A stretch of 64,000 bases of DNA from Sulfurimonadaceae bacterium. GTDB taxonomy: Bacteria > Campylobacterota > Campylobacteria > Campylobacterales > Sulfurimonadaceae. Within the stretch, counting starts at the first letter, position 1. Every line of letters begins with the position of its first letter. The notes under the pieces are model-generated. The model searched no databases. It was not told the origin of the DNA and was given only the letters and a program-made list of their open reading frames with translations. Position numbers and translations under genes: made by a program. The stretch is taken from the NCBI GenBank assembly GCA_016744905.1, contig JADGDM010000007.1:1-64000 (forward strand), written 5' to 3'. This document shows positions 1-64,000 of this stretch, piece by piece.

Positions 1-496
1 GCATTACTTTCCATAAATAGTAAAATTCTTGTTTGATTTTATCCAGAGATACAGAGAGTCGAACATAAATATTTTGATCATTCAGCACTACATGTTTTGC
101 CATATAAAGAAGGTCAGTATTGAGGGTATGTGAACGTCTGATGTCACTTCCATACTCGTTGGTCTTTGCCAAAATAACTTCTGGCCTATTGGCATGATTT
201 TCCATAGAAGTTTTATCCGTATTGGTCTCATGGATAATGACACCTTGAGCATCAATGAGGGTTATTCTCATCCCTGTTGCATTATGAATATTTCGGATGA
301 GTCCATCAATATTTTCGCGACCATTAGAGCGTAAAAGTTCAAATTCCAATATGGAAACACCCTCTTTTAATCGCTCTTTATAGGTGGAAGTTACACTGCT
401 TTTAATACTAAAATAACTGACAAATGAGGCCAAAATAAAGGTACTTACCAAAAGTGCCATAAGGTTAACAAAGAAAAACTGATGTATTTTTAACAC
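1..496 (-). CDS. Sensor histidine kinase, PhoR-like, N-terminal part only
   Basis: The gene runs off the left edge, so only about 165 N-terminal residues are visible. They start at a GTG (494-496) that overlaps the stop of the upstream response regulator by seven bases. One hydrophobic segment (residues about 4-25, FFFVNLMALLVSTFILASFV) is followed by an extracytoplasmic sensor region containing IDAQGVIIHET, typical of PAS/Cache-like folds in PhoR-type kinases. The catalytic HisKA and ATPase domains lie outside the window, so the kinase call rests on topology and on tight coupling to a PhoB-like regulator. The signal it senses cannot be read from the sequence. Confidence 0.75.
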   Translation of the reverse strand, partial: MLKIHQFFFVNLMALLVSTFILASFVSYFSIKSSVTSTYKERLKEGVSILEFELLRSNGRENIDGLIRNIHNATGMRITLIDAQGVIIHETNTDKTSMENHANRPEVILAKTNEYGSDIRRSHTLNTDLLYMAKHVVLNDQNIYVRLSVSLDKIKQEFYYLWKVM

Positions 497-1164
497 AAGG
501 TATATCCTACTCCACGTACTGTTTTGATGTACTCTTTTTCTTTGGTTGGATCGATTTTTTCTTTAAGACGGTTGATGGCTACATTGACCGTTCTGTCTTG
601 ATAAATTTCATCACCACCCCAGACCGACTCGAGTAAAAAGTCGCGGTTTAAAACAACATTTTGGTTATTGATGAGTGTGTGGATAAGATCAAATTCTAAT
701 TTGGTTAGTTCAATCTCTGTGTTATCTACACTAACAGAACGTGAATTTAGATTTAAGACAATATCACGATATTTTACAGAGCCTTCTTGGGTACTTGGTT
801 TGGTTCGACGAAGTAAGGCTTTAATACGAAAGAGCAACTCTTTCATATTAAAAGGTTTGGTGATGTAATCATCCGCACCACGGATAAACCCCTCTTCAAT
901 ATCACTCTCTTTATTTTTTGCACTCAAATAGATAACGGGGGTAGTATCACCATTGTCACGTATGCTTTTAACAAACTCACTGCCTTCAACACCAGGAAGG
1001 TTTCTATCCATAATAAGAAGATCAACCTTCTCCTCACTTAAAATATTTTCTAAGTTTTTGGTGCTGGTGCTACCAAGGGTTTCATAACCCTCTTTTTGTA
1101 GGTTATATTCAATCAGTTCTAAAATGTCTTCTTCATCTTCAACGATAACAATGAGTGTGCTCAT
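490..1164 (-). CDS. OmpR/PhoB-family response regulator
   Basis: This is a full-length 224-residue regulator: a receiver domain (about 1-115) joined to a winged-helix DNA-binding domain (about 128-224). The phosphoacceptor is Asp53 in LLIMDRNLP, with acidic pocket residues near 10-12 and the conserved Lys103 in ITKPF. The C-terminal half has the expected RTVNVAINRLKEKI recognition-helix region and ends VRGVGYTL. The kinase gene follows with a seven-base overlap, so the pair is translationally coupled. PhoB of the phosphate response is the nearest familiar relative, but no pst or pho genes are adjacent, so the stimulus is left open. Confidence 0.92.
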   Translation of the reverse strand: MSTLIVIVEDEEDILELIEYNLQKEGYETLGSTSTKNLENILSEEKVDLLIMDRNLPGVEGSEFVKSIRDNGDTTPVIYLSAKNKESDIEEGFIRGADDYITKPFNMKELLFRIKALLRRTKPSTQEGSVKYRDIVLNLNSRSVSVDNTEIELTKLEFDLIHTLINNQNVVLNRDFLLESVWGGDEIYQDRTVNVAINRLKEKIDPTKEKEYIKTVRGVGYTLC

Positions 1165-1185
1165 AAAGGCCCCAAATTTTGGAAT

Positions 1186-1227
1186 ATTATACGCAATTGT
1201 ATCAATTTAAATTAAAATTAGTATAAT
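1186..1227. promoter_or_regulatory. Divergent promoters between response regulator and carbonic anhydrase
   Basis: Two back-to-back -10 hexamers are seen: TATAAT on the plus strand at 1222-1227 for the carbonic anhydrase, and TATAAT on the minus strand (1191 down to 1186) for the regulator. A short CCAAATTTTGG palindrome at 1172-1182 sits in the regulator's leader. No clear -35 elements are seen, which is common in Campylobacterota. Confidence 0.5.
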
Positions 1228-1259
1228 CTTGGTTACAAACACGGTAGAGGAGATTTGTA

Positions 1260-1907
1260 ATGAGATTACTGAGCAGTAATGAAAATATTATTATGACCAA
1301 AGAGATACTTGAAGCGATGTCACCAGCAGAAGCTTTACTTCAATTGAAAAATGGCAACCAGCGTTTTATTGAAGGAAATACACTTCAAAGAGATCTATTA
1401 AACGAAGTAAAAGTAACAAGTTCAGGACAGTACCCATTTGCTGCTATCGTTGGCTGTAGTGACTCACGTGTCCCATTAGAATTACTTTTTGATCAAGGTG
1501 TTGGTGATATTTTTGCTGCGCGGATTGCAGGAAATTTTGTCAATGCAGACATCATCGGTTCTTTAGAGTTTGCTGTAAAAAAGATCGGTTCTAAGGTTAT
1601 TGTGATTTTAGGTCATGATAATTGTGGAGCAGTGAAGGGCGTCATCGATAATGTGGTTATGGGAAATCTAACCAACGCTCTGAGTAGAATTACCCCTGCA
1701 CTACGTTCAGTAACAGGGTTTAGTGATAACCCGACCTCTTCAAATTGTGAATATGTCGACGCAGTTGCACAGAAGCATGTGGAGATGACAGTCCAAGCAG
1801 TACTCAGTCGCTCAGTGATTATTCATGAGTTGGTAGCTGCGGGTGAATTGAGCGTGATTGGTGCTTTTTATAGTGTTGAAAAAGGTGAGGTGACTTTTTA
1901 TGAGTAG
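1260..1907 (+). CDS. Beta-class carbonic anhydrase
   Basis: This 215-residue enzyme interconverts CO2 and bicarbonate. The zinc ligands of the beta class are all present: Cys66 in CSDSR (with Asp68 and Arg70 as the regulatory dyad), His119 and Cys122 in LGHDNCGAVKG. No signal peptide is seen, so it should be cytoplasmic, where it would supply bicarbonate or CO2 to carboxylating enzymes. A GAGGAG ribosome site lies upstream of the ATG at 1260; an internal Met at residue 12 is a possible alternative start. The next gene overlaps its 3' end by eight bases. Confidence 0.95.
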   Translation: MRLLSSNENIIMTKEILEAMSPAEALLQLKNGNQRFIEGNTLQRDLLNEVKVTSSGQYPFAAIVGCSDSRVPLELLFDQGVGDIFAARIAGNFVNADIIGSLEFAVKKIGSKVIVILGHDNCGAVKGVIDNVVMGNLTNALSRITPALRSVTGFSDNPTSSNCEYVDAVAQKHVEMTVQAVLSRSVIIHELVAAGELSVIGAFYSVEKGEVTFYE

Positions 1908-2331
1908 TACTGTTCTACTCGGGTTGATGTCTGTCTTATTGGTAATTTTGATAGGCTTGGTTTTACTGTTTACAGCAGAACCAAAAGAGAAGAAAAGTAA
2001 AAAAAATACAGCACCCCAAAAACTAAAAGAGAGCATTCCTACTTTTGAGGAGTTGCGTACTATTATCAAATCAAAAGCAAGTACTTCAGATGATATTATT
2101 GATGCTTATCAGATGGTGGTGAAGCATTATGGAAGTATAAAAGAGAAAATGGGTATTCGTGTCAACCCTGACTTTGATCGTTATATGGACCTGATCTTTG
2201 CCGTAACGCGTCATAAAAATGCGAACACAAAGATTGTCATCGGTTTTGAAAAAGAGCTCAGTGCTAAAAACCCAAAATACGAAAGAGAGATTGCAGACGC
2301 TTTTAACCGAGGTCTAAGTTCTAGGGTTTAA
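1900..2331 (+). CDS. Small membrane-anchored protein of unknown function
   Basis: The product has 143 residues. Residues about 4-26 form one strongly hydrophobic helix (LLGLMSVLLVILIGLVLLF), followed by a lysine-rich stretch and a soluble, mainly helical cytoplasmic domain. It starts inside the carbonic anhydrase gene and so is probably translationally coupled to it. It meets lapD tail to tail with a four-base overlap. I recognise no family. The coupling suggests, without proving, a function related to carbonic anhydrase or simply co-expression. Confidence 0.7.
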   Translation: MSSTVLLGLMSVLLVILIGLVLLFTAEPKEKKSKKNTAPQKLKESIPTFEELRTIIKSKASTSDDIIDAYQMVVKHYGSIKEKMGIRVNPDFDRYMDLIFAVTRHKNANTKIVIGFEKELSAKNPKYEREIADAFNRGLSSRV

Positions 2332-4271
2332 TCTTCTAGTAGATCTTCTGCTACGCGCCCTTGAACAATATTTATCCCCATAGTGGTGAGTTTCTCTAAC
2401 TCTTCTTGAGTTCTTACCCCTGTTGCGACCAACTCTACATCTACGGACTCCGTGACGATACGCAGAGCATTCATCCCATCTTGAGTCTGATCTAAAAAGT
2501 AGGTTGCGTCGGCTTTGATAAACGAGGGCTTGAGCTCTTTTAGATAGTTAAAGTCTGTTGATTCACCGGTGAATTGATGGATACCCACTTGGATGTTGTA
2601 TTTTTTGAAAAGTGACATATAGGCATGCATTGACTCTGAGTTTTTACTCACCAAGGAGTCTGGAAGCTCGATGATCAGTTTAAAGTTTAGGGTATGGGCA
2701 TACTCTTCAAATAGTTTTGAAAGATGTAAAAAGGTTGTTGTGGCACTTAAGTACTCTAGTGGTAGACGAATAGCGTAGGTTCCATCTGTAAATTCATCAT
2801 TTTTATCTTTGAATATTTTGTTAACAATATTTTTATAAATCAGTGGAGTTAAACTCAGTGCGATGGCTGGTGCGATAAATTTACCATAAGGATATGCCTC
2901 GCCTTCTTTATCTTTAAATGAGATGGTTAAAACGTTATGATCAACAATTTTTTCTTTGGTATCTACTACTACCCACGCAGCGACGTCGAAACGTTCATGT
3001 TCTAGGGCCTCTTCTAGTAACGTTCTCCATGCTTCTTTACCAAAGACATGTAACTGTTCTAAATTGGCGTGCAGATACGCTGGTGTCGTATCCATTAAAA
3101 AGGCTTGTGAAAGTGCGTAGTCAGCGCGTGAAAAAATTTCTCCCATATTTTGTGAAGTTTGATACGGGGTGACCCCTACACTGATACCACAACGCTCAAG
3201 TGAACATTGGGTGATATCAAGTTCATGTTGATCAAATAGCTTATGCGATTTATTACAGATATCCAAAGCAATCTGTAGACCTTTCTCTTCACTACAATCT
3301 GGAAGAATTAAGATAAATTCGGTTCCATTAGCACGACAAGCGATAGAGTCTTGAAAAGGAAGTGCATATTTATTTAAGGTGTTTGCCAAATGAATAAAGA
3401 GTGCATCAACCTTTTGTCTACCAATCTGTTTATTGGCCTCTAGCGCGCCATGAAAAGCGATCATTAAAACAGCACCTTTAGTATGCTTGGCATCTACTTC
3501 TAATAGCTGAGAAAATTTTAATGAGAGGTATTTTCTATTATAAAGTTTGGTGACATTGTCTGTATAAAGTAAGTCATGATTACGTTTTAGTGCTTCATTG
3601 GCCTGTTCAAATATACCTTGTACTTTTTGAACCATTTTATTCATACCCATCACCACTTGTTTAAATTCGGTGGTTAGAGGTATTTTATCAAGGATGATAA
3701 ACTCATTTTTCATAATGGCTTCTGCTTGTCCTTGAACGGCTTTAAGTGGTTGAAGTATAATGTGTAGTAGAACATTTAAGATGATAAGCGCTAAGAGTGC
3801 AAGAATAACAAATGAGACGATTAGATTTTGAAGTGTTGCATAGAGCTGTACATAAGCATGGGCAGGATCACTTTGGACATTTAAAATACCAATAGGATTC
3901 CAACCTGCTGAAACATTGGCTGAGGCAACGGGTGCTTCGATAGGGACGATAGAAACAAACCAGGCAGGAACTAAGATCTCTTGAATTTCACTACTTCTTT
4001 CATATAGTAGTGCCTCTTGCATATCAATGATAGAGATGCGTTGATAATTTCCACTGTCAAAATTCGCATTAATCATGGTCTCAATAATTGAAATATCTCC
4101 ACCTGCTGTTGCAAGAGAAAGACTCAGTGAAGAGGCCGTGTTTTTAGCATCTTCATAAAGCCCATCTTGTATAGATTTACTGGCAGTATTAAAATTTAAA
4201 ATCATTATGGTGGTAAGAATGATTAATAAAAATATTGAGATAAGTAGGGCGATCTGTTTAAATAGGGTCAT
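2328..4271 (-). CDS. lapD: LapD-like c-di-GMP receptor, degenerate GGDEF and EAL
   Basis: The order of domains in this 647-residue protein matches LapD: TM1 (about 6-27), periplasmic LapD/MoxY-type domain (about 28-145), TM2 (about 150-172), HAMP, GGDEF (about 235-390) and EAL (about 410-647). Both enzyme domains are degenerate. The GGDEF signature reads NGTEF, and no intact EAL motif is seen at the start of the last domain. In the characterised Pseudomonas system, LapD binds c-di-GMP through the dead EAL domain and then sequesters the protease LapG at its periplasmic face. The lapG-like gene lies directly upstream with a four-base overlap, which strongly supports the assignment. Confidence 0.88.
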   Translation of the reverse strand: MTLFKQIALLISIFLLIILTTIMILNFNTASKSIQDGLYEDAKNTASSLSLSLATAGGDISIIETMINANFDSGNYQRISIIDMQEALLYERSSEIQEILVPAWFVSIVPIEAPVASANVSAGWNPIGILNVQSDPAHAYVQLYATLQNLIVSFVILALLALIILNVLLHIILQPLKAVQGQAEAIMKNEFIILDKIPLTTEFKQVVMGMNKMVQKVQGIFEQANEALKRNHDLLYTDNVTKLYNRKYLSLKFSQLLEVDAKHTKGAVLMIAFHGALEANKQIGRQKVDALFIHLANTLNKYALPFQDSIACRANGTEFILILPDCSEEKGLQIALDICNKSHKLFDQHELDITQCSLERCGISVGVTPYQTSQNMGEIFSRADYALSQAFLMDTTPAYLHANLEQLHVFGKEAWRTLLEEALEHERFDVAAWVVVDTKEKIVDHNVLTISFKDKEGEAYPYGKFIAPAIALSLTPLIYKNIVNKIFKDKNDEFTDGTYAIRLPLEYLSATTTFLHLSKLFEEYAHTLNFKLIIELPDSLVSKNSESMHAYMSLFKKYNIQVGIHQFTGESTDFNYLKELKPSFIKADATYFLDQTQDGMNALRIVTESVDVELVATGVRTQEELEKLTTMGINIVQGRVAEDLLED

Positions 4272-4897
4272 ATTTTATTTCCTTTAATATCAATGAGAAG
4301 TTGATCCCACTGTTTGTGCACTTTTTTTGATTTTACTTTTTTCCCTTTTTTTTCCCCACTGGCGCGCACAATGGCTGCTCCATTGAAATTATAGATCGGG
4401 GTGAGGTCAGGTCGTCTATTTGCCGGAATCACTTTATGGTTGTTGTTGTCTAAAACAAGGGGCATAGAAGAGGGTGTTTCAAAATAGGTGAGTACCATGT
4501 GTGCTCCTTTAAAACGAGATGAGCGTACATAAGTAAAATAGAGCTTTTTTGGATCTATTCCAAGATAGATAAGGGCAAAGTACTTAGCAATAACATAATC
4601 TTCACAATCTCCCTTATCACGGCCTAGAAATTCCCAAGGCGTTGCCCAATAATCAGACTTATTATACGTCACTTGATCAATCTGATAGCCTACTTCATTA
4701 TAAAATGTGTTGACTTCGGTAAGTTTGCTTAGGTCTGTTGTCCCCTGTAGGGACATCAAGGTTTTATCAAGATAGTAAAAGCGTTTTTTTGCAAAAGGGC
4801 CATGTGCTTTCTCTATCTTGTTCACCAAGCTAGGATTGACGTAGACAGTAGCCTGAAGTGATAAAAAGAAAATCATAATTAGTAATAGTTTTTTCAT
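4268..4897 (-). CDS. lapG: LapG-like periplasmic cysteine protease
   Basis: This 209-residue protein belongs to the bacterial transglutaminase-like cysteine proteinase family. A signal peptide covers about residues 1-17. The catalytic triad is readable as Cys98 (KGDCEDY), His133 (GAHMVL) and Asp150 (LVLDNNNH), with the conserved WATPWEFLGRDKGDC block around it. LapG enzymes cut the N-terminal retention module of large surface adhesins and so release biofilm cells when c-di-GMP is low. The gene lies between an intact GGDEF/EAL gene (19 bases upstream) and lapD. No large adhesin or type I secretion genes are in this window, so the substrate must be encoded elsewhere. Confidence 0.9.
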   Translation of the reverse strand: MKKLLLIMIFFLSLQATVYVNPSLVNKIEKAHGPFAKKRFYYLDKTLMSLQGTTDLSKLTEVNTFYNEVGYQIDQVTYNKSDYWATPWEFLGRDKGDCEDYVIAKYFALIYLGIDPKKLYFTYVRSSRFKGAHMVLTYFETPSSMPLVLDNNNHKVIPANRRPDLTPIYNFNGAAIVRASGEKKGKKVKSKKVHKQWDQLLIDIKGNKI

Positions 4898-4916
4898 TAG
4901 AGTTATTATAATCAGT

Positions 4917-7400
4917 TTATATTAATTTGCGCGTATCATTATCAATAAAATTAATAAAATCATTTTCATTGAGTGGTTTAGAAAAATGGTATCCTTGTCC
5001 ATATTTACAACCTTGTTGAGCGAGAAATTGCTCTTGTTCTATTGTCTCTATTCCTTCTGCTACATTATCATAACCCAGACTTTTTGAGAGGGCTAGAATG
5101 GCCTTTGTAATCGCTACGTCATTAAGGTCAGTTGGCAAATTATCAATAAAAGATTTATCAATTTTGATCATATCAATAGGGAATGTTTTAAGATAACTCA
5201 TAGATGAGTAGCCCGTTCCAAAGTCGTCAATGGAGATGGAATAACCCTGATTTTGAAGCTCTTGTAAAATTAGAAGGTTTTTATCATTATCTTGCATTAT
5301 ATATCGCTCAGTAATCTCAATTTCAATATCAGAGGCTTGTAAATCATAGCGCGCCAGTATGCTTGCAAATGTTTTTAAAAGTTTGGTGTCTTTAAATTGA
5401 TTGCTAGAGAGATTAATAGCAATGTATTTAATAGAGTGCCCTTGAGCACGAAGTTTAGACAGAAATTGACAAGATGCTTCAAATACAAAATAGCCAATTT
5501 CAATAATCAAACCACTGTTCTCAGCTAAAGGGATAAAAACATCTGGAGGTACCATTCCAAACTCTTGAGTGTTCCAGCGAACAAGTGCTTCTGCGGAGAT
5601 AATAGCTCTATCTTTTAGTGCGTACTGCGGTTGAAAATTAAGATAAAGTTCATTGTTCTCTAAGGCATTTTTGAGGGCATGTTCTAGTCGTAAGTTATGG
5701 GTGATTTTTTCATATAGTTTGGCATCATAAAAGGCAAAGGTGTCTTTTCCCGACTCTTTGGCTTTATACATGGCCGAGTCGGCAAACTTCAGTAAGTCAT
5801 CAAAATCATCAGTGTCATCAGGATAAAAAGAGATACCTATACTGGCAGAAGTGCTGAGTTCATGTTGGTCAATATGAAAAGGCTCTTTCAGTGCAACTAT
5901 GATTTTTTCAGATATTTGTGCAGCATTACTTTTATGTGCAATATCTTCTAAAACAATAACAAATTCATCTCCACCAATACGCGCTAACAGGTCTGTTTCT
6001 CGTAAAACTGCAGTGAGTCTTTGTGCGACTTCCAGTAGCAGTTTATCTCCAATATGATGTCCTAAAGTGTCATTGATATCTTTAAATCGATCAAGGTCAA
6101 TAAAAAGTAGTGCCATCTTCTGTTGATTTCGATGAGAAATTTTTAGGCTTTGTTTAAATTTCTCTTCAAAGCTGATACGATTATCAAGCCCCGTCAGACT
6201 ATCATGATAAGCGATGTGTTCAATTTTCTCTTGAGATTGCACAATCTCTCTAATATCTGTTTGTGTCGCAAAATAGTTCACTATTTGATTTTCATCATTG
6301 GTAATAGAAGAGATAGTCAGCCAGACAGGATAAAGCGTTCCATCTTGTTTTTTATTTTTGATTCGTCCTTGCCATTTCCCAGTCTTTTTTATCTCTTCCC
6401 ACATCTGTGCATAATAATGAGGACTATAGGAGTGTGATTGAAATATATTGGGTCTCTCTCCAATCATCTGCTTAGTAGTATAGCCTGTTAATATCTCAAG
6501 TGAGCGGTTGGCAAAAAGGATGCTAGACTCTGCATCAGTAATTAAAATTCCCTCTTGAGTATCTTTGAAAACTGAGGCATATAGATGGAGTATTTGAGAT
6601 GACTTTCTTGAATGATAGTGGGTATAAATAAGTATCAATAACATCAATAAAGAACCTATAAAAAAAAGTATAGTGATATATTGATTTTCTCTCATTTGTG
6701 TATGATAAATAGTATCCAATTTATTTTTTGCACTTGAAATTAAAGCATAAAGTTTGATGTTATTTAGTAGTTGTTTATTATCATGAAATTCTTGATTATA
6801 CGTGAGAAATTTTTTAAAATGTAAGACATAGAATTCTATATACTTATGTTCTGATTGAAGGGCATTGATACGCAGGTTAAGCGCTCTATTATTTAAGGGA
6901 ACATCGAGGCATAACTGCATGACTTCAAAGGTGAGATTTTCAATGACTTTTTTATTTTCAGCACGGATATTCTTAGTTTTTACGATATTTGACTTGAGAT
7001 CAAAGAGATAAGATAGAGAGTTGATAGAGGCAGAATTAATGGCTTTGTAGTCCTCTATTTGTAAGGATTTTTTTTGATACAATTGCGTAATATCTTCAAC
7101 AGTTGTTTCAAATTCTGTACTAAAATCACTGTGCATATTGAGTGTTTTTAGCTTATTGAGAGTGTCATCAAATTCTTGGATAAAAGATGCGATACTGTCG
7201 TAATTATTATAGGTATATTTTTGTAGTAAAAAATTGTCAAATTCCTTATCTAGAACTTTGAGTTTTTCCAGTTGTAGTGCATAATTTTCATAGGTGGTGA
7301 TTTTTTGATTCATTTTATAAAAATAGAAAATTATAACAATAGAAATTGAGAATAAAATAGTCAAAATAGTATAGGTAAAATCCAATTTTTTTAAAAGCAT
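4917..7400 (-). CDS. Membrane PAS-GGDEF-EAL protein (c-di-GMP turnover)
   Basis: The product has 827 residues. TM1 (about 10-28), a roughly 210-residue helical periplasmic sensor region and TM2 (about 245-262) are followed by PAS (about 275-390), GGDEF and EAL domains. Both enzyme signatures look intact: ARIGGDEFVIVLED for the cyclase and SAEALVRWN for the phosphodiesterase, with DDFGTGYSS and ETIEQ-type motifs downstream. It may therefore make or degrade c-di-GMP. Lying between the peroxidase gene and lapG-lapD, it is the obvious candidate to set the c-di-GMP level that LapD reads. Net activity cannot be predicted from sequence. Confidence 0.9.
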   Translation of the reverse strand: MLLKKLDFTYTILTILFSISIVIIFYFYKMNQKITTYENYALQLEKLKVLDKEFDNFLLQKYTYNNYDSIASFIQEFDDTLNKLKTLNMHSDFSTEFETTVEDITQLYQKKSLQIEDYKAINSASINSLSYLFDLKSNIVKTKNIRAENKKVIENLTFEVMQLCLDVPLNNRALNLRINALQSEHKYIEFYVLHFKKFLTYNQEFHDNKQLLNNIKLYALISSAKNKLDTIYHTQMRENQYITILFFIGSLLMLLILIYTHYHSRKSSQILHLYASVFKDTQEGILITDAESSILFANRSLEILTGYTTKQMIGERPNIFQSHSYSPHYYAQMWEEIKKTGKWQGRIKNKKQDGTLYPVWLTISSITNDENQIVNYFATQTDIREIVQSQEKIEHIAYHDSLTGLDNRISFEEKFKQSLKISHRNQQKMALLFIDLDRFKDINDTLGHHIGDKLLLEVAQRLTAVLRETDLLARIGGDEFVIVLEDIAHKSNAAQISEKIIVALKEPFHIDQHELSTSASIGISFYPDDTDDFDDLLKFADSAMYKAKESGKDTFAFYDAKLYEKITHNLRLEHALKNALENNELYLNFQPQYALKDRAIISAEALVRWNTQEFGMVPPDVFIPLAENSGLIIEIGYFVFEASCQFLSKLRAQGHSIKYIAINLSSNQFKDTKLLKTFASILARYDLQASDIEIEITERYIMQDNDKNLLILQELQNQGYSISIDDFGTGYSSMSYLKTFPIDMIKIDKSFIDNLPTDLNDVAITKAILALSKSLGYDNVAEGIETIEQEQFLAQQGCKYGQGYHFSKPLNENDFINFIDNDTRKLI

Positions 7401-7408
7401 TTTTTCTC

Positions 7409-8317
7409 CTAATCTAGCATTATAGGGGCACTTAATGAACGTAAAAATAGAACTATTTTATCGATTTCATCTTTAGAGATATCTCGACCCAATTGAACCA
7501 TGGCCATAATTTCAACAGCTTCATACAACGAAGACGTTCGTCCATCATGAAAGTAAGGGGCGGTGTGCTCGATATTTCTAAGTGTAGGGACTTTAAAAGA
7601 GAAGCGATCTTTTTCTCGTTTGGTGACATTAAAGCGTCCAATGTTTTCTGATTTTGAACTCTTTATTACTCCAAAAGTAGAATACATATTGCCTCCTATA
7701 TTTTGTCCTTGATGACAGGCAATACAGCCTTTATTTTTGAAAAGTTTATACCCCTCTTTGGTATCAGCATCTATAGCGTCTGCGTCTCCATTAAGATAAC
7801 GATCAAAAGGTGCATTAGGGGTAATAAGTGTTTTCTCATATTCGGCAATGGCATTCGCAATATTTCTCTTAGTAATTCCATCTTCATAAATTTGAGAAAA
7901 TTCTTTATTGTAAGTTGTTTTTTTAAGTCTTACAATAAGGTCTGGAAAGTTGTAGCCCATTTCTACGGGGTTTTCGATAGGTTGCAGAGCTTGGTCTTCT
8001 AAACTCTTTGCGCGCCCATCCCAAAACTGTACAAAATTGAAAGTAGAGTTTAGAACGGTTGGTGAATTGATATTACCTTCTTGTCCCATAATTCCAAAAG
8101 AGAACTTAAGTCCATCATCTCCTCCCTCTTTTAAATGGTGACAAGTTGCACATGAGACAGTATTGTCTTTTGAAAGCTGTGTATCATTAAATAATGATTT
8201 TCCTAAAAGTGCTTTATTAACACTGTACTCGACTGTTTGAGGAATAGGAGAGATTAATTCTCGAGCATTTACAGAAGATCCGAAGAGAAGGAAAAACGCT
8301 AAAAATAGAAAGGGCAT
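7409..8317 (-). CDS. Di-haem cytochrome c peroxidase
   Basis: Counted from my chosen start at 8317, the protein has 302 residues. A signal peptide (MPFLFLAFFLLFGSSVNA) precedes two CxxCH haem sites at Cys56-His60 and Cys198-His202, the pattern of periplasmic peroxidases that reduce hydrogen peroxide with cytochrome c electrons. An open frame continues to an ATG at 8392. The extra 25 residues would put a charged stretch before the signal peptide and that ATG has no ribosome site, so I prefer 8317. Only eight bases separate it from the GGDEF/EAL gene, so it likely heads a four-gene operon with the Lap system. Confidence 0.9.
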   Translation of the reverse strand: MPFLFLAFFLLFGSSVNARELISPIPQTVEYSVNKALLGKSLFNDTQLSKDNTVSCATCHHLKEGGDDGLKFSFGIMGQEGNINSPTVLNSTFNFVQFWDGRAKSLEDQALQPIENPVEMGYNFPDLIVRLKKTTYNKEFSQIYEDGITKRNIANAIAEYEKTLITPNAPFDRYLNGDADAIDADTKEGYKLFKNKGCIACHQGQNIGGNMYSTFGVIKSSKSENIGRFNVTKREKDRFSFKVPTLRNIEHTAPYFHDGRTSSLYEAVEIMAMVQLGRDISKDEIDKIVLFLRSLSAPIMLD

Positions 8318-8442
8318 ATAAAACCTTATTGTGATTAAATTATCATATTTTAAGTTGTGTTCACTTGTACTTATTTTAACATAAAAATACATTTTCTTTA
8401 CTTATTAACTAAATATAAGATTTTTTACTGTACACTCCTCTA

Positions 8443-9210
8443 ATGCAAAAAATAGTAGCCAAAAAAAAATTTGGACAGAACTTTTTAAAAGATGAATCTG
8501 TTTTATTCAAAATCATCGAATCGATGCCCAAAAATGACAATGTCATTGCTGAAATTGGGCCTGGATTAGGTGATTTAACTAAAAAACTAGTTAATGTCAA
8601 AAGTGTCGAAGCTTTTGAGGTAGATACCGACTTGTGTAAACATTTAAATATCGCATTTAAAGATGAGATCAAAACCAACGCTTTTACACTTCACTGTGGT
8701 GATGTATTGAACGTGTGGAAGAGTGAGCTTCTTAATAGAAAGTACGATTTAGTGGCAAACTTGCCTTACTATATCGCTACCAATATCATTTTAAAAGCCC
8801 TCGCTGATCCGAACTGTGAAAATTTACTTGTTATGATCCAACTTGAAGTAGCTCAGAAATTTGCAGCTTCAAGTGGAGAGAAAGCTTTTGGAGCTCTCAG
8901 TGTTATTGCGCAGAGTATTGCGACAGCGAAAATCGTTGTGCATGTCCCGCCAACAGCATTTGACCCTGCACCAAAAGTGGACTCTGCTGTTTTATTGTTA
9001 TCTAAAACAGCCAGTAGAAGTGATGAGGAATTTGAAAAATTTCTCAAAGTGGCTTTCACACAGCCCAGAAAAACACTGCTAAAGAATCTAAGTGCACAAT
9101 ACGGTAAAGAGTTGTTAAAAGAGATTTTTGAAAAAATGGAACTTCTTTTAACAATTCGCCCTCATCAGCTCAGCACGAGCGACTATCACCAACTCTATAA
9201 ATATTTATAA
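8443..9210 (+). CDS. rsmA: 16S rRNA dimethyladenosine transferase
   Basis: This 255-residue enzyme (also called KsgA) uses S-adenosylmethionine to dimethylate two adjacent adenines near the 3' end of 16S rRNA during small-subunit maturation. Diagnostic motifs are KKFGQNFLKD at the N-terminus, the SAM-binding EIGPGLGDLT near residue 40, and the target-site motif NLPYYIATN near residue 107. The length is normal. No clear ribosome site precedes the ATG. RNase J follows 60 bases later, an arrangement that groups two RNA-processing enzymes. Confidence 0.97.
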   Translation: MQKIVAKKKFGQNFLKDESVLFKIIESMPKNDNVIAEIGPGLGDLTKKLVNVKSVEAFEVDTDLCKHLNIAFKDEIKTNAFTLHCGDVLNVWKSELLNRKYDLVANLPYYIATNIILKALADPNCENLLVMIQLEVAQKFAASSGEKAFGALSVIAQSIATAKIVVHVPPTAFDPAPKVDSAVLLLSKTASRSDEEFEKFLKVAFTQPRKTLLKNLSAQYGKELLKEIFEKMELLLTIRPHQLSTSDYHQLYKYL

Positions 9211-9270
9211 AATTTTAAAAGCATTTTAGCCCATAATAGGGTTTTCGATGCTTCGAACATAGGAGTTTGG

Positions 9271-11253
9271 ATGGAAGAAAATACACAGAGTGCACCTGCA
9301 CCAAAACAAGAGAGTGCTTCAAATAGTACAGAAACTACTGCAACAGAGGGTGAAAACCGTCAACCAAGAAATAATAACAATCGTAATAACAATAACCAAA
9401 ATCGTAACAACAATAATAAAAATGCAAATGGAAACAACCAAAATCGTGGCCCGAGACCTGGTGGTAATAAGGGTGGAAACCGTAAATACCGTCGTAATGT
9501 AACTGCGCCAGATCCAGTTTTAATCCAAAATGTTAAAGACAATCAAGAGATTCAGAAAAACCGTTTGAATCCTCACTATAAACTTGATCTTAACTCTACA
9601 GATAAAATTCGCATTACTCCCCTAGGTGGTTTGGGTGAAATCGGTGGAAATATTACTGTTTTTGAAACTGAAAAAGAGGCAATTCTTATCGATGTTGGTA
9701 TGAGTTTTCCAGATGAAGATATGCATGGTGTTGATATCTTAATCCCTGATTTCTCATATATTAGAGAGATCAAAGATAAAATCGTTGGTGTTGTTATTAC
9801 GCATGCTCACGAAGACCATATTGGTGCAATGCCATATCTTTACAAAGAGATGCAATTCCCAATTTTCGCAACAGCACTTCCTCTTGCGATGATAGGTAAC
9901 AAATTTGATGAGCACCATCTTAAAGATGCGCGCCGTCATTTTAATCCTATTGAAAAACGTAAGATTATTAAAATTGGTAATGACTTTGAAGTAGAGTGGA
10001 TGCATATTACTCACTCTATTATTGACTCATCTTCATTGGCGATTACAACAGATGCGGGTACAGTTATCCATACGGGTGACTTTAAAATTGATCATACTCC
10101 AGTTGATGGATTCCCTACAGATATTCACCGTTTTGCGCATTATGGTGAAAAAGGTGTTTTATGTCTACTTTCAGACTCAACAAACTCTTATAACACACTA
10201 CCAACACCATCTGAACTAACAGTTGCACCGGCACTAGATAGAACATTTGCACAAGCAGAAGGTCGTATTTTACTTTCAACGTTTAGCTCAAACATTCACC
10301 GTGTTTACCAAGCGATTCAGTACGCTATCAAACATGGTCGTAAGATCTGTGTAATTGGTCGTTCAATGGAGCGTAACTTAGAGCTTGCAATGCAGTATGA
10401 CTATATCCGTCTTCCAAAAAGTGCTTTTGTTGATGCTGATGAAGTAAGTCGTATGAATGACAAAGAAGTGTTTATCGTAACAACGGGTTCTCAAGGTGAG
10501 CCAAGTTCAGCACTTTTCAGAATGTCAATTGGTGAACATAGACACATTAAAATCAAGCCAAATGACATGATTATTCTTTCATCTCGTGCGATTCCTGGAA
10601 ATGAAGGATCGATCAGCGGAATGTTAAATCACCTTCAAAAAGCGGGCGCAAAAGTAGCACAAGGTCGTGATCTTCACGTCTCTGGTCATGCTGGTATGGA
10701 AGAACAAAAACTGATTTTACGTTTAGTAAATCCTAAATTCTTCTTACCAATTCACGGTGAATATAACCATGTTATGCAACATAAGTCTACTGCAGTTTCG
10801 TGTGGTGTTCCTGAGCGTAATATCTTACTTATGAGTGATGGTGAAACTATCGAAGTAAGTCCTAAGTTCATGCGTAAATCTAAAACAGTTAAAACTGGTA
10901 AGGTTTATATTGATAACCAAAACAATCACCAAATTGATGATGATATCGTTATTGATCGCCAAAAACTGGCAAATGAGGGTGTAGTTATGATTGTGGCTCA
11001 GGTTGCTGAAGCTGATTCAAAAATGATTGCGAAACCTCGTGTAACGACTTTTGGACTTGTTGCTGATAAACGTGATAAAGCATTTGCCAATGAGATGGAA
11101 GATGTGTTAGAACAGTTCTTAATCAACCTCAAACCAGGTCACATTGAAAATACTAGAGCGATGGAAAATGACCTTCGCCAAGTAGTGCGTAAACATATCT
11201 ACAGAAAAATGAAGAAGTACCCACTTATCGTACCTCACGTTTTTGTAATGTAA
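9271..11253 (+). CDS. rnj: Ribonuclease J
   Basis: The product, 660 residues long, is a metallo-beta-lactamase/beta-CASP ribonuclease that matures and degrades RNA with endonuclease and 5'-3' exonuclease activity. The metal-binding motif THAHEDHIGAMPYL falls near residue 178, IHTGDFKIDHTPVDG follows, and the beta-CASP and C-terminal HGEYNH-type motifs are present. The first 85 or so residues form a low-complexity tail rich in Asn, Arg, Gln and Gly, well beyond the length of Bacillus RNase J. Helicobacter RNase J is also known to carry an N-terminal extension. A GGAG ribosome site precedes the ATG and a hairpin terminator follows the stop. Confidence 0.96.
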   Translation: MEENTQSAPAPKQESASNSTETTATEGENRQPRNNNNRNNNNQNRNNNNKNANGNNQNRGPRPGGNKGGNRKYRRNVTAPDPVLIQNVKDNQEIQKNRLNPHYKLDLNSTDKIRITPLGGLGEIGGNITVFETEKEAILIDVGMSFPDEDMHGVDILIPDFSYIREIKDKIVGVVITHAHEDHIGAMPYLYKEMQFPIFATALPLAMIGNKFDEHHLKDARRHFNPIEKRKIIKIGNDFEVEWMHITHSIIDSSSLAITTDAGTVIHTGDFKIDHTPVDGFPTDIHRFAHYGEKGVLCLLSDSTNSYNTLPTPSELTVAPALDRTFAQAEGRILLSTFSSNIHRVYQAIQYAIKHGRKICVIGRSMERNLELAMQYDYIRLPKSAFVDADEVSRMNDKEVFIVTTGSQGEPSSALFRMSIGEHRHIKIKPNDMIILSSRAIPGNEGSISGMLNHLQKAGAKVAQGRDLHVSGHAGMEEQKLILRLVNPKFFLPIHGEYNHVMQHKSTAVSCGVPERNILLMSDGETIEVSPKFMRKSKTVKTGKVYIDNQNNHQIDDDIVIDRQKLANEGVVMIVAQVAEADSKMIAKPRVTTFGLVADKRDKAFANEMEDVLEQFLINLKPGHIENTRAMENDLRQVVRKHIYRKMKKYPLIVPHVFVM

Positions 11254-11272
11254 AAAGCCTTTGGCTTTTTAC
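11250..11272 (+). terminator. Rho-independent-type terminator after rnj
   Basis: A hairpin starts at the rnj stop codon: TAAAAAGCC pairs with GGCTTTTTA across a three-base TTT loop, with the T-run forming the right arm. It is nearly symmetrical, so it may also terminate the converging outer-membrane gene that ends at 11307. Confidence 0.75.
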
Positions 11273-11306
11273 GAACGAACCTCTTTATTTTCCCCTAACT
11301 TAACTA

Positions 11307-11909
11307 TCAAAAATCCCCAAATATAAAAGCAATATTTGCACTGTAGCCACTTTGTTGTGATGAACTCAGTAGAGGATTTGATGCTCCATATCGGTAGCCA
11401 AAACCTGTCTCTATATTGAAATGATCACTGACATTAAAAACAGCAGTCACTTCCAACTCACTCACAAAGCTAAAATAAAAATCTGGTACCGTATATGTAT
11501 CTTTTGAGAAATCTGTATCATAATAGAAGCTATTTGACGCACCAAGAAGTAACTGCGTGCTGAAGTGTATTTTTTTGTTCGGTTGAATTATATAACCAAA
11601 AATTAATCCGCCATACCCATAGGCCAATGCGGACTCTTCAATAGAATCACTCGAACTTTTATAACTAAATGGTATGGCCAGTGCATATCCTGCTGCACCA
11701 ATATAATAGTTGTGCTCAATAATCAAAGCTCCTTTTCCGCCAATAAGCAGCGCGCCATAGTTACCATCAAGATGGGTGATTTTAATCACTGGACCACCAA
11801 ATCCTCCATAGCTGAGATTGCTGTCTTTGGAACTTAATGTTTCGCGTTTCGCTTCTTGAGCCAGTGCGCTGCTCAGTATAAAAATCAATATTAAGATTAT
11901 TTTTTTCAT
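11307..11909 (-). CDS. Probable outer-membrane beta-barrel protein
   Basis: The product has 200 residues and a clear signal peptide (about 1-17, ending SALAQ). The rest alternates short hydrophobic and polar stretches rich in Gly, Tyr and Ser, and ends in an aromatic (SANIAFIFGDF), as outer-membrane barrels do. It does not match a porin family I can name. It converges on rnj and appears to be a single-gene unit. The assignment to the outer membrane is inferred from composition and the C-terminal aromatic residue. Confidence 0.65.
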   Translation of the reverse strand: MKKIILILIFILSSALAQEAKRETLSSKDSNLSYGGFGGPVIKITHLDGNYGALLIGGKGALIIEHNYYIGAAGYALAIPFSYKSSSDSIEESALAYGYGGLIFGYIIQPNKKIHFSTQLLLGASNSFYYDTDFSKDTYTVPDFYFSFVSELEVTAVFNVSDHFNIETGFGYRYGASNPLLSSSQQSGYSANIAFIFGDF

Positions 11910-11994
11910 TCTAATACCCCTTTGGCTATATTGTAACGCTTAGTTTTTGAATTGTTTATGAAGAGAAGTTAAACTTAGAAAAAAAGGAGGAAGG

Positions 11995-12158
11995 ATGAAA
12001 TATATACTTTTGCAGTTACCCTTCAAAGCGAAGAGACGGGATGTGCGCAGTACGCTGATTGGTGGGAAGTTCTAAGTGTAGATGGCTCCTTGCGGTACCG
12101 CCGTATTTTATACCACTCTTACCTGTATGATCAACCTTTTAAAGGTTGTGTATTTTAA
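11995..12158 (+). pseudogene. Small gene broken by a two-base TA insertion
   Basis: A strong AGGAGG ribosome site (11986-11991) precedes ATG at 11995, but that frame gives only a 26-residue peptide ending at 12075. The neighbouring frame, open from just after the start to TAA at 12156-12158, reads far more like a protein (YTFAVTLQSEETGCAQYADW, then WEVLSVDGSLRYRRILYHSY). Reading ATGAAATATATACTTT as ATGAAATATACTTT, that is removing one TA, joins start and frame into a protein of about 53 residues. A TA-repeat slip is therefore the simplest explanation. A sequencing or assembly error is the alternative. The C-terminus may also be truncated. Confidence 0.6.
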
Positions 12159-12165
12159 CATTCGA

Positions 12166-13569
12166 CTATTCTCTTCTATCACTTTTAAGATAGTAAATCT
12201 GCATCAGCTCCTTGATACTCTCCTTGGCCTCTTTGGTGTTGAGAATGACGGTTGTTTTTTCTAAAAACTCAAAGACGGTGAACTCTTTGGTATTTTCATC
12301 GAGCGTTTTTAAAAGATGTTTGAAATTTTTGATCTTAATATCATTGACCTTGACCAACACAAAAGAACCCAGTCTATAACCACGGTTTACATTGTTGGGA
12401 AAGATGGTGGGCAGACTGATAACGGGTTCATCATAATCATCACGTTTATCTTTTTGATAAAAGAGCATATTGATACTGTTGTCTTCATTTGAAAGTGCGC
12501 GTAGATAGTTCCTTGTTAGGGGTGTAAAGGTAAGACCACCGTAGATAAGATAACGTGGCTCAGCAGCAAACTCATGTTTTATGAGTGGGTCTACTTTTTT
12601 AAGCTTCTGCTTGAGCGTGATCTCTTTTTGATCACGATACACTTTAAGTTCAACACTCTCTCCTAACTGTTTGGTATGATAAGGCAGGCTAAGGGCAATA
12701 CGTCCATACTCTGTTTTGATCGTTCCATTATTGGCAATGTCATAGCCATCTACATTGAGGATAATATCATTTACTTTGAGGGTCTTTTCATCCACACCAA
12801 TATGGGTCACCAAGATACCACTTCGTTCACCCAGCTGGTAGTACTCTTTGAGTGCGTCATTATCAATGATTTGGACGGTAACGCTGTCTTCATGAAATCC
12901 ATCAATCCTGCCATCTTTGATATCTTCTAAAAATGTCTTGATAATCATCGTCGGAACGATGTATCCGATGTTACTACTGTCTTGAAGGGTCATCATGGCA
13001 ATACCCACCAAATTATCATCCGAGTCAATGACTGCACCACCACTATTTCCACTGTTGATAGCGGCATCGATTTGGATTCCTAAAAGATAAGAATTACTCC
13101 AGACATAAGCGATGTACTCGATACGTGAGATAATCCCTGTCGTTGTTGAGATGGTATTTCCGCCAAGAGGATAACCCAAAACAGTGACCTTATCATGGGT
13201 GTGAATATCCGTACTTAAAGAGAGTGCTTTGGTGCCTTTGTAAAAGAGAGGGTCTTCAACTTCTAAGATGGCCAAGTCCGCTTGATGGGAGATAAATTTA
13301 AGTGTAGCGATATACTTTTGAGGATCATTTTCCTTACTCACCTCGATAAACTTAGCACCTGAAACCACATGTGCGGACGTAATAATACGCTCGCCTTCGA
13401 TAATGACTCCAGAGCCGGTATAGTTTTGGATCTGAGAGGTCTGCCAAGGATATTGATAGTTAGGTGTAGAAGCTGCTGTAAAGATCTTAACAACAGCGTC
13501 ACTACTATTGGCGTAAGCAGAACTCAGTGAGATAAAAAGTAGAAGAAAAAAAATGAGAAGTTGTTTCAT
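12166..13569 (-). CDS. Deg/HtrA-like periplasmic serine protease
   Basis: This 467-residue protein has a signal peptide (about 1-20) and a trypsin-like protease domain. The catalytic triad is visible as His67 (SAHVV), Asp98 (ADLAIL) and Ser176 (NSGNSGGAV). A PDZ domain follows (about 225-315, LKVNDIILNVDGYDI), then a second PDZ-like region near the C-terminus (VLVKVNDIKI). The architecture resembles the Deg proteases with a degenerate second PDZ rather than classical DegP. Its likely role is periplasmic protein quality control. It is transcribed alone, away from the frameshifted small gene. Confidence 0.88.
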   Translation of the reverse strand: MKQLLIFFLLLFISLSSAYANSSDAVVKIFTAASTPNYQYPWQTSQIQNYTGSGVIIEGERIITSAHVVSGAKFIEVSKENDPQKYIATLKFISHQADLAILEVEDPLFYKGTKALSLSTDIHTHDKVTVLGYPLGGNTISTTTGIISRIEYIAYVWSNSYLLGIQIDAAINSGNSGGAVIDSDDNLVGIAMMTLQDSSNIGYIVPTMIIKTFLEDIKDGRIDGFHEDSVTVQIIDNDALKEYYQLGERSGILVTHIGVDEKTLKVNDIILNVDGYDIANNGTIKTEYGRIALSLPYHTKQLGESVELKVYRDQKEITLKQKLKKVDPLIKHEFAAEPRYLIYGGLTFTPLTRNYLRALSNEDNSINMLFYQKDKRDDYDEPVISLPTIFPNNVNRGYRLGSFVLVKVNDIKIKNFKHLLKTLDENTKEFTVFEFLEKTTVILNTKEAKESIKELMQIYYLKSDRRE

Positions 13570-13637
13570 TGGAAAATACCTTATGTGTGATATAGAATAC
13601 TAACCAAAGTTTGTAACAAATTAGGATGATGTATGTT

Positions 13638-14042
13638 TTATCTTCCCTGTCTTTTTAAATACTCTGCCATTGGTGTATCCATTGCTTTAATATGTTGGTC
13701 CAGCCAAGGTAAGATATCTTCTTCGATGTACTCTTTGAGTGCCACTTCATCTTTTTTATTTCTCCACTGCATCTCAGCGTAGCGCGTTTGGTTCAAAACC
13801 TTATCGTGATCGGCTTTGTGCATATTAAATGAAGGAAACTGCGCCTCTTTCATCATCTTCTCTTCAGAAGAAAAATGCTCCTGCATGTGTGTAAGAAGCG
13901 TCTCAAAACTCTTTGAAACAACTTCAAATTCAGCCTTACTATCCAGCAGTTCGAGTAAAGTATTCAGAAGAAGAGCCTCTTCAAGATGTACATCATTCAT
14001 GTTACTAAGTACAACTTGTGGTAAGTCATTTGGATCAATCAT
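13638..14042 (-). CDS. Bacteriohaemerythrin
   Basis: This 134-residue four-helix protein carries the di-iron ligand set of haemerythrins: His19, His52, His56, Glu60, His75, His79, His117 and Asp122 (DQHIKAMD). Such proteins bind oxygen reversibly or sense it, a useful trait in a microaerobe. The start overlaps the end of the MarR-family gene by eight bases, so it is the last gene of a three-gene minus-strand operon (quinone reductase, MarR regulator, haemerythrin). That context links it to redox or oxygen stress. Confidence 0.9.
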   Translation of the reverse strand: MIDPNDLPQVVLSNMNDVHLEEALLLNTLLELLDSKAEFEVVSKSFETLLTHMQEHFSSEEKMMKEAQFPSFNMHKADHDKVLNQTRYAEMQWRNKKDEVALKEYIEEDILPWLDQHIKAMDTPMAEYLKRQGR

Positions 14043-14478
14043 TTAAATATTCCTGTAGATAAAGTTCATTGCTTGTAGTTATGCGTTTGAGATACTCTTT
14101 TAGGTTTTCTAACTCTTGCGGGGTGAAGTTTTTATCAAACTGCGCACTGAGTTCTGTCGTGGTTTTATCTATCTCTATCAGTTTCTCTTTTGCGTAAGTA
14201 GTGATTTCAACGAGTTTTGAGCGTCTGTCTGTGGGATGTGTGATTCGTTGAACATAACTATTTTTCTCTAAAGTATCGACCATCCTTGTGATGCTGGACT
14301 GCTCACTGTTTAACATAAGTGCCAGCTCTTTTTGAGAACGAGACTCTTTTTTGACGATGTTTAAAATAATCCACTGCTCAGTACTGAGCTGAAAAGCTTT
14401 GAGTGCTTTGGTGAGCACCATATTTGAAGAGAGGTGGGCAAAGCGTAGTAGCGCGCCCACCGAGTTCATATCCATCAT
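14035..14478 (-). CDS. MarR-family transcriptional regulator
   Basis: This 147-residue winged-helix protein has the MarR pattern: a helical N-terminus, LSTEQWIILNIV, then the recognition region (SRSQKELALMLNSEQSSITR MVDTLEKN) and the wing HPTDRRSKLVEIT. It lies one base after the quinone reductase stop and overlaps the haemerythrin gene. MarR proteins usually repress their own operon and respond to phenolics or oxidants. Here the natural target is the dyad upstream of the quinone reductase gene at 15095-15105. Confidence 0.9.
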   Translation of the reverse strand: MMDMNSVGALLRFAHLSSNMVLTKALKAFQLSTEQWIILNIVKKESRSQKELALMLNSEQSSITRMVDTLEKNSYVQRITHPTDRRSKLVEITTYAKEKLIEIDKTTTELSAQFDKNFTPQELENLKEYLKRITTSNELYLQEYLND

Positions 14479-14479
14479 A

Positions 14480-15049
14480 TTAGTTTCTCGCTTTGGCTTT
14501 CACATCATTGAGTATATCGTTGCTTTTTTGTCCACTCGTTCCAACACTTCCGTACATAGTAAAGTTCATAGACATACCACAAAAACCGATGATCTGTTTT
14601 TGCCAACGTTTTGCCATGCGAGACTTGATCCCTGTGATAAAGTTAAAGATACCTGGCGCACCAGTAGTAACAAAGAGTTGTGCTTTTTTACCCTCGAGTA
14701 GACCTTGTGGACGACCCTTATCCCCATAAGTAAAGGCAAACCCTTTAGAAAAATTCCAATCAATCCAGTTTTGTAAAATAGCTGGAAATCCACCCCACCA
14801 GTTTGGATGAAAGATGGCTATCTCATCTGCGACAGTGATCTTCTCTTGAAAGTAGAGCATCTCCTTACTCGCAGTAAAGTTGTTTGGATCATCATAAACA
14901 AAAAAAGGCTGTTGGACTTTAGAGCGATAAAGATCGATAAATTCTACACTATCCCCTTGTGCTTTTTTCTCTTCCATGAACGCTTGCGCCAAAGCCATTC
15001 CAAAACTATCTTCTTTGGGGTGGGCTAAAATAACCAATATATTTGACAT
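14480..15049 (-). CDS. NAD(P)H:quinone reductase, flavodoxin-like fold
   Basis: The product has 189 residues and belongs to the Flavodoxin_2 (NQO/MdaB/YwrO) family, which makes two-electron FMN- or FAD-dependent reductions of quinones and so avoids semiquinone radicals. It shows the N-terminal beta-strand and phosphate loop (ILVILAHPKEDSFG), the FHPNWWGGFPAILQNWID block and the TTGAPG loop. It is first in an operon with a MarR regulator and haemerythrin, a frequent arrangement for quinone or electrophile stress. No signal peptide is seen, so it should be cytoplasmic. Confidence 0.88.
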   Translation of the reverse strand: MSNILVILAHPKEDSFGMALAQAFMEEKKAQGDSVEFIDLYRSKVQQPFFVYDDPNNFTASKEMLYFQEKITVADEIAIFHPNWWGGFPAILQNWIDWNFSKGFAFTYGDKGRPQGLLEGKKAQLFVTTGAPGIFNFITGIKSRMAKRWQKQIIGFCGMSMNFTMYGSVGTSGQKSNDILNDVKAKARN

Positions 15050-15094
15050 AGTAAAACCTTTTTCTCTTTAATTTTAAAAAAGTGTAACATATAT

Positions 15095-15110
15095 ATAGTT
15101 GCTATGTCAA
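15095..15110 (-). promoter_or_regulatory. Candidate promoter and MarR operator of the quinone reductase operon
   Basis: On the minus strand TTGACA (15110 down to 15105) forms a good -35 element and runs straight into the dyad ATAG-CAA-CTAT (15095-15105) and a TATATATA stretch. A repressor bound here would cover the promoter. Assigning the site to the MarR protein of the same operon is inference. Confidence 0.45.
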
Positions 15111-15127
15111 GTATATTCTGTTAATAA

Positions 15128-15319
15128 CTAAATCGTATCTAAAACAGCTTTATAGTCAGGTTCATGAGTGATTTCTGGAACCAGAGCGCTGTCTCCAATA
15201 CTGATTTTATTACCTGTGAGTTTCAATAGTTCTCCTTTGCGCATTGCTGTTTCATCAGTTGTAGCGTAAAGTGAGGTACCTAAAAATAGCGTTGTAAGGA
15301 GTATCAAAGAAGTTTTCAT
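15128..15319 (-). CDS. Small exported protein of unknown function
   Basis: The product has only 63 residues. A signal peptide covers about residues 1-19 (ending SLYA), leaving a mature peptide of about 44 residues with no cysteine or haem site. It lies 12 bases after the lipoprotein cytochrome gene and is the last gene of a three-gene operon starting at 16437. I recognise no family. The context suggests a periplasmic accessory to the cytochrome. Confidence 0.6.
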   Translation of the reverse strand: MKTSLILLTTLFLGTSLYATTDETAMRKGELLKLTGNKISIGDSALVPEITHEPDYKAVLDTI

Positions 15320-15331
15320 ATCTTTCCTTTT

Positions 15332-15682
15332 TTATAATTTGAGTGAATGGACATAAGCAGCCACATCCAACATCATCTGTTCATTAAGCCCTTGGGCAAC
15401 ATCAACCATGGCACTGTTTCGTGCTGAACCATTGGTTTTAAGATAGAAAAGTGCATTTTCTATATCTCTTTGGGTATCAATCTGTGCGATGATACGGCTC
15501 ACTCCCAGCGCGCTGGTCTGTGCATCGCCACCATGACACCCTCCACATCCAACAGTCTCAAAAACAAGCTTGCCATCTTGGAGATTGGCGTCTTGTGTAC
15601 TGTTTTGATTAAGTTCATCTTCATAATTATTACATCCACTAAAGATCGCTAACATGATAAATATACTGGTAAATAATTTCAT
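15332..15682 (-). CDS. Lipoprotein class I cytochrome c
   Basis: This 116-residue protein has a lipoprotein signal with lipobox FSGC (Cys17) and one CxxCH haem site (CGGCHG near residue 46). It ends with the helical segment MMLDVAAYVHSLKL, typical of small monohaem cytochromes c. The lipid anchor would keep it at the periplasmic side of a membrane as an electron carrier or sensor. It is the middle gene between a barrel protein and a 63-residue exported protein. The axial methionine is probably in the segment NSAMVDVAQGLNEQMM, but which one is unclear. Confidence 0.85.
   Translation of the reverse strand: MKLFTSIFIMLAIFSGCNNYEDELNQNSTQDANLQDGKLVFETVGCGGCHGGDAQTSALGVSRIIAQIDTQRDIENALFYLKTNGSARNSAMVDVAQGLNEQMMLDVAAYVHSLKL
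15505..15516. repeat. Exemplar copy of the iterated palindrome CCAGCGCGCTGG
   Basis: This 12-base perfect palindrome is one of two complete copies (the other at 41020-41031) of a motif whose core GCGCGC I count about 59 times in the window. Here it lies inside the cytochrome c gene and encodes ordinary residues. It is listed as the type example of the repeat family described in the findings. Confidence 0.8.
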
Positions 15683-15690
15683 CTTTTCTC

Positions 15691-16437
15691 CTAGAATTTT
15701 CTATTAATATTAAAAGCAAAGTGGAAGATCGAATCATCACTTCCCTGCATCATAACGCGTGCATCCGTTGCGGTTGAGTTGGTGGCAAGTATCTCAAAGT
15801 GATGGGCATAGGTGCGAAATTTGATACCAAAGGCGTAGGCGTTAAATTTGGTATCTCGAACGCCTAAACCTGCATACTTGGTATAGATCTCCCCAATGAG
15901 TGAGAGCTTTTCGGTAAAGGTTAAAGAGGGAAAAAAATTGTTTGATTCAAGCTCTACTCCCAAACCCGCACCCACTTTTTCATAATAGTTGTCATAGCCG
16001 ATATTTGAGGTGAGTCTGAGATGTTCAAAAAGTAGGGGACTTTGAAAAATGTAGTTGATAAAAAGATTGTTACGTCGCTCTTCGATTCCACTCTCTTCAA
16101 AACTAAAGAGATTTAAATTAACTTGTGCATCAAGGTAGTAACTATGATAGGCATAGCCAACTCGCGCGTTATATTCACGTTTGTCTCTGGTGTGATGGAC
16201 TTCAGCGATGATGTTTTTACTGAAGGCATAACGCAGTGATAACAAGGTGTTAGCCCCATCATCTACACCAAAAAAACTGGCATAATCCGTGATATCCCCA
16301 TACATACGGTGACGTATACTAAACCCTGCATCGTTGGCCTCAAAACTGCTCACTGAATCCAGCGAGAGTTGTCCATTTTCAAAGGCATGCAGTTGGCTAA
16401 AAAGTAGCAACAATACCGCATAGAATTTTATTTTCAT
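15691..16437 (-). CDS. Outer-membrane barrel protein, DUF5777-like
   Basis: From the start at 16437 the protein has 248 residues: a signal peptide (MKIKFYAVLLLLFSQLHA), then many short amphipathic strands rich in Tyr, Asn and Phe, ending FAFNINRKF. This looks like a barrel of the DUF5777 type, often found beside cytochromes and YceI-like proteins in other bacteria. The open frame reaches 16497, but a strong GGAG ribosome site lies just before 16437, which decides the start. The gene heads the operon with the cytochrome and is preceded by the repeated TTCAT operator. The family name is tentative. Confidence 0.75.
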   Translation of the reverse strand: MKIKFYAVLLLLFSQLHAFENGQLSLDSVSSFEANDAGFSIRHRMYGDITDYASFFGVDDGANTLLSLRYAFSKNIIAEVHHTRDKREYNARVGYAYHSYYLDAQVNLNLFSFEESGIEERRNNLFINYIFQSPLLFEHLRLTSNIGYDNYYEKVGAGLGVELESNNFFPSLTFTEKLSLIGEIYTKYAGLGVRDTKFNAYAFGIKFRTYAHHFEILATNSTATDARVMMQGSDDSIFHFAFNINRKF

Positions 16438-16460
16438 TTTTTCTCCTTTTTTGTTGGCGA

Positions 16461-16531
16461 AGTGTAGAAAATAGAGATGAATTTTGAATGAATTCAAAAT
16501 TCATACAAAATTCAGTCGCTTACGTTAGCCT
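16461..16531. promoter_or_regulatory. Divergent promoter with tandem TTCAT response-regulator boxes
   Basis: The region has a perfect 12-base inverted repeat (16478-16489 with 16492-16503), made of direct TTCAT units spaced 11 bases on each strand. Minus strand: TTCAT at 16492-16488 and 16481-16477, then exactly 10 bases, then the -10 TACACT (16466-16461) for the barrel gene. Plus strand: TTCAT at 16500-16504, TTCAG at 16511-16515, then 10 bases, then TAGCCT (16526-16531) for the porin. A better-looking TATAAT also lies at 16546-16551. Eleven-base tandem half-sites placed like this are typical of OmpR/PhoB-class activators. Confidence 0.7.
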
Positions 16532-16561
16532 TAGAGTTATTTAACTATAATAAGGTCCATT

Positions 16562-17593
16562 ATGAAAAACTATTTATCCCTATTTTTATTATTAATTTCT
16601 TTCACATTTTTATCTGCACAAGAGTACCAGCTTGGTCGTGGTTTGGATGTTATTGATCAAGAAAAATTCTCTCTAAAGCTTGGTGGCTTTGTGGGGGCTA
16701 AATACTCCAGTGAAAACGTCCTAAGTATGGATCACAATGGTTTGATGTTGTATGGTAACTTTTTAGAGAAGTTCAACTTCTTGATTGAGGGCAGCGGTGA
16801 TGAGACTTTTTCTTATGACTTTAGCTCCGGAGAATCAGTACGCAGTAAGTATTATCTCTCACGTGCTTACCTCTCATACAGCTACTCAGATGCACTCTCT
16901 TTTAAGGTAGGTGAATTTCTTACCCCTCTTGGACTGTTTAATGTGGCTTATATCCCAGCGCTTCAGTGGACTGCTTTTAAACCTTATGTTGCGGATGGTT
17001 TTTATCCTAAAATCATTGCCGGTGCAGAAGTTAGTGGTAGTTTTGGTGATGAACAAGGGTTTTCTTATTCTGCTTTTTACCACTTCAATCATCGCTATGA
17101 CACAAACCCAAATAACGTTCAAGCAGATGAGTTTGCAGGAGCAGAATTAAGATATATTTTTGATTATGAAGCGAAGGTCGCAATCAATTTTAGTCGTTAT
17201 AAATCAGTACAGTCCAAAGAGATCAGTCGTGTTGGCGGTGCCAACTTACTTGTTCCTTTTAATGATGATGAACTTAGTGCAGAATTTTTATATAAAGTAG
17301 GACAGTGGAAAGATGAAGTAGGCTCTCTCTCCACGTGGCAAGATTACGCATGGTATGCTCAGTATGTACGCGCCCTGTTTTCTAAAAACTATCTTTCCTT
17401 GCGTGTTGGACAAAAAGTGCGTTTTAACAGCAGTAAAAGCAGAAATTGGAACGACTCCAACGCCGTGCTGGGTTATATATACAAACCTTACAGCGCGCTG
17501 AGTGTAAAGTTAGAACATCGTTACCGTGAGCGTGATGGATGGAATCGTCTAAAAGTCAATGAAACCCTACTGAGTTTTGGACTACTTTTTTAG
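16562..17593 (+). CDS. Phosphate-selective-porin-like outer-membrane porin
   Basis: The product has 343 residues, with a signal peptide (about 1-19, ending FLSAQ) and a strongly amphipathic beta-strand mature part ending NETLLSFGLLF with a terminal aromatic. KLGGFVGAKYSSENVLSMDHNGLMLYG-like N-terminal strands and SFKVGEFLTPLG resemble porins of the OprO/OprP or general Porin_4 type. The next gene starts at the base after its stop and encodes a short PstS-like protein, which suggests anion uptake, but the substrate is not readable. It is driven by the divergent TTCAT promoter. Confidence 0.8.
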   Translation: MKNYLSLFLLLISFTFLSAQEYQLGRGLDVIDQEKFSLKLGGFVGAKYSSENVLSMDHNGLMLYGNFLEKFNFLIEGSGDETFSYDFSSGESVRSKYYLSRAYLSYSYSDALSFKVGEFLTPLGLFNVAYIPALQWTAFKPYVADGFYPKIIAGAEVSGSFGDEQGFSYSAFYHFNHRYDTNPNNVQADEFAGAELRYIFDYEAKVAINFSRYKSVQSKEISRVGGANLLVPFNDDELSAEFLYKVGQWKDEVGSLSTWQDYAWYAQYVRALFSKNYLSLRVGQKVRFNSSKSRNWNDSNAVLGYIYKPYSALSVKLEHRYRERDGWNRLKVNETLLSFGLLF

Positions 17594-17998
17594 ATGAAAA
17601 TTCTACTCTTTTTTTTACTGCTGTTTGGAAGTTTACACGCACAGCAGTGGAGTGTGGTCTGTTCTAAAAAAATAAAACCAAAATCATTGGCAGAGATTAA
17701 AAGTTTTTATCTAAAAAAAAGACGTTATTTTGAGGGTGTGAAGATTGTCCCAATCAATCTCTCTTACAGCAATCCAGCGCGCATTGATTTTATGTCTATG
17801 GTACTTGAAATAGAAAAAAGCAGATGGCAACGTTATTGGGATAAGATGCACTTTAAGGGTTTTGATACCCCCGTGGTGGTTGAGTCTGTTGAAGCTATGC
17901 GGATGTATCTGGTAAAAATTCCAGGCAGTATCGGTTATCTTCCCTCGAAGATGAATCGTGAAAATTTTTATGAGATAGGTAATTTTGAAAGTAAATAA
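17594..17998 (+). CDS. Short periplasmic PstS-like binding protein
   Basis: This 134-residue protein has a signal peptide (about 1-16) and one PBP-like domain of the kind seen in short phosphate-ABC-transporter-substrate-binding homologues: IVPINLSYSNPARIDF, then RWQRYWDKMHFKGF, then the C-terminal VKIPGSIGYLP. It is about half the length of real PstS, and no ABC transporter genes are near. It lies between a porin and a membrane histidine kinase whose start overlaps its end by 14 bases. It therefore more likely presents a ligand to the kinase than feeds a transporter. That role is inference. Confidence 0.7.
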   Translation: MKILLFFLLLFGSLHAQQWSVVCSKKIKPKSLAEIKSFYLKKRRYFEGVKIVPINLSYSNPARIDFMSMVLEIEKSRWQRYWDKMHFKGFDTPVVVESVEAMRMYLVKIPGSIGYLPSKMNRENFYEIGNFESK

Positions 17999-19436
17999 CT
18001 TTAATATCAAACTTTTTTATCTTCTTTTAGCTGTAGCACTGCTGCCTTTTTATGCGATGCTTTATTATACGTATACACAAAATAGAGTGATACTTGAAGA
18101 TAATGAGCGTATTGAAAATCTTAAGTTTTTAGAGCGTAAAACAGAGGCAATAGCGCGTGACTTGGGCTACATAAAAAATGAGTTGCGTTTTATGAGTTCA
18201 CTTAAAGTGATGGATGATATCTTGAGTGAAGATATTGATAAGCGGATACGCTCTCTTTTAGAAAAGCGTAAAAGTGTATTACCTTTTGAGGTGGACTTTA
18301 TGCTTTTTAATGTCAAAAGTCTTCTGCTTGATACGGATGTGAAAGCGGTTCCAAGTATCTCTTTTTCGCAAGAAATTTACAGTAGTTTTGATCAGCGATT
18401 TTTTCTTGGCCGCTTAGGTGTGCACTGGTATACCTCAAATTTTAAGAATTACTTTTCAAAAGATGATGTGGTAAAAATAGAGATTCAAAATCAAGAAGTG
18501 TATGTACAAAATAGTAAAAAACATCTGGGAAAACGTGTCTCTAAACGATTCTTTGGATCCTACTCCTTAAGCAAGTTCAGTGACGATGCCTTGATGAAAA
18601 AAAGTTTGGACACCTTAGAGTATCAACTCTCAATTATGGCAGTTTTTGGTACATTGGTTTTGATATTTATTGCATTTTTTGTCAGTCGTTTGATGGCGCA
18701 GAGTTTTAAGCGTTTGAGTGCACTACAAGAGGAAAAAATCACCTATCAAAAAAGAGAATTGTTACTGTTAGAAAAAAGCACCCATGCTTACAAAACGCAA
18801 AGCCGATTTATCTCAGCAATGTCGCATGACTTTAGAACCCCACTAAACTCTATCATCGGTTTTTCACAGTTTATCGACCAAGAGAAACTTTTAGATGTGG
18901 AGTATGAAAACTTACCTAAAAATATCGAACGTGCGGGCAAACAGATGTTGACACTAACCAATCAAATCTTAGAGTTTGCCAAGGCGGAGAGTGTGAAAAG
19001 TGAACTTAATATTGAGGGTATTGATATTCAAGCATTATGTGAAGAGTTGAGCGCACTGCATAGTGGCGCGCTGGATAAAAAGAATCTTGTATTTATTTCT
19101 CATTTGGTGCCATGTCTGCTCGAAAGTGACAGAGCGAAGATAAGTTCTATAATCACCAACTTGTTGGCAAATGCTATAAAATATACACAAGAGGGTACGG
19201 TTAGTTTGATACTAAGTGAAGATGCCTTACGTGTTAAAGATAGCGGCGTGGGAATAGATAAAGAGATGAGAGAGTATGTTTTTGAGCCTTTTGTAAGGAT
19301 TAATCCTTCTAAAAAGCTAGAAGGCAGTGGCTTGGGTCTGTCACTAAGTAGATCGTATGCACAAGAGTTGGGGATGAAGTTGTATATTGAAGAGAGTGCG
19401 AATGGAAGCAGTTTTGTATTGGAGTTTGTAAAATGA
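17985..19436 (+). CDS. Membrane sensor histidine kinase
   Basis: This 483-residue kinase starts at a TTG. TM1 (about 9-27) is followed by a periplasmic sensor of about 180 residues and TM2 (about 212-235), then a coiled linker, HisKA with the H-box SAMSHDFRTPLN (His near 281) and an HATPase_c domain with DSGVGI, EGSGLGLSLS and N-box ANAIKYT. It overlaps the PstS-like gene by 14 bases and the response regulator by four, so sensor input and output are translationally linked. The periplasmic domain probably reads the PstS-like protein or its ligand. Confidence 0.92.
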   Translation: MKVNNFNIKLFYLLLAVALLPFYAMLYYTYTQNRVILEDNERIENLKFLERKTEAIARDLGYIKNELRFMSSLKVMDDILSEDIDKRIRSLLEKRKSVLPFEVDFMLFNVKSLLLDTDVKAVPSISFSQEIYSSFDQRFFLGRLGVHWYTSNFKNYFSKDDVVKIEIQNQEVYVQNSKKHLGKRVSKRFFGSYSLSKFSDDALMKKSLDTLEYQLSIMAVFGTLVLIFIAFFVSRLMAQSFKRLSALQEEKITYQKRELLLLEKSTHAYKTQSRFISAMSHDFRTPLNSIIGFSQFIDQEKLLDVEYENLPKNIERAGKQMLTLTNQILEFAKAESVKSELNIEGIDIQALCEELSALHSGALDKKNLVFISHLVPCLLESDRAKISSIITNLLANAIKYTQEGTVSLILSEDALRVKDSGVGIDKEMREYVFEPFVRINPSKKLEGSGLGLSLSRSYAQELGMKLYIEESANGSSFVLEFVK

Positions 19437-20095
19437 GAATATTGGTCGTTGATGATGAGCAGAAATTACGTGAGAATATCTGTACACTTTTAAAGTCACA
19501 CAATTATGAAGCAGAGGGCTCAAGTTCTGGAGAAAAGGCGCTTGATAGACTCTATGAGCAACATTTTGATCTAATAATTTTGGATATTATGATGGAGGAG
19601 ATGAGTGGTTTAGAGATGTTAAAACTTCTACGTGAGGCACAAAATTCGATTACTGTCTTGATGCTAAGTGCGCGTGATCGTATTGAAGATAAGATAGAGG
19701 GTTTAGATATTGGCGCAGATGATTATATGTCTAAGCCCTTCTCTAACCTTGAACTTTTAGCGCGCGTGCGTTCTTTATTACGTCGTGAATCTCAGAGTAA
19801 AAGTGTGAAATTATTTTATAAAGACCTGATACTAGATCAAAGTCTGCGTAGTGTTGAGCGCGCTGGTGCTGTTTTAGATATCACCGCAAAACAGTTTAAA
19901 ATCTTGGAGCTATTTTTAATGAACAGAGATATAGTATTTACCAAGCTTCAACTCTCTGAACATCTTTGGGGTGAAGAGTGTACTATGCGCTCAACCAATG
20001 CTATTGATGCCCATCTTAAAAACTTACGTAAAAAAGTTGGGGTTGAGGTGATAGAGACGATGCGTTCTATTGGCTATATCTGTAGAAGTGTATAG
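19433..20095 (+). CDS. OmpR/PhoB-family response regulator
   Basis: The 220-residue product has a receiver domain with phosphoacceptor Asp51 (LIILDIMME), acidic residues at 7-8 and Lys101 (DYMSKPF), followed by a winged-helix effector domain (about 125-220, ending MRSIGYICRSV). It is encoded between two kinases: a four-base overlap with the membrane kinase upstream, and zero gap to the soluble kinase downstream. It is the only DNA-binding regulator in this cluster. That makes it the best candidate to bind the tandem TTCAT boxes at 16461-16531 and 22175-22212, whose 11-base period suits an OmpR-class dimer. Confidence 0.93.
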   Translation: MRILVVDDEQKLRENICTLLKSHNYEAEGSSSGEKALDRLYEQHFDLIILDIMMEEMSGLEMLKLLREAQNSITVLMLSARDRIEDKIEGLDIGADDYMSKPFSNLELLARVRSLLRRESQSKSVKLFYKDLILDQSLRSVERAGAVLDITAKQFKILELFLMNRDIVFTKLQLSEHLWGEECTMRSTNAIDAHLKNLRKKVGVEVIETMRSIGYICRSV

Positions 20096-20752
20096 ATGAA
20101 AGAATTTTTTGATGAGTTTTTACACGAAATCAAGACGCCTCTTGCGATCATGCGCTCTCATCTTGAGAGTGAGATAGGCAATGAACGTATCCCTTTAGAG
20201 GTGCGCCAAAAACTGGTCTTAGATATAGAAGAGATTGCACGGGTCAATCATCTGGTTAATGAAATGAAAGTGATTATCCAATCACAAAGAGCGCTGCCTC
20301 AACTTGAACTTGAAGAGGTGAGCTTTTTAGCCTTGTTGATTGATGTGGTTGAGTTACTCAGTCCCATAGCGCAAGAAAATAATCAAAACATAGAACTCAA
20401 TGCCCATGAAAATATTACCCTTGTTATGGATGCCAAACGGATAAAACAGCTTTGTTATAACCTTATTAATAATGCTATGAAATATAGCAGTACAGGCGCG
20501 CGCATAGAGGTGAGTTTGTACAGCAGCACCGAGGGTATAGAGTTGCACATTAAAGATAATGGTATAGGAATATCAAAAGAGAATCAAGCCAAGATTTTTG
20601 ACCAGTTTTTTCGTGTGAGTTCCAAAAAAGAGGGCAGTGGGTTAGGCTTGAGTGTGGTGAGTGCAATTGTCTCGATGCACAAGGCACAGATGAGTTTAGA
20701 GAGTACTTTAGGTAAAGGAAGTGAATTTTGCATACTGTTCCCACAATCTTAA
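20096..20752 (+). CDS. Soluble histidine kinase without a sensor domain
   Basis: This 218-residue protein consists of little more than HisKA and HATPase_c domains. The H-box (FLHEIKTPLAIMRS) begins almost at the N-terminus, placing the phosphoacceptor at His10. No membrane segment, PAS or HAMP domain precedes it. The ATPase domain looks complete: NNAMKYS, DNGIGI, GSGLGLSVV. The ATG immediately follows the stop of the OmpR-type regulator. It may act as a phosphatase or phosphorelay partner for the flanking regulators, or take its signal from another protein. An intact upstream sensor region was not found in any frame, so this looks like the full gene. Confidence 0.85.
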   Translation: MKEFFDEFLHEIKTPLAIMRSHLESEIGNERIPLEVRQKLVLDIEEIARVNHLVNEMKVIIQSQRALPQLELEEVSFLALLIDVVELLSPIAQENNQNIELNAHENITLVMDAKRIKQLCYNLINNAMKYSSTGARIEVSLYSSTEGIELHIKDNGIGISKENQAKIFDQFFRVSSKKEGSGLGLSVVSAIVSMHKAQMSLESTLGKGSEFCILFPQS

Positions 20753-21369
20753 TTGTTGATGATGAAGAGCAAAATATAGAGTTGGCGCGTATTGTTTTAC
20801 ATCGTGAGGGCTACACACTTTTTAGTGCTACTGGCGCAAAAGAGGCCTTAGATATATTAAACAATAAAAAAATAGATGTTTTGGTCTTAGATTTGATGAT
20901 GGACGAGATGGATGGCTTTGAAATGTTGGCGCATCTGAGGGAAAAAAATAGTGAAATTAAAACTATTGTAGTGAGTGCGTTGAGTGATGATGAGACTATT
21001 TCACGCGCGCGTACACTTGGTGCACAAGGGTATTTGAGTAAACCTTATGAGATACTGAGTCTGAAAAAAGAGGTAGCGCAGCTACTTTTAAAACATATTG
21101 ATATAGAGGAGTTTTTTGAGAGTATGGCACTTTATCTTACGGAAGAAAAGCGCTATCAACTCTCACGTGATTTTTTTACCCAAGCAACATTTAGTCTTGA
21201 ATTGGAGTTTCTCACAAAGCAGACAAAGCATCCACACTATACTTTATTAGAGAGTACAAATACTCAACTGCAGAGACGATGGAACGCTCTTTTAATATCA
21301 AAGCGCGCTAAAGATGAGTTTTTAGACTCTGCGCGTTTGGAAAAAGAAGCGCAGGGTATTTATCTTTGA
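20728..21369 (+). CDS. Response regulator with non-DNA-binding C-terminal domain
   Basis: The 213-residue product starts at a TTG with a good AAGGAAG ribosome site inside the preceding kinase gene (25-base overlap). Residues 1-118 form a receiver with Asp55 (VLVLDLMMD) and Lys105 (GYLSKPYE). The remaining 95 residues are helical (EEFFESMALYLTEEKRY onward) and match no output domain that I recognise; there is no winged helix, GGDEF or HD-GYP motif. It could be a phosphate sink or a protein-protein adaptor. It ends ten bases into the converging lipoprotein gene. Confidence 0.82.
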   Translation: MHTVPTILIVDDEEQNIELARIVLHREGYTLFSATGAKEALDILNNKKIDVLVLDLMMDEMDGFEMLAHLREKNSEIKTIVVSALSDDETISRARTLGAQGYLSKPYEILSLKKEVAQLLLKHIDIEEFFESMALYLTEEKRYQLSRDFFTQATFSLELEFLTKQTKHPHYTLLESTNTQLQRRWNALLISKRAKDEFLDSARLEKEAQGIYL

Positions 21370-22142
21370 GTTGAACCAAGATCCACTAAGTGCCAAACAC
21401 CTTTAACCCAGTCACCATTAGATTGACCTGATTGAGTATCTTTAACAAACTTATATAGCGGTTTGTTTTTGTACGCCAACTGTTGACTGCCATCACTACG
21501 TTCAAAATATTTAAAGTCACCGCTTACAGTGCCTGTTGGCAGTTTACTTAAGTCAATCTCTTTACTATAGGCTGGCCAAATTGCCAAACAATCCCCTTCA
21601 CAGTTACTTACTAATGCTGTATCTTTATCAAAGGTATATAGGGCAAATCCTTCTGTATTGGTGAGATAGGTTTGTACACGTTTCTCGGGAGATAATTTTG
21701 CTTCATTGATTGGGGTGAAGTCTGCTGGTGGATAGACAAGATGCCATACTTTATTGACATTATCACCTAAGGTATTGCTCGCATTTTCATCTTTAAAAAA
21801 GTAGTAAAGTGCATGTTTTCTGTACGTAGCGTGCTCAGAATTGATAAGACCAAAGTCAACATTATCGCTAATTGAAGCTGAGAATATTGGCCAAATATCC
21901 AAACAAGCACCCAAGCAGTTTGAGACATCAAGGGTATCTGCATCGAAGTTATACAGTGTCATATCATGGGTATCAATGAGATATGAAGCTGCTCTAGTTT
22001 TAGTAGAGAGTTCAACTTTAGTTGCAGTATTGCCCGTAGCCTTATTATTATTATCTACAGTAGGTGAAGTAGAGTCTTCACAGCCAGAGATAAATAGTGT
22101 TGTTGCTAAAGAGAGACTCAGCAGTAGAGGTGTTATTTTCAT
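21360..22142 (-). CDS. Lipoprotein with two Yx(FWY)xxD repeats
   Basis: The 260-residue product has a lipobox (FISGC, Cys21) and two copies of the secreted repeat known as Lipoprotein_15/COG4315. Each copy has YL(I/T)(D/N)T, a YNFDAD or YTFDKD motif, a two-cysteine CxGxC segment (NCLGACLDIWP and NCEGDCLAIWP) and a VWHLV end. The conserved paired cysteines suggest a disulfide or metal site. Function of the family is not established. It is transcribed away from the TonB-receptor gene, under the shared operator at 22175-22212, and converges on the regulator gene. Confidence 0.85.
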   Translation of the reverse strand: MKITPLLLSLSLATTLFISGCEDSTSPTVDNNNKATGNTATKVELSTKTRAASYLIDTHDMTLYNFDADTLDVSNCLGACLDIWPIFSASISDNVDFGLINSEHATYRKHALYYFFKDENASNTLGDNVNKVWHLVYPPADFTPINEAKLSPEKRVQTYLTNTEGFALYTFDKDTALVSNCEGDCLAIWPAYSKEIDLSKLPTGTVSGDFKYFERSDGSQQLAYKNKPLYKFVKDTQSGQSNGDWVKGVWHLVDLGSTQR

Positions 22143-22174
22143 TTTTAATTCCTTGGTTTTTTTAAGTTGACCGA

Positions 22175-22212
22175 AGTTTAGAATGTGAAAATGAATTTTT
22201 TATGAATTTTCA
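22175..22212. promoter_or_regulatory. TTCAT tandem boxes between lipoprotein and TonB-receptor genes
   Basis: Read toward the lipoprotein gene (minus strand), TTCAT occurs at 22206-22202 and 22195-22191, an 11-base period. Exactly 10 bases then precede the -10 TAAACT (22180-22175). Geometry and sequence equal those at 16461-16531. The boxes sit inside a GTGAAAAT...ATTTTCAC imperfect dyad. The TonB-receptor promoter on the plus strand is less clear, with TAACAC at 22226-22231 a weak -10 candidate. Confidence 0.7.
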
Positions 22213-22266
22213 CTTAACACACTTGTAACACTTTTTTTCTACTATTCGTTCGAAATAGGAGTATTT

Positions 22267-24312
22267 ATGAAAAAAGTAGGTCTTTTTACCGCAGGATTAT
22301 TAAGTTTGGTACATGCCAATGATATTGTTAACTTGGATACGGTTACCGTGACAGCCCAGCGCGCTGAGCAGAAGAGTTTGGATCAGTCTTTGAGTATCTC
22401 TAAAAAAGAGGAGAGCGAAATCAAGATGGATCAAGTAGTGTTTCAAAAAGATCTACTCAACTCTATTAGTGGAGTGAATATCTCCCAAACAACTTCAGTA
22501 GTGGGTCACATGACTTCAGTACGTACCCCAATTACAACAGGCCCATATTTTCTCTTTTTACAAGATGGTATCGCAGTTCAATCATCAGGATTTTTTAATC
22601 ACAACGCCTTGGCCTATACCAACTTTGAGTCTGCTTCTTCGGTGGAGGTTTTAAAAGGGGCGGGAACAGCGCTTTATGGCTCAGACGCAGTAGCGGCAAC
22701 TTTTAATGTGCAAACAAAAGAGCCTGCAAAAGAGTTTGAAACGGTACTACGCCTTAAGGGTGGGAGTGATGATTACTACTCTGGATATGCTGAAATCAGT
22801 GACACGATTGATGAGAAACACTCTTACCGTGTTGGTGGTGGTTATACTAAAAACAGAGGATGGAGAGATCATACGGCTTATGAGCGTATGGAAGCACTGC
22901 TTCGTTATGACTACGCACTCAATGAAGACAACCTTTTAAGTTTTAAAGCCAGTGCAAATAAAACGGATGCGGAGCAAGCAGGAACATTAGGTTCACTTGA
23001 TGATTTAGAAAACAATGCACAGAGTGTTGGAAATCTTCAAGATATTATAGATGAGGGTTATAATCCGAAACGTAAGTTTGACTTTGCCCGCGCTTCACTA
23101 GAGTGGAACAACTACAGCTTTGAAGATGTAGAGATCAGTACCATCGCTTATGCACGCTACACCCGTAACCGCTACACAGCGACATGGGAAAACAATCTTC
23201 CAAGCAATGATGCCCGTCAAATCTCTTTAGGTTTGATGCAAAAAAATGATATTGAGTTTGATGGTTTTAATATTATTGTGGGACTTGACTCAGAGTATAC
23301 GGATTCAGATACCAAGTATGTGCAAGAGTTTGATTATGTACCAAGTGGTTGGGGAAGTTCCGTAGATGTGGGAACGATTTATGATTATGATGTGAATTAT
23401 CTTGCTATCGCTCCTTATCTTCATAGTGATATTAACCTTTTAGACAACCTTCTTTTGTCTGCTGGTTTACGTTATGACTATAACGCGTTTGATTATACCA
23501 ATCTTGCTGGCACTGGTGAGTATGGTAACTCTTCATACTACCGTCCAGAGAGTAGAACAGACAGCTTCTCACATCTAAGTCCAAAACTGAGTCTGAGCTA
23601 CAAACCACAAGAGTCATTGAACCTTTATGCGCGCTACGCCAATGGATTTAGAATTCCTCAGGCATCACGTCTGTACTCTGCTAAAGTAACCAGTGATAAT
23701 AAATTTTATGAGCTAGACGCAGAAACTTCGGACACTTTTGAAATAGGGGCTAAGAAACTTTTTGAAGAAGCTTATGTGGAAGCAGCGATTTATTACATGA
23801 GTATCAACGACACCATCACACAGTATGAAGATGCAAATCGTGACCGTTACTATAAAAATGGTGGTCAAAGTATTCATCAAGGGATTGAGCTTAGTTACAC
23901 ACAAAACTATGGCGAACAAGTACGTTCAAAAATAGCTTACTCATACTCACAACACAACTACGTGAATGATGAGCGGTATGGCAACAATGAACAAGCCAGC
24001 GCACCAAATCATAACGCCAATGTACGTCTTTACTATTTACCATCATACCTTCAAAATTTTACACTCTTAGGTGAAGTACAGTACATCAGTGAGTACTGGA
24101 TGGACAATGACAATGAGAACAAATACTCAGGGTATACCGTAGGGAATATCAAAGCAGATTATGAAGTTAATGAGGCACTTAATGTCTTTGCTAAAGTCAA
24201 TAATATCACGGATGAAAAATATGCAGAACAAGCTTCATTTGCTTATGGACGTGAACGTTATACACCCGCCGCACCGAGACAGTTTTTTGCAGGACTTGAA
24301 TACACGTGGTAA
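22267..24312 (+). CDS. TonB-dependent outer-membrane receptor
   Basis: This is a 681-residue receptor with a signal peptide (about 1-17), a TonB-box-like stretch (LDTVTVTA near residue 24), a plug domain (about 45-160, VEVLKGAGTALYGSDAVAATFNVQT) and a 22-strand-type barrel ending FFAGLEYTW. The NITDEKYAEQASFAYGRERY region near the end is the usual barrel signature. The ligand (siderophore, haem, cobalamin or a metal chelate) cannot be told from sequence. A GGAG ribosome site precedes the ATG. The PepSY-like membrane gene overlaps its 3' end by seven bases, a pairing often seen in ferric-chelate uptake. Confidence 0.93.
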   Translation: MKKVGLFTAGLLSLVHANDIVNLDTVTVTAQRAEQKSLDQSLSISKKEESEIKMDQVVFQKDLLNSISGVNISQTTSVVGHMTSVRTPITTGPYFLFLQDGIAVQSSGFFNHNALAYTNFESASSVEVLKGAGTALYGSDAVAATFNVQTKEPAKEFETVLRLKGGSDDYYSGYAEISDTIDEKHSYRVGGGYTKNRGWRDHTAYERMEALLRYDYALNEDNLLSFKASANKTDAEQAGTLGSLDDLENNAQSVGNLQDIIDEGYNPKRKFDFARASLEWNNYSFEDVEISTIAYARYTRNRYTATWENNLPSNDARQISLGLMQKNDIEFDGFNIIVGLDSEYTDSDTKYVQEFDYVPSGWGSSVDVGTIYDYDVNYLAIAPYLHSDINLLDNLLLSAGLRYDYNAFDYTNLAGTGEYGNSSYYRPESRTDSFSHLSPKLSLSYKPQESLNLYARYANGFRIPQASRLYSAKVTSDNKFYELDAETSDTFEIGAKKLFEEAYVEAAIYYMSINDTITQYEDANRDRYYKNGGQSIHQGIELSYTQNYGEQVRSKIAYSYSQHNYVNDERYGNNEQASAPNHNANVRLYYLPSYLQNFTLLGEVQYISEYWMDNDNENKYSGYTVGNIKADYEVNEALNVFAKVNNITDEKYAEQASFAYGRERYTPAAPRQFFAGLEYTW

Positions 24313-25622
24313 AAATATTTAAACTCCATAAGTACTCCGCACTTTTAGCGGGAGTGCTTCTCTTTTTACTGGCAACTACAGGGCTGTTTTTAGACCATAA
24401 AAACTTCTCTTTTATGTATGACATCACTTTTGAAACCGACTCACAAAGTCTACTTAAAAAAGAGAACCGTCTTTTTGAATCGTTTTGGAACAATCCTGCA
24501 GATGCCAGCCATCAGATGAGTTGTGGGCACCGTGGGATTTTTGAGCAGACAAAAGAAGAGAGTAAAGAGATACTTGATATTCAGTGTATGTCTCTTCGAG
24601 ACTCCTCTAAAGGACTGTTTGCAGCGACTTCGGATGGTGTTTATATTTATGATGAAAATATATGGAAATCCTTTGCCCTTGGTGGTGAATATATCAATGC
24701 CCTTTCCTTAGATGACACATCACTTTTTGCAGTCATTGATAAACACAGTATTGTAGAGTTGGATTACACAGGTGCAGAAATTGTACGTCACGATAGAGTA
24801 AAGATAGACAGCGCGCTACTTAAAGAGGATATCAAACTCTCACGCTTCACTAGGGATATTCACTATGGACGGGGTCTTTTTGATGGGATTAGTTCACTGC
24901 TCATTAATGATTATAGTTCTGTGGTTTTGATTTTTTTAACACTCAGTGGGTATATCGCTTGGTACTTTATCAGGAAAAAGAAGCGCGCTCAGTTGGTTAG
25001 AAGTATCATCAAAATACATGCGAGTCTATTTTCTATTTTTGCTATTATCCCTTTACTCCTGTTGGCACTCAGTGGTATCTTGTTGGATCATTCAAAACTC
25101 TTAGGTTCATGGATGAAGTCGGTTAATCTCGAAAATGCTTACCTACCTCCCGTGTACAGAAGTTTAAGTGAAGACATCTGGTCGATAGATCATGACAAAG
25201 GTGTCTATTATATTGGAAATCGCTATGGGGTGTATGAGAGTTCTGATTTAAAACAGTGGGACTTTGCTTCAAAAGGTTTTGCCTATCGTATGAAACGTAT
25301 TGATGGGACATTGTATATAAGTGGAATGGGCGCGCCAAACAGAGTGAAAGTCGATGATAACTATCAGATGTTGAAGAAAAGCCCACACATGTTTAAAGAT
25401 ATATCCATAGAAAAAGAGAAAAATATCTTTCTAGCCCACCACAGTGATGTGCAGCTCCCAGAATTTACGAGTATCACACTTTATACGCTACTGCTTGCCT
25501 TGCATGATGGAACTTTTTTCGCCTCCTGGTGGGTTTGGATTAACGATATAGGCGCTGTATTATTGATGGTGATTCTATTTACAGGACTAGCGCGCTACAT
25601 GAAAAGAAAGAAAATTATTTAA
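24306..25622 (+). CDS. PepSY-like inner-membrane protein with duplicated TM-His unit
   Basis: The 438-residue product starts at a GTG within the receptor's last codons. Hydrophobic segments lie at about 11-29, 203-222, 240-262 and 413-430. The first and third share a motif: KLHKY followed about 20 residues on by TGLFLDHKN, and IKIHASL followed by SGILLDHSK. This looks like a duplicated PepSY-type helix with flanking histidines that could bind haem. The large periplasmic regions between have no signature I know. PepSY-type partners of TonB receptors commonly reduce imported ferric complexes, which is the most likely role here. Confidence 0.75.
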   Translation: MVKIFKLHKYSALLAGVLLFLLATTGLFLDHKNFSFMYDITFETDSQSLLKKENRLFESFWNNPADASHQMSCGHRGIFEQTKEESKEILDIQCMSLRDSSKGLFAATSDGVYIYDENIWKSFALGGEYINALSLDDTSLFAVIDKHSIVELDYTGAEIVRHDRVKIDSALLKEDIKLSRFTRDIHYGRGLFDGISSLLINDYSSVVLIFLTLSGYIAWYFIRKKKRAQLVRSIIKIHASLFSIFAIIPLLLLALSGILLDHSKLLGSWMKSVNLENAYLPPVYRSLSEDIWSIDHDKGVYYIGNRYGVYESSDLKQWDFASKGFAYRMKRIDGTLYISGMGAPNRVKVDDNYQMLKKSPHMFKDISIEKEKNIFLAHHSDVQLPEFTSITLYTLLLALHDGTFFASWWVWINDIGAVLLMVILFTGLARYMKRKKII

Positions 25623-26983
25623 GCCTTCGAAAGTATCTTAATAATTTTTAGTTTGAAGGCACTGTAGGGTGCGTATTTAATGGGAAACTCAAAAAAAGTA
25701 TTCTTTTTCAAGATACTTTTAAAATGTGAAAACTCATCAAAGCCAAACTTTCCATGATAGCTCCCCATACCACTCTCTCCCACACCACCAAAAGGGAGAT
25801 TTTCACTGGTTAAATGCATCACGGAGTCATTAATAGCACCTCCACCAAAAGAGAACTCTTGGATGATTTTATCACTGCATTTACTGTTTTGAGTGTAGAT
25901 ATAACAAGAAAGTGGTTTGGGTCGTGTTTTGAGCTCTTTGATGACATCATCTAAGTTATCAAAGCTGATGATAGGCAGCAAGGGGCCAAAAATTTCTTCT
26001 TGCATGATTTTGTCTTCAAAAGTCACATTGTCCAGTAGTGTTGGAGTTATTAGTCGTTTTTGAGGGTCTCTTTTATTTCCATAGATAACTTTTTCTTCCT
26101 CTATAAGGCTCTCTAAACGCTTAAAATTTCTCTCATTAATAATTTGAACATAGTTATCTTCAAGCTGTGAAAACTGTTTATCTATCTCTTTTTTGAGTGC
26201 TTGAACAAACTTCTCTTTGATGCAATCTTCAATCAAAAGATAATCAGGGGCGACGCAGGTTTGACCAGCGTTGAGAAACTTCGCCCAGACAATACGTTTG
26301 GCACTGATTGTAATATCTGCATCTTTAAGTATAAATGTGGGGCTTTTACCACCAAGTTCAAGAACAACGGGTGTGAGATATTTGGCGGCTGCTTGATAGA
26401 CTATGCGACCAACCATGGTGCTTCCAGTAAAAAATATCTTATCAAACTTCTCTTCTAGAATTTCAGTGGTGGTCTCAACGCCACCTTCGATAACACAAAA
26501 GTAGTGGCTATCAAAGTTCTCATTAATCAGTTTTGCCATGATGTTTGAGGTGTGTATAGAAATCTCACTGGGCTTGAGTATGACAGTGTTTCCTGCTGCT
26601 AAGGCGGTAATGACAGGAGCGAGTGAAAGTCCATAAGGGTAGTTCCAAGCACCGATAATTAAAACACTGCCTAAAGGTTCGCTATAAATATAACTCTTTG
26701 AAGGAAAGTTGAGCATATCTGAAGCCACCCTTTTAGGTTTTGCCCAAGAAGAGAGTTTTTTCAGTGCAACACTTATCTCATGATAGATAATACTCAGTTC
26801 AGTGGTATAGGTTTCAAATTCTGACTTTTGAAAATCACTGTAGATAGCAGTATAAAGAGCTGTTTCGTTCTCTTGAAGCAACTTTTCTAATCGTTTGAGT
26901 GCTTTTTTTCTGTATTGAATATCCTTGGTGATATTTGAGTTAAAAAACGCTCTTTGTTGATGTATGGTTGTTTTAATAGACAT
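25619..26983 (-). CDS. Aldehyde dehydrogenase (class 3-like)
   Basis: This 454-residue NAD(P)-dependent enzyme oxidises aldehydes to acids. The catalytic cysteine is Cys243 (AGQTCVAPDY) and the general base Glu209 (VVLELGGKSP). The nucleotide-binding ILKPSE and FTGSTMVGR motifs are present. The short N-terminus and a C-terminal extension with hydrophobic residues (FFEFPIKYAPYSAFKLKIIK) are typical of class 3 or fatty-aldehyde enzymes, so the substrate may be a medium- or long-chain aldehyde. It converges on the PepSY-like gene with a four-base overlap and is followed by no co-transcribed gene. Confidence 0.93.
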   Translation of the reverse strand: MSIKTTIHQQRAFFNSNITKDIQYRKKALKRLEKLLQENETALYTAIYSDFQKSEFETYTTELSIIYHEISVALKKLSSWAKPKRVASDMLNFPSKSYIYSEPLGSVLIIGAWNYPYGLSLAPVITALAAGNTVILKPSEISIHTSNIMAKLINENFDSHYFCVIEGGVETTTEILEEKFDKIFFTGSTMVGRIVYQAAAKYLTPVVLELGGKSPTFILKDADITISAKRIVWAKFLNAGQTCVAPDYLLIEDCIKEKFVQALKKEIDKQFSQLEDNYVQIINERNFKRLESLIEEEKVIYGNKRDPQKRLITPTLLDNVTFEDKIMQEEIFGPLLPIISFDNLDDVIKELKTRPKPLSCYIYTQNSKCSDKIIQEFSFGGGAINDSVMHLTSENLPFGGVGESGMGSYHGKFGFDEFSHFKSILKKNTFFEFPIKYAPYSAFKLKIIKILSKA

Positions 26984-27007
26984 GACCAGACCTTGTTTAT
27001 GGATATA

Positions 27008-27415
27008 TTAATATCGCATCTTGATGTTGAGTTGTGTATCTTTACTCACCTCAAACTGTGATTCTTCAAAATTGGCTGCACGAAAAGTTGGGCGGATGTT
27101 GTTGCTAAACCCATAACCCTCTTTAGGAATACCTAAAAAGTTTTTGTTTAAAACCTTGTCTTCATTTTCATCATGAAAGATGGAAAGTGCATAGGTTCCC
27201 TCAGGGATATCTTTAAAAACATAATGCATCTCACCGAGCTTGGCTTTTATCTCTTGTCCAATAAAGATACTCTCATATTCCCTAAAACCTTCTGGCTTAT
27301 TATAAAGACCTATAGAAATAAGGCCCGTATTATTTAAAACACCTGTAATTTTCACACTCAAATCAGCACTATAAAGTGAAGATAACAGCGCGCTTAGTAG
27401 TAGTAGATTTTTCAT
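27008..27415 (-). CDS. DUF2141 exported protein
   Basis: The 135-residue product has a signal peptide (about 1-16, ending LYSA) followed by a single DUF2141 domain: LSVKITGVLNNTGLISIGLY, then DIPEGTYALSIFHDEN and the GYGFSNN segment. Members are small periplasmic beta-sandwich proteins of unknown role. An AAGGAG ribosome site precedes the ATG. The gene is controlled by an NssR-like box at 27466-27479 that overlaps the last codons of the adjacent Crp/Fnr-family gene, so it is probably part of that regulator's regulon. Confidence 0.85.
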   Translation of the reverse strand: MKNLLLLSALLSSLYSADLSVKITGVLNNTGLISIGLYNKPEGFREYESIFIGQEIKAKLGEMHYVFKDIPEGTYALSIFHDENEDKVLNKNFLGIPKEGYGFSNNIRPTFRAANFEESQFEVSKDTQLNIKMRY

Positions 27416-27439
27416 AATTTCTCCTTGTTATAAAAGAAG

Positions 27440-27479
27440 TTTATATCATCTGAAAGGCTTTGTCATTCACTTAGGTTAA
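27440..27479 (-). promoter_or_regulatory. NssR-like box and -10 element upstream of the DUF2141 gene
   Basis: Reading toward the gene, TTAAC-CTAA-GTGAA (27479 down to 27466) lies about 30 bases from TATAAA (27445-27440), the spacing of a class II Crp/Fnr-type activator site. It differs by one base from TTAAC-N4-GTTAA. The 20 bases ATTAACCTAAGTGAATGACA recur upstream of 29582 with one difference. The box overlaps the 3' end of the Crp/Fnr gene. Confidence 0.65.
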
Positions 27480-28070
27480 TTTGAGTTTGGCTTTAAGACG
27501 ACTCAGCGATTGTGGTTCCATCCCCAACATCGAAGCGATATGGTACTGTGGGACTTTATTGAGAAGATATGGGGTCTCTTGCATAAATCTTTCAAATCTT
27601 GTTGTAGCATTGTCTTGCAAAGAGGAGAGAAAAAGGTTGTGAACATGAGTATAAGCGATCTCTGCCATTAACCTTCCAAAACGGTTTCCTTTTTTTTGAT
27701 AATTATAGAGAAACTGCACATCTTCGTAGGCAGTAGAAAAGAGCGTACAATCTTCCAAAACTTCAAAACTAAGAGATGAGGGTATTTGATTGCTAAAGCT
27801 ATTGTAATCAGTGACGTAGAGATTGGTCATTTTAGAATTCTCATCATTAAAAAAGATATGCCAAGTGATGTCTTTACCCACATCAGAGATGATGTAGGCA
27901 CGCACGATACCACTGTTTATAAAATGAAGGTCTCTCATTACATCTCCTGCGTAATGAACAATCTCCCCTTTTTTATAATGCGTAACCTTGAGTTTGGTTT
28001 TAAAGACATTCCACTCTATGAGATTAAAAGAGATATATTGATCCATAAAGGTTTTATAATTTTCGTACAT
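27471..28070 (-). CDS. Crp/Fnr-family transcriptional regulator
   Basis: This 199-residue regulator has a cyclic-nucleotide-type beta-barrel (about 25-120, YKKGEIVHYAGDVMRDLHFINSG), a dimer helix and a C-terminal helix-turn-helix (HIASMLGMEPQSLSRLK). It lacks the N-terminal cysteine cluster of oxygen-sensing FNR. In Campylobacter jejuni the family member NssR controls nitrosative-stress genes through TTAAC-N4-GTTAA. The two flanking genes here both carry such boxes, which suggests an NssR-like local regulon. The signal (NO or other) is inference. Confidence 0.87.
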   Translation of the reverse strand: MYENYKTFMDQYISFNLIEWNVFKTKLKVTHYKKGEIVHYAGDVMRDLHFINSGIVRAYIISDVGKDITWHIFFNDENSKMTNLYVTDYNSFSNQIPSSLSFEVLEDCTLFSTAYEDVQFLYNYQKKGNRFGRLMAEIAYTHVHNLFLSSLQDNATTRFERFMQETPYLLNKVPQYHIASMLGMEPQSLSRLKAKLKLT

Positions 28071-28091
28071 ATTTAATTATAGTGTAATATC

Positions 28092-29582
28092 TTATAATTT
28101 TGGCACAGCGCGCAAGTAGGCCTTTTTAGCATCAAGTGTTGCCCAAAAGTTGTCAGCTTGTTTTTGAAATGTTTTATTTGTTATGCCTGTGTTAGAGACT
28201 GAGGCCATTAAAGAGAAGTCGATTTTCCCCTCCTGAACGACTTGTATGCCGGCTTTATAACAGACCTCTTTGACACTTTCTCGTCTGTTTTTGTAGATAG
28301 GTTGGGCTAAGACTTCTGCGGCGGTGAGAAAAAACTCTCCCATGAGATGGGTGTTTTCATTATGTGAATCCCACGCTCTATACATTCCTTTAAGACCATC
28401 AAAATTATTGTCCACATCAGGAAAACCAGCAGCACTAAAGACCACAAAACCCTGTTCTCCACGCTCTGGGTATCGATCTGGATGAGAGATATGCCCTTGC
28501 TCATCAAGTAACATATAGGGCTCTAAGATAGGGAGTAGTCTGTCCATAAAACTTTTCATAATACCTGTGACATTAAAGATAAACAGGGGTGAGGCAAAAA
28601 CAATAAGATCTGCATTTCTGTACTTTTCACGTAACTCAGTCATAGAATCTTTATGTACACACTCTCCTGGCGTTTTACTCCAGCAGGTATAACAGCCATC
28701 ACACAGGGAAATGTCTAATTCACTGAGTTTAAAACTCTCGACATTGGCACCTTGAGTGATGGCGCCACGGATAAATTCATCAACCATCAAGGTAGTTTTA
28801 CTGAGCTTTTTATTGCGCATGCCTCCATCAAAAACCACAATATTTTTAATTTTTTTAGAGTGAATGGTTTTATAGTTATAGTCTTGTATCCGCTCAACAC
28901 CTTCCTCTTCTAGCGCGCTGGCATCAAAGAGCTTTTCAAACTTTTGCATGATCGAAGCATCACCTTCGAGGGTATATTTTTTAGTCAAAAAGGCATCTGT
29001 GCCATCAACATCACCATTGGTGATATCTAACCAGAGTTTTGAATCTGCGGTGATGATGAGTGTTGGATCACTATGGCCGCCTTGATGTTGGGTACAGACC
29101 TGATCTTTGATGATAAGATGACGTACTCCTGCTTCTTCTCCACTAAGATCAAACTGCACCACAACATCTACATCACGCGCCATCTCTTTGTTGAGACCAT
29201 AAGGCATCGATTCAAAGGCATCTTTAATCGTATCAAAATGTAAACGTGCGCTGGGTGATTTCATCATGATTTTTGGTAAAAATACAGAGAGTGGAATCCC
29301 GATAAGTATCTGTGGTAAAAAAGCGACACCATTGGAGAGTAAAATATTTTCTGCACTGTAGGGTGAAAATTTTATCTGTACAAGTAAAAAAGCAAGTGCA
29401 AAAAGTCCAGCCCAGATAAAACTCAGACGGCGATTGATTTTTAAAAAGATCTCACTTTGAATGATTGCAGAGCTATATGCCCCTTTTGAGACATAATAGG
29501 TAAAAGGTTTTTTACCTAAAAGAGGAGGGATAAACGCCATTAAAAAAAGTAGAGTGTAGATAGTTATTGAGATTATTTCCAT
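28092..29582 (-). CDS. Membrane-anchored SCP2-like domain fused to a flavodoxin-fold reductase
   Basis: The 496-residue product combines three parts. Residues about 1-110 hold three hydrophobic helices. Residues about 115-225 resemble an SCP2 sterol/lipid-carrier domain (DPTLIITADSKLWLDITNGDVDG). Residues about 240-400 form an NADPH-dependent FMN-reductase or flavodoxin-like domain (IVVFDGGMRNKKLSKT, CDGCYTCWSKTPGECVHKD, FASPLFIFNVTGIMKSFMDR). The CxxC-rich segment resembles iron-sulfur flavoproteins. Lipid-carrier plus flavin domains on one membrane protein suggests reduction of a lipophilic substrate such as a quinone. It is driven from an NssR-like promoter. Confidence 0.75.
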   Translation of the reverse strand: MEIISITIYTLLFLMAFIPPLLGKKPFTYYVSKGAYSSAIIQSEIFLKINRRLSFIWAGLFALAFLLVQIKFSPYSAENILLSNGVAFLPQILIGIPLSVFLPKIMMKSPSARLHFDTIKDAFESMPYGLNKEMARDVDVVVQFDLSGEEAGVRHLIIKDQVCTQHQGGHSDPTLIITADSKLWLDITNGDVDGTDAFLTKKYTLEGDASIMQKFEKLFDASALEEEGVERIQDYNYKTIHSKKIKNIVVFDGGMRNKKLSKTTLMVDEFIRGAITQGANVESFKLSELDISLCDGCYTCWSKTPGECVHKDSMTELREKYRNADLIVFASPLFIFNVTGIMKSFMDRLLPILEPYMLLDEQGHISHPDRYPERGEQGFVVFSAAGFPDVDNNFDGLKGMYRAWDSHNENTHLMGEFFLTAAEVLAQPIYKNRRESVKEVCYKAGIQVVQEGKIDFSLMASVSNTGITNKTFQKQADNFWATLDAKKAYLRAVPKL

Positions 29583-29606
29583 AGGAGATTCCTTCGTGTT
29601 TAAAGA

Positions 29607-29649
29607 AGTATATGAAAATATCTAATGTTCTGTCATTCACATAGGTTAA
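29607..29649 (-). promoter_or_regulatory. NssR-like box and -10 element upstream of the SCP2-flavodoxin gene
   Basis: TTAAC-CTAT-GTGAA reads on the minus strand from 29649 to 29636, about 33 bases ahead of TATACT (29612-29607). The surrounding ATTAACCTATGTGAATGACA matches the box at 27460-27480 at 19 of 20 positions, and the similarity continues patchily to CTTC after the -10. The two boxes lie on either side of the Crp/Fnr gene. Confidence 0.65.
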
Positions 29650-29674
29650 TTAATATGCAGAACTTTTGTAGCAA

Positions 29675-29698
29675 AGAAGAGACTATTTAGTCTCTTCT
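29675..29698 (-). terminator. Hairpin terminator of the 29683 lipoprotein gene
   Basis: AGAAGAGACT pairs perfectly with AGTCTCTTCT around a four-base loop, overlapping the stop codon of the lipoprotein gene. On the minus strand it is followed by a weak T-rich stretch. It separates that transcript from the NssR-like promoter of the next gene. Confidence 0.6.
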
Positions 29699-30564
29699 GG
29701 AGTAGGCTCAGCTTCTGCTGGCGCGCTGGGCTCTTCATTTGGCGTTGCTGTTTCTACTATAGGTGTTTCTTCAGTAGTTGTAGTTTCTGCCTCTGGAGTC
29801 GCTTCTATTGTCTTTTGTGTTACTTCTTCTGCTGGAGTCTCTGCTGCTGTGTTAACATCGTCTTGTGGAGAATCACTCATCGCTTCACTGTGTGCAGGTT
29901 CAAGCACTTCTTCTTCAGGAGCGCTTTCTTGTACAGGGTTTAAAGAGTGATTTAAAAGATCTTTAAAGCCTTCTAGCTCCTGCGCTGAAGTCAGTTCAAA
30001 AGTATAAGCGATAGGTTTTGGATACGTAATTCCTCCATCAGCTTCAACTTGAATATCTTTTCCAGTTGCGACAATAACACTCGCAATAGAGCCATTTTCT
30101 GAATTTTGATAGTGAAAGTCAAAAGTAGGTTCATCAGTGATAACGGTATATGCAAGATTTTTACCCTTATTTGTTGGATATTCGACATTCCAATCTGCTA
30201 CAGCCAAATCAATAACACGCATCAATTCTACTACATGTGCATCAGTTAAAACGATGGCGTGATCAAGATTGTAGAGAGATAGTTTAGGGCTACCTTTAGC
30301 AGAGGCTTCATCAAAGGTAGGAACAATTAAGCTGTAATGCTCAGTCCCGTTGTCAAGTGCAGAAATTACACCAAAATCTGGGTATTTAAGATCACTATTG
30401 AGTCCTTCAACAACGCTAAAGTCAGTGACTGTGTTGATACTTCTAAATTCGATTTTTTTATCAGCAGTGATACTCACATCTGAATGATATGGTACTGTTT
30501 TAACTGAACATGCGCTAAAAATAAGTGCACTAAGTGCAAGAGAACCTAATAATTTTACGTTCAT
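29683..30564 (-). CDS. Lipoprotein with acidic proline-rich tail
   Basis: The 293-residue product has a lipobox (IFSAC, Cys19). A globular part of about 190 residues is followed by a roughly 85-residue tail made almost only of Glu, Pro, Thr and Ala (EEVTQKTIEATPEAETTTTE and similar). The tail is probably disordered and spans periplasm or cell wall. No enzyme or binding motif is recognised in the globular part. It is flanked by its own terminator and by a sensor kinase gene 42 bases upstream. The function is unknown. Confidence 0.75.
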   Translation of the reverse strand: MNVKLLGSLALSALIFSACSVKTVPYHSDVSITADKKIEFRSINTVTDFSVVEGLNSDLKYPDFGVISALDNGTEHYSLIVPTFDEASAKGSPKLSLYNLDHAIVLTDAHVVELMRVIDLAVADWNVEYPTNKGKNLAYTVITDEPTFDFHYQNSENGSIASVIVATGKDIQVEADGGITYPKPIAYTFELTSAQELEGFKDLLNHSLNPVQESAPEEEVLEPAHSEAMSDSPQDDVNTAAETPAEEVTQKTIEATPEAETTTTEETPIVETATPNEEPSAPAEAEPTPEETK

Positions 30565-30606
30565 ACTAATCCTTTAATTTATAATTATTTTTCATGATAG
30601 TCTTAC

Positions 30607-32121
30607 TTAGCTTAAGTCTATTATAAAACATGCGCCATCTTCAGAGTTTTTTGCTAAAAGTATGCCTTTATGGTGCTCTTCTACAATAGTTTTAGACATA
30701 TATAAACCCAGCCCTGTTCCATTTTTTTCGTCTTTAGTAGAGAAATAGGGATCAAATATCTGTTCAATAATCTCTTGAGAAATACCTCCGCCATTATCAC
30801 AAATAGAGATACTTTTTTCGTCAGTAGATATTTTGACAGTTGGAGTTTCTACTTGATGTTCTTCTAAGACATCTTGAGCATTTTTTAATACGTTTAGAAT
30901 AACTTGCATCAGTTCATTACTATAACACTCGACCTCTTGCTCGTTGTCACCATACTCTTCAATGACTTTTATCTTTTTGTTTTCGTAAGAAGCTTTGATG
31001 ATTTTCAGAGATCTTTTAATGAGGTCTCTAGGCTTAACAAGGGAACTCTCTTTATTTGACTTGTAAAAATTTCTAAAATCATCAATAGTATGGCTCAGTG
31101 TCTGAACTAAACTATTAACGGTAGTAAGACGTTCTGTAAAGTAGGCGCTCTCTGTCTCTACAATTTCTGCAGAACTTAGTTCAGTATTTCCGAGTGTGAT
31201 ACGCATTTGAAGATCAAAAGTAATGGCATTAATTGTCGTTAGTGGTTGCCTCCATTGATGGGCAATCATTGAAATCAGTTCACTCATCAGTGCCAAACGG
31301 GACTGCTGTAACATCTGTTGATCTTGAAGCCTATTTTTCTCTAGTTCTTCTTGAACACGGGCCTCTAGCGAGGTGTTGAGTTTTTCTAGCTCTTGGGTCT
31401 GTTTTTTGATGACATTGTCTAATGTACGCTTTAGTGCCTGTGTTTCTACTCGTGAGATTTTTATAAAGAAAAAAGTAAGGACAATAAGTAAAAAGAGGGT
31501 GATAGATTGGGAGATAAGAATTTTTTGCATATAGGTATCTAATGTTGTTTCAATAAAATCAATTTTTATATCTGCTCCAAGAATATAGGGAGATCCATTT
31601 TTGCTTTTCATGGGAATAAAGATTGTACGAAAAACACCCCATTTATCTTCAGATTCTTCATAGGCGATTTCATTTTTTTGCAGTAGAGTTGTTAAAAGTG
31701 GGGTAGCTTCATCATAAAGATCAAAATAGGCGGTGACATCATTTTTGGCCAACTCTTTATTGGTGGCACTTGAACTGGTAAAAAATATCTCCCCCTCTAT
31801 CTGTATCATGGAGTAAATGTATTCTATCTCTGTATTGTTGGTGAGTCTTGAAAGGGATAAGGTGTTAAGTGTGTCTTCTTCAGGGCTAATAGAATTTTTT
31901 AAATGTGCACGCTCATGAAAGTCCTTACTTAAAAGTAGATCCACGTTGAGGGCATTGTTTTTTAGAGTTTTATCAATATTTTGATAAAGTATATCTCGGT
32001 TCATTGTATAGTTCAGGTAGGAGTTTATAATTGAACCTAAAAAAACAAAAAAAACAAAGATAATGGCAATAAGTAGACTGTTTTTTGTACGATAATTTTT
32101 TAAATAAGTATCAGTCAACAT
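30607..32121 (-). CDS. Membrane sensor histidine kinase with AHQWRQPL box
   Basis: The 504-residue kinase has TM1 (about 15-37), a Cache-like periplasmic sensor (about 40-195), TM2 (about 198-218), a long coiled coil (TQELEKLNTSLEARVQEEL) and a kinase core. The H-box is SMIAHQWRQPLTTINAI, a form very common in Campylobacterota, and the ATPase motifs are ICDNGGGI and GTGLGLYMSK. No response regulator gene is adjacent, so it is an orphan kinase. The Cache-type sensor suggests a small-molecule ligand. Confidence 0.9.
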   Translation of the reverse strand: MLTDTYLKNYRTKNSLLIAIIFVFFVFLGSIINSYLNYTMNRDILYQNIDKTLKNNALNVDLLLSKDFHERAHLKNSISPEEDTLNTLSLSRLTNNTEIEYIYSMIQIEGEIFFTSSSATNKELAKNDVTAYFDLYDEATPLLTTLLQKNEIAYEESEDKWGVFRTIFIPMKSKNGSPYILGADIKIDFIETTLDTYMQKILISQSITLFLLIVLTFFFIKISRVETQALKRTLDNVIKKQTQELEKLNTSLEARVQEELEKNRLQDQQMLQQSRLALMSELISMIAHQWRQPLTTINAITFDLQMRITLGNTELSSAEIVETESAYFTERLTTVNSLVQTLSHTIDDFRNFYKSNKESSLVKPRDLIKRSLKIIKASYENKKIKVIEEYGDNEQEVECYSNELMQVILNVLKNAQDVLEEHQVETPTVKISTDEKSISICDNGGGISQEIIEQIFDPYFSTKDEKNGTGLGLYMSKTIVEEHHKGILLAKNSEDGACFIIDLS

Positions 32122-32188
32122 AGGTTACCTCTCTACCAATCGTCTGTTCTATGTTAACTCAATTTTGTCTCATTTTTATCAAAATATT

Positions 32189-32731
32189 TTACTTTGTTAA
32201 AAAATATAATTTTATAATGGTTTTATAGTTCCTTGTTGTCGCATTTTGTTGAAGTTTTTTCTCTATAAACGTGTTGGAGATCTTTGTTTTTCCATAACCA
32301 CTGGGTGTGTGAAGATAGATCTCTCTTCCGATAACTTCTAAACTTTCATCTTCTTTGAGAGAGTCCTGCAGTAAGGCGATATCTTCTTCTTTGGCGTCAT
32401 TCTCAAGAAAGGTGACAAGATATTGAGAACCTTCTGATTCGAGATTAAGGGTAGAAAAACTTGGATGTTGCATGACTTGTTCTATCTCTTGTTGAGTACG
32501 AATTAAGACAGGTACATCAAAACTGTATCGCTGTTTTATAGCCTCTTTGATATTGTGACTCAGCGCGCTGGGAGCTAGACTATCACTTTTGAAAATGACA
32601 TTTCCACTTTGGATGTAGGTAGTCACTTTGCTAAATCCAAGCCCTTCGTAGAGTGCCTTTAGATCCTTCATCAGAATCTTTTTCTGACCGCTAACATTGA
32701 TACCTCTTAGGATAGATATATAGGTGTTCAC
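32189..32731 (-). CDS. DUF1697 family protein
   Basis: This 180-residue protein has the DUF1697 signature at its N-terminus (ISILRGINVSGQKKILMKDL, YIQSGNVIFKS) and the C-terminal YGKTKISNTFIEKKL, TTRNYKT segment. The family is widespread and uncharacterised. Its gene overlaps the end of the thioredoxin-like gene by four bases, so the two are co-translated. No membrane or export signal is visible. Confidence 0.85.
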   Translation of the reverse strand: MNTYISILRGINVSGQKKILMKDLKALYEGLGFSKVTTYIQSGNVIFKSDSLAPSALSHNIKEAIKQRYSFDVPVLIRTQQEIEQVMQHPSFSTLNLESEGSQYLVTFLENDAKEEDIALLQDSLKEDESLEVIGREIYLHTPSGYGKTKISNTFIEKKLQQNATTRNYKTIIKLYFLTK

Positions 32732-33087
32732 GAAAACAACCAGCCTAAAAGTCCACCTTTTTTGCCACGGGCTTTCTCAATCATTCGGATATATCTGTCT
32801 GCTGAACCAGCACCCAATTCGTAATCTTTAACCATCTTGCTTTTTTTATCAATACTTACACAAAAAGGCACACTTTGAATTTCAAATTTTTTAGCCAGCT
32901 TGGGGTTTTGTGCCACATTAACCTTAGCAATCATCACCTCAGAATCAAAGTACTTATCAAGGTGGGGAAGTAGGGGTAAAACCTCCTGACAAGGCCCACA
33001 AGAAGGAGAGTAAAAATCAATAAATATTGCCTCATCAAAGTGCTCAACATTTTCAACGTAATTTTCATCATTCAGATCAAGTAACAT
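32728..33087 (-). CDS. Thioredoxin-like protein
   Basis: This 119-residue thioredoxin-fold protein has the classic active site Cys30-Gly-Pro-Cys33 (FIDFYSPSCGPCQEVLPLL) and the cis-proline region QSVPFCVS. There is no signal peptide, so it acts in the cytoplasm. The active site matches canonical thioredoxin apart from SPSCGPC in place of WAxWCGPC, where serine replaces the tryptophan before the first cysteine. It is the first gene of a pair with the DUF1697 gene. Confidence 0.88.
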   Translation of the reverse strand: MLLDLNDENYVENVEHFDEAIFIDFYSPSCGPCQEVLPLLPHLDKYFDSEVMIAKVNVAQNPKLAKKFEIQSVPFCVSIDKKSKMVKDYELGAGSADRYIRMIEKARGKKGGLLGWLFS

Positions 33088-33148
33088 AAATCCCCTTTTT
33101 TAGTATTTTAGCATATTTGATACAGCAAAGATATTTATATAACTATTG

Positions 33149-33171
33149 TATAATGTATTAAACAAAAGGAT
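33149..33171 (+). promoter_or_regulatory. Extended -10 promoter and ribosome site of the ATPase gene
   Basis: TTGTATAATG gives an extended -10 (TATAAT 33149-33154), with AAGGA at 33167-33171 just before ATG 33176. Because a transcript would begin near 33161, the in-frame upstream ATG at 33146 cannot be the start. Confidence 0.6.
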
Positions 33172-33175
33172 AACT

Positions 33176-34366
33176 ATGTTGGATGTTCTAAAAAACACAT
33201 TTCTTAAACAGCTTCAAAACACCTCACTGGATTTTAAACGATATATGCATCAAGATCTGGATATGAATGATAAGCTTATCGGGATACTTGGAAGTCGTGG
33301 GGTAGGAAAAACAACCTTTATTTTACAATATCTCAAAGAGCTTGACCTGCCCTTTGAAAAAAAACTCTATTTCTCTGTGGATCATTTTTATGTTGCCAAC
33401 ACTTCACTGTATGAGATAGCAGAAGAGTTTAGTCAAAGAGGTGGGGAAGTGCTTGCTATTGATGAGATTCATAAATATCAAAACTTTGCACAAGAGTTGA
33501 AGTCTATCTATGATACTTTTGACTTAAAAGTTATATTTAGTGGTTCCTCTGCGCTGGCTTTAGAAAATTCTAAAGTGGATTTGAGTCGGCGCGCTGTACT
33601 TTATCGTATACATGGGTTGAGTTTTAGAGAGTTTTTAGAGTATGAAACGGGGAAAAAATTTGTGAGCTATACGCTTGATGAACTTCTAACCAATCACAGC
33701 AGTATTGCCATAAGTATTAATGAAAAAATTAAACCATATGAATACTTTTCAAAGTATTTACAACATGGATACTATCCATTTTATAAGCAAAATATCAATC
33801 TGTACGCCCAAAAACTTAATGAAGTACTTAACGTAATAATAGAGAGTGACCTTCCTTTGATATTTAATATCGAGCCTAGAAATATCCATAAGTTAAAAAA
33901 GCTTTTGGCGCTGCTTTGTCAAAGTAAACCCTATGAGCTTAACATCTCAAAACTCGCTACAAAAATTGAGATCAATCGAAATACCCTTTATAATTATCTT
34001 CACTATTTAGAAGCAGCGAGTTTAACAAAGATGATCAAACAACTCTCTAAAGGTGATGCAATACTAACAAAACCAGAAAAACTTTATCTTAACAATACCA
34101 ATATTAGCTATGCCTATTGTGAAGACAGTGACATAGGAACAAGAAGAGAACAGTTTTTTAGCAATCAAGTCGCAATAAAACATAGTATTCATTACTCAAA
34201 AGTGGGGGACTTTCTTATCGATAAAAAAATAGTTGTTGAAATAGGTGGTAAAAATAAAAGCTTCTCACAGATAAAAGATCTTGAAAACAGCTACATTATC
34301 GCAGATGACATAGAGGTTGGATTTGGAAATAAAATCCCACTTTATCTGTTTGGATTTTTATATTAA
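33176..34366 (+). CDS. AAA-type ATPase with DUF4143 C-terminal domain
   Basis: From ATG 33176 the protein has 396 residues. It shows a Walker A (GSRGVGKTTF, about 42-51), a Walker B (VLAIDEIHKY) and an arginine-containing sensor region (DLSRRAVLYRIHGLSFREFL). A helix-turn-helix-like segment and a C-terminal DUF4143/PD-(D/E)xK-like fold follow (GDFLIDKKIVVEIGGKNKSF). Such ATPases are common accessory genes of unknown role, sometimes seen as mobile or defence-linked. It stands alone, converging with a decayed ankyrin gene. Confidence 0.87.
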   Translation: MLDVLKNTFLKQLQNTSLDFKRYMHQDLDMNDKLIGILGSRGVGKTTFILQYLKELDLPFEKKLYFSVDHFYVANTSLYEIAEEFSQRGGEVLAIDEIHKYQNFAQELKSIYDTFDLKVIFSGSSALALENSKVDLSRRAVLYRIHGLSFREFLEYETGKKFVSYTLDELLTNHSSIAISINEKIKPYEYFSKYLQHGYYPFYKQNINLYAQKLNEVLNVIIESDLPLIFNIEPRNIHKLKKLLALLCQSKPYELNISKLATKIEINRNTLYNYLHYLEAASLTKMIKQLSKGDAILTKPEKLYLNNTNISYAYCEDSDIGTRREQFFSNQVAIKHSIHYSKVGDFLIDKKIVVEIGGKNKSFSQIKDLENSYIIADDIEVGFGNKIPLYLFGFLY

Positions 34367-35363
34367 AAGCTGAGTAAATTCATAAATTGATTATAGTTAG
34401 AGCTATCTCTACAATATCGCTCAAGACCACTTTTTGTTGTCTGATTATAATGATCAATTAGATTTGGATTGGCGCCGTTATTTAGTAGTAGTTTAAAAGA
34501 GTGTATATCATTACAAGATTTTCCCGCAAAGGTTAAAGCTGTTTCGCTGCCTTTATATTGAAAATTAACATCTACTCCGTGTTTTAAAAAAAGTTGGAGT
34601 AGTTCGACATTATTATCTGAAGCGGCACGTGTAAATGGAGTATAAACACCACGTGCATCAAGTGCATACATATTAGCACTGGTTTCCAATTATAAAAAGT
34701 GGTGTGAGGCCTGAACTATTTTTTGCTTCTAGTTGAATATTGGCATCTAAGAGTAGGCTTAGTTTCCCTTTGTATTTAGGGGCTTTAGCCAGAGTAGTAT
34801 GAAGTTTTAGTGCAATATAGATGGAGTTGTCTATCTTTCGATCAATATAGTCCAGAGCTGTTTTACCATAGTCATCTTCATGACTAACATTAACGGAAGC
34901 CGTGAGTAAATTTTGAACCATTTGTCTATTATGATTGATTGCAGAGAGTATTAATGCGGTTCTTCCCTTATTTTTTACTAACTGCATAAATTTCATCATT
35001 TAGAGTATAGGGTTCTATATGAATGAGGATTTCTGGAACATGTAGTGGTGTGAAATTTTTAAATACACTTTGTTCAAACACATCACTATCGTAAGCGACA
35101 TTATCTAAATTGCACTTCTGTGAATTAAACTCATAATTAAAAACCCACATTATATTTTCATCCTCAATAGACTCTATAAGATAAGCACTGAGTCCAGCTG
35201 GACCGAAACCGCAAGATCTTTTCATTACATGATAAAAAGAGAGAATTTTAAATTCACTTCCTATGGCATAGAGTTTTAGCTCTTTATGCATAACATATTT
35301 ATTATTATACTTTTTGTTTGCCTCTTGATGAAGAAAATTAACACCATTTTCATCAAAGCTAAT
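34363..35363 (-). pseudogene. Ankyrin-repeat protein gene broken by at least two frameshifts
   Basis: Three minus-strand frames join end to end as one ankyrin-type protein. Frame 1, to 34968, gives the N-terminal globular part ending at EIYAVSKK. Frame 2 (to 34673) gives GRTALILSAINHNRQMVQNL and GLTPLF. Frame 3 (to 34363) gives YTPFTRAASDNNVELLQLFL and LLLNNGANPNLID. The first break is at a run of six T's (34971-34976) where losing one base restores frame, and the second is near 34689-34695. The N-terminal frame has no ATG before 35291, but ATT at 35363-35361 overlaps the upstream stop. The function was probably lost. Confidence 0.75.
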
Positions 35364-35891
35364 CCCCTCTTGAGATCATCTCTTCTGTTATTGTGAAAGT
35401 TTTATTCTCACATGGAGTGTTTTGATATTGATCAAGATACGTTTTATTGGTTTGACCAAAAAATGACATAAGATAGGTATAGTAGCCTATTATCCCAAGT
35501 AGTGGTAACGAGAGAAGAATCCTTATGATAGTAAAATCATGGAAGCTTTGTCTCTTTTTTGTAAAGAGCGTCATGATGAGTGGGAGAATTAAGCTTATAG
35601 ATAAAATGGATAAGAGAAAACGTAAAGAGGCACGTAAAATGTTAAGCCTTCTCCTTGCTCTCCATAAATTGATAGTCCCAGTATCTTTTTCCCTATAGTG
35701 GCATGCCATTTTGAAGATAGAAGCAAAGAAGAATATAGCCAATAAGATATTATTTTTAGGAGAATTGGAGCAGATTCGAGGGTGAGAGATTCAAGTAGAT
35801 AAAAAAGTATTGCAAAGAGAATAGTATCAACAATAAAGGTTAAAAATCTTAGCCAAAGCCCAGCATATGATGGTTCTTCAGAATCAGACAT
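35359..35891 (-). pseudogene. RDD-family membrane protein gene with one frameshift
   Basis: An intact N-terminal half (PSYAGLWLRFLTFIVDTILF, KWHATIGKKILGLSIYGEQG) continues in another frame as LNILRASLRFLLSILSISLI and HDFTIIRILLS, the expected next part of an RDD domain. The break lies near 35644-35650; a single missing base in GAAGG(N)CTTAAC explains it. RDD proteins are small multi-helix membrane proteins, some acting in ion transport. The gene abuts the AEC transporter gene and the broken ankyrin gene, so the segment looks to be decaying as a unit. Confidence 0.75.
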
Positions 35892-36809
35892 CTAAAAACT
35901 AATCAATAATTCACCAAAGATTGCGATGATACCTAGAAAAACGATGGAGGTTATAAACACCAAAGCGGTAAGCTCTTTAGGTCGACAGTCATAGAGTGAG
36001 GCGAGGTTAACGTTGGCTACGGCGAGTGGCATGAGTAGCTCCATCATCAAGATACCTTTTATCATCGGTTCCATCTCTAATATTGTTAAAACAATATAGG
36101 CGATAAGAGGGAGGGCGATAAACTTCAGCGCGCTGACCCATCCAAGTAGAAGCTTGTTGATGGTTTTAAACTTCACTCCATAAAGATAAATACCAAGCAA
36201 AAAGAGCTGCATGGTCATGGAAGCGTAGGCACCCATCATCAGTGAGTTCTCTACAACGGCGCTGGGTTGGTAATGAAAAAGATTCAGTGTGATAGCCATA
36301 AAGGCTGCCCAAAGTATAGGTAGTTTCAAGATGTTTTTGAGCGACTCTTTTACACTGAAATTTCCACGTGAATAGAAGTAGACGCCAAAGGTGTAGACGA
36401 TAAAAATATTCATCAGGTTTATCATCGTGGTGTAGGGAATGGACGCTTCACCAAAAAGTGCGATACCTAAGGGGATTCCTAGATTTCCTGTGTTTCCTAT
36501 CAGCGCACTGACGGTTGCAATGGAGCGCTCTTTGGTATCTTGAAACATTTTTCTAGCGATTGCCCATGAGAAAAGTAAAACAGTTAGTGTGATGAGCAAG
36601 TAGACAAGGGGCGCAAAGATAAGGGATTCATCGATTGGACGTTTAAGCAGTCCCCAAAAAGTGAGAAAAACTTGTAGAAAATAGACATTTAAAAGAGTGA
36701 TGGTTTTATCATCTATCTTCTCTTTAAAACTCCATTTGGCTACGTAACCCATTAAGATAAAAATGTAGACACCGAGAATAGATATGAGTAGAGTGAGTGG
36801 GTCTATTAT
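35892..36809 (-). CDS. AEC-family membrane transporter with probable AUA start
   Basis: The protein has about 306 residues and nine to ten TM helices, and matches auxin-efflux-carrier-type permeases (SALIGNTGNLGIPLGIALFG is the signature helix). The first ATG (36752) lies inside TM1: upstream in frame are DPLTLLISILGVYIFIL and then MGYVAKW, which matches the family N-terminus. No ATG, GTG or TTG occurs before it. The frame opens at ATA codons 36809-36807 and 36806-36804, overlapping the TAA of the upstream kinase, with AAGG just before. I place the start there. Substrates of this family are organic anions, but none is identified here. Confidence 0.8.
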   Translation of the reverse strand: MIDPLTLLISILGVYIFILMGYVAKWSFKEKIDDKTITLLNVYFLQVFLTFWGLLKRPIDESLIFAPLVYLLITLTVLLFSWAIARKMFQDTKERSIATVSALIGNTGNLGIPLGIALFGEASIPYTTMINLMNIFIVYTFGVYFYSRGNFSVKESLKNILKLPILWAAFMAITLNLFHYQPSAVVENSLMMGAYASMTMQLFLLGIYLYGVKFKTINKLLLGWVSALKFIALPLIAYIVLTILEMEPMIKGILMMELLMPLAVANVNLASLYDCRPKELTALVFITSIVFLGIIAIFGELLISF

Positions 36810-37894
36810 TCAGCCTTTGTTAGAGGAAGTTTGATAACAAACTGTGCACCATTTTTTATCTGAATAGCACAGATAGAACCAGCACAATGTTCCTCAATAA
36901 TCATCTTTGACATATGCAGACCCAATCCACCGGAGTCTTTCTTTTTGGTAGTAAAATAGGGATCAAACAGCTTAGGTAAAACATCATCTTTGATGCCTCC
37001 AGCATTATCACTGATACTTAAGATGGTGGAGGTGTCACTACAGTACTGAGAGATGACGAGTTCAGGTTCAGCGATGTTATTTGAGATAAAAAAGTCATTG
37101 GCATTTTTGAGTAGATCGATAAGAACTTGGATGATCTCTTCTTCATAGCTCATAAATTGGACATCCTCCTCAAGTTCTGTAAAAAGACGAACAGAATTTT
37201 GATCTAAGATGGGTTTGACTACTTCTAAGGTACGTTCGATTATGGTACTAAAAGAGGTTTCATGTGTCATTTTATTGGGATCAAAAAAACTGGTAAATTG
37301 ATTCATGGTACCAGAGAGGTGTTGGATGCTTTTATTGATTTTTTCTAGTTCAGGTAAGGTGTTTTCATTGTTAATACCCGATATGGCACCTTCAATTTCT
37401 AGAGAAGAGATAATTGCAGAGATGTAAGACAGTGGCTGTCTCCATTGATGCGCAATAATAGTAATCATCTCACCAAGCTGTGCTTTACGGCTCTGTCTTA
37501 AAAGTTCGGAATGGGCTTTTTTTTGACTTGAAATGTCAATACCTTCAGCCACAATGTATTCGTTATTTCCCTCTTCATGATGAACGGCGTGGATACTAAA
37601 AGTAATCCAGATACGCATTTTAGAGTGCAGTTCGATCTCAATTTCTTGGGAAATAACCTCTCCATGAAGAGCACGTTTTAAACAATCTTGTATATGTGCT
37701 TTGTTGTTGATATCATAACTCCACCAACGCGCATCACTAAAATGCTGGCCTTTGATATCATTAAGATTTAGCTGTGACATCTGTAGGGGTAGATTGTTGA
37801 CAAAGAGGATATGTCCTTCTAAGTCAAGAAGAGCGACAAAGGTATGCATATCATCAAGAAGTGCAGAAACTTTTTTAGCGGTCTCTTGTTCCAT
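36806..37894 (-). CDS. Soluble PAS sensor histidine kinase
   Basis: The 362-residue kinase has an N-terminal PAS domain (about 10-125, TFVALLDLEGHILFVNNLPL) and no TM helix. It is followed by the H-box TIIAHQWRQPLSYISAI and an HATPase with SDNAGGI and GGLGLHMSK. It thus senses a cytoplasmic or membrane-associated signal. No regulator gene is adjacent. The AEC transporter frame overlaps its stop codon, suggesting translational coupling of kinase and transporter. Confidence 0.9.
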   Translation of the reverse strand: MEQETAKKVSALLDDMHTFVALLDLEGHILFVNNLPLQMSQLNLNDIKGQHFSDARWWSYDINNKAHIQDCLKRALHGEVISQEIEIELHSKMRIWITFSIHAVHHEEGNNEYIVAEGIDISSQKKAHSELLRQSRKAQLGEMITIIAHQWRQPLSYISAIISSLEIEGAISGINNENTLPELEKINKSIQHLSGTMNQFTSFFDPNKMTHETSFSTIIERTLEVVKPILDQNSVRLFTELEEDVQFMSYEEEIIQVLIDLLKNANDFFISNNIAEPELVISQYCSDTSTILSISDNAGGIKDDVLPKLFDPYFTTKKKDSGGLGLHMSKMIIEEHCAGSICAIQIKNGAQFVIKLPLTKAE

Positions 37895-38006
37895 TAGAAT
37901 CCCTTATAAATCTTGTAAATTATCTTAAAATATTATAGCGAATTATTTAGGCTACTCTAACACTGCCTTGGCTAAAATCCATCAAAGAATAAAAAAGTGA
38001 GTCTAA

Positions 38007-39623
38007 ATGATAGATGTTTTAGTTGTAGGTAGTGGGGGTGCTGGCTTAGTGAGCGCGCTGGAAGCTTCAAAAAATGGTGCCAAAGTGGTGGTACTTTCTA
38101 AATCATATCCAACACGTTCACAAACCTGCATGGCGCAAGGTGGTATCAATGCTGCGCTGGGTCATAAAGAAGCAGACTCGATAGAGCAACATAAAAAAGA
38201 TACACTCAAGGCCGCGCATGGATTGGCGGACGAAAAGGCGGTAGAACTTTTAACGTCTAGCGCGCCAGAAGCGGTGGCTTTTTTAGATGCTATCGGTGTG
38301 CCTTTTTCACGTGATAAAAACTCCAATATAGCGCAACGTCGATTGGGTGGAGCAAGCAGTTCACGTGCGTGTTATGCACAAGACTATACCGGTCTAAAAA
38401 TCCTACATACGCTTTACGATCAGTGTTTAAAAGAGGGTATAGAGTTTAAAAATGAACGTTTTTTACTTAACTATATCGTTGACACAGATGAAAATGGAGT
38501 CGAGCGCGCTAGTGGTGCGACGGCTTTAAATATCCAAAGTGGAGATGTTGAAGAGTACCGAGCAAAAACAGTCATCGCTGCAACGGGTGGATATGCCAGA
38601 CTTTTTGACAAAAACTCTACTAACTCCACTGCCTCAACGGGTGATGGGGTTGCGGCGGCTATGCGCGCTGGAGCACGGTTGAGTGACTTAGAGTTTATTC
38701 AGTTTCATCCTACGGCGCTTAAAGAGTCTTCTATTTTGATTTCAGAGTCAGCACGTGGAGCAGGTGGACATCTTTTAAATGCCAAACATGAACGTTTTAC
38801 CAATGAACTCGCTCCTCGTGATGAGGTGGCACGTGCGATTGCAGATGAGATAGAAGATGGTGGTGCTGTTTATCTGGATATTCGTCATTTAGGTGAAGCA
38901 TTTATTATGCATGAACTTCCCCAAGAGAGAAAATTGGCCAAGCTGTATGAAAACATTGATCCGGTGCATGATCTGATTCCTATTCGTCCTGTAGCACACT
39001 ATTCGATGGGTGGTATAGAAGTTGATGAAACTTCTCAGACAACACTTAAGGGTCTGTACGCCGTGGGTGAATGTGCCAATCATAAAGTCCACGGTGCCAA
39101 TCGTCTAGGGGGGAACTCACTTTTAGAACTTATCGTCTTTGGAAAACAAGCAGGCGAGAATGCTTCCAAAAATGCATTGGGACATGAGCGTAATTTTTTA
39201 GAAAGTTCTCAAAGTGATAAAGACAGTGCGTTTATCTTAGGTCTCATAGCATCCAAAAGTCAAACAGATTTTTATGAAAAACGTACCCTAATGGGAAATG
39301 TTTTCTACAATAGTGTTGGACTTAAACGTGATGAAAAGAGTTTGAATGAAGTACTTATTCTGGTGAAACAGATTCAGAGTGACTATGTATTGATGGGACC
39401 TAAAGATAAAAGTAAGGTTTACAATACCAATCTTGTTGAGTTTATCGAGTTTGGTAACAGTGTAGAGTTGGCCGAGATTGTTTTATTAGGTGCCATTAGA
39501 CGTAATGAGAGTCGTGGGGCACACTTTAGAAGTGACAAACCACAACAAAATGATGAAGAGTATGCGGCGCATACAATTTCATACAAAGAGGATGGTGTTT
39601 TATGCGTAGATTTTATGAAGTAA
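38007..39623 (+). CDS. sdhA: Succinate dehydrogenase/fumarate reductase flavoprotein subunit
   Basis: The 538-residue subunit carries an N-terminal FAD-binding Rossmann motif (VLVVGSGGAGLVSALEASKN), the flavin-attachment and QGGINAALG regions, the substrate-site HPTAL and RGAGG-type motifs, and the C-terminal HGANRLGGNSLLELIVFG. It interconverts succinate and fumarate, as in the reductive TCA cycle or anaerobic respiration. There is no twin-arginine signal, unlike the periplasmic methylmenaquinol:fumarate reductase of some Campylobacterota, so it should be cytoplasmic. A small acidic gene starts inside its 3' end, then sdhB. Confidence 0.92.
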   Translation: MIDVLVVGSGGAGLVSALEASKNGAKVVVLSKSYPTRSQTCMAQGGINAALGHKEADSIEQHKKDTLKAAHGLADEKAVELLTSSAPEAVAFLDAIGVPFSRDKNSNIAQRRLGGASSSRACYAQDYTGLKILHTLYDQCLKEGIEFKNERFLLNYIVDTDENGVERASGATALNIQSGDVEEYRAKTVIAATGGYARLFDKNSTNSTASTGDGVAAAMRAGARLSDLEFIQFHPTALKESSILISESARGAGGHLLNAKHERFTNELAPRDEVARAIADEIEDGGAVYLDIRHLGEAFIMHELPQERKLAKLYENIDPVHDLIPIRPVAHYSMGGIEVDETSQTTLKGLYAVGECANHKVHGANRLGGNSLLELIVFGKQAGENASKNALGHERNFLESSQSDKDSAFILGLIASKSQTDFYEKRTLMGNVFYNSVGLKRDEKSLNEVLILVKQIQSDYVLMGPKDKSKVYNTNLVEFIEFGNSVELAEIVLLGAIRRNESRGAHFRSDKPQQNDEEYAAHTISYKEDGVLCVDFMK

Positions 39624-39796
39624 GTTTTAACAGTACGGATGAGGCGATAGATAAGTTACTTGAAGAGAGCGAAGATAGTAATTGGGGTGGCGGATCTTGT
39701 GAAGACTCTTTGGATGATGCTTTTTATGAGCGTGATGAAAAAGATGAAGAGTTTTATGATGAAGAGGATGATTATGAACGTGAGATGTGTGACTAA
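39602..39796 (+). CDS. Small highly acidic protein between sdhA and sdhB
   Basis: The 64-residue product starts inside the last codons of the flavoprotein gene (22-base overlap). After a basic N-terminus (MRRFYEVSFNSTDEAIDKL) the last 40 residues are mostly Asp and Glu with several Tyr and Cys (CEDSLDDAFYERDEKDEEFY). Its stop is three bases before the sdhB start. No homologous family is recognised. Position suggests an assembly factor, inhibitor or small subunit of the complex; this is not shown by sequence. Confidence 0.65.
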   Translation: MRRFYEVSFNSTDEAIDKLLEESEDSNWGGGSCEDSLDDAFYERDEKDEEFYDEEDDYEREMCD

Positions 39797-39799
39797 ATC

Positions 39800-40504
39800 A
39801 TGAAAATAGAAGTTCAACGTAATTCTAAAGTTTCTTATGAGATTGCTGATGCTGACCTTACACTTTTAGAAGCGCTCAGTGAAATCAAAACAACACAAGA
39901 TGCCTCACTCTCATTTTCATCAGGATGTCGAAGTTCTGTTTGTGGGTCATGTTCGATGCGTGTTAATGGTAAAGAAGTTCTAGCATGTGCCTATAAGGTA
40001 AAAGCTGGCGATGTAGTAGAACCTCTTAAAAATATGGCTGTTGTTCGTGACTTGGTGGTGGACTTTTCAAAAGCTTATGAAACAATGAGTCGCGCTAAAA
40101 CATGGATAACGGCTAAAGAAGAGCGTATTAAAGTTAGTGAAGAGGACGAGGCACTTAATGAGTTACAAAGTGACTGTATTTTGTGTGGGTCATGTTATAG
40201 TGCTTGTCCTGTTTACGCTGTAAATGATGATTTTCTAGGGCCATTTGCACTAACACGTGCATGGCGTTATGTTAGTGATGTACGTGAAGATGGTGTTATG
40301 GATAAAATAGAGACTATCCAAGCAAATGGTATCTGGGACTGTACCTTATGTGATGAGTGTACTGTCGTCTGCCCCTCAAATATCTCTTCAAAACAAGACA
40401 TCGTAAAACTCAGAGGTAAAAGTGGCATCCTTGGATTTATGGATCCAAACTTTATGAATAACTTTGGCGGTGGCGGTCTAGACTTCGGTGCGCCACAGTT
40501 TTAA
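39800..40504 (+). CDS. sdhB: Succinate dehydrogenase/fumarate reductase iron-sulfur subunit
   Basis: The 234-residue subunit has a plant-type [2Fe-2S] N-terminal domain (SSGCRSSVCGSCSMR and the distal Cys in VLACAYKV). Its C-terminal domain has two cluster motifs (CILCGSCYSACPVY and CTLCDECTVVCPSN), matching the 2Fe, 4Fe and 3Fe/4Fe sites of SdhB/FrdB. It passes electrons from the flavoprotein to a membrane quinone site. No sdhC, sdhD or CCG-type sdhE gene follows (the next gene is a PAP2 phosphatase on the other strand), so the membrane partner is encoded elsewhere or is unusual. Confidence 0.9.
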   Translation: MKIEVQRNSKVSYEIADADLTLLEALSEIKTTQDASLSFSSGCRSSVCGSCSMRVNGKEVLACAYKVKAGDVVEPLKNMAVVRDLVVDFSKAYETMSRAKTWITAKEERIKVSEEDEALNELQSDCILCGSCYSACPVYAVNDDFLGPFALTRAWRYVSDVREDGVMDKIETIQANGIWDCTLCDECTVVCPSNISSKQDIVKLRGKSGILGFMDPNFMNNFGGGGLDFGAPQF

Positions 40505-40510
40505 ACTTTT

Positions 40511-41062
40511 CTACCAAGTCATTTTTAACCCATAATAGTTATTTGAACTATGGTGGGTATTAAACACCACAGGTTTTATCTCACTATCTTTCATTTTATA
40601 AGCATCTGTAAAAATCCATGAAAATACACTGCCTATTAGCGCACCAGCAATGACGTCATGGGTATAGTGATGTTGTGACTCTACACGGGTATACGCAGTA
40701 AAAGTGGCACCAATATATGCTAGTGCAGCATATTTTAGACCATATCTCATGTGGATAAATGTGGCACTTTGAAAAGTTGTAGAGGTGTGTCCTGAGGGAA
40801 AAGAGCGGGTGTTCTCACCATTGGGCCGTTCTTCTTGAACACTGTATTTTAGAGTATATGTGGTTGCAAGTGTGGCACCAAATGATTTGTAAAAAGCGTA
40901 TTGACCTTGGGTGTCTTGCAAATAGAGTGTTGCTCCATAAGCAGAAGCGGGGATAATAATAAGTAGTGCATCACCGATGTCTTCTAATGTCTGTTGTCTG
41001 TGAGAAAGTTCACCAGCGCCCAGCGCGCTGGCGAGCAGTAGTGGACCGAGTAGTTTTCGCAT
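40511..41062 (-). CDS. PAP2-family phosphatase
   Basis: The 183-residue product has a signal-like N-terminus and the three PAP2 motifs: KYSVQEERP, then SFPSGHTSTTF, then ESQHHYTHDVIAGALIG. The SGHT and SxxHxxxD residues are the catalytic pair in phosphatidic-acid-phosphatase or undecaprenyl-diphosphatase type enzymes. It likely dephosphorylates a lipid phosphate at the membrane outer face. It ends six bases from the convergent sdhB stop and touches the small hypothetical gene at 41062. Confidence 0.88.
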   Translation of the reverse strand: MRKLLGPLLLASALGAGELSHRQQTLEDIGDALLIIIPASAYGATLYLQDTQGQYAFYKSFGATLATTYTLKYSVQEERPNGENTRSFPSGHTSTTFQSATFIHMRYGLKYAALAYIGATFTAYTRVESQHHYTHDVIAGALIGSVFSWIFTDAYKMKDSEIKPVVFNTHHSSNNYYGLKMTW

Positions 41063-41388
41063 TAAAGTGTTTTGATATCCATCAGTTCTATACGTTCACA
41101 CTCTTTTTTGATGAGTTTTTTATTGCTTGCGTCATCTTCTGCCAGTGTTAGTAAATCGGCAAAATCATCTTTTAGTGCTTCAAAACTCTGAATCTCTTTT
41201 TGCGTCCCAATCATAACTTTAGCGTTCTCTTCAAGTGCATTAAGTTCGATGTTACGAAAACCTTTTGCAAATTCACTTTTAATAACCTTGGCTACCTTCT
41301 CATTTTCAAGTAGTTTTGCCAAAGTGACTTCAACGTTTACATCACTTTTACACAGTACCTTATACGAAACCAACATATTACCATCCAT
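41062..41388 (-). CDS. Hypothetical protein of 108 residues
   Basis: The product is soluble and rich in Lys, Glu and Leu, probably helical with a short N-terminal strand (LVSYKVLCKSDVNVEVTLAK). No family is recognised. A GGGA-type ribosome site precedes the ATG at 41388 and the stop is next to the PAP2 start, so the two are likely co-transcribed. An operator-like TTGCAA cluster lies upstream at 41429-41463. Confidence 0.6.
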   Translation of the reverse strand: MDGNMLVSYKVLCKSDVNVEVTLAKLLENEKVAKVIKSEFAKGFRNIELNALEENAKVMIGTQKEIQSFEALKDDFADLLTLAEDDASNKKLIKKECERIELMDIKTL

Positions 41389-41428
41389 GACTTCATCCCT
41401 TTATGTGATAAATTATGGTGATATTATA

Positions 41429-41463
41429 TTGCAATATGCAAGAGAGTTATTATTATCTTGCAA
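41429..41463. promoter_or_regulatory. TTGCAA operator cluster upstream of the 41388 gene
   Basis: TTGCATATTGCAA (dyad 41429-41441) overlaps a minus-strand TATAAT -10, and a further TTGCAA lies at 41458-41463, giving TCTTGCA/TGCAAGA arms around a 12-base spacer. The arrangement fits a repressor bound over the promoter. The regulator is unknown. The site might also be read as a weak terminator of the superoxide-reductase gene. Confidence 0.4.
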
Positions 41464-41472
41464 ATTGACATA

Positions 41473-41901
41473 TTATAGTGTGTGTGTAGCTGTCCAGATA
41501 CCGTGAAGGTTACAGCCTGATTTGGCAGTTAATGTTTTTACATTATCAAGTTTGAGTCCAAAAGAAGCAGCGCCTCGTGAGATCTCAGGTTCTAGTGTTG
41601 ACTTACCAACAAGTTTACCATCTGCGTAAAGCTCAATAAAATCAATCCAATGATCTTGCGTACTTGGATGAACAATTCCGCCTTGACCTATTAAAATCTC
41701 TACTAAGGTATAACCCTTAGAGTCTTTTTCTTTAAGTGTTATGAGTGGTGTATGTTTGAGTTCACCCTTGTCTAATTTCTTAGGATTTTTAGGTTTCATC
41801 TCAAGACGGTTCATATACTGTTCTTCCATCTTTGCTTCTGCGCCAACTGCTGCAACAACTGCGGCTAAACCTGCTACTCTTAATGCTTCTCTTCTATTCA
41901 T
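41473..41901 (-). CDS. Exported superoxide reductase (neelaredoxin type)
   Basis: From ATG 41901, with an AAGGA ribosome site six bases before it, the protein has 142 residues. A longer reading from 41943 lacks such a site. A twin-arginine-like signal (NRREALRVAGLAAVVAAVG) precedes a class II superoxide-reductase domain with the iron ligands His (KHTPL), His (VHPS), His (QDHWIDFIELYADG), Cys and His (CNLHGIW). It reduces superoxide to peroxide without forming oxygen. The TAT signal means it would fold in the cytoplasm with iron and act in the periplasm. Confidence 0.9.
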   Translation of the reverse strand: MNRREALRVAGLAAVVAAVGAEAKMEEQYMNRLEMKPKNPKKLDKGELKHTPLITLKEKDSKGYTLVEILIGQGGIVHPSTQDHWIDFIELYADGKLVGKSTLEPEISRGAASFGLKLDNVKTLTAKSGCNLHGIWTATHTL

Positions 41902-41986
41902 ATTTGTTCCTTTTAAGTGGTGAAATTTAAACTGTTCCATCATATCGCTTGCTGGATAATAATAAGCTAAAAAATTAGGGCTACTT

Positions 41987-42313
41987 TTAAGCCTTATGCA
42001 CCATCTTTAGACCGATAATACCTAAGACAATAAGTCCGATAAAGAAAAAGCGCTCCAGTGCAGCACTGTCTCCAAAAAAGACAATACCTATAAGAAAGGT
42101 GCCCACCGCTCCGATGCCTGTCCAGACAGCGTAGGCTGTACCCATAGGGATAACTTTTTGTGCCAGTAGTAGTAAAAATCCACTCACAAACATACTAAAA
42201 CCTGAAAAAAGTAACCACAGGGGAACAAAGCCTTCTTCTGTGATGCCGAGCTTAAGACCGACAGGCCAGCCCCATTCAAAGATACCTGCTGCTATTAAGT
42301 ATATCCATGCCAT
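41987..42313 (-). CDS. SMR-family efflux protein, Gdx/SugE-like (second of a pair)
   Basis: The 108-residue product has four TM helices. The membrane glutamate is in GIFEWGWPVGLKLG, and the GTAYAVWTGIGAVGTF signature belongs to the SugE/Gdx branch rather than EmrE. Gdx proteins export guanidinium. It lies eight bases after a homologue, so the pair probably forms an antiparallel heterodimer. The WGWP sequence in TM1 departs from the usual VxWxxGLKY. Confidence 0.87.
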   Translation of the reverse strand: MAWIYLIAAGIFEWGWPVGLKLGITEEGFVPLWLLFSGFSMFVSGFLLLLAQKVIPMGTAYAVWTGIGAVGTFLIGIVFFGDSAALERFFFIGLIVLGIIGLKMVHKA

Positions 42314-42321
42314 GTTCGCTC

Positions 42322-42651
42322 CTAGTGTGAAGATAGTTTAAGCCCAACTATCCCAGCGATAATTAGACCAACAAATATAAAACGTTTGATTTCAGCAGAC
42401 TCTTTAAAAAGGAGAATTCCCAAAACAAAGGCACCTACGGAACCAATCCCTGTCCAAACTGCATATGCCGTTCCCATAGGGATGACTTGCTGTGCGAGCA
42501 TCAGTAAAGCACCACTAATAATCATCGTCACAGCTGCAAAACTTAACCAGTACCAATTGGTAGCCTCTTCTGTTTTTCCAAGTTTAAGTCCTACAGGCCA
42601 ACCCCACTCGAAAAGACCCGCTAAAATAAGATAAATCCACTCTATACTCAT
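42322..42651 (-). CDS. SMR-family efflux protein, Gdx/SugE-like (first of a pair)
   Basis: The 109-residue product has four TM helices, with the essential glutamate in GLFEWGWPVGLKLG and the GTAYAVWTGIGSVGAF motif. It is clearly homologous to the following gene. Such tandem pairs usually make obligate heterodimers with opposite membrane topologies. I looked in the 110-base leader for a guanidine riboswitch and saw none. The promoter region is shared with the PAS/GGDEF/EAL gene. Confidence 0.87.
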   Translation of the reverse strand: MSIEWIYLILAGLFEWGWPVGLKLGKTEEATNWYWLSFAAVTMIISGALLMLAQQVIPMGTAYAVWTGIGSVGAFVLGILLFKESAEIKRFIFVGLIIAGIVGLKLSSH

Positions 42652-42729
42652 GAAGACTCCTACGTTTTTAGTATAGTAACCAAATAGTATGTAGTTTCAA
42701 ATATAATATTAATTTACAGTATATTTTTG

Positions 42730-42735
42730 TATAAT
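42730..42735 (+). promoter_or_regulatory. -10 element of the PAS-GGDEF-EAL gene
   Basis: TTTTTGTATAATGG gives a TG-less extended -10 with TATAAT about 29 bases before the ATG at 42764. No -35 element is evident, but A/T tracts precede it at ten-base intervals, as is common in Campylobacterota promoters. Confidence 0.5.
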
Positions 42736-42763
42736 GGATATTATCACATTTTAAAATGACGGA

Positions 42764-44920
42764 ATGAGCGTTATGAAAAATTTAAAATATAAAAGTGCAG
42801 ACTATAATGAACAACTTTTAGAACTGATATCACAAAGACTTCCCGATATGCTTTGGGTGAAAGATTTAGAGGGAAGATATATCTTTGCGAATGAATCTAT
42901 TTGTGACAATCTGCTTATGGCTGAAGACACACAAGAACCTTTAGGAAAACAAGATATATTTTTTGCATTAAGAGAACGTGAAAAATTTAAAGAGAATCCT
43001 CAGTGGCATACTTTTGGTGAGATCTGTTACAACAGTGACGAGATCGTTATAAACACCAATACTGCACTGCGTTTTGAAGAGTATGGCCATGTTAAAGGGA
43101 AGATGCTCTACTTGGATGTACATAAAGCACCTTACTATAATGAATCTGGAGAGATTATTGGAACCATTGGAACGGGTCGTGATATTACAGAACAACATCT
43201 AATTAAGAGTGAATTGGAGAGAAGTGTTGCCCAACTTGATAGAACGCAGCGTATTGCTAAAGTAGGATCTTGGGAAGTAGATTTATCTACGACGCAAACG
43301 GTTTGGTCTGATAACAACTATAAGATATATGGTGTGCGTAAAGAGGAGTATAAACCCTCTTTCGAGGGTCTTATGAATTTTCTCTCTCCTGCAGATCAAG
43401 AAAATGCAAGAAACGCTGTTGCAGAAGCGATAGAGAGTAAAGAAGTCCAGGAACTCAGCTATACGATCACTAAACCAGATGGAACACAAGCACATCTGCT
43501 TGTTCGTGGAGAAGTTGTCCTTGATGAAGAGGGTACGCCTATCTCGATTGTTGGATCTACTTTGGATATGACAGACAGTATAATGATGCAAAAGAAGCTA
43601 GAAGGACAACAACAACTGCTCCAGTTTCAAGCCACTCACGATGCCTTAACTGCTTTGCCAAACAGACTTCTTTTTTTAGATCGTCTCGAGCAGTCTATGA
43701 GACTTGCAAAAAGAAGTAAAGAGAAGTTGGCCATCTTATTTTTAGATATTGATCACTTTAAAGAGGTAAATGATTCACTGGGCCATGAGGTCGGAGATGC
43801 CTTACTGATAGAGATTACCCATCGTATGAAGTTACTGATGCGATCTTCAGACACCATAGCGCGCTTGGGTGGAGATGAGTTTGCAATTGTATTAGAGAAC
43901 TTTACCAATATAGAGCAAATTGTAAATATCGTTAAAAAAGGGATGGAGGTTGTACATAAGCCTTTTATCCTCAATCAAAATGAAGTGTATGTTGGTCTGA
44001 GTGTGGGTATCGCTTTTTATCCAGAAGATGGGATGGATTCAGCTACCTTACTAAAAAATGCAGATGCAGCGATGTATCAAGCTAAAGATGATGGACGTAA
44101 TACTTACCGTTTTTATAATAAAGAGATGACAAATAAAGCGTTTCAACATATCTCAATAGAAAAGGAATTGAGAAAAGCACTGAAAAATGAAGAGTTTGAG
44201 GTCTATTATCAACCTCAGGTGAATTCTTTAAACAGTAAAATTACAGGTATGGAAGCCTTAGTCCGCTGGAATCATCCAACGCGTGGTCTTGTTTTTCCTG
44301 ATGATTTTATTCCTATTGCTGAGAAAACAAACTTGATAGTTGAACTTGATAGACAGGTGATGAAACAAGCAATGCAGCAGTTCTCACTGTGGTACAGCAT
44401 GGGATTAAATCCGGGAACACTTTCTTTAAACCTTGCCATCAAACAGATAGAGTCCAGTGACTTTTTTGATGTTCTCGATAGCTATGTTGATGAGACAAAG
44501 TGTGTTATGAGCCAAATTGCCTTTGAGGTGACTGAGAGTCAGATTATGGTGGATGTTTTGAAGTCTATTGAAGTTTTAGACAAGATTCGTTCTTTTGGTA
44601 TTGAAATTTCTGTTGATGATTTTGGCACAGGCTATTCCTCTTTATCTTACTTAAAACAGCTCCCTATTAATAAAGTCAAAATCGATCGCTCTTTTGTAAA
44701 GGATATCCCTAATGATAGCGATGATATGGTTTTAACCAAAACAATTATCGGTCTTGCTAAAAACCTGAATCTTGATGTGATCGCAGAGGGTGTGGAGACA
44801 AAAGAGCAGTTGGAGTATTTACAAAATAATGGCTGTAATGATATTCAAGGCTATTACTTTTCAAAACCTCAAAAAGCAGAATACATTACACACTTGCTTA
44901 AAGAGGGTTTTAGCGTTTGA
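42764..44920 (+). CDS. Cytoplasmic PAS-PAS-GGDEF-EAL protein
   Basis: The 718-residue product has two PAS/PAC domains (about 15-145 and 165-285). A GGDEF domain follows with an intact motif (RLGGDEFAIVLENF), then an EAL domain whose motif is intact too (GMEALVRWNHPTRGL). DDFGTGYSSLSYLKQLP and EGVETKEQLEYL lie downstream. There is no TM helix. It can potentially synthesise and degrade c-di-GMP in response to cytoplasmic signals. It is the third GGDEF/EAL protein in the window, but is not linked to the lap operon. Confidence 0.93.
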   Translation: MSVMKNLKYKSADYNEQLLELISQRLPDMLWVKDLEGRYIFANESICDNLLMAEDTQEPLGKQDIFFALREREKFKENPQWHTFGEICYNSDEIVINTNTALRFEEYGHVKGKMLYLDVHKAPYYNESGEIIGTIGTGRDITEQHLIKSELERSVAQLDRTQRIAKVGSWEVDLSTTQTVWSDNNYKIYGVRKEEYKPSFEGLMNFLSPADQENARNAVAEAIESKEVQELSYTITKPDGTQAHLLVRGEVVLDEEGTPISIVGSTLDMTDSIMMQKKLEGQQQLLQFQATHDALTALPNRLLFLDRLEQSMRLAKRSKEKLAILFLDIDHFKEVNDSLGHEVGDALLIEITHRMKLLMRSSDTIARLGGDEFAIVLENFTNIEQIVNIVKKGMEVVHKPFILNQNEVYVGLSVGIAFYPEDGMDSATLLKNADAAMYQAKDDGRNTYRFYNKEMTNKAFQHISIEKELRKALKNEEFEVYYQPQVNSLNSKITGMEALVRWNHPTRGLVFPDDFIPIAEKTNLIVELDRQVMKQAMQQFSLWYSMGLNPGTLSLNLAIKQIESSDFFDVLDSYVDETKCVMSQIAFEVTESQIMVDVLKSIEVLDKIRSFGIEISVDDFGTGYSSLSYLKQLPINKVKIDRSFVKDIPNDSDDMVLTKTIIGLAKNLNLDVIAEGVETKEQLEYLQNNGCNDIQGYYFSKPQKAEYITHLLKEGFSV

Positions 44921-44927
44921 TATATAA

Positions 44928-45242
44928 TTAAAGATGGTGAGACTCTAAAAGATCATAGGTATCTGCCTTGATATCAGAACATATCTCTTGTGCCTTATTG
45001 ATAACTCCTGATTTTAGTAACTCTTGAAAAGCATCCGACTTAATAAAACTTTTAAATGCTTCTTCACTTTTCCATAATGTATAACTACTCACATAACCAC
45101 TCTCTTTAGAAGGTTTTAAAATCTGTGAAAGCAGTACATCTTCATGTTTAAATGTGTAATCTTTAGCAACTGCCGTGACAAACTCAATGACTTCAGACTG
45201 TTTGCCCTCTTTGGGCTGATACTGTTCTATTAATGCGTACAT
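44928..45242 (-). CDS. Antibiotic-biosynthesis-monooxygenase (ABM) domain protein
   Basis: The 104-residue protein has one ABM dimeric alpha-beta-barrel domain (YALIEQYQPKEGKQSEVIEF, then SSYTLWKSEEAFKSFIKS). The family includes quinol monooxygenases and haem-degrading enzymes, but the specific activity is not clear. It is divergent from an HxlR-type regulator with a large inverted-repeat operator between them, so it is very likely the regulator's target. Confidence 0.83.
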   Translation of the reverse strand: MYALIEQYQPKEGKQSEVIEFVTAVAKDYTFKHEDVLLSQILKPSKESGYVSSYTLWKSEEAFKSFIKSDAFQELLKSGVINKAQEICSDIKADTYDLLESHHL

Positions 45243-45249
45243 ATTATTC

Positions 45250-45301
45250 CTTTACTTTTTAAAGTGATAAAAGTATATCATCTTTACTTTAAAAAGTAAA
45301 G
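45250..45301. promoter_or_regulatory. HxlR-type operator: perfect 16-base inverted repeat
   Basis: CTTTACTTTTTAAAGT at 45250-45265 is repeated exactly, inverted, at 45286-45301, with a 20-base spacer containing GATAAAAGTATATC. Each arm is itself nearly palindromic, so two regulator dimers could bind. The site lies between the ABM gene and the HxlR gene and would control both. Confidence 0.7.
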
Positions 45302-45315
45302 TAATATTATTTGAC

Positions 45316-45328
45316 TATAATACAGTCA
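45316..45328 (+). promoter_or_regulatory. Promoter giving a likely leaderless hxlR transcript
   Basis: TATAAT at 45316-45321 ends only six bases before the ATG at 45328, so transcription should start at or next to the start codon. No ribosome site lies upstream. The regulator mRNA is thus probably leaderless. Confidence 0.5.
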
Positions 45329-45657
45329 TGGAAAATGAAAATCATGAACACAGCACCGAAATAATTAATGAACTTTTTGCAACACTCTCAAAAAAGTGGA
45401 CACTTTTAATCATCTATGAGATGTTTCATCATGATAAGATGCGTTTTAAAGACTATCAAGAAAATCTCCCTAAAATCAATACGCGTACGTTAAGCATGCG
45501 TTTAGTTGAGCTAGAAGAGTTGGGATTTATTCATAAAGACAGTTCTCAAAAAGCCTCAAAAATTATCTACTACAGTCTAAGTCAAAAAGCAAAAGATCTC
45601 TTTGATACCTTTATGGCTTTAGGAAAATGGTCTCAGAAGTGGGATGGGGAAAAGTAA
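45328..45657 (+). CDS. HxlR-family transcriptional regulator
   Basis: This 109-residue winged-helix protein shows the HxlR signature: ELFATLSKKWTLLIIYEM, then RFKDYQENLPKINTRTLSMRLVELEELGFI. These regulators bind as dimers to palindromic operators and respond to aldehydes, quinones, disulfide stress or other reactive species. It lacks the conserved N-terminal cysteine of the redox-sensing HypR/QorR types, so its signal is open. It faces the ABM gene across a perfect 16-base inverted repeat. Confidence 0.9.
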   Translation: MENENHEHSTEIINELFATLSKKWTLLIIYEMFHHDKMRFKDYQENLPKINTRTLSMRLVELEELGFIHKDSSQKASKIIYYSLSQKAKDLFDTFMALGKWSQKWDGEK

Positions 45658-45667
45658 GGGAGTTACT

Positions 45668-46375
45668 GTGAATTTAGATGAAGTAATGGATGAGTTAAGG
45701 TCTTATGGTAGCGAAGTGACTAAAACAACACTCATGAAGCATGGAGCAAAAGAGCCATTTTTTGGGGTGAAAGTTCAAGACCTCAAAAAGGTTTTAAAAA
45801 AAGAGAAAAAGAATCACGTTTTGGCGCTGGAACTGTACGCAACGGGTAACTCTGATGCGATGTATCTGGCTGCTTTGATGGCAGATGCTTCTAAGATGAG
45901 TAAAGAGGATTTACAACGCTGGGTAAAAGAGGCGTACTGGTACTACTTAAGTGAATACGCCGTTGCACAGTTGGCGGCAGAGACGCAGTTTGGATTTGAT
46001 CTGGGTTTAGAGTGGATAGAGTCTAAAGAGGAAAACATTGCTTCGAGTGGATGGAGTACCTTGGCAAACTATGCCTCTCTTCACGATGATGAAGAGCTGG
46101 ATATTAGGCAATACACAAGCCTGCTTCAGCGCGCTGAGACAGAGATTCATGGGGCACAAAATAGAGTGCGTTACTGTATGAATGGTTTTGTGATTGCCGT
46201 AGGCTCGTACATTGTTTCGTTGAATGAATTGGCGATAAGTGTCGGTGAAAATATCGGTAAGGTTGATGTTGATATGGGTGGAACCGCGTGTAAGGTTCCT
46301 CTTGCAAAACCTTATATCCAAAAGGTGATGGATAAAAACCGTTTGGGAAAAAAGAGAAAGGCGGCACGCTGTTGA
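45668..46375 (+). CDS. DNA alkylation repair (AlkD-like) protein
   Basis: From GTG 45668 the protein has 235 residues. A strong AAGGGAG ribosome site five bases upstream selects this GTG over the ATG at 45644, which overlaps the regulator. The HEAT-like helical repeats and conserved segments KHGAKEPFFGVKVQDLKK and LALELYATGNSDAMYLAALM match the AlkD-related DNA alkylation repair family. The C-terminus (KKRKAARC) is basic. Activity on alkylated bases is expected by family but not certain for this subgroup. Confidence 0.83.
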   Translation: MNLDEVMDELRSYGSEVTKTTLMKHGAKEPFFGVKVQDLKKVLKKEKKNHVLALELYATGNSDAMYLAALMADASKMSKEDLQRWVKEAYWYYLSEYAVAQLAAETQFGFDLGLEWIESKEENIASSGWSTLANYASLHDDEELDIRQYTSLLQRAETEIHGAQNRVRYCMNGFVIAVGSYIVSLNELAISVGENIGKVDVDMGGTACKVPLAKPYIQKVMDKNRLGKKRKAARC

Positions 46376-47016
46376 AGAAAAAATATCTGTTATTTGATAA
46401 TGATGGGGTCTTGGTGGAAACGGAGCCTTACTATTTTAAAGCTAATGTTAAAGCTTTACGCGAGATAGATATTGAACTCAGTGAAGAGGTTTATCTCAAA
46501 ATCATGGCTCGTGGTGGAAATTCTTGGGAAGTAGCGCGCAGTGTTGGGGTGAGTGAAGCAATCATCAATACCCAGCGCACTAGAAGAGATGTCTATTATC
46601 AGGAGTTTATCTCAACACAAGATATCGCCATCAAAGGTGTTGTGGATGTTTTAAAAGAGCTGAGTAAAACTTATAAGATGGGTATTGTTACCACTTCAAG
46701 ACGTGTGGATTTTGAGTTGGTACACAATGAGCTAGAGATTATGGACTTTATGGAGTTTGTACTTTGTGTGGAGGATTACCCCCGCGCAAAACCGCACGCT
46801 GACCCTTACCTTGCAGGAATGAAAAAGTTTGGTGCCACAAAAGAGGAGTGCCTGATCATCGAAGATTCTCAAAGAGGTCTGGGTGCAGCCCTCAACGCAA
46901 AAATAGAGTGTGTTATTGTTGATAACGCATTTACTGCTTCACATGATTTTAGTGGAGTGCACTACTTTATAAAAAACCTTTCAGAACTTCCCTCACTGCT
47001 TAAATCGTCTCGATAG
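46372..47016 (+). CDS. HAD-superfamily phosphatase, beta-phosphoglucomutase-like
   Basis: The 214-residue product starts at a TTG that overlaps the previous stop by four bases. HAD motifs: I LLFDNDGVLVETEP, II VTTSRR, III/IV with the lysine of PRAKPHADPYL and the acidic IIEDSQRGLGAA. An alpha-helical cap between motifs I and II places it in the subfamily with phosphoglycolate phosphatase and beta-phosphoglucomutase. In motif I the usual second aspartate is present (DNDGV; DxDGV), so it should be active. The substrate is unknown. Confidence 0.88.
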   Translation: MKKKYLLFDNDGVLVETEPYYFKANVKALREIDIELSEEVYLKIMARGGNSWEVARSVGVSEAIINTQRTRRDVYYQEFISTQDIAIKGVVDVLKELSKTYKMGIVTTSRRVDFELVHNELEIMDFMEFVLCVEDYPRAKPHADPYLAGMKKFGATKEECLIIEDSQRGLGAALNAKIECVIVDNAFTASHDFSGVHYFIKNLSELPSLLKSSR

Positions 47017-47875
47017 GAAGATAAAAGTCTAATTCAAAACGCTCATCTTCGCTGAGGAAGTGATTTTTATGATAGTGGGCATAGGGTGGTAGGGTTTTGG
47101 CTTCAAAACCACTGCTGGGTAGCCACTCATGATAGACATAACGAATCAGATTTAAAACCTCTCCATACTCCCCTTTAAAATGAAACACCGCACACAAAGA
47201 CGGGGGTATGGTAAAGAGAGAAAGCTTCTTCGCTAGGGGTGAATCCTCTTTTATCTCTATGGCAGCCACATAAGAGCACTGTCCCAACTCTACGATGGAG
47301 GGGTTATCATGATGGAGACCAAACTGTCTTGGAAGTTTGAGCTCATTTTCTAAGCAGTAGGCTTTGAGTAAATTCCATGGTTTTTTGATGGATTTATTGT
47401 ACCCTTTATGACGAATATAGCCTACTGTTATCGCCTTACTTTGCTCTATTTTTGGTTCTAAGATGGCTAAGGATATTTTGTTATTTTTGACATAAGGAGA
47501 GTGGGTGATGTTCTCTTTAGAAAACTCTTTGTACGCGCCAGCGCGCCAGTGTGTTGGTGTGAGATTAAAACGCTTTTTAAAAACACGTATGAAGGCGGAG
47601 TGCGAGGTATATCCACACTGTTGAGCGATTTCAGAGATAGAAGAGTTAGTGTTTGTTATCAGCAAATTTGCTGCTTTTTGTAGACGAATGGATTGGAGTT
47701 TAGCGTAGAGTGTCACCCCAAGTTCTGCGTGAAATACACGGTGAAAATGGTGCGCGCTGAGACCCGCATGTTTTGCTAAAAGTTCAAGGGTAATATTGGT
47801 GTCCAAATATCTATACATATAGTACAAAGATTCATTAATTATCTGCTCATAATACTGTTTTGTCTCTCTTTTCAT
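47000..47875 (-). CDS. AraC-family regulator with GyrI-like domain
   Basis: The 291-residue product has two helix-turn-helix units at the N-terminus (LELLAKHAGLSAHHFHRVFH and ISEIAQQCGYTSHSAFIRVF). A C-terminal GyrI-like effector-binding domain of about 150 residues (TVGYIRHKGYNKSIKKPW, ending ELDFYLPI) follows. This is the Rob/SoxS-like architecture linked to drug and small-molecule response. It converges on the HAD gene and diverges from the aminotransferase-led series that includes another GyrI-like gene (53337). Confidence 0.9.
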   Translation of the reverse strand: MKRETKQYYEQIINESLYYMYRYLDTNITLELLAKHAGLSAHHFHRVFHAELGVTLYAKLQSIRLQKAANLLITNTNSSISEIAQQCGYTSHSAFIRVFKKRFNLTPTHWRAGAYKEFSKENITHSPYVKNNKISLAILEPKIEQSKAITVGYIRHKGYNKSIKKPWNLLKAYCLENELKLPRQFGLHHDNPSIVELGQCSYVAAIEIKEDSPLAKKLSLFTIPPSLCAVFHFKGEYGEVLNLIRYVYHEWLPSSGFEAKTLPPYAHYHKNHFLSEDERFELDFYLPIETI

Positions 47876-47966
47876 AAGATAATAATAGCAAGATTAGCAT
47901 ATTTATACTATTAATATTGATGATAATTATGTAGTTTTAGATAAAGATTTAATATTTTAAAGTAAA

Positions 47967-47972
47967 TATAAT
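47967..47972 (+). promoter_or_regulatory. -10 element of the aminotransferase-led series
   Basis: TATAAT lies 22 bases before the start of the aminotransferase gene, with an AAGGG ribosome site at 47983-47987. The upstream 90 bases to the AraC-family gene are A/T-rich and may hold the operator; I see no clean dyad. Confidence 0.5.
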
Positions 47973-47993
47973 TCGGATAAAAAAGGGTCAATA

Positions 47994-49103
47994 ATGAAAC
48001 GATCGTATATTCGAGAGATACTTGAAGCCAAAAATGAGAGGACAATCTCCTTTGCGGGAGGCTTGCCTGATGAGGAACTGTTTCCAGTAAAAGAGTTTGA
48101 ACTCTGTATGAATGAGGTGCTTAAAAAACCGTCCTCATTACAATATAGCGAGTCACAAGGTTTGCAGGATTTAAGAGCGTTGATTGCGCATAGATATACG
48201 CAAAAGGGTTTTAAAACAAGTGCGGATGAGATTTTGATAACCACCGGTTCACAACAAGCACTCAATCTTATCAGCCTAGGTTTTTTAAATGAAGGGGTCA
48301 ATATAGAAACACCCTCGTATCTTGGTGCATTGGGTGTTTTTAACCTGCATAAAGTAAAAACTCAGAGTTTGAAGATGGACAGGGAGGGCGTGTTATTGCA
48401 GAGTTTGGCTACACATCTTAAAACGATAAAGGCTGCGTATCTTATTCCTGATTTTCAAAATCCAACGGGTCTTTTATACTCTAAGAACAGACGTAAAGAC
48501 GTAGCGAAGATGATAAAAGAGCAGGGCGCGCTACTCGTTGAAGATGGGGCGTATGAAGAGTTGTATTTTGAAGGACATAGCGCAGCTATTAGCCGTTATA
48601 TCCCTGATGAAAGTTTACATATTGGTAGTTTTTCAAAGATTTTAGCGCCTGGTTTACGCCTTGGGTGGATACGTGGTGGTCGCAATTATATAGATAAATT
48701 ATTGCCACTGAAAGAGATTTTTGATTTACACAGTTCTACGTTAGATCAAGCGTTAATTATACACTATTTGAAAAATTTTGATATAGAGAAACAGCTTGAA
48801 AAAATCAGAGAAAAGTACTCTAAAAAGATGCATTTTTTTGCCTCTACACTAAGAGCGATATTGCCAAGTTTTGAGTTTGAGATGCCAAAGGGTGGTATGT
48901 TTATCTACGGGAGTTTTAAAGATATCTCAACGTGCGCGCTGGCACGTGCATGTATGAAAGAAGAGGTACTTTTTGTTCCGGGCATTGAGTTTTACTTTGG
49001 GAATGAGAAAGATGATGAAATTCGTTTTAACTTTACTGCTGCAACGCAAGAAGAGTGTGAAAGGGGCGTGTATTTAATAAAAAAGTGTCTGCTTCTGCTA
49101 TGA
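47994..49103 (+). CDS. PLP-dependent class I/II aminotransferase
   Basis: The 369-residue enzyme has the fold-type I features of the 2-aminoadipate aminotransferase/MocR group: SFAGGLPDEELFPV at the N-terminus, the cofactor region DFQNPTG, the LVEDGAYEELYF aspartate and the Schiff-base lysine in SFSKILAPGLRLGW (near residue 220). It lacks a MocR DNA-binding domain, so it is an enzyme rather than a regulator. The amino-acid substrate is not predictable. It heads a long plus-strand gene series. Confidence 0.9.
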   Translation: MKRSYIREILEAKNERTISFAGGLPDEELFPVKEFELCMNEVLKKPSSLQYSESQGLQDLRALIAHRYTQKGFKTSADEILITTGSQQALNLISLGFLNEGVNIETPSYLGALGVFNLHKVKTQSLKMDREGVLLQSLATHLKTIKAAYLIPDFQNPTGLLYSKNRRKDVAKMIKEQGALLVEDGAYEELYFEGHSAAISRYIPDESLHIGSFSKILAPGLRLGWIRGGRNYIDKLLPLKEIFDLHSSTLDQALIIHYLKNFDIEKQLEKIREKYSKKMHFFASTLRAILPSFEFEMPKGGMFIYGSFKDISTCALARACMKEEVLFVPGIEFYFGNEKDDEIRFNFTAATQEECERGVYLIKKCLLLL

Positions 49104-49126
49104 TATGACTATTATGAAAAAGGCTT

Positions 49127-49579
49127 ATGTTGGAAGAGAAAAAAGCATTAGACTTACGTGCGTTGTATACTAAAGTTCTCGGTGATAAGATAGATGCTTA
49201 TGCACTGCCTCCTGAGAGCTTTACGGTGATGGGTTGTGAGATTATTGAGTATAATGAAGAAGAGGCGAGTATGGTGGTGCGTATGCCCATCAAAGACTTC
49301 ACACTTAATCCTTACAAAACCATGCAAGGTGGGATGATTGTGGCTGCACTTGATAATGCTATCGGACCCTTGAGCATGTTGGTCGCCCCACTAAATATGA
49401 CCAGACGAATGAATACAGAGTATATTAAACCACTTACTCAAAAAATGGGCAATATTTATGTCCGTGCTAGATTGGTTGAGCGTAAACGAAAAAGGCTATT
49501 TTTTGAAGCGACCATCGAAGATAAAGAGGGCAAAATTTACACAAAGACTACGGCGGAGCACTGGATTGTTACTCGCTGA
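49127..49579 (+). CDS. PaaI-type hotdog-fold thioesterase
   Basis: The 150-residue single-hotdog protein carries the core LNPYKTMQGGMIVAALDNAIGPL, in which the usual H of HGG is replaced by Q (MQGGM), and the AEHWIVT end. It belongs to the PaaI-like acyl-CoA thioesterases. Substrate and partner are unknown. It is 23 bases downstream of the aminotransferase and 23 upstream of the ABC-F gene, likely the same transcript. Confidence 0.83.
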   Translation: MLEEKKALDLRALYTKVLGDKIDAYALPPESFTVMGCEIIEYNEEEASMVVRMPIKDFTLNPYKTMQGGMIVAALDNAIGPLSMLVAPLNMTRRMNTEYIKPLTQKMGNIYVRARLVERKRKRLFFEATIEDKEGKIYTKTTAEHWIVTR

Positions 49580-49602
49580 TGAACTGTTAGAAAAGAGTTA
49601 AG

Positions 49603-51096
49603 ATGACAAGCATAAAAATTAGAAACCTTTACTATAAATACTCGAGCGCGAGTATGCCTATTTTTGATGGGATTAATTTGGACATCGAGCAGGGTTGGAG
49701 TTCGATCACGGGTGTGAATGGTTCAGGGAAAAGTACACTGCTTAAACTCATCTCTAAAGAACTTGACAGCGATAAAGGGATGATCACGGGTAATGACTTG
49801 GTTTTGTATTGTCCACAAAGCACTGAATATCCGCCTGAGGATTTAGATGAGTTGATGATGACGTACACCTCTGAGGCGTTTAAGCTTAGAGATCGTCTGG
49901 GTATTAAAGATGAGTGGTTGGGTTCTTGGGATGTGCTGAGTCATGGTGAGCGAAAGCGGATGCAACTCTATGTGGCACTTTTGAGTGAAAGTGATGTTTT
50001 GATGGTTGATGAGCCGACCAATCATCTGGACTTTACTTCTCAAAAAATTGTAAGAGAAGCACTTCAGGCTTATGAGGGTGTTGGTATCTTGGTCTCTCAT
50101 GATAGAAGTCTACTTGACCTGCTTACACAGCACACGATAATGATTAAAGGTGGGGAGCTTATAAAGTATAGAACGAGTTTCACACTGGCAAATCAAGCCT
50201 ATGATCAGGGTGTCTCACATCAGAAAAATGTCCTCAAAACCCAAGAAAATGAGCTTAAAAAAGTTAAAAGAGATGTTCAGATGCAAAGAGAGAAAGTATC
50301 TCTAGCCAAACAGCGGTTTTCTAAAAAAAATGTAGGCAGACATGACAGTTCTGAGAGAGAGAAGATTAATGGGGCACTTTTTACAAGTAAAGACAGAATG
50401 GATGGTCAGATACTTCAAAGAACGGTGACCAAAGCGCGCCATATAAGTGAAAAGATGCAAAAAGCGACCAAAGAGTATGATACGGGTATCACTTTTGAGG
50501 GTGAGATTGTTAAACATGGATTTCCTCTTGGGCTGGAAGAGGGTGTGTTAAATCTTTTTGACACGACCAACCTGCACTTTCCAAACCTGCGTATTGATAT
50601 GGGTGATAAAATCGGTATCACGGGGGACAATGGATCGGGGAAGAGCACTTTTATAGAGCACCTCATACAGAAGCTGAGTTTTGAGCACTCTTTGCTTTAT
50701 ATCCCACAAGAGATTAGTGATGAAGAGGCGGAGAAACTTTTTAAAGAGGTGAGCGCGCTTGGCGATGAAGAGAAGGGAGAGCTTTTTACCTTGATTCAGC
50801 GCTTGGGTTCTGATGCAAAAGCACTTTTAGGGAGTAAACTTCCCAGTCCAGGTGAGATAAGAAAGCTACTTTTAGGTTTGGGACTGCTTCAACAACCTTC
50901 ACTGATTATCCTAGATGAGCCGACCAATCACATGGACTTGGTCTCCATCGAGGCCCTAGAAGAGTCACTGTCTGAGTATGCGGGCGCGCTGATATTTATC
51001 ACCCATGATCAAACCTTTTTAGACAATCTTAGTAGTAAAAAATGGTTGTTTGGAAAAAGTGATGATGAGACCTTTGTTTTAACGGAGCAACTCTAA
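49603..51096 (+). CDS. ABC-F family ATP-binding protein
   Basis: The 497-residue product has two ATPase cassettes and no membrane domain. Cassette 1: GVNGSGKSTLLKL, signature LSHGERKRMQL, Walker B VLMVDEPTNHLDF. Cassette 2: GDNGSGKSTFIEHL, signature LPSPGEIRKLLL, Walker B LIILDEPTNHMDL. The linker between is a long charged helix pair typical of ABC-F factors that act on the ribosome. The second signature (SPGE) differs from the usual LSGGE/Q. It could give antibiotic protection or have a general translation role. Confidence 0.92.
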   Translation: MTSIKIRNLYYKYSSASMPIFDGINLDIEQGWSSITGVNGSGKSTLLKLISKELDSDKGMITGNDLVLYCPQSTEYPPEDLDELMMTYTSEAFKLRDRLGIKDEWLGSWDVLSHGERKRMQLYVALLSESDVLMVDEPTNHLDFTSQKIVREALQAYEGVGILVSHDRSLLDLLTQHTIMIKGGELIKYRTSFTLANQAYDQGVSHQKNVLKTQENELKKVKRDVQMQREKVSLAKQRFSKKNVGRHDSSEREKINGALFTSKDRMDGQILQRTVTKARHISEKMQKATKEYDTGITFEGEIVKHGFPLGLEEGVLNLFDTTNLHFPNLRIDMGDKIGITGDNGSGKSTFIEHLIQKLSFEHSLLYIPQEISDEEAEKLFKEVSALGDEEKGELFTLIQRLGSDAKALLGSKLPSPGEIRKLLLGLGLLQQPSLIILDEPTNHMDLVSIEALEESLSEYAGALIFITHDQTFLDNLSSKKWLFGKSDDETFVLTEQL

Positions 51097-51097
51097 G

Positions 51098-51907
51098 ATG
51101 TTACTAAAAGAGATAAATCAATATACAAAATACTTAGGGATTGAAAAGCCATCTCTAAACTTAGAGAACTTAGAACTCCTTATCCGCAAGCATATTGAAG
51201 CACTCTGTTTTACCAGTATCCCAGTGCTGTTAAAAGAGGAGATCTCTTTAGAATATGAGGCGATAGTAGAGAAACTTATCGTCAATAAACGTGGTGGTTA
51301 CTGCTTTGAGCACAATAAGTTAATATATGAAAATTTGCTGGCGCAAGGTTATGACGTAAAACCTCTGTTTGCTAGGGTGTTAAACAACCGTAAAGTAAGT
51401 GTGCCCAAAACCCATCGTTTGACGCTGCTATATTTTGAGGATGAACGCTACTTGGTTGATGTAGGATTTGGTTACGCATCACCCAGCGCGCCGATAAAAT
51501 TTACGGCAGAGTCAACAACAACACATACGGGCATAGAGTATAAGATAGAAACCTTAGGTGATGAGTGTTTTGAATTGCATCTGTTTAAAGATGGTGCGCC
51601 CTATGTTTTGTATAGCTTTGATTTGAATGATGCCAGTGAAGAGGACTTTGAGCTTTCACATTTTTACTCACATAAACATCCTAAGGCAAACTTTGTAAAC
51701 CATCTGGTGCTTTCTAAAATATTAGATGATGAGATTTTATCCCTAAGAAATGGGCTGTATCAAAAAATATCGAAAGAGGGCATGGAAAACATCAATGTTA
51801 GTAGTGTTAGTGTACTTGAAGAGATACTAAGAGATGAGTTTGATTATCCCATTTGTAAAGAAGAAGTGACATATCTTTATGAAAAATATATTCTGAGAAA
51901 AGATTGA
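51098..51907 (+). CDS. Arylamine N-acetyltransferase
   Basis: The 269-residue enzyme has the catalytic triad Cys69 (RGGYCFEHN), His106 (KTHRLTLL) and Asp121 (YLVDVGFG) of the NAT family, which transfers acetyl groups from acetyl-CoA to arylamines, hydrazines or related amines. The length and RGGYCFE motif are canonical. It starts one base after the ABC-F stop, so the two are in the same operon. With other accessory enzymes around it, a role in detoxification is plausible. Confidence 0.93.
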   Translation: MLLKEINQYTKYLGIEKPSLNLENLELLIRKHIEALCFTSIPVLLKEEISLEYEAIVEKLIVNKRGGYCFEHNKLIYENLLAQGYDVKPLFARVLNNRKVSVPKTHRLTLLYFEDERYLVDVGFGYASPSAPIKFTAESTTTHTGIEYKIETLGDECFELHLFKDGAPYVLYSFDLNDASEEDFELSHFYSHKHPKANFVNHLVLSKILDDEILSLRNGLYQKISKEGMENINVSSVSVLEEILRDEFDYPICKEEVTYLYEKYILRKD

Positions 51908-51965
51908 GTAGGACATTAGTTTTTTTGATGTAAAATTTTAAAAGAAACAATTTAAGGAGTAGTAG

Positions 51966-52568
51966 ATGGAATTAAAATATGTTGGCGCTATGCCTCAGGT
52001 ATCCGCAAAAGGTGTTGGTTTTGATCAAACCAGACCAGATAAGTTTACTCTCCTAAATGCCGCAGTGGAACTGCTAGAAGCCTTTAATTTTGGCGCAACT
52101 GAGACAACTCAACATCTGTATAATACCAGTGGAAAAGAGTTTAGTGGTAAAGAATTGGTAGAGATGCTGGAAAAATACTGTAACTCACTCGATGATGTTT
52201 TTGCGACGCGAGAGGCAAAGGCACAGGTGTTGATTGATGATTTGGTAGGGCGTGTACATGCGAACACACTTATTAATGATGATGAGCGAACCGCTTGGTT
52301 AAATAACATCACTTTAATGAGTGACTACTATCTTCAGTATGTGACCAATGAAAGTGCTTACTCTTGTGCATTGGATATCTTGTCTCAAGAGATTCATGAT
52401 GCAAAAATCAAAGAGGTTAGTGTTCCTATGTTTAGAAATTTTGGAGCAGTACTGCATGATCTTCTTTATGTGTTGGAACATAGAAAGTCCCCTATTGATG
52501 GAACCTTGAGCATTGATGAAGTTGATGGAAAACTCTTAGGAAAATTAAGTCTAGGACACAGAGAATAG
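51966..52568 (+). CDS. Hypothetical protein, possibly all-helical
   Basis: The 200-residue product is predicted soluble, rich in Leu, Asp and Glu, with an N-terminal YVGAMPQVSAKGVGFDQTRP segment and a C-terminal stretch DGTLSIDEVDGKLLGKLSLG. I recognise no domain. A GGAG ribosome site precedes the ATG, and the epimerase frame begins at an ATA overlapping its TAG stop (52565-52568). It is probably translationally coupled to that gene. Confidence 0.65.
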   Translation: MELKYVGAMPQVSAKGVGFDQTRPDKFTLLNAAVELLEAFNFGATETTQHLYNTSGKEFSGKELVEMLEKYCNSLDDVFATREAKAQVLIDDLVGRVHANTLINDDERTAWLNNITLMSDYYLQYVTNESAYSCALDILSQEIHDAKIKEVSVPMFRNFGAVLHDLLYVLEHRKSPIDGTLSIDEVDGKLLGKLSLGHRE

Positions 52569-53323
52569 TCTCTGTCTTTGGAACCGGATGGCTTGGAAAA
52601 GCCATTGCTGAAAACCTTGAAAAGAGAGATCAAGTAAAAGTCTCAGCGCGCTCACAAGAGAAACTATCAAACCTTCCTTTTGAAAATAGATACCTTCTAA
52701 ATGAAGAGAATGATTTTTTTCATAGTGATTTTTATAAAACTGATGTTTTAATTATTGCAATCCCTCCACGAGGTGCATATCTTAAAACACTTGAAATATT
52801 ACGCACTTATATAGATGAATCTACGCAACTTATTTTATGTAGTTCGACTTCTATATATACACAGACTAAGGGTGAAGTTTTCGAAGAGATGAGTGCTGAG
52901 GTAAGTGAGATCTCTTTGATGTTAGAAGCAGAAAGAGTATTCATCAAGCTAAGACCTTCTACATTAATTTTACGTCTGGGTGGTTTGATGGGCTATGATA
53001 GAGTTGCGGGAAAGTACAGTGCAGGTAAAAGCTTTGATTATGATGTCTATGTGAACTATATTCATAGAGATGATGTGGTGAATATTATTGAATTGATGAT
53101 TGAAAAAAATATTCAAGCTGAATGTTTTAATCTCGTTGCGCCAGTGCATTGTGCACGTTCAGATGTCTATCATCATAATGCAGAAGATTTTGGTTTTGAG
53201 AAAAGTACTTTTGACTCCTTAGAACTTCAAGGTAAAAAAGTCTCTTCTTCAAAATTGCTAGCGCGCTTGGGATATCAATTTATATATGAAAACCCTCTAG
53301 ATTTTTGGAAAGTAAATATTTAA
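52565..53323 (+). CDS. NAD(P)-dependent epimerase/dehydratase-like protein, AUA start likely
   Basis: The protein has about 252 residues. A Rossmann nucleotide-binding motif begins almost at once (VSVFGTGWLGKAIAENL), followed by LIIAIPPRG, CSSTSIY, ILRLGGLMGY and the FNLVAPVH end, as in the YeeZ/ActC-like epimerase group. The frame opens at 52526 and contains no ATG, GTG or TTG before 52889, which lies mid-domain. The ATA at 52565-52567 overlaps the upstream TAG and gives MVSVFGTGWLG, the expected N-terminus, with AGGA eight bases upstream. I place the start there; ATT at 52544 is another option. Confidence 0.78.
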   Translation: MVSVFGTGWLGKAIAENLEKRDQVKVSARSQEKLSNLPFENRYLLNEENDFFHSDFYKTDVLIIAIPPRGAYLKTLEILRTYIDESTQLILCSSTSIYTQTKGEVFEEMSAEVSEISLMLEAERVFIKLRPSTLILRLGGLMGYDRVAGKYSAGKSFDYDVYVNYIHRDDVVNIIELMIEKNIQAECFNLVAPVHCARSDVYHHNAEDFGFEKSTFDSLELQGKKVSSSKLLARLGYQFIYENPLDFWKVNI

Positions 53324-53336
53324 AAAAGGAGTGAAG

Positions 53337-53846
53337 ATGAATGAAGTTGAAATAGTTACACGTGAAGTGCTTGTTGGATTAGAGTACTCTGAAGATGCTA
53401 AGATATTTTCTATAAGTAAAGTGATGAACAGAGCTTATGCGGCCGTCTTAGATGAGTTGAAAACGCAAGAATGTGATAAAAAAGAAGAGGGCGTTGTTTA
53501 TGCGCGCTATAGAGAGGTTGACTTTAAAGCGATGCATGCAATGGGTTTTTTACAAAAAATGTTTGGTATGTTTGATACTTTTAAGATGGACATGGGCATC
53601 TCAGTCGATGGTTTTGTTTATGATAACAGCACATTAAAACGAGGTGAAATTCCTGCAGGTCAATATGTTCAATATCTTCACAAAGGTGCATATTCAAAGA
53701 TATATAAGGCGTATGATAAACTCGCAGCGTATATAGTTGACAATGATATTGATGTAGTTAATGAGAGCTACGATATCTATTTGAATGATCCTTACGCAGT
53801 AAAAGAAGATGAGCTAGAAACGATTGTAATGATTAAAATTGTCTAA
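53337..53846 (+). CDS. GyrI-like small-molecule-binding protein
   Basis: From ATG 53337 (GGAG ribosome site five bases upstream) the protein has 169 residues. It matches the stand-alone GyrI-like/SHS2 effector-binding fold: IPAGQYVQYLHKGAYSKIYKA and the C-terminal ESYDIYLNDP, ETIVMIKIV segments. Such proteins bind hydrophobic ligands. The AraC-family gene at 47000-47875 has the same domain type. An in-frame GTG six bases upstream is the less likely start. Confidence 0.8.
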   Translation: MNEVEIVTREVLVGLEYSEDAKIFSISKVMNRAYAAVLDELKTQECDKKEEGVVYARYREVDFKAMHAMGFLQKMFGMFDTFKMDMGISVDGFVYDNSTLKRGEIPAGQYVQYLHKGAYSKIYKAYDKLAAYIVDNDIDVVNESYDIYLNDPYAVKEDELETIVMIKIV

Positions 53847-53860
53847 AAGGAACATAGTTT

Positions 53861-54346
53861 ATGAAAGAAGATAGAACTGTAGAAAAAAGAGCACCTTTCC
53901 CTCCGTTTAACGAAGCAAGTGCAAAACAGAAAGTACGTATGGCGGAAGATGGTTGGAATAGAAAAAATCCACAAAAAATAGCATTGGCGTACACTAAAGA
54001 GAGCCGTTGGAGAAATAGAGACAGTTTTATTGATGGAAGAGCAGAGATAGAATCTTTTTTATCTAAGAAATTTGAAACAGAGCATGAGTATAGACTTTGT
54101 AAAGAACTTTGGGCCTATACAGAAAATAAAATTGCAGTACGTTTTGCTTATGAGTGGCATAACAATGAAGGTCAATGGTTTAGAAGTTATGGCAATGAAA
54201 ACTGGGAATTCGACGAAAACGGCTTAATGAAGAGTAGGTTTGCGAGTATTAATGATGTCAAGATACTTAAAAGTGAGAGAAAATTAATCTGGGATGAGGA
54301 GGTTAGACCAGAAAACTACCCAAACTTAAATAACATGAATTTATAG
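53861..54346 (+). CDS. DUF1348 nuclear-transport-factor-2-like protein
   Basis: The 161-residue protein matches the DUF1348 branch of SnoaL/NTF2-like folds: PPFNEASAKQKVRMAEDGWN, then RWRNRDSFIDGRAEIESFL, WFRSYGNENWEFDENGLM and the conserved end ENYPNLNNMNL. Function is unknown; the pocket of such folds often binds small aromatic compounds. An AAGGA ribosome site precedes it. It ends the accessory plus-strand series. Confidence 0.87.
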   Translation: MKEDRTVEKRAPFPPFNEASAKQKVRMAEDGWNRKNPQKIALAYTKESRWRNRDSFIDGRAEIESFLSKKFETEHEYRLCKELWAYTENKIAVRFAYEWHNNEGQWFRSYGNENWEFDENGLMKSRFASINDVKILKSERKLIWDEEVRPENYPNLNNMNL

Positions 54347-54399
54347 TGAATATTTGTTTGGATAATTTTGATTACATATAGAATATTTTACGAGAATTA

Positions 54400-54429
54400 A
54401 GTTTAGTTATTTAAACTATAAGTTATAAT
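54400..54429 (+). promoter_or_regulatory. Promoter region of the psr operon
   Basis: The 130-base gap before psrA is very A/T-rich. TATAAT at 54424-54429 is the best -10. Just upstream AGTTTA-N6-TAAACT (54400-54417) is an inverted repeat that may bind a regulator. AAAAGGGG at 54466-54473 is the ribosome site. Confidence 0.5.
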
Positions 54430-54478
54430 ATTTTAATAAATTCTTAAATGTTTTAATTACTTTAAAAAAGGGGTTTTC

Positions 54479-56929
54479 ATGAAAACAGAATTATCCAGAC
54501 GCCGTTTCCTTCAAGGAACGGTAGCCTTAAGTATCGTTGGAGCCACTGCTGCAGCGACTGCATTGGCCAAAACAGAACATAAATCAAAATCAAAGATAGT
54601 AGATTTTGGTTTAACTAAGACACAGTGGAGCGATAAGTTAGAAGAGATTCCAACGCTTTGCGAGATGTGTGTAAATAAATGTGCAGCCATTGCACGTGTT
54701 GAAGACGGAGTCTTAACCAAACTTAATCCTAATCCACTTTTTCCAAAATCAAGAAACATGCTATGCGCACGTGGTAATGCAGGTATTCAAGCACTGGAAG
54801 ATCCAGATAGATTAAAATATCCTCTGATTCGTGTTGGCGAGCGCGGTGAGGGTAAATTTAAGCGTGTGACTTGGGATGAAGCCAATGAGTACATCAAAGA
54901 CAAGATGGTTAAAATCATTGATGAAGAGAAAGACAATCGCTCAACTATCGGTTACTGCGCCGGTGAGGGAATGGCGGAACATACGTACGCCTCTTTTATG
55001 GGTGATAAGATAGGTTCATTAAACTATGTTAATCACGGAAGTATCTGTCTGGCTACAACAATTGCAGGGTATACCTTAACCTTAGGTGGTTATGGACAAG
55101 CTGATCTTGAAAATGCTGACTATGTCATTATGGCGGGTGCAAATAGAGCTGAAGCGATTGTGACACCAGATACGATGGATATGTTTAAGAGGACTAAGGG
55201 TCGTGGTCTTAAAATGGTGGTGGTTGATCCTCGTTTTACCAATACAGCGGCGCACGCAGATACGTGGTTACCTATTGAAGTAGGAACAGACCTTGCCTTT
55301 GTTTTAGCAATGACACATGTTGTTATGACGGAAGAACGTTATAACAAACGTTTTTGTGAAGAAAATTTAAGTGATTTTGAGGCGTATAAAAAACATATTA
55401 TAGATAAAAACTATACTCCTGAGTGGGCACAAGCGATTACGGGTATTAAAGCCGATGATATTCGTGAGACGGCTCGTGATTTTATGGCACATGCTCCACG
55501 CGCTATCTACTATCAAGGACGTCGTACGGCGTGGAGTCTTCAAGATTATCAACTCCGACGTGCCCAAGCTATCTTTAGTGCTATGGGTGGCGGGATTGAT
55601 AAAAAAGGTGGGATTATTTTCGGGAAAAAACTTCCTTTAGGTGAGCACAGTATCCCTTCACCAATGTATGATAATGCGTTAGAGCGTATTGAGAAATCAA
55701 AAGCAGCCTCTATTGGAAATAGTGGTTCATGGATTGCGTGGAGAAATACTATCATCGATGGAACCGCTCCATATCCTGTGCGTGCATTTTTTGCTTATAA
55801 ACAAAACCCGATGCTCTCTATCCCTAACACTGCTAAAACAAAACAGATGTTAGAAAAGATGGACTTAGTGGTGGTTATTGATACCATGCCAAGTGATACG
55901 GTAATGATGGCGGATGTTGTTCTTCCTGAGTCACTCTATCTTGAACGTGAAGATCCTGTTAAATCATTTGGTGGCGCAGAACCTTCTATTGCACTGCGTA
56001 TTCCAGTAGTTGAAGCGCGTTACGATACTAAACCTGTTATCGAGATCATGAGAGACTTGGGGGAAAAACTGAGTAAACCACTGTTTGAAATCTCTAAGAA
56101 GTATGATGAGTCTCTTCAAGAAGAGATTGAAGAACGTGGAGAGAAAGAAGTTTATAAAGAAGAAGGTTATGACTTAGCTGATGGTTATCGTCACTCTCAA
56201 GAGACCATTAATCACCACATGGTGAGTTCTGTTTATGGGGAAGAGGCGTGGAAGACTTTAAGAGAAAAAGGCGTCTTTTATCCAGACATGAGTAAATACT
56301 TTAAAAAAGTATCGGCAAATGAATACGAGTACTATCCAGAACATAAAAAAAGTTACTCTATTATTAAGGGTGATTTGAATAATGAGCCGTACCATGATAC
56401 CTGTGTGGATATTAATGAGATTGCTGTTTTAAAGAAAAAATTCAGAACGGCCACTAAAAAAATCGCTTGTGCGTTGTATAACTTTGAGAAAAGAAAGGGT
56501 GTAGATGCGATGCCAACATGGAGAAGCGAGCTGTATAAAGAAACTCCAGAGGGACGTTTTAAATTTATCACCGGACGTCATGGACAATTCACGCAAAGTG
56601 GTAGTTCAAATAACGCACTACTACTAGACCTTTTACCTGAAAATTATCTCTGGATTAATCAGCGTATTGCGGATGCCAAAGGCATTAAGTTTGGGGATAC
56701 AGTTGAAGTGAGAAGTAGTATCGGTGCGATTGAGATTAAAGCGTATCCTACTGAAAAAATTGGTAAAAATGTTGTCTTTTTCATTCATGGATTTGGAGCA
56801 GAGTCAAGCGAGTTGACTCTAGCGCATCATCGTGGTGCAAATGACAATGCGATTATTGAAGATGTTTACGAAACGACTTTTGGTTCGGCTGCAATGCACG
56901 AGACTATAGTTGATATAAGGAGAGTATGA
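54479..56929 (+). CDS. psrA: Molybdopterin oxidoreductase, polysulfide/thiosulfate-reductase catalytic subunit
   Basis: The 816-residue subunit has a twin-arginine signal (SRRRFLQG, to about residue 30). A [4Fe-4S] site (Cys61, Cys64, Cys68, Cys96) is followed by the molybdenum-bis-MGD domains, with Cys190 (HGSICLATT) as the likely metal ligand, as in PsrA and PhsA. The C-terminal MGD-binding domain is present. It would reduce polysulfide, sulfur or thiosulfate, or work in reverse on a sulfur compound, at the periplasmic face. Together with the ferredoxin and NrfD genes it forms a complete three-subunit complex. The exact substrate is not resolved. Confidence 0.9.
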   Translation: MKTELSRRRFLQGTVALSIVGATAAATALAKTEHKSKSKIVDFGLTKTQWSDKLEEIPTLCEMCVNKCAAIARVEDGVLTKLNPNPLFPKSRNMLCARGNAGIQALEDPDRLKYPLIRVGERGEGKFKRVTWDEANEYIKDKMVKIIDEEKDNRSTIGYCAGEGMAEHTYASFMGDKIGSLNYVNHGSICLATTIAGYTLTLGGYGQADLENADYVIMAGANRAEAIVTPDTMDMFKRTKGRGLKMVVVDPRFTNTAAHADTWLPIEVGTDLAFVLAMTHVVMTEERYNKRFCEENLSDFEAYKKHIIDKNYTPEWAQAITGIKADDIRETARDFMAHAPRAIYYQGRRTAWSLQDYQLRRAQAIFSAMGGGIDKKGGIIFGKKLPLGEHSIPSPMYDNALERIEKSKAASIGNSGSWIAWRNTIIDGTAPYPVRAFFAYKQNPMLSIPNTAKTKQMLEKMDLVVVIDTMPSDTVMMADVVLPESLYLEREDPVKSFGGAEPSIALRIPVVEARYDTKPVIEIMRDLGEKLSKPLFEISKKYDESLQEEIEERGEKEVYKEEGYDLADGYRHSQETINHHMVSSVYGEEAWKTLREKGVFYPDMSKYFKKVSANEYEYYPEHKKSYSIIKGDLNNEPYHDTCVDINEIAVLKKKFRTATKKIACALYNFEKRKGVDAMPTWRSELYKETPEGRFKFITGRHGQFTQSGSSNNALLLDLLPENYLWINQRIADAKGIKFGDTVEVRSSIGAIEIKAYPTEKIGKNVVFFIHGFGAESSELTLAHHRGANDNAIIEDVYETTFGSAAMHETIVDIRRV

Positions 56930-57492
56930 TGGCACGTTATGGAATGGCGCTTGATTATAAAAGCTGTATAAATTGTAAAGCGTGCGAGAGTGCATGTAAA
57001 GAAGAAAATGGAATCTTATTGGGTGCGGATAAACACCGTATCTGGGTAGGGGTGAAAGATATTGAAGGAATTTTTCCTGATTTAAGTATCTCATCAAGTG
57101 GTTTTGAACCTAGCCAGTGTCAACAGTGTGATAATGCGCCTTGTCAAACTGTTTGTCCAACCAATGCAACCTATTATGATGATAATGGCGTCGTTCGGGT
57201 TAATCCTGAGCAGTGTATCTTGTGTACGTACTGTATGGAAGCGTGTCCTTATGATGCGCGTTATATTGATGATAGAACAATGACGGTTGATAAGTGTAAC
57301 TTCTGTTCTGATACCCGTTTGATTAATGGTGAGACAACCACTGCTTGTCAGGCAACTTGTCCAACAAAGGTACGTATTTTTGGTGATCTTGATGATCCTG
57401 AGAGTGAAATTTCTTTGGTTCTTAGAGCCAGAGATCATCACAGTATGAAAGAGCACTTGGGAACCAAACCAAAACTCTTCTACCTAACATAA
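56926..57492 (+). CDS. psrB: Four-cluster ferredoxin-type electron-transfer subunit
   Basis: This 188-residue protein carries 16 cluster cysteines in four motifs: CINCKACESACKEEN, CQQCDNAPCQTVCP, CILCTYCMEACPYD and CNFCSDTRLINGE followed by CQATCP. This is the DmsB/PsrB pattern that carries electrons between the molybdenum subunit and the NrfD-type membrane subunit. The start overlaps psrA by four bases. It has no signal of its own and would be exported bound to PsrA. Confidence 0.93.
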   Translation: MMARYGMALDYKSCINCKACESACKEENGILLGADKHRIWVGVKDIEGIFPDLSISSSGFEPSQCQQCDNAPCQTVCPTNATYYDDNGVVRVNPEQCILCTYCMEACPYDARYIDDRTMTVDKCNFCSDTRLINGETTTACQATCPTKVRIFGDLDDPESEISLVLRARDHHSMKEHLGTKPKLFYLT

Positions 57493-57502
57493 GGAGTACG
57501 GA

Positions 57503-58693
57503 ATGAATTTTAAAAAAATACTTCCTTATAATAGACATACGTTTAGCTCTTTCTTTAGTTTTGAGCGTACCCCGCTTAATGTATTTATGCTTATGCTTAC
57601 TGTTGGACTGGTCGGGTTTTTACTTTATGGAATCAGTGTTTATCTTCAGCATGGACATCATGCCTATGGTGTAACACGTCAACATCCTTGGGGACTACTC
57701 ATTGCGATGTATGTTTTCTTTGTTGTTTCAAGTACTGGCTTATGTATCATGTCCTCTTTGGGCCATGTTTTTAATATCAAGGCCTTTCAGATTATTGGTA
57801 AGCGCGCTATTATTGGCGCTATTATTGCTATTTTGACAGGATTTTTAGTCATCGCCTTTGAGATTGGACATCCTGTTCGTATGGTGATTTATAATGTCTT
57901 AACGCCAGGACTCACATCGGCTATCTGGTGGATGGGGACACTTTATGGAATGTATCTATTTTTCATTATCTTAGAGTTTTTCTTTTTGAATAATGGAAAC
58001 CATAAATACTCTAAAATATTTGGACTAGCTGGTCTTATCGTAGGTCTCGCAGCCCACTCTAATCTGGGGGCTGTATTTGGATTTTTAGTAGCGCGCCCGA
58101 TTGCTAATGGCGTCTTTTTTCCACTGTACTTTATCCTCTCCGCAATGGTCACGGGTTCGTATCTTCTATTTTTGATTTACGGATGGCGTTATAAGATGAA
58201 ATTCCCACCAGAGGTCAAAAAATTTATGGTGACTTTGGCGCAAGTTTTAGGTCTCCTTTTAGCCATCTTAATCTTTTTTGAGATCTGGCGCGCTTTAACA
58301 GCCATCTATGGAATGATGCCGGAGCGTGGAGATATTGCGATACATATGATTACGTCTAAAAACTTTTTAATTGGCGAATTCCTTTTAGGAATGTTGATTC
58401 CTTTTGTGGTGATTGTTTATAGTCGTGGACGCGCTATTAAAACTTTAGTTTACACATCTATCACGGGCATGGTAGGGATTTTCTGGATGAGATATGATTT
58501 GGTTCATGATACACAGCTTGCCCCTATGATGCCACTAAAAATTCGTGAGTATTCACTACCTCCGGGACTAGTAGAGTATACACCAACCTCAATAGAGTGG
58601 ATGATTGCCATCGGTGCGATTGGTGTCTCATTTATGATGTATTATACTGCGGATAAATTCTTCAACTTAGATCACGACGCTAAGGGTCATTAG
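57503..58693 (+). CDS. psrC: NrfD/PsrC-type membrane quinone-reactive subunit
   Basis: The 396-residue product has about nine or ten TM helices and the NrfD-family pattern (FFVVSSTGLCIMSSLGHVF, FEIGHPVRMV, LGAVFGFLVARPI). It anchors the complex and exchanges electrons with the menaquinone pool. It follows psrB by ten bases. The C-terminus (TADKFFNLDHDAKGH) is hydrophilic. A hairpin over the next gene's start begins 25 bases after its stop. Confidence 0.92.
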   Translation: MNFKKILPYNRHTFSSFFSFERTPLNVFMLMLTVGLVGFLLYGISVYLQHGHHAYGVTRQHPWGLLIAMYVFFVVSSTGLCIMSSLGHVFNIKAFQIIGKRAIIGAIIAILTGFLVIAFEIGHPVRMVIYNVLTPGLTSAIWWMGTLYGMYLFFIILEFFFLNNGNHKYSKIFGLAGLIVGLAAHSNLGAVFGFLVARPIANGVFFPLYFILSAMVTGSYLLFLIYGWRYKMKFPPEVKKFMVTLAQVLGLLLAILIFFEIWRALTAIYGMMPERGDIAIHMITSKNFLIGEFLLGMLIPFVVIVYSRGRAIKTLVYTSITGMVGIFWMRYDLVHDTQLAPMMPLKIREYSLPPGLVEYTPTSIEWMIAIGAIGVSFMMYYTADKFFNLDHDAKGH

Positions 58694-58717
58694 ACACAAA
58701 GCACTTCGGAATATCTT

Positions 58718-58744
58718 TTGCTTATCTATCTCAAGGATAAGCAA
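58718..58744 (+). promoter_or_regulatory. Hairpin covering the ribosome site and start of the 58744 gene
   Basis: TTGCTTATC (58718-58726) pairs perfectly with GATAAGCAA (58736-58744) around a nine-base loop. The right arm includes part of the AAGGA ribosome site (58733-58737) and the A of the ATG. The structure could hold translation off until opened. It has no T-run, so it is not a typical terminator. Confidence 0.6.
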
Positions 58745-59508
58745 TGCAGATATCAACTACCTCCAGTAATCTTTCAACAATAAATAAAACTCAAAATATT
58801 GATTATAGTGGTCTGAGTGCTTCTAAATTTATGGAGCAACTTGGAACTGAAATCTCAGAGTTATTTGAAGAACTCTCTGTAGGTCTTGATGATGAGACCA
58901 AGTTTAAAAGAGCCATGTCTATCTCTTTGCATTTAAGTCATCCTATGTTTATGCAGTTTGAATCAGGAAGTTATCCAGAAGGTATGCCCTCTGATGTTCG
59001 CTCCTCTTTAGAGTCCCAGCGCGCTGAGTATGAAAGCCTCAGTAGTGAAAAAGAGCAGATGATTTATAAAATGGATTGGATGTTGGATCATATCGGGTTC
59101 GAGCAAACTAATGATCTTGGAGCAGAGCAATTTATAAGAGACTTACGCGAGGCCTACTCAGGGGTTAGTAAAAGTGATTATAAAAGTCGTGATGAGATGA
59201 ATGAAGATGACAGCGTGCTACAGCAGTTTAAAAATGATCTGATGAATAAGGGTGCAGCCAAGTTTCTAACTGATTTTAATCAAGAAAAAATTGATAAGAT
59301 GGTGGAAGAGTATAGAAGAGAGCTAGAGAAAATGCTTGAAGAAAATCCAGAAATGGATATCGAAAAGATGGTGAGTGATTTTAAAAAAGATCTGCTTGAG
59401 AAGTTGGCACTGCTTGAAGAAGAAGAGGGGAAATCCCCGATTCACCTCTCGCGTATTGAGTTTGAAGTACATCGTGACTTACAAGTACAACTTGAAGATA
59501 TTCTCTAA
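58744..59508 (+). CDS. Hypothetical helical protein following psrC
   Basis: The 254-residue product has a Ser/Thr-rich N-terminal segment (QISTTSSNLSTINKT) followed by long charged helices, especially in the last 120 residues (EKIDKMVEEYRRELEKMLEE, EKLALLEEEEGK), which look like a coiled coil. It has no membrane or signal sequence and no recognised domain. It lies 50 bases after psrC behind a start-site hairpin, on the same strand, so read-through from the psr operon is possible. Confidence 0.65.
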   Translation: MQISTTSSNLSTINKTQNIDYSGLSASKFMEQLGTEISELFEELSVGLDDETKFKRAMSISLHLSHPMFMQFESGSYPEGMPSDVRSSLESQRAEYESLSSEKEQMIYKMDWMLDHIGFEQTNDLGAEQFIRDLREAYSGVSKSDYKSRDEMNEDDSVLQQFKNDLMNKGAAKFLTDFNQEKIDKMVEEYRRELEKMLEENPEMDIEKMVSDFKKDLLEKLALLEEEEGKSPIHLSRIEFEVHRDLQVQLEDIL

Positions 59509-59514
59509 GGTGAC

Positions 59515-60171
59515 CTAGTAAACTAAACTAAGTCCTGCAATCCATTTCTCACCAGCGATACCACGGTTTTCGATTTGTGTTTTAACTCCATCAATATAGA
59601 CTTGTTGTTGAGTATTGTCTGCGATGGTGTACTTGTAATGGGCATACAAGCCAATGGGTCCAATAATCTGAGAATTTGCCCCAATGAGTCCGTGAAGAGT
59701 AGGATTATACTTATCAGAAGTAAGTGCTCTTCCATGATCATTATAAGTTCCTATATTGATACCTGCCCCAATACCAATATAAGGTTGAAAATATTGTGTC
59801 GCCTTATAAAAAGCAGCGATAGTGCCCTCGACACCGAAGTTACTTACAGCAGCCTCATATCCATTGGTACTGTAAAAAGTTCCACGACCGTTATAGTAAA
59901 GTGTTCCTAAACGACGTACTCCAAAGCTAAAGTCTTCTACACTGGTCTCTGCGCCAAGTGATAGCTCAAAAGCAGTTCCCAAATGTTGGCCATATATATC
60001 GGCTCCGACACCACTCACATCATTTCTAGAACCTTCTAAGTCATAACCCAGTCTAAAGATAAAACCCTGTTTTTCTATTTTATGCTCAATAGTTACGGTA
60101 GTTGTACTGCTCATCTCTGAAGCTAAAAGTGATGTAGCACTAAGTAGTAGCGCGCTGATAAAGTATTTCAT
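59515..60171 (-). CDS. Outer-membrane beta-barrel protein
   Basis: The 218-residue product has a signal peptide (about 1-17, ending LLAS) and a barrel-like mature part with Gly/Tyr-rich strands (GFIFRLGYDLEG, YFQPYIGIGAGINIGTY, LYAHYKYTIADN) and a C-terminal AGLSLVY with terminal tyrosine. It resembles small OmpA- or OmpW-type eight-strand barrels in length, but I cannot name the family. It converges on the 58744 gene. Confidence 0.75.
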   Translation of the reverse strand: MKYFISALLLSATSLLASEMSSTTTVTIEHKIEKQGFIFRLGYDLEGSRNDVSGVGADIYGQHLGTAFELSLGAETSVEDFSFGVRRLGTLYYNGRGTFYSTNGYEAAVSNFGVEGTIAAFYKATQYFQPYIGIGAGINIGTYNDHGRALTSDKYNPTLHGLIGANSQIIGPIGLYAHYKYTIADNTQQQVYIDGVKTQIENRGIAGEKWIAGLSLVY

Positions 60172-60237
60172 TGAATTTCCTTGATAATTTGTTTTGCGAA
60201 GTTTACAAGATAATATTTAGATATGTGCTTAAAATAT

Positions 60238-61833
60238 TTAATAAACTCTATCCAACATAAACTGCAAACTGACTTTTCCATTCCACTCATTTTTATTAAC
60301 GGTATAAGAACAGGAAAGCTTTCTACTTTTTGGCATCTCAAAACGTTGTCTAAAAGCCATGAGATCATAGGTTTGACTCATGTGGGCGTGGGTTCGGATA
60401 TTGAGTTTTGAGTGTGATTTATCTGCACCGAGTAGTCGTATGTTGAGTAGTTCTGCTTCGTTTAGAAAGAAACGTGGACGGGGGTTGCCCTCGCCATAAG
60501 GCTCAAACTGATCTAAAACATCTAGCAGTCGCAGGTCTAGCGCGCTGGGTTCTAACTCACCGACCAATTCTTCTTTGTTTAAAAAGTCCTCTTCTGCATA
60601 TTTTTGAGCATCTTTATTCAACTCTTCTTTAAAGTATTCGATATCTTCTTCTCTTAAAGACATACCTGCCGCCATCTTGTGACCACCAAACTTGTTTAAA
60701 AAGCCATCATTGGCGCGCAGGAGATCGTAGATATTGATTTCGCCCACCGAGCGCGCTGAGCCTTTGGCGATACCCTCTTTGATGTTTAAAACAATGGCAG
60801 GACGTCCAAATTCCTGAACCAGACGTGAGGCAACGATACCGACGACGCCCTCATGATAGTCTTCTCCAGCAACCACGATAATTTTATCTTTTGGATTTAC
60901 TTTGGTTCGTGCATCTTCACTTGCTTCGGCCTCAGTCGCTTTTCTAAGTTCGTTGAGTTGTGTAAGGAGTTCAAATTTTTGATAGGCACTGTTTTCATCA
61001 CGAGCGGTTAAAAACTCTGAGGCTAAGATGGCATCTTCAAGCCGTCCTGCGGAGTTAAGACGAGGCGCAATCTGAAAACCGATATCTTCAGAAGAGATGG
61101 TTTTTTTATCTAAAAATTCAGCAATGATAACGCTTGAGGGACGTTTCTTCTGCGCCATCTGTTGAAGACCTGCTTGAACGATGGCTCTATTTATCCCGAC
61201 CAATGGCATTACATCAGCGATGATGGCAAGGGCTAAAAGGTCAAAGTACTGCTTCATATCTACTTGAAGACTTAACTCTTTTTTAAGTAGTGCCAAAACC
61301 AACCAAGCGACTTGTGCCCCACATATTTCTTTAAACGGATAGGGACAATCTATGAGTTTAGGATTGACTATCGCATAAGCATCTGGCAGAGTGTCAGAAG
61401 GCGTATGATGATCAGTGATGATAAGATCAATACCACGATCTTTACATATTTGTGCGGCTTCAACTGCTGCGATTCCATTATCAACGGTGATGACCAAGTC
61501 TGCTTCTACGCGTTTCAAGATGTTTGGAGAAACCCCATATCCATCTCTGAAACGATTTGGGATGATGGCTTCAAGAGGATAGTTTATCTCTCTGAAAAAT
61601 AGCACCATGATAGAAGTAGATGTGACCCCATCAACATCATAATCACCTACAAGGGTAATCTTCTGATTTTCGAGAATGGCCTTGGCAATGCGTTCAACAG
61701 CGCGCACAGAATCTTTTAAAAGAGCAGGATTGGGGATGTCGCTAAGTTTTGAAAAACCATCATCAAACCGTGCATGTAAAAGCTCGTAAAGTGATGATTG
61801 GTTTAGTAGAGGAGGCTTATGTGTGTTGTGCAT
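60238..61833 (-). CDS. recJ: Single-stranded-DNA-specific exonuclease RecJ
   Basis: From ATG 61833 the enzyme has 531 residues. The frame is open further to 61917, but that start would lie deep inside pyrG. DHH/DHHA1 phosphoesterase motifs: [57 protein letters not shown] and [11 protein letters not shown]. RecJ degrades single-stranded DNA 5' to 3' in recombination, mismatch and base-excision repair. The start overlaps the end of pyrG by 17 bases, so the two genes are coupled. Confidence 0.95.
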
Positions 61834-63445
61834 TGGTGATTGATGCTTTGACAAAAGCAGTAATCGATGGGTTTGGTGTTTGAAGTCTTGATGTAAATTC
61901 AGGGTGAAATTGTACACCTAAAAACCACTGGTGAGAAGGAATCTCAACGGTTTCGATAAGTCCATTAGACTCACCAGTAACTACCATACCTGCCTCTTCT
62001 AAGCGTGCACGGTACTCAGGGTTGGCTTCATAACGGTGACGGTGACGTTCATAAATTACTTTTTCACCATTATAAGCATCACGAAGAATAGAACCAGTTT
62101 TAGTCTCACAAGGATATTCACCTAGTCGAAGTGTTCCACCCATAGGTGATTTGTGTGTACGAAGTTCAGTGTTACCTGATTGGTTGATAAAGTTATCAAT
62201 CAGATAAATCATTGGGTCACTTGTGTTTTCATCAAACTCAACTGAGTTGGCATTTTCAAGTCCAAGAACATTACGTGCGTACTCAACTAAAGTAAGTTGC
62301 ATACCCAAACAGATTCCCAAGTATGGAACATTGTTAAGACGTGCATATTGAATAGCGGAGATTTTACCTTCAACACCACGTGCACCAAAACCACCAGCAA
62401 CCAAGATACTGTCTACATCAGCGAGATGTGCTTCTGCACCTTGTTCTTCTATCTTTTCACTATCAACCCAGTGAATCTCTACTTTTGTATCAAGGTGTGC
62501 GCCAGAGTGAATGAGTGACTCTGTAAGTGATTTGTATGACTCTTTAAGTTCAAGATACTTACCAACAAATCCGATCACAACCTTGCCTTTTGGAGCGATA
62601 ATCTTTTTAACCAGTGAATCCCACTCATCCATCTTCGGCTCTAAATCACCAAGTTCCAACTCTTTAGCAATAGGTGTTAAAATATTTTGTTGTTGAAAGC
62701 TTAATGGCACTTGGTAAATCGTTGGTGCATCAAGTGCTAAAATTACGCTGTCTTGTTTCACGTCACATGAGAGAGCAAGTTTTTTCTTAAATGATTTTGG
62801 AAGATCATTTTCACTACGCGCAATGATCATTTGAGGTGTAATTCCGATACGACGTAACTCTTGAACCGAGTGCTGTGTAGGCTTACTTTTGTATTCTCCT
62901 GCGGCTTTGATAAATGGGATGAGTGTTACGTGGATAAAAAATGTTCCCGCAACCTCTTCATCGTGTTTCATTTGACGAATGGCTTCCATAAAAGGAAGAC
63001 CTTCGATATCACCTACGGTACCACCAAGCTCAACAACGAGAATATCATGCCCTTTACCAGCGCGCTTGATACGATCAACGATTTCACCCACGATATGTGG
63101 AATAACTTGAATTGTTTGACCTAAATAACCACCACTACGCTCGCGCTCGATAACTGAGCTGTAAACCTGACCAGTAGTGAAGTTTCCTGTCTTTAAAAAG
63201 GCAGTATCTAAAAATCTTTCATAGTTCCCCAAATCAAGGTCTGTCTCTGCACCATCTTTGGTAACAAACACTTCACCATGTTCTAGTGGACTCATAGTCC
63301 CAGGGTCAACATTGATGTATGGATCAATTTTTAACATCCCTACATTTTTGCCTGAGTGTTTAAGTAGTGTTCCCACACTCGCTGCTGTAATACCTTTACC
63401 TAAAGAGCTCAGTACGCCACCAGTGACAAAAATGTATTTAGTCAT
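61817..63445 (-). CDS. pyrG: CTP synthase
   Basis: This 542-residue enzyme makes CTP from UTP, ATP and glutamine. The N-terminal amidoligase domain begins [20 protein letters not shown] and contains [15 protein letters not shown]. The C-terminal class I glutamine amidotransferase has the nucleophile Cys in [17 protein letters not shown] and the HPEFTSR His/Glu pair. The length is canonical. recJ follows with a 17-base overlap. The divergent gene at 63532 starts 86 bases away. Confidence 0.98.
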
Positions 63446-63531
63446 ATATTAATCCTTTAATTTAGGTTCGTATTATATACTCTACATGCTTAGAAAATTT
63501 AGAATTATATATGTTAATTATGAGGAATATT

Positions 63532-64000
63532 ATGGAATCTGCACTCTTTTATGTTGTGATGGCCTTTGGCGGTTCAATCGTCATCAATTTAGTGTTAAAG
63601 CGTTTTGGAATATCACAAATTATAGGTTATATCTTAACGGGTACCATTATGGTTTATGCCTTTGATTTAGACAACATTAAAGACTCTCATACTTTAGGAC
63701 TCGTCGGCGAATTTGGAATTGTCTTTTTAATGTTTACTATTGGACTAGAAATCTCTTTGCAACGACTGGGCAGTATGAAAGGTATTGTTTTTGGAAATGG
63801 ATTGGCGCAAGTAGGCTTAAGTGCTATTATTTTTTATCTCCTTGCTTATTATGTCTTTGGTGTTGATGCCACTTCTGCAGTGATTATTGCACTTGCTTTT
63901 TCACTCTCTTCAACAGCAGTAGTCCTTACTTACTTGAAGAAAACAAAAGATATTTATGCGCCATATGGTCAGCGCGCTATGGGTATGTTGATCTTTCAAG
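63532..64000 (+). CDS. CPA2-family cation/proton antiporter, N-terminal part only
   Basis: About 156 residues are visible before the window ends. They form at least four hydrophobic helices with the Kef/RosB signatures GISQIIGYILTGTI, GEFGIVFLMFTIGLEISL and SLSSTAVVLTYLK. The GAGGA ribosome site five bases before 63532 favours this ATG over in-frame ATGs at 63511 and 63520. Relatives exchange potassium or sodium for protons. Any C-terminal TrkA-N or CBS regulatory domain lies outside the window. Confidence 0.88.
   Translation, partial: MESALFYVVMAFGGSIVINLVLKRFGISQIIGYILTGTIMVYAFDLDNIKDSHTLGLVGEFGIVFLMFTIGLEISLQRLGSMKGIVFGNGLAQVGLSAIIFYLLAYYVFGVDATSAVIIALAFSLSSTAVVLTYLKKTKDIYAPYGQRAMGMLIFQ

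Follow-up and report, generated by a model that had tools for sequence, protein, structure and literature searches.

A predicted two-promoter circuit around a Crp/Fnr-type regulator whose gene ends within its putative operator

The window, the whole 64 kb stretch of Sulfurimonadaceae DNA analysed here, carries two copies of the 19-base element TTAACCTA(A/T)GTGAATGACA in the neighbourhood of a gene for a Crp/Fnr-type regulator. Which protein reads these boxes, whether it switches the genes behind them on or off, and what signal it answers to are the questions that the locus raises.

Two boxes and the predicted promoters beneath them

On the minus strand, box 2 is followed by the SCP2-flavodoxin gene, the regulator gene, whose last codons lie within box 1, the DUF2141 gene and an aldehyde dehydrogenase gene (Table 1). 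An earlier note on this DNA had placed the boxes upstream of the DUF2141 and SCP2-flavodoxin genes and over the final codons of the regulator, and had named the domains of the two neighbours. All of this was borne out: both boxes are exact, the first covers Leu198, Thr199 and the stop codon, and Pfam domains were found for DUF2141, SCP2 and FMN-reductase/flavodoxin. NCBIfam gave no match for the regulator, the DUF2141 protein or the SCP2-flavodoxin. For the 20-mer boxes, shuffles of the 64 kb predict 0.02 matches with 3 or fewer mismatches, and 0/100 reached two, confirming that the two boxes are genuine. The aldehyde dehydrogenase possibly shares the DUF2141 transcript, and the same order of these two genes was also seen in another genome (G016). 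Box 2 may drive the regulator too, because only 21 bases part the SCP2-flavodoxin stop from the regulator start.

Table 1. Features of the locus, with positions in the window and the basis of each assignment.
Feature	Position	Strand	Basis
Aldehyde dehydrogenase, next after DUF2141	25619..26983	-	PF00171, E 1e-85
DUF2141 protein, 135 aa, predicted target 1	27008..27415	-	PF09912, E 2e-32
-10-like TAAACT, predicted DUF2141 promoter, 17 bases past ATGACA	27438..27443	-	Comparative data
-35-like ATGACA, predicted DUF2141 promoter	27461..27466	-	Grammar of non-redundant relatives
Box 1 as 20-mer ATTAACCTAAGTGAATGACA	27461-27480	-	Exact match
Box 1, 14-mer TTAACCTAAGTGAA	27466..27479	-	Exact match; conserved at orthologous stop codons
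Crp/Fnr-type regulator, 199 aa	27471..28070	-	Pfam cNMP_binding, E 5e-7
SCP2 + FMN-reductase/flavodoxin protein, 496 aa, hydrophobic N-terminal part, predicted target 2	28092..29582	-	PF02036, PF03358, PF02525
-10-like TATACT, predicted SCP2-flavodoxin promoter, 18 bases past ATGACA	29607..29612	-	Sequence; spacers of relatives
-35-like ATGACA, predicted SCP2-flavodoxin promoter	29631..29636	-	Sequence; grammar of relatives
Box 2 as 20-mer ATTAACCTATGTGAATGACA	29631-29650	-	Exact match
Box 2, 14-mer TTAACCTATGTGAA, upstream of SCP2-flavodoxin	29636..29649	-	Exact match; L046 and L086 carry the exact box there

Across the genome (3.0 Mb), the 19-base element occurs only at boxes 1 and 2: a pattern search with TKMACNNANGTGAATGACA returned these 2 exact matches and 0 more at 1 mismatch. 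The genome-wide box search suggested earlier thus singled out two sites with the 19-mer, whereas the shorter forms stayed at chance level (7 bare 14-mers at 1 mismatch in the window against 7.2 expected; 42 palindromes genome-wide against 48 for the reversed control). The box signal sits in the 19-mer, not in the bare 14-mer. At up to 3 mismatches the 19-mer, too, fell to chance level (105 matches genome-wide against 106 for the reversed control). Additional regulon members at 2-3 mismatches were rejected on such control-level counts, a GTTAA-type candidate on contig C92 lying inside a kinase gene. Exact 14-mers on C75, C102 and C26 were left uncounted because the TGACA tail is absent.

Past the box, orthologous loci have ATGACA and, after a spacer of 17-18 bases, a TATAAT-like -10; the box typically lies ~50 bp from the gene behind it. 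Among non-redundant relatives, ATGA was invariant (38/38), while the C was kept in 36/38 and the last A in 33/38. The spacer to the -10 measured 17 bases in 29/38 promoters and 18 in 7/38, making 36/38 together. The conservation of TGACA on one side suggests contact with RNA polymerase, as a -35 element, rather than with a symmetric dimer. Deduced from the -10 spacing, the box centres would lie at ~-41.5 (DUF2141) and ~-42.5 (SCP2-flavodoxin), the predicted position of a class II Crp/Fnr site overlapping the -35. The -10 elements had previously been put 30 and 33 bases from the boxes; the class II spacing holds, but the distances differ, the elements now being TAAACT and TATACT, 17 and 18 bases past ATGACA.

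We consider it probable that a local Crp/Fnr dimer is the class II activator of these two promoters and that they constitute its regulon. The dimer would bind TTAAC-N4-GTGAA via its recognition helix, with Gln187 (the equivalent of CRP 181) reading bases, and from ~-41.5 would activate two sigma70-type promoters. Promoter 1, which overlaps the regulator stop, would drive DUF2141 and probably the aldehyde dehydrogenase; promoter 2 would drive SCP2-flavodoxin and, by read-through, the regulator, resulting in positive autoregulation. In this genome, the predicted regulon would comprise the two promoters only. Repression is the strongest mechanistic rival, because ATGACA (5/6 of TTGACA) and a TATAAT-like -10, 17-18 bases apart, amount to a near-consensus, nearly complete promoter under the box. 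The dimer would then cover the -35 of a self-sufficient sigma70 promoter and block RNA polymerase until a ligand released it. Efflux and exporter genes, which occur among the relatives' targets, are often derepressed by their substrate, a further point for repression. However, a centre at ~-41.5 with tight spacing is the position of a class II activator, and the same layout is found in an NssR-type cgb promoter and an HcpR-hcp promoter of the same phylum, NssR being an activator (PMC1274295). On balance, repression appears unlikely.

Linkage between the box and the regulator

A family profile identified 16 close orthologues (E below 1e-80) in 397 Campylobacterota genomes. From GTDB genomes, a scan recovered ~43 orthologous loci together with their flanks, 2 of them in Marithrix (Gammaproteobacteria) and 1 in Ghiorsea; in the scan of genome contigs, the alignment query returned 71 loci and the single-protein query 0. 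The element lies at the regulator stop codon in most of ~40 orthologous loci. At up to 2 mismatches and between -15 and +130 of the stop, a box was found at 28/43 regulator genes compared to 2/328 other genes of the same loci, and both exceptions are genuine sites (one is the box before SCP2-flavodoxin in L086, the other lies in L127, where the regulator is partly masked). Of the 8 genomes of the phylum in which an exact site occurs, 7 encode an orthologue (Fisher p=3e-10); with one mismatch allowed, orthologues occur in 11/55 genomes with a site and in 5/342 without (p=4e-7), these p-values overstating independence because genomes share ancestry. Linkage of orthologues to the motif, named beforehand as a point on which the proposal could fail, was thus found, and it was found among regulators only 35-68% identical, with varying spacers between box and gene. 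Counting against the circuit, about one third of the orthologues are without a recognisable box at the 3' end. In other loci, a search of the 300 bp ahead of the regulator for an autoregulatory box found 0 at up to 3 mismatches.

In the tree, close proteobacterial relatives of the regulator from Marithrix (L087, L088) and Ghiorsea (L124) stand inside the Campylobacterota, and horizontal transfer is probable. One genome (G056) holds two regulator-box-DUF2141-CrtI cassettes (L047 and L048).

Boxes also occur away from the regulator. The sole site in the Marithrix BB16 genome is 51 bp ahead of DUF2141 and far from the regulator (64% identical), and in Thiovulum, where the regulator is unlinked, a distal box precedes DUF2141. 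Other distal sites precede a CrtI-like gene in Sulfurimonas STC_122 and a TolC-like gene in Sulfuricurvum STA_65. In all, many orthologous loci have a box before DUF2141, as do three sites at which no regulator adjoins. In G413, an exact box (L258, contig C22) precedes DUF2141, a gene for a 169 aa protein and SCP2-flavodoxin. No orthologue was detected in this 97% complete genome, which counts against the circuit; a lost regulator, an assembly gap or another regulator are candidate readings. SCP2-flavodoxin co-occurs with DUF2141 in L086, L092, L122 and L258, and carries a box of its own ahead of the regulator (window, L086) but none behind DUF2141 (L092, L258).

The window genome encodes several further Crp/Fnr-like proteins, one of which might read the boxes, the neighbouring regulator being coincidental. 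The phylum-wide linkage of orthologue and box, the sites in trans in other genomes and the covariation of the box with the regulator's own helix, described below, make this extremely improbable. Taken together with the fixed -35/-10 spacing, the same three lines of evidence suggest that both boxes very probably belong to this regulator and have class II geometry. To that extent, they uphold the earlier proposal that this Crp/Fnr protein activates both genes, and the choice of activation over repression is one that we infer. Collectively, these results support, at the level of sequence, a narrow two-promoter control circuit.

Recognition helix, stop-codon overlap and target genes

Pfam, AlphaFold2 and Foldseek identified in the regulator the cNMP-type beta-roll, the long dimer helix and the HTH of the Crp/Fnr superfamily. 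The protein ends just past the recognition helix (P186-Q187-S-L-S-R) and has no C-terminal wing; likewise, the AlphaFold2 model (pLDDT 93) ends without a wing after its last helix (186-195). Pro186 and Gln187 correspond to positions 180/181 in CRP numbering. The nearest solved sequence is 3dn7, a cyclic-nucleotide-binding regulatory protein of Cytophaga hutchinsonii (E 1e-35 with the family profile), whose entry title states no function. Cys-based redox sensing was rejected as a family trait, since neither Cys108 (29/41 members) nor a Cys at 45 (23/41; Met in the window) is invariant.

Where the recognition helix begins with Pro-Gln, the box is TTMAC-N4-GTKAA. Exact TTGAT-N4-ATCAA was found with seven Glu regulators and with no non-Glu regulator; 17/25 Glu proteins show no box, and the Glu-box cases are not independent because they are mostly from related Bacteroidota or Ignavibacteria. 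Two further subfamilies, (Glu/Asp)-Val-Ala-Leu-Ser-Arg with TTAAC-N4-GTTAA and Pro-Thr-Gln-Leu-Ser-Arg with TCAAC-N4-GTAAA, mostly carry TGACA at the same spacing. The sister genes L092 and L095 (support 95/85 in the tree) have switched between Gln/TTAAC and Glu/TTGAT, while their targets are of one kind. L092 has Gln and the box TTAACATTTGTGAATGACTT (TTAAC...GTGAA) before DUF2141, while L095 has Glu and, at its stop codon (5580-5680), the FNR-type box TTGATATATATCAATGACA before CrtI-like and DUF2141 genes. Residues 180/181 determine the operator of CRP/FNR proteins (Rodionov et al. 2005, PMC1274295), and the covariation of helix and box observed here follows that established code. New here are further residue/box pairs and the switch within a pair of sister orthologues whose targets are alike in kind, a directly testable natural experiment for the Crp/Fnr recognition code.

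Six Glu relatives from Bacteroidota/Ignavibacteria (L136, L140, L143, L147, L149, L152) have TTGAT-N4-ATCAA less than ~80 bases from the stop, and the next gene in L143 encodes a metallo-beta-lactamase-fold protein, with a similar one in L152. At the 3' ends of four Pro-Thr-Gln-Leu-Ser-Arg genes (L077, L084, L085, L080), TCAAC-N4-GTAAATGACA or a similar box precedes EamA/YdcZ exporter genes.

In 34/38 non-redundant cases, the box starts at -14, -11, -10, -6, -1 or 0 from the stop codon. The overlap is therefore conserved as DNA and not as a C-terminal peptide, because the registers span all three reading frames. Regulator and operator might form a portable cassette of ~0.65 kb, a reading that we put forward tentatively: the operator sits at the regulator stop in at least six registers and all three frames, the unit would have come to precede different genes, and helix and operator would change specificity together. 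Genes adjacent to the cassette include DUF2141, CrtI-like, SCP2-flavodoxin, TolC/RND, MMPL and DUF2834, and those of related subfamilies include EamA exporters, acetyltransferase-like and metallo-beta-lactamase-fold genes. How local regulators travel and gain targets is a testable question posed by the overlap of operator and stop across frames.

The families counted in orthologous loci were DUF2141 (15), CrtI/CrtISO-like flavoproteins (15), TolC-MFP-RND (4) and SCP2-flavodoxin (3), together with DUF2834 with a methylguanine-DNA methyltransferase, MMPL with a LolA-like protein, and a DUF4442/thioesterase-like protein. Related subfamilies carry EamA/YdcZ exporters, a flavodoxin_2 oxidoreductase, a metallo-beta-lactamase-fold protein and acetyltransferase-like proteins, the last labelled by eye; L075 is without a Pfam match. 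With the labels used, the tree implies 17 cargo changes; the shortness of some contigs and the mixed label 'other' place this figure at the upper end. A theme shared by these targets may be the handling of toxic or lipophilic small molecules and of membrane lipids. Because the targets of relatives are CrtI-like flavoproteins, SCP2, thioesterase-like proteins, efflux systems and exporters, membrane-lipid stress, or a small molecule that is toxic or lipophilic, is loosely favoured over nitric oxide as the signal, although this is a step that could well prove wrong. In Sphingomonadales, DUF2141 has been reported next to the carotenoid gene crtG (PMC5989583); the literature searched here contained no paper naming both Crp Fnr and DUF2141. 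An uncharacterised regulator family thus gains a concrete predicted operator, promoter layout and target list, and DUF2141, which has no known function, gains a predicted regulator and a recurring partner, the CrtI-like flavoprotein.

Comparison with NssR, FNR and HcpR

The Campylobacter jejuni regulator of the Cgb/Ctb regulon, NssR, is a Crp/Fnr superfamily member that resembles the window regulator in its type of box, TTAAC-N4-GTTAA, and in Gln181. The likeness of the boxes to those of NssR that was noted earlier stands: the two agree at 9/10 positions, the right half being GTGAA in the window and GTTAA in some orthologues. In a cgb-type promoter (L206, G239:C1:423669-423687), TTAACTAATGTTAATGACA, that is TTAAC-N4-GTTAATGACA, is found 51 bp ahead of a single-domain haemoglobin gene of the cgb type and shares the TGACA tail and spacing with the window boxes. 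NssR is reported to have Ala180 and Gln181 and to activate the cgb-class promoter (PMC1274295), whereas the window regulator has Pro at the first of these positions.

The same likeness invites the reading that the regulator works as NssR does, sensing nitric oxide, with its two genes as a nitrosative-stress regulon. The box is one base off TTAAC-N4-GTTAA, Gln is at position 181 as in NssR (PMC1274295), and His144 in the long helix, present in 33/41 family members, falls roughly at His149 of HcpR, which leaves room for haem binding; HcpR residues His149 and Met68 are described in PMC12750200. However, no conserved Met was found around the HcpR Met68 region, and no globin, hcp, NO-reductase or other NO-detoxification gene was found behind any box near an orthologue. 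Neither of the genome's two sites adjoins a globin, as a haemoglobin (cgb/ctb) target would require, and a search of the window genome for truncated globins (PF01152) found none. No Crp/Fnr gene, sought to locate NssR, was found beside PF01152 globins. The regulator is 22-23% identical to the two Crp/Fnr proteins of G239 that are NssR candidates, one of which has the helix Ala-Glu, unlike the reported Ala-Gln, and on comparison with these candidates it was rejected as an NssR orthologue. An NssR-like role is thus very unlikely and the response is probably not to nitric oxide, so the suggestion of nitrosative stress in the earlier note is not upheld.

FNR resembles the regulator in fold (Foldseek E 4e-11), and its box, TTGAT-N4-ATCAA, is that of the family's Glu relatives. 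In contrast, the window regulator is without the N-terminal cysteine cluster, has Gln at the base-reading position and is paired with TTAAC-N4-GTGAA; FNR identity was rejected on the differing box and the lack of conserved N-terminal Cys.

HcpR is likewise a local Crp/Fnr regulator, and an HcpR-like protein of G058 is ~24% identical to the window regulator. HcpR differs in its longer C-terminal part past the recognition helix and in its target, hcp; the window boxes precede DUF2141 and SCP2-flavodoxin, and HcpR identity was rejected. In G058 (L208, contig C48), TTAACCTATGTTAATGACA lies immediately ahead of hcp, at the stop codon of the HcpR-like gene itself. As judged from these sequences, the operator-at-stop layout reaches beyond the family of the window regulator.
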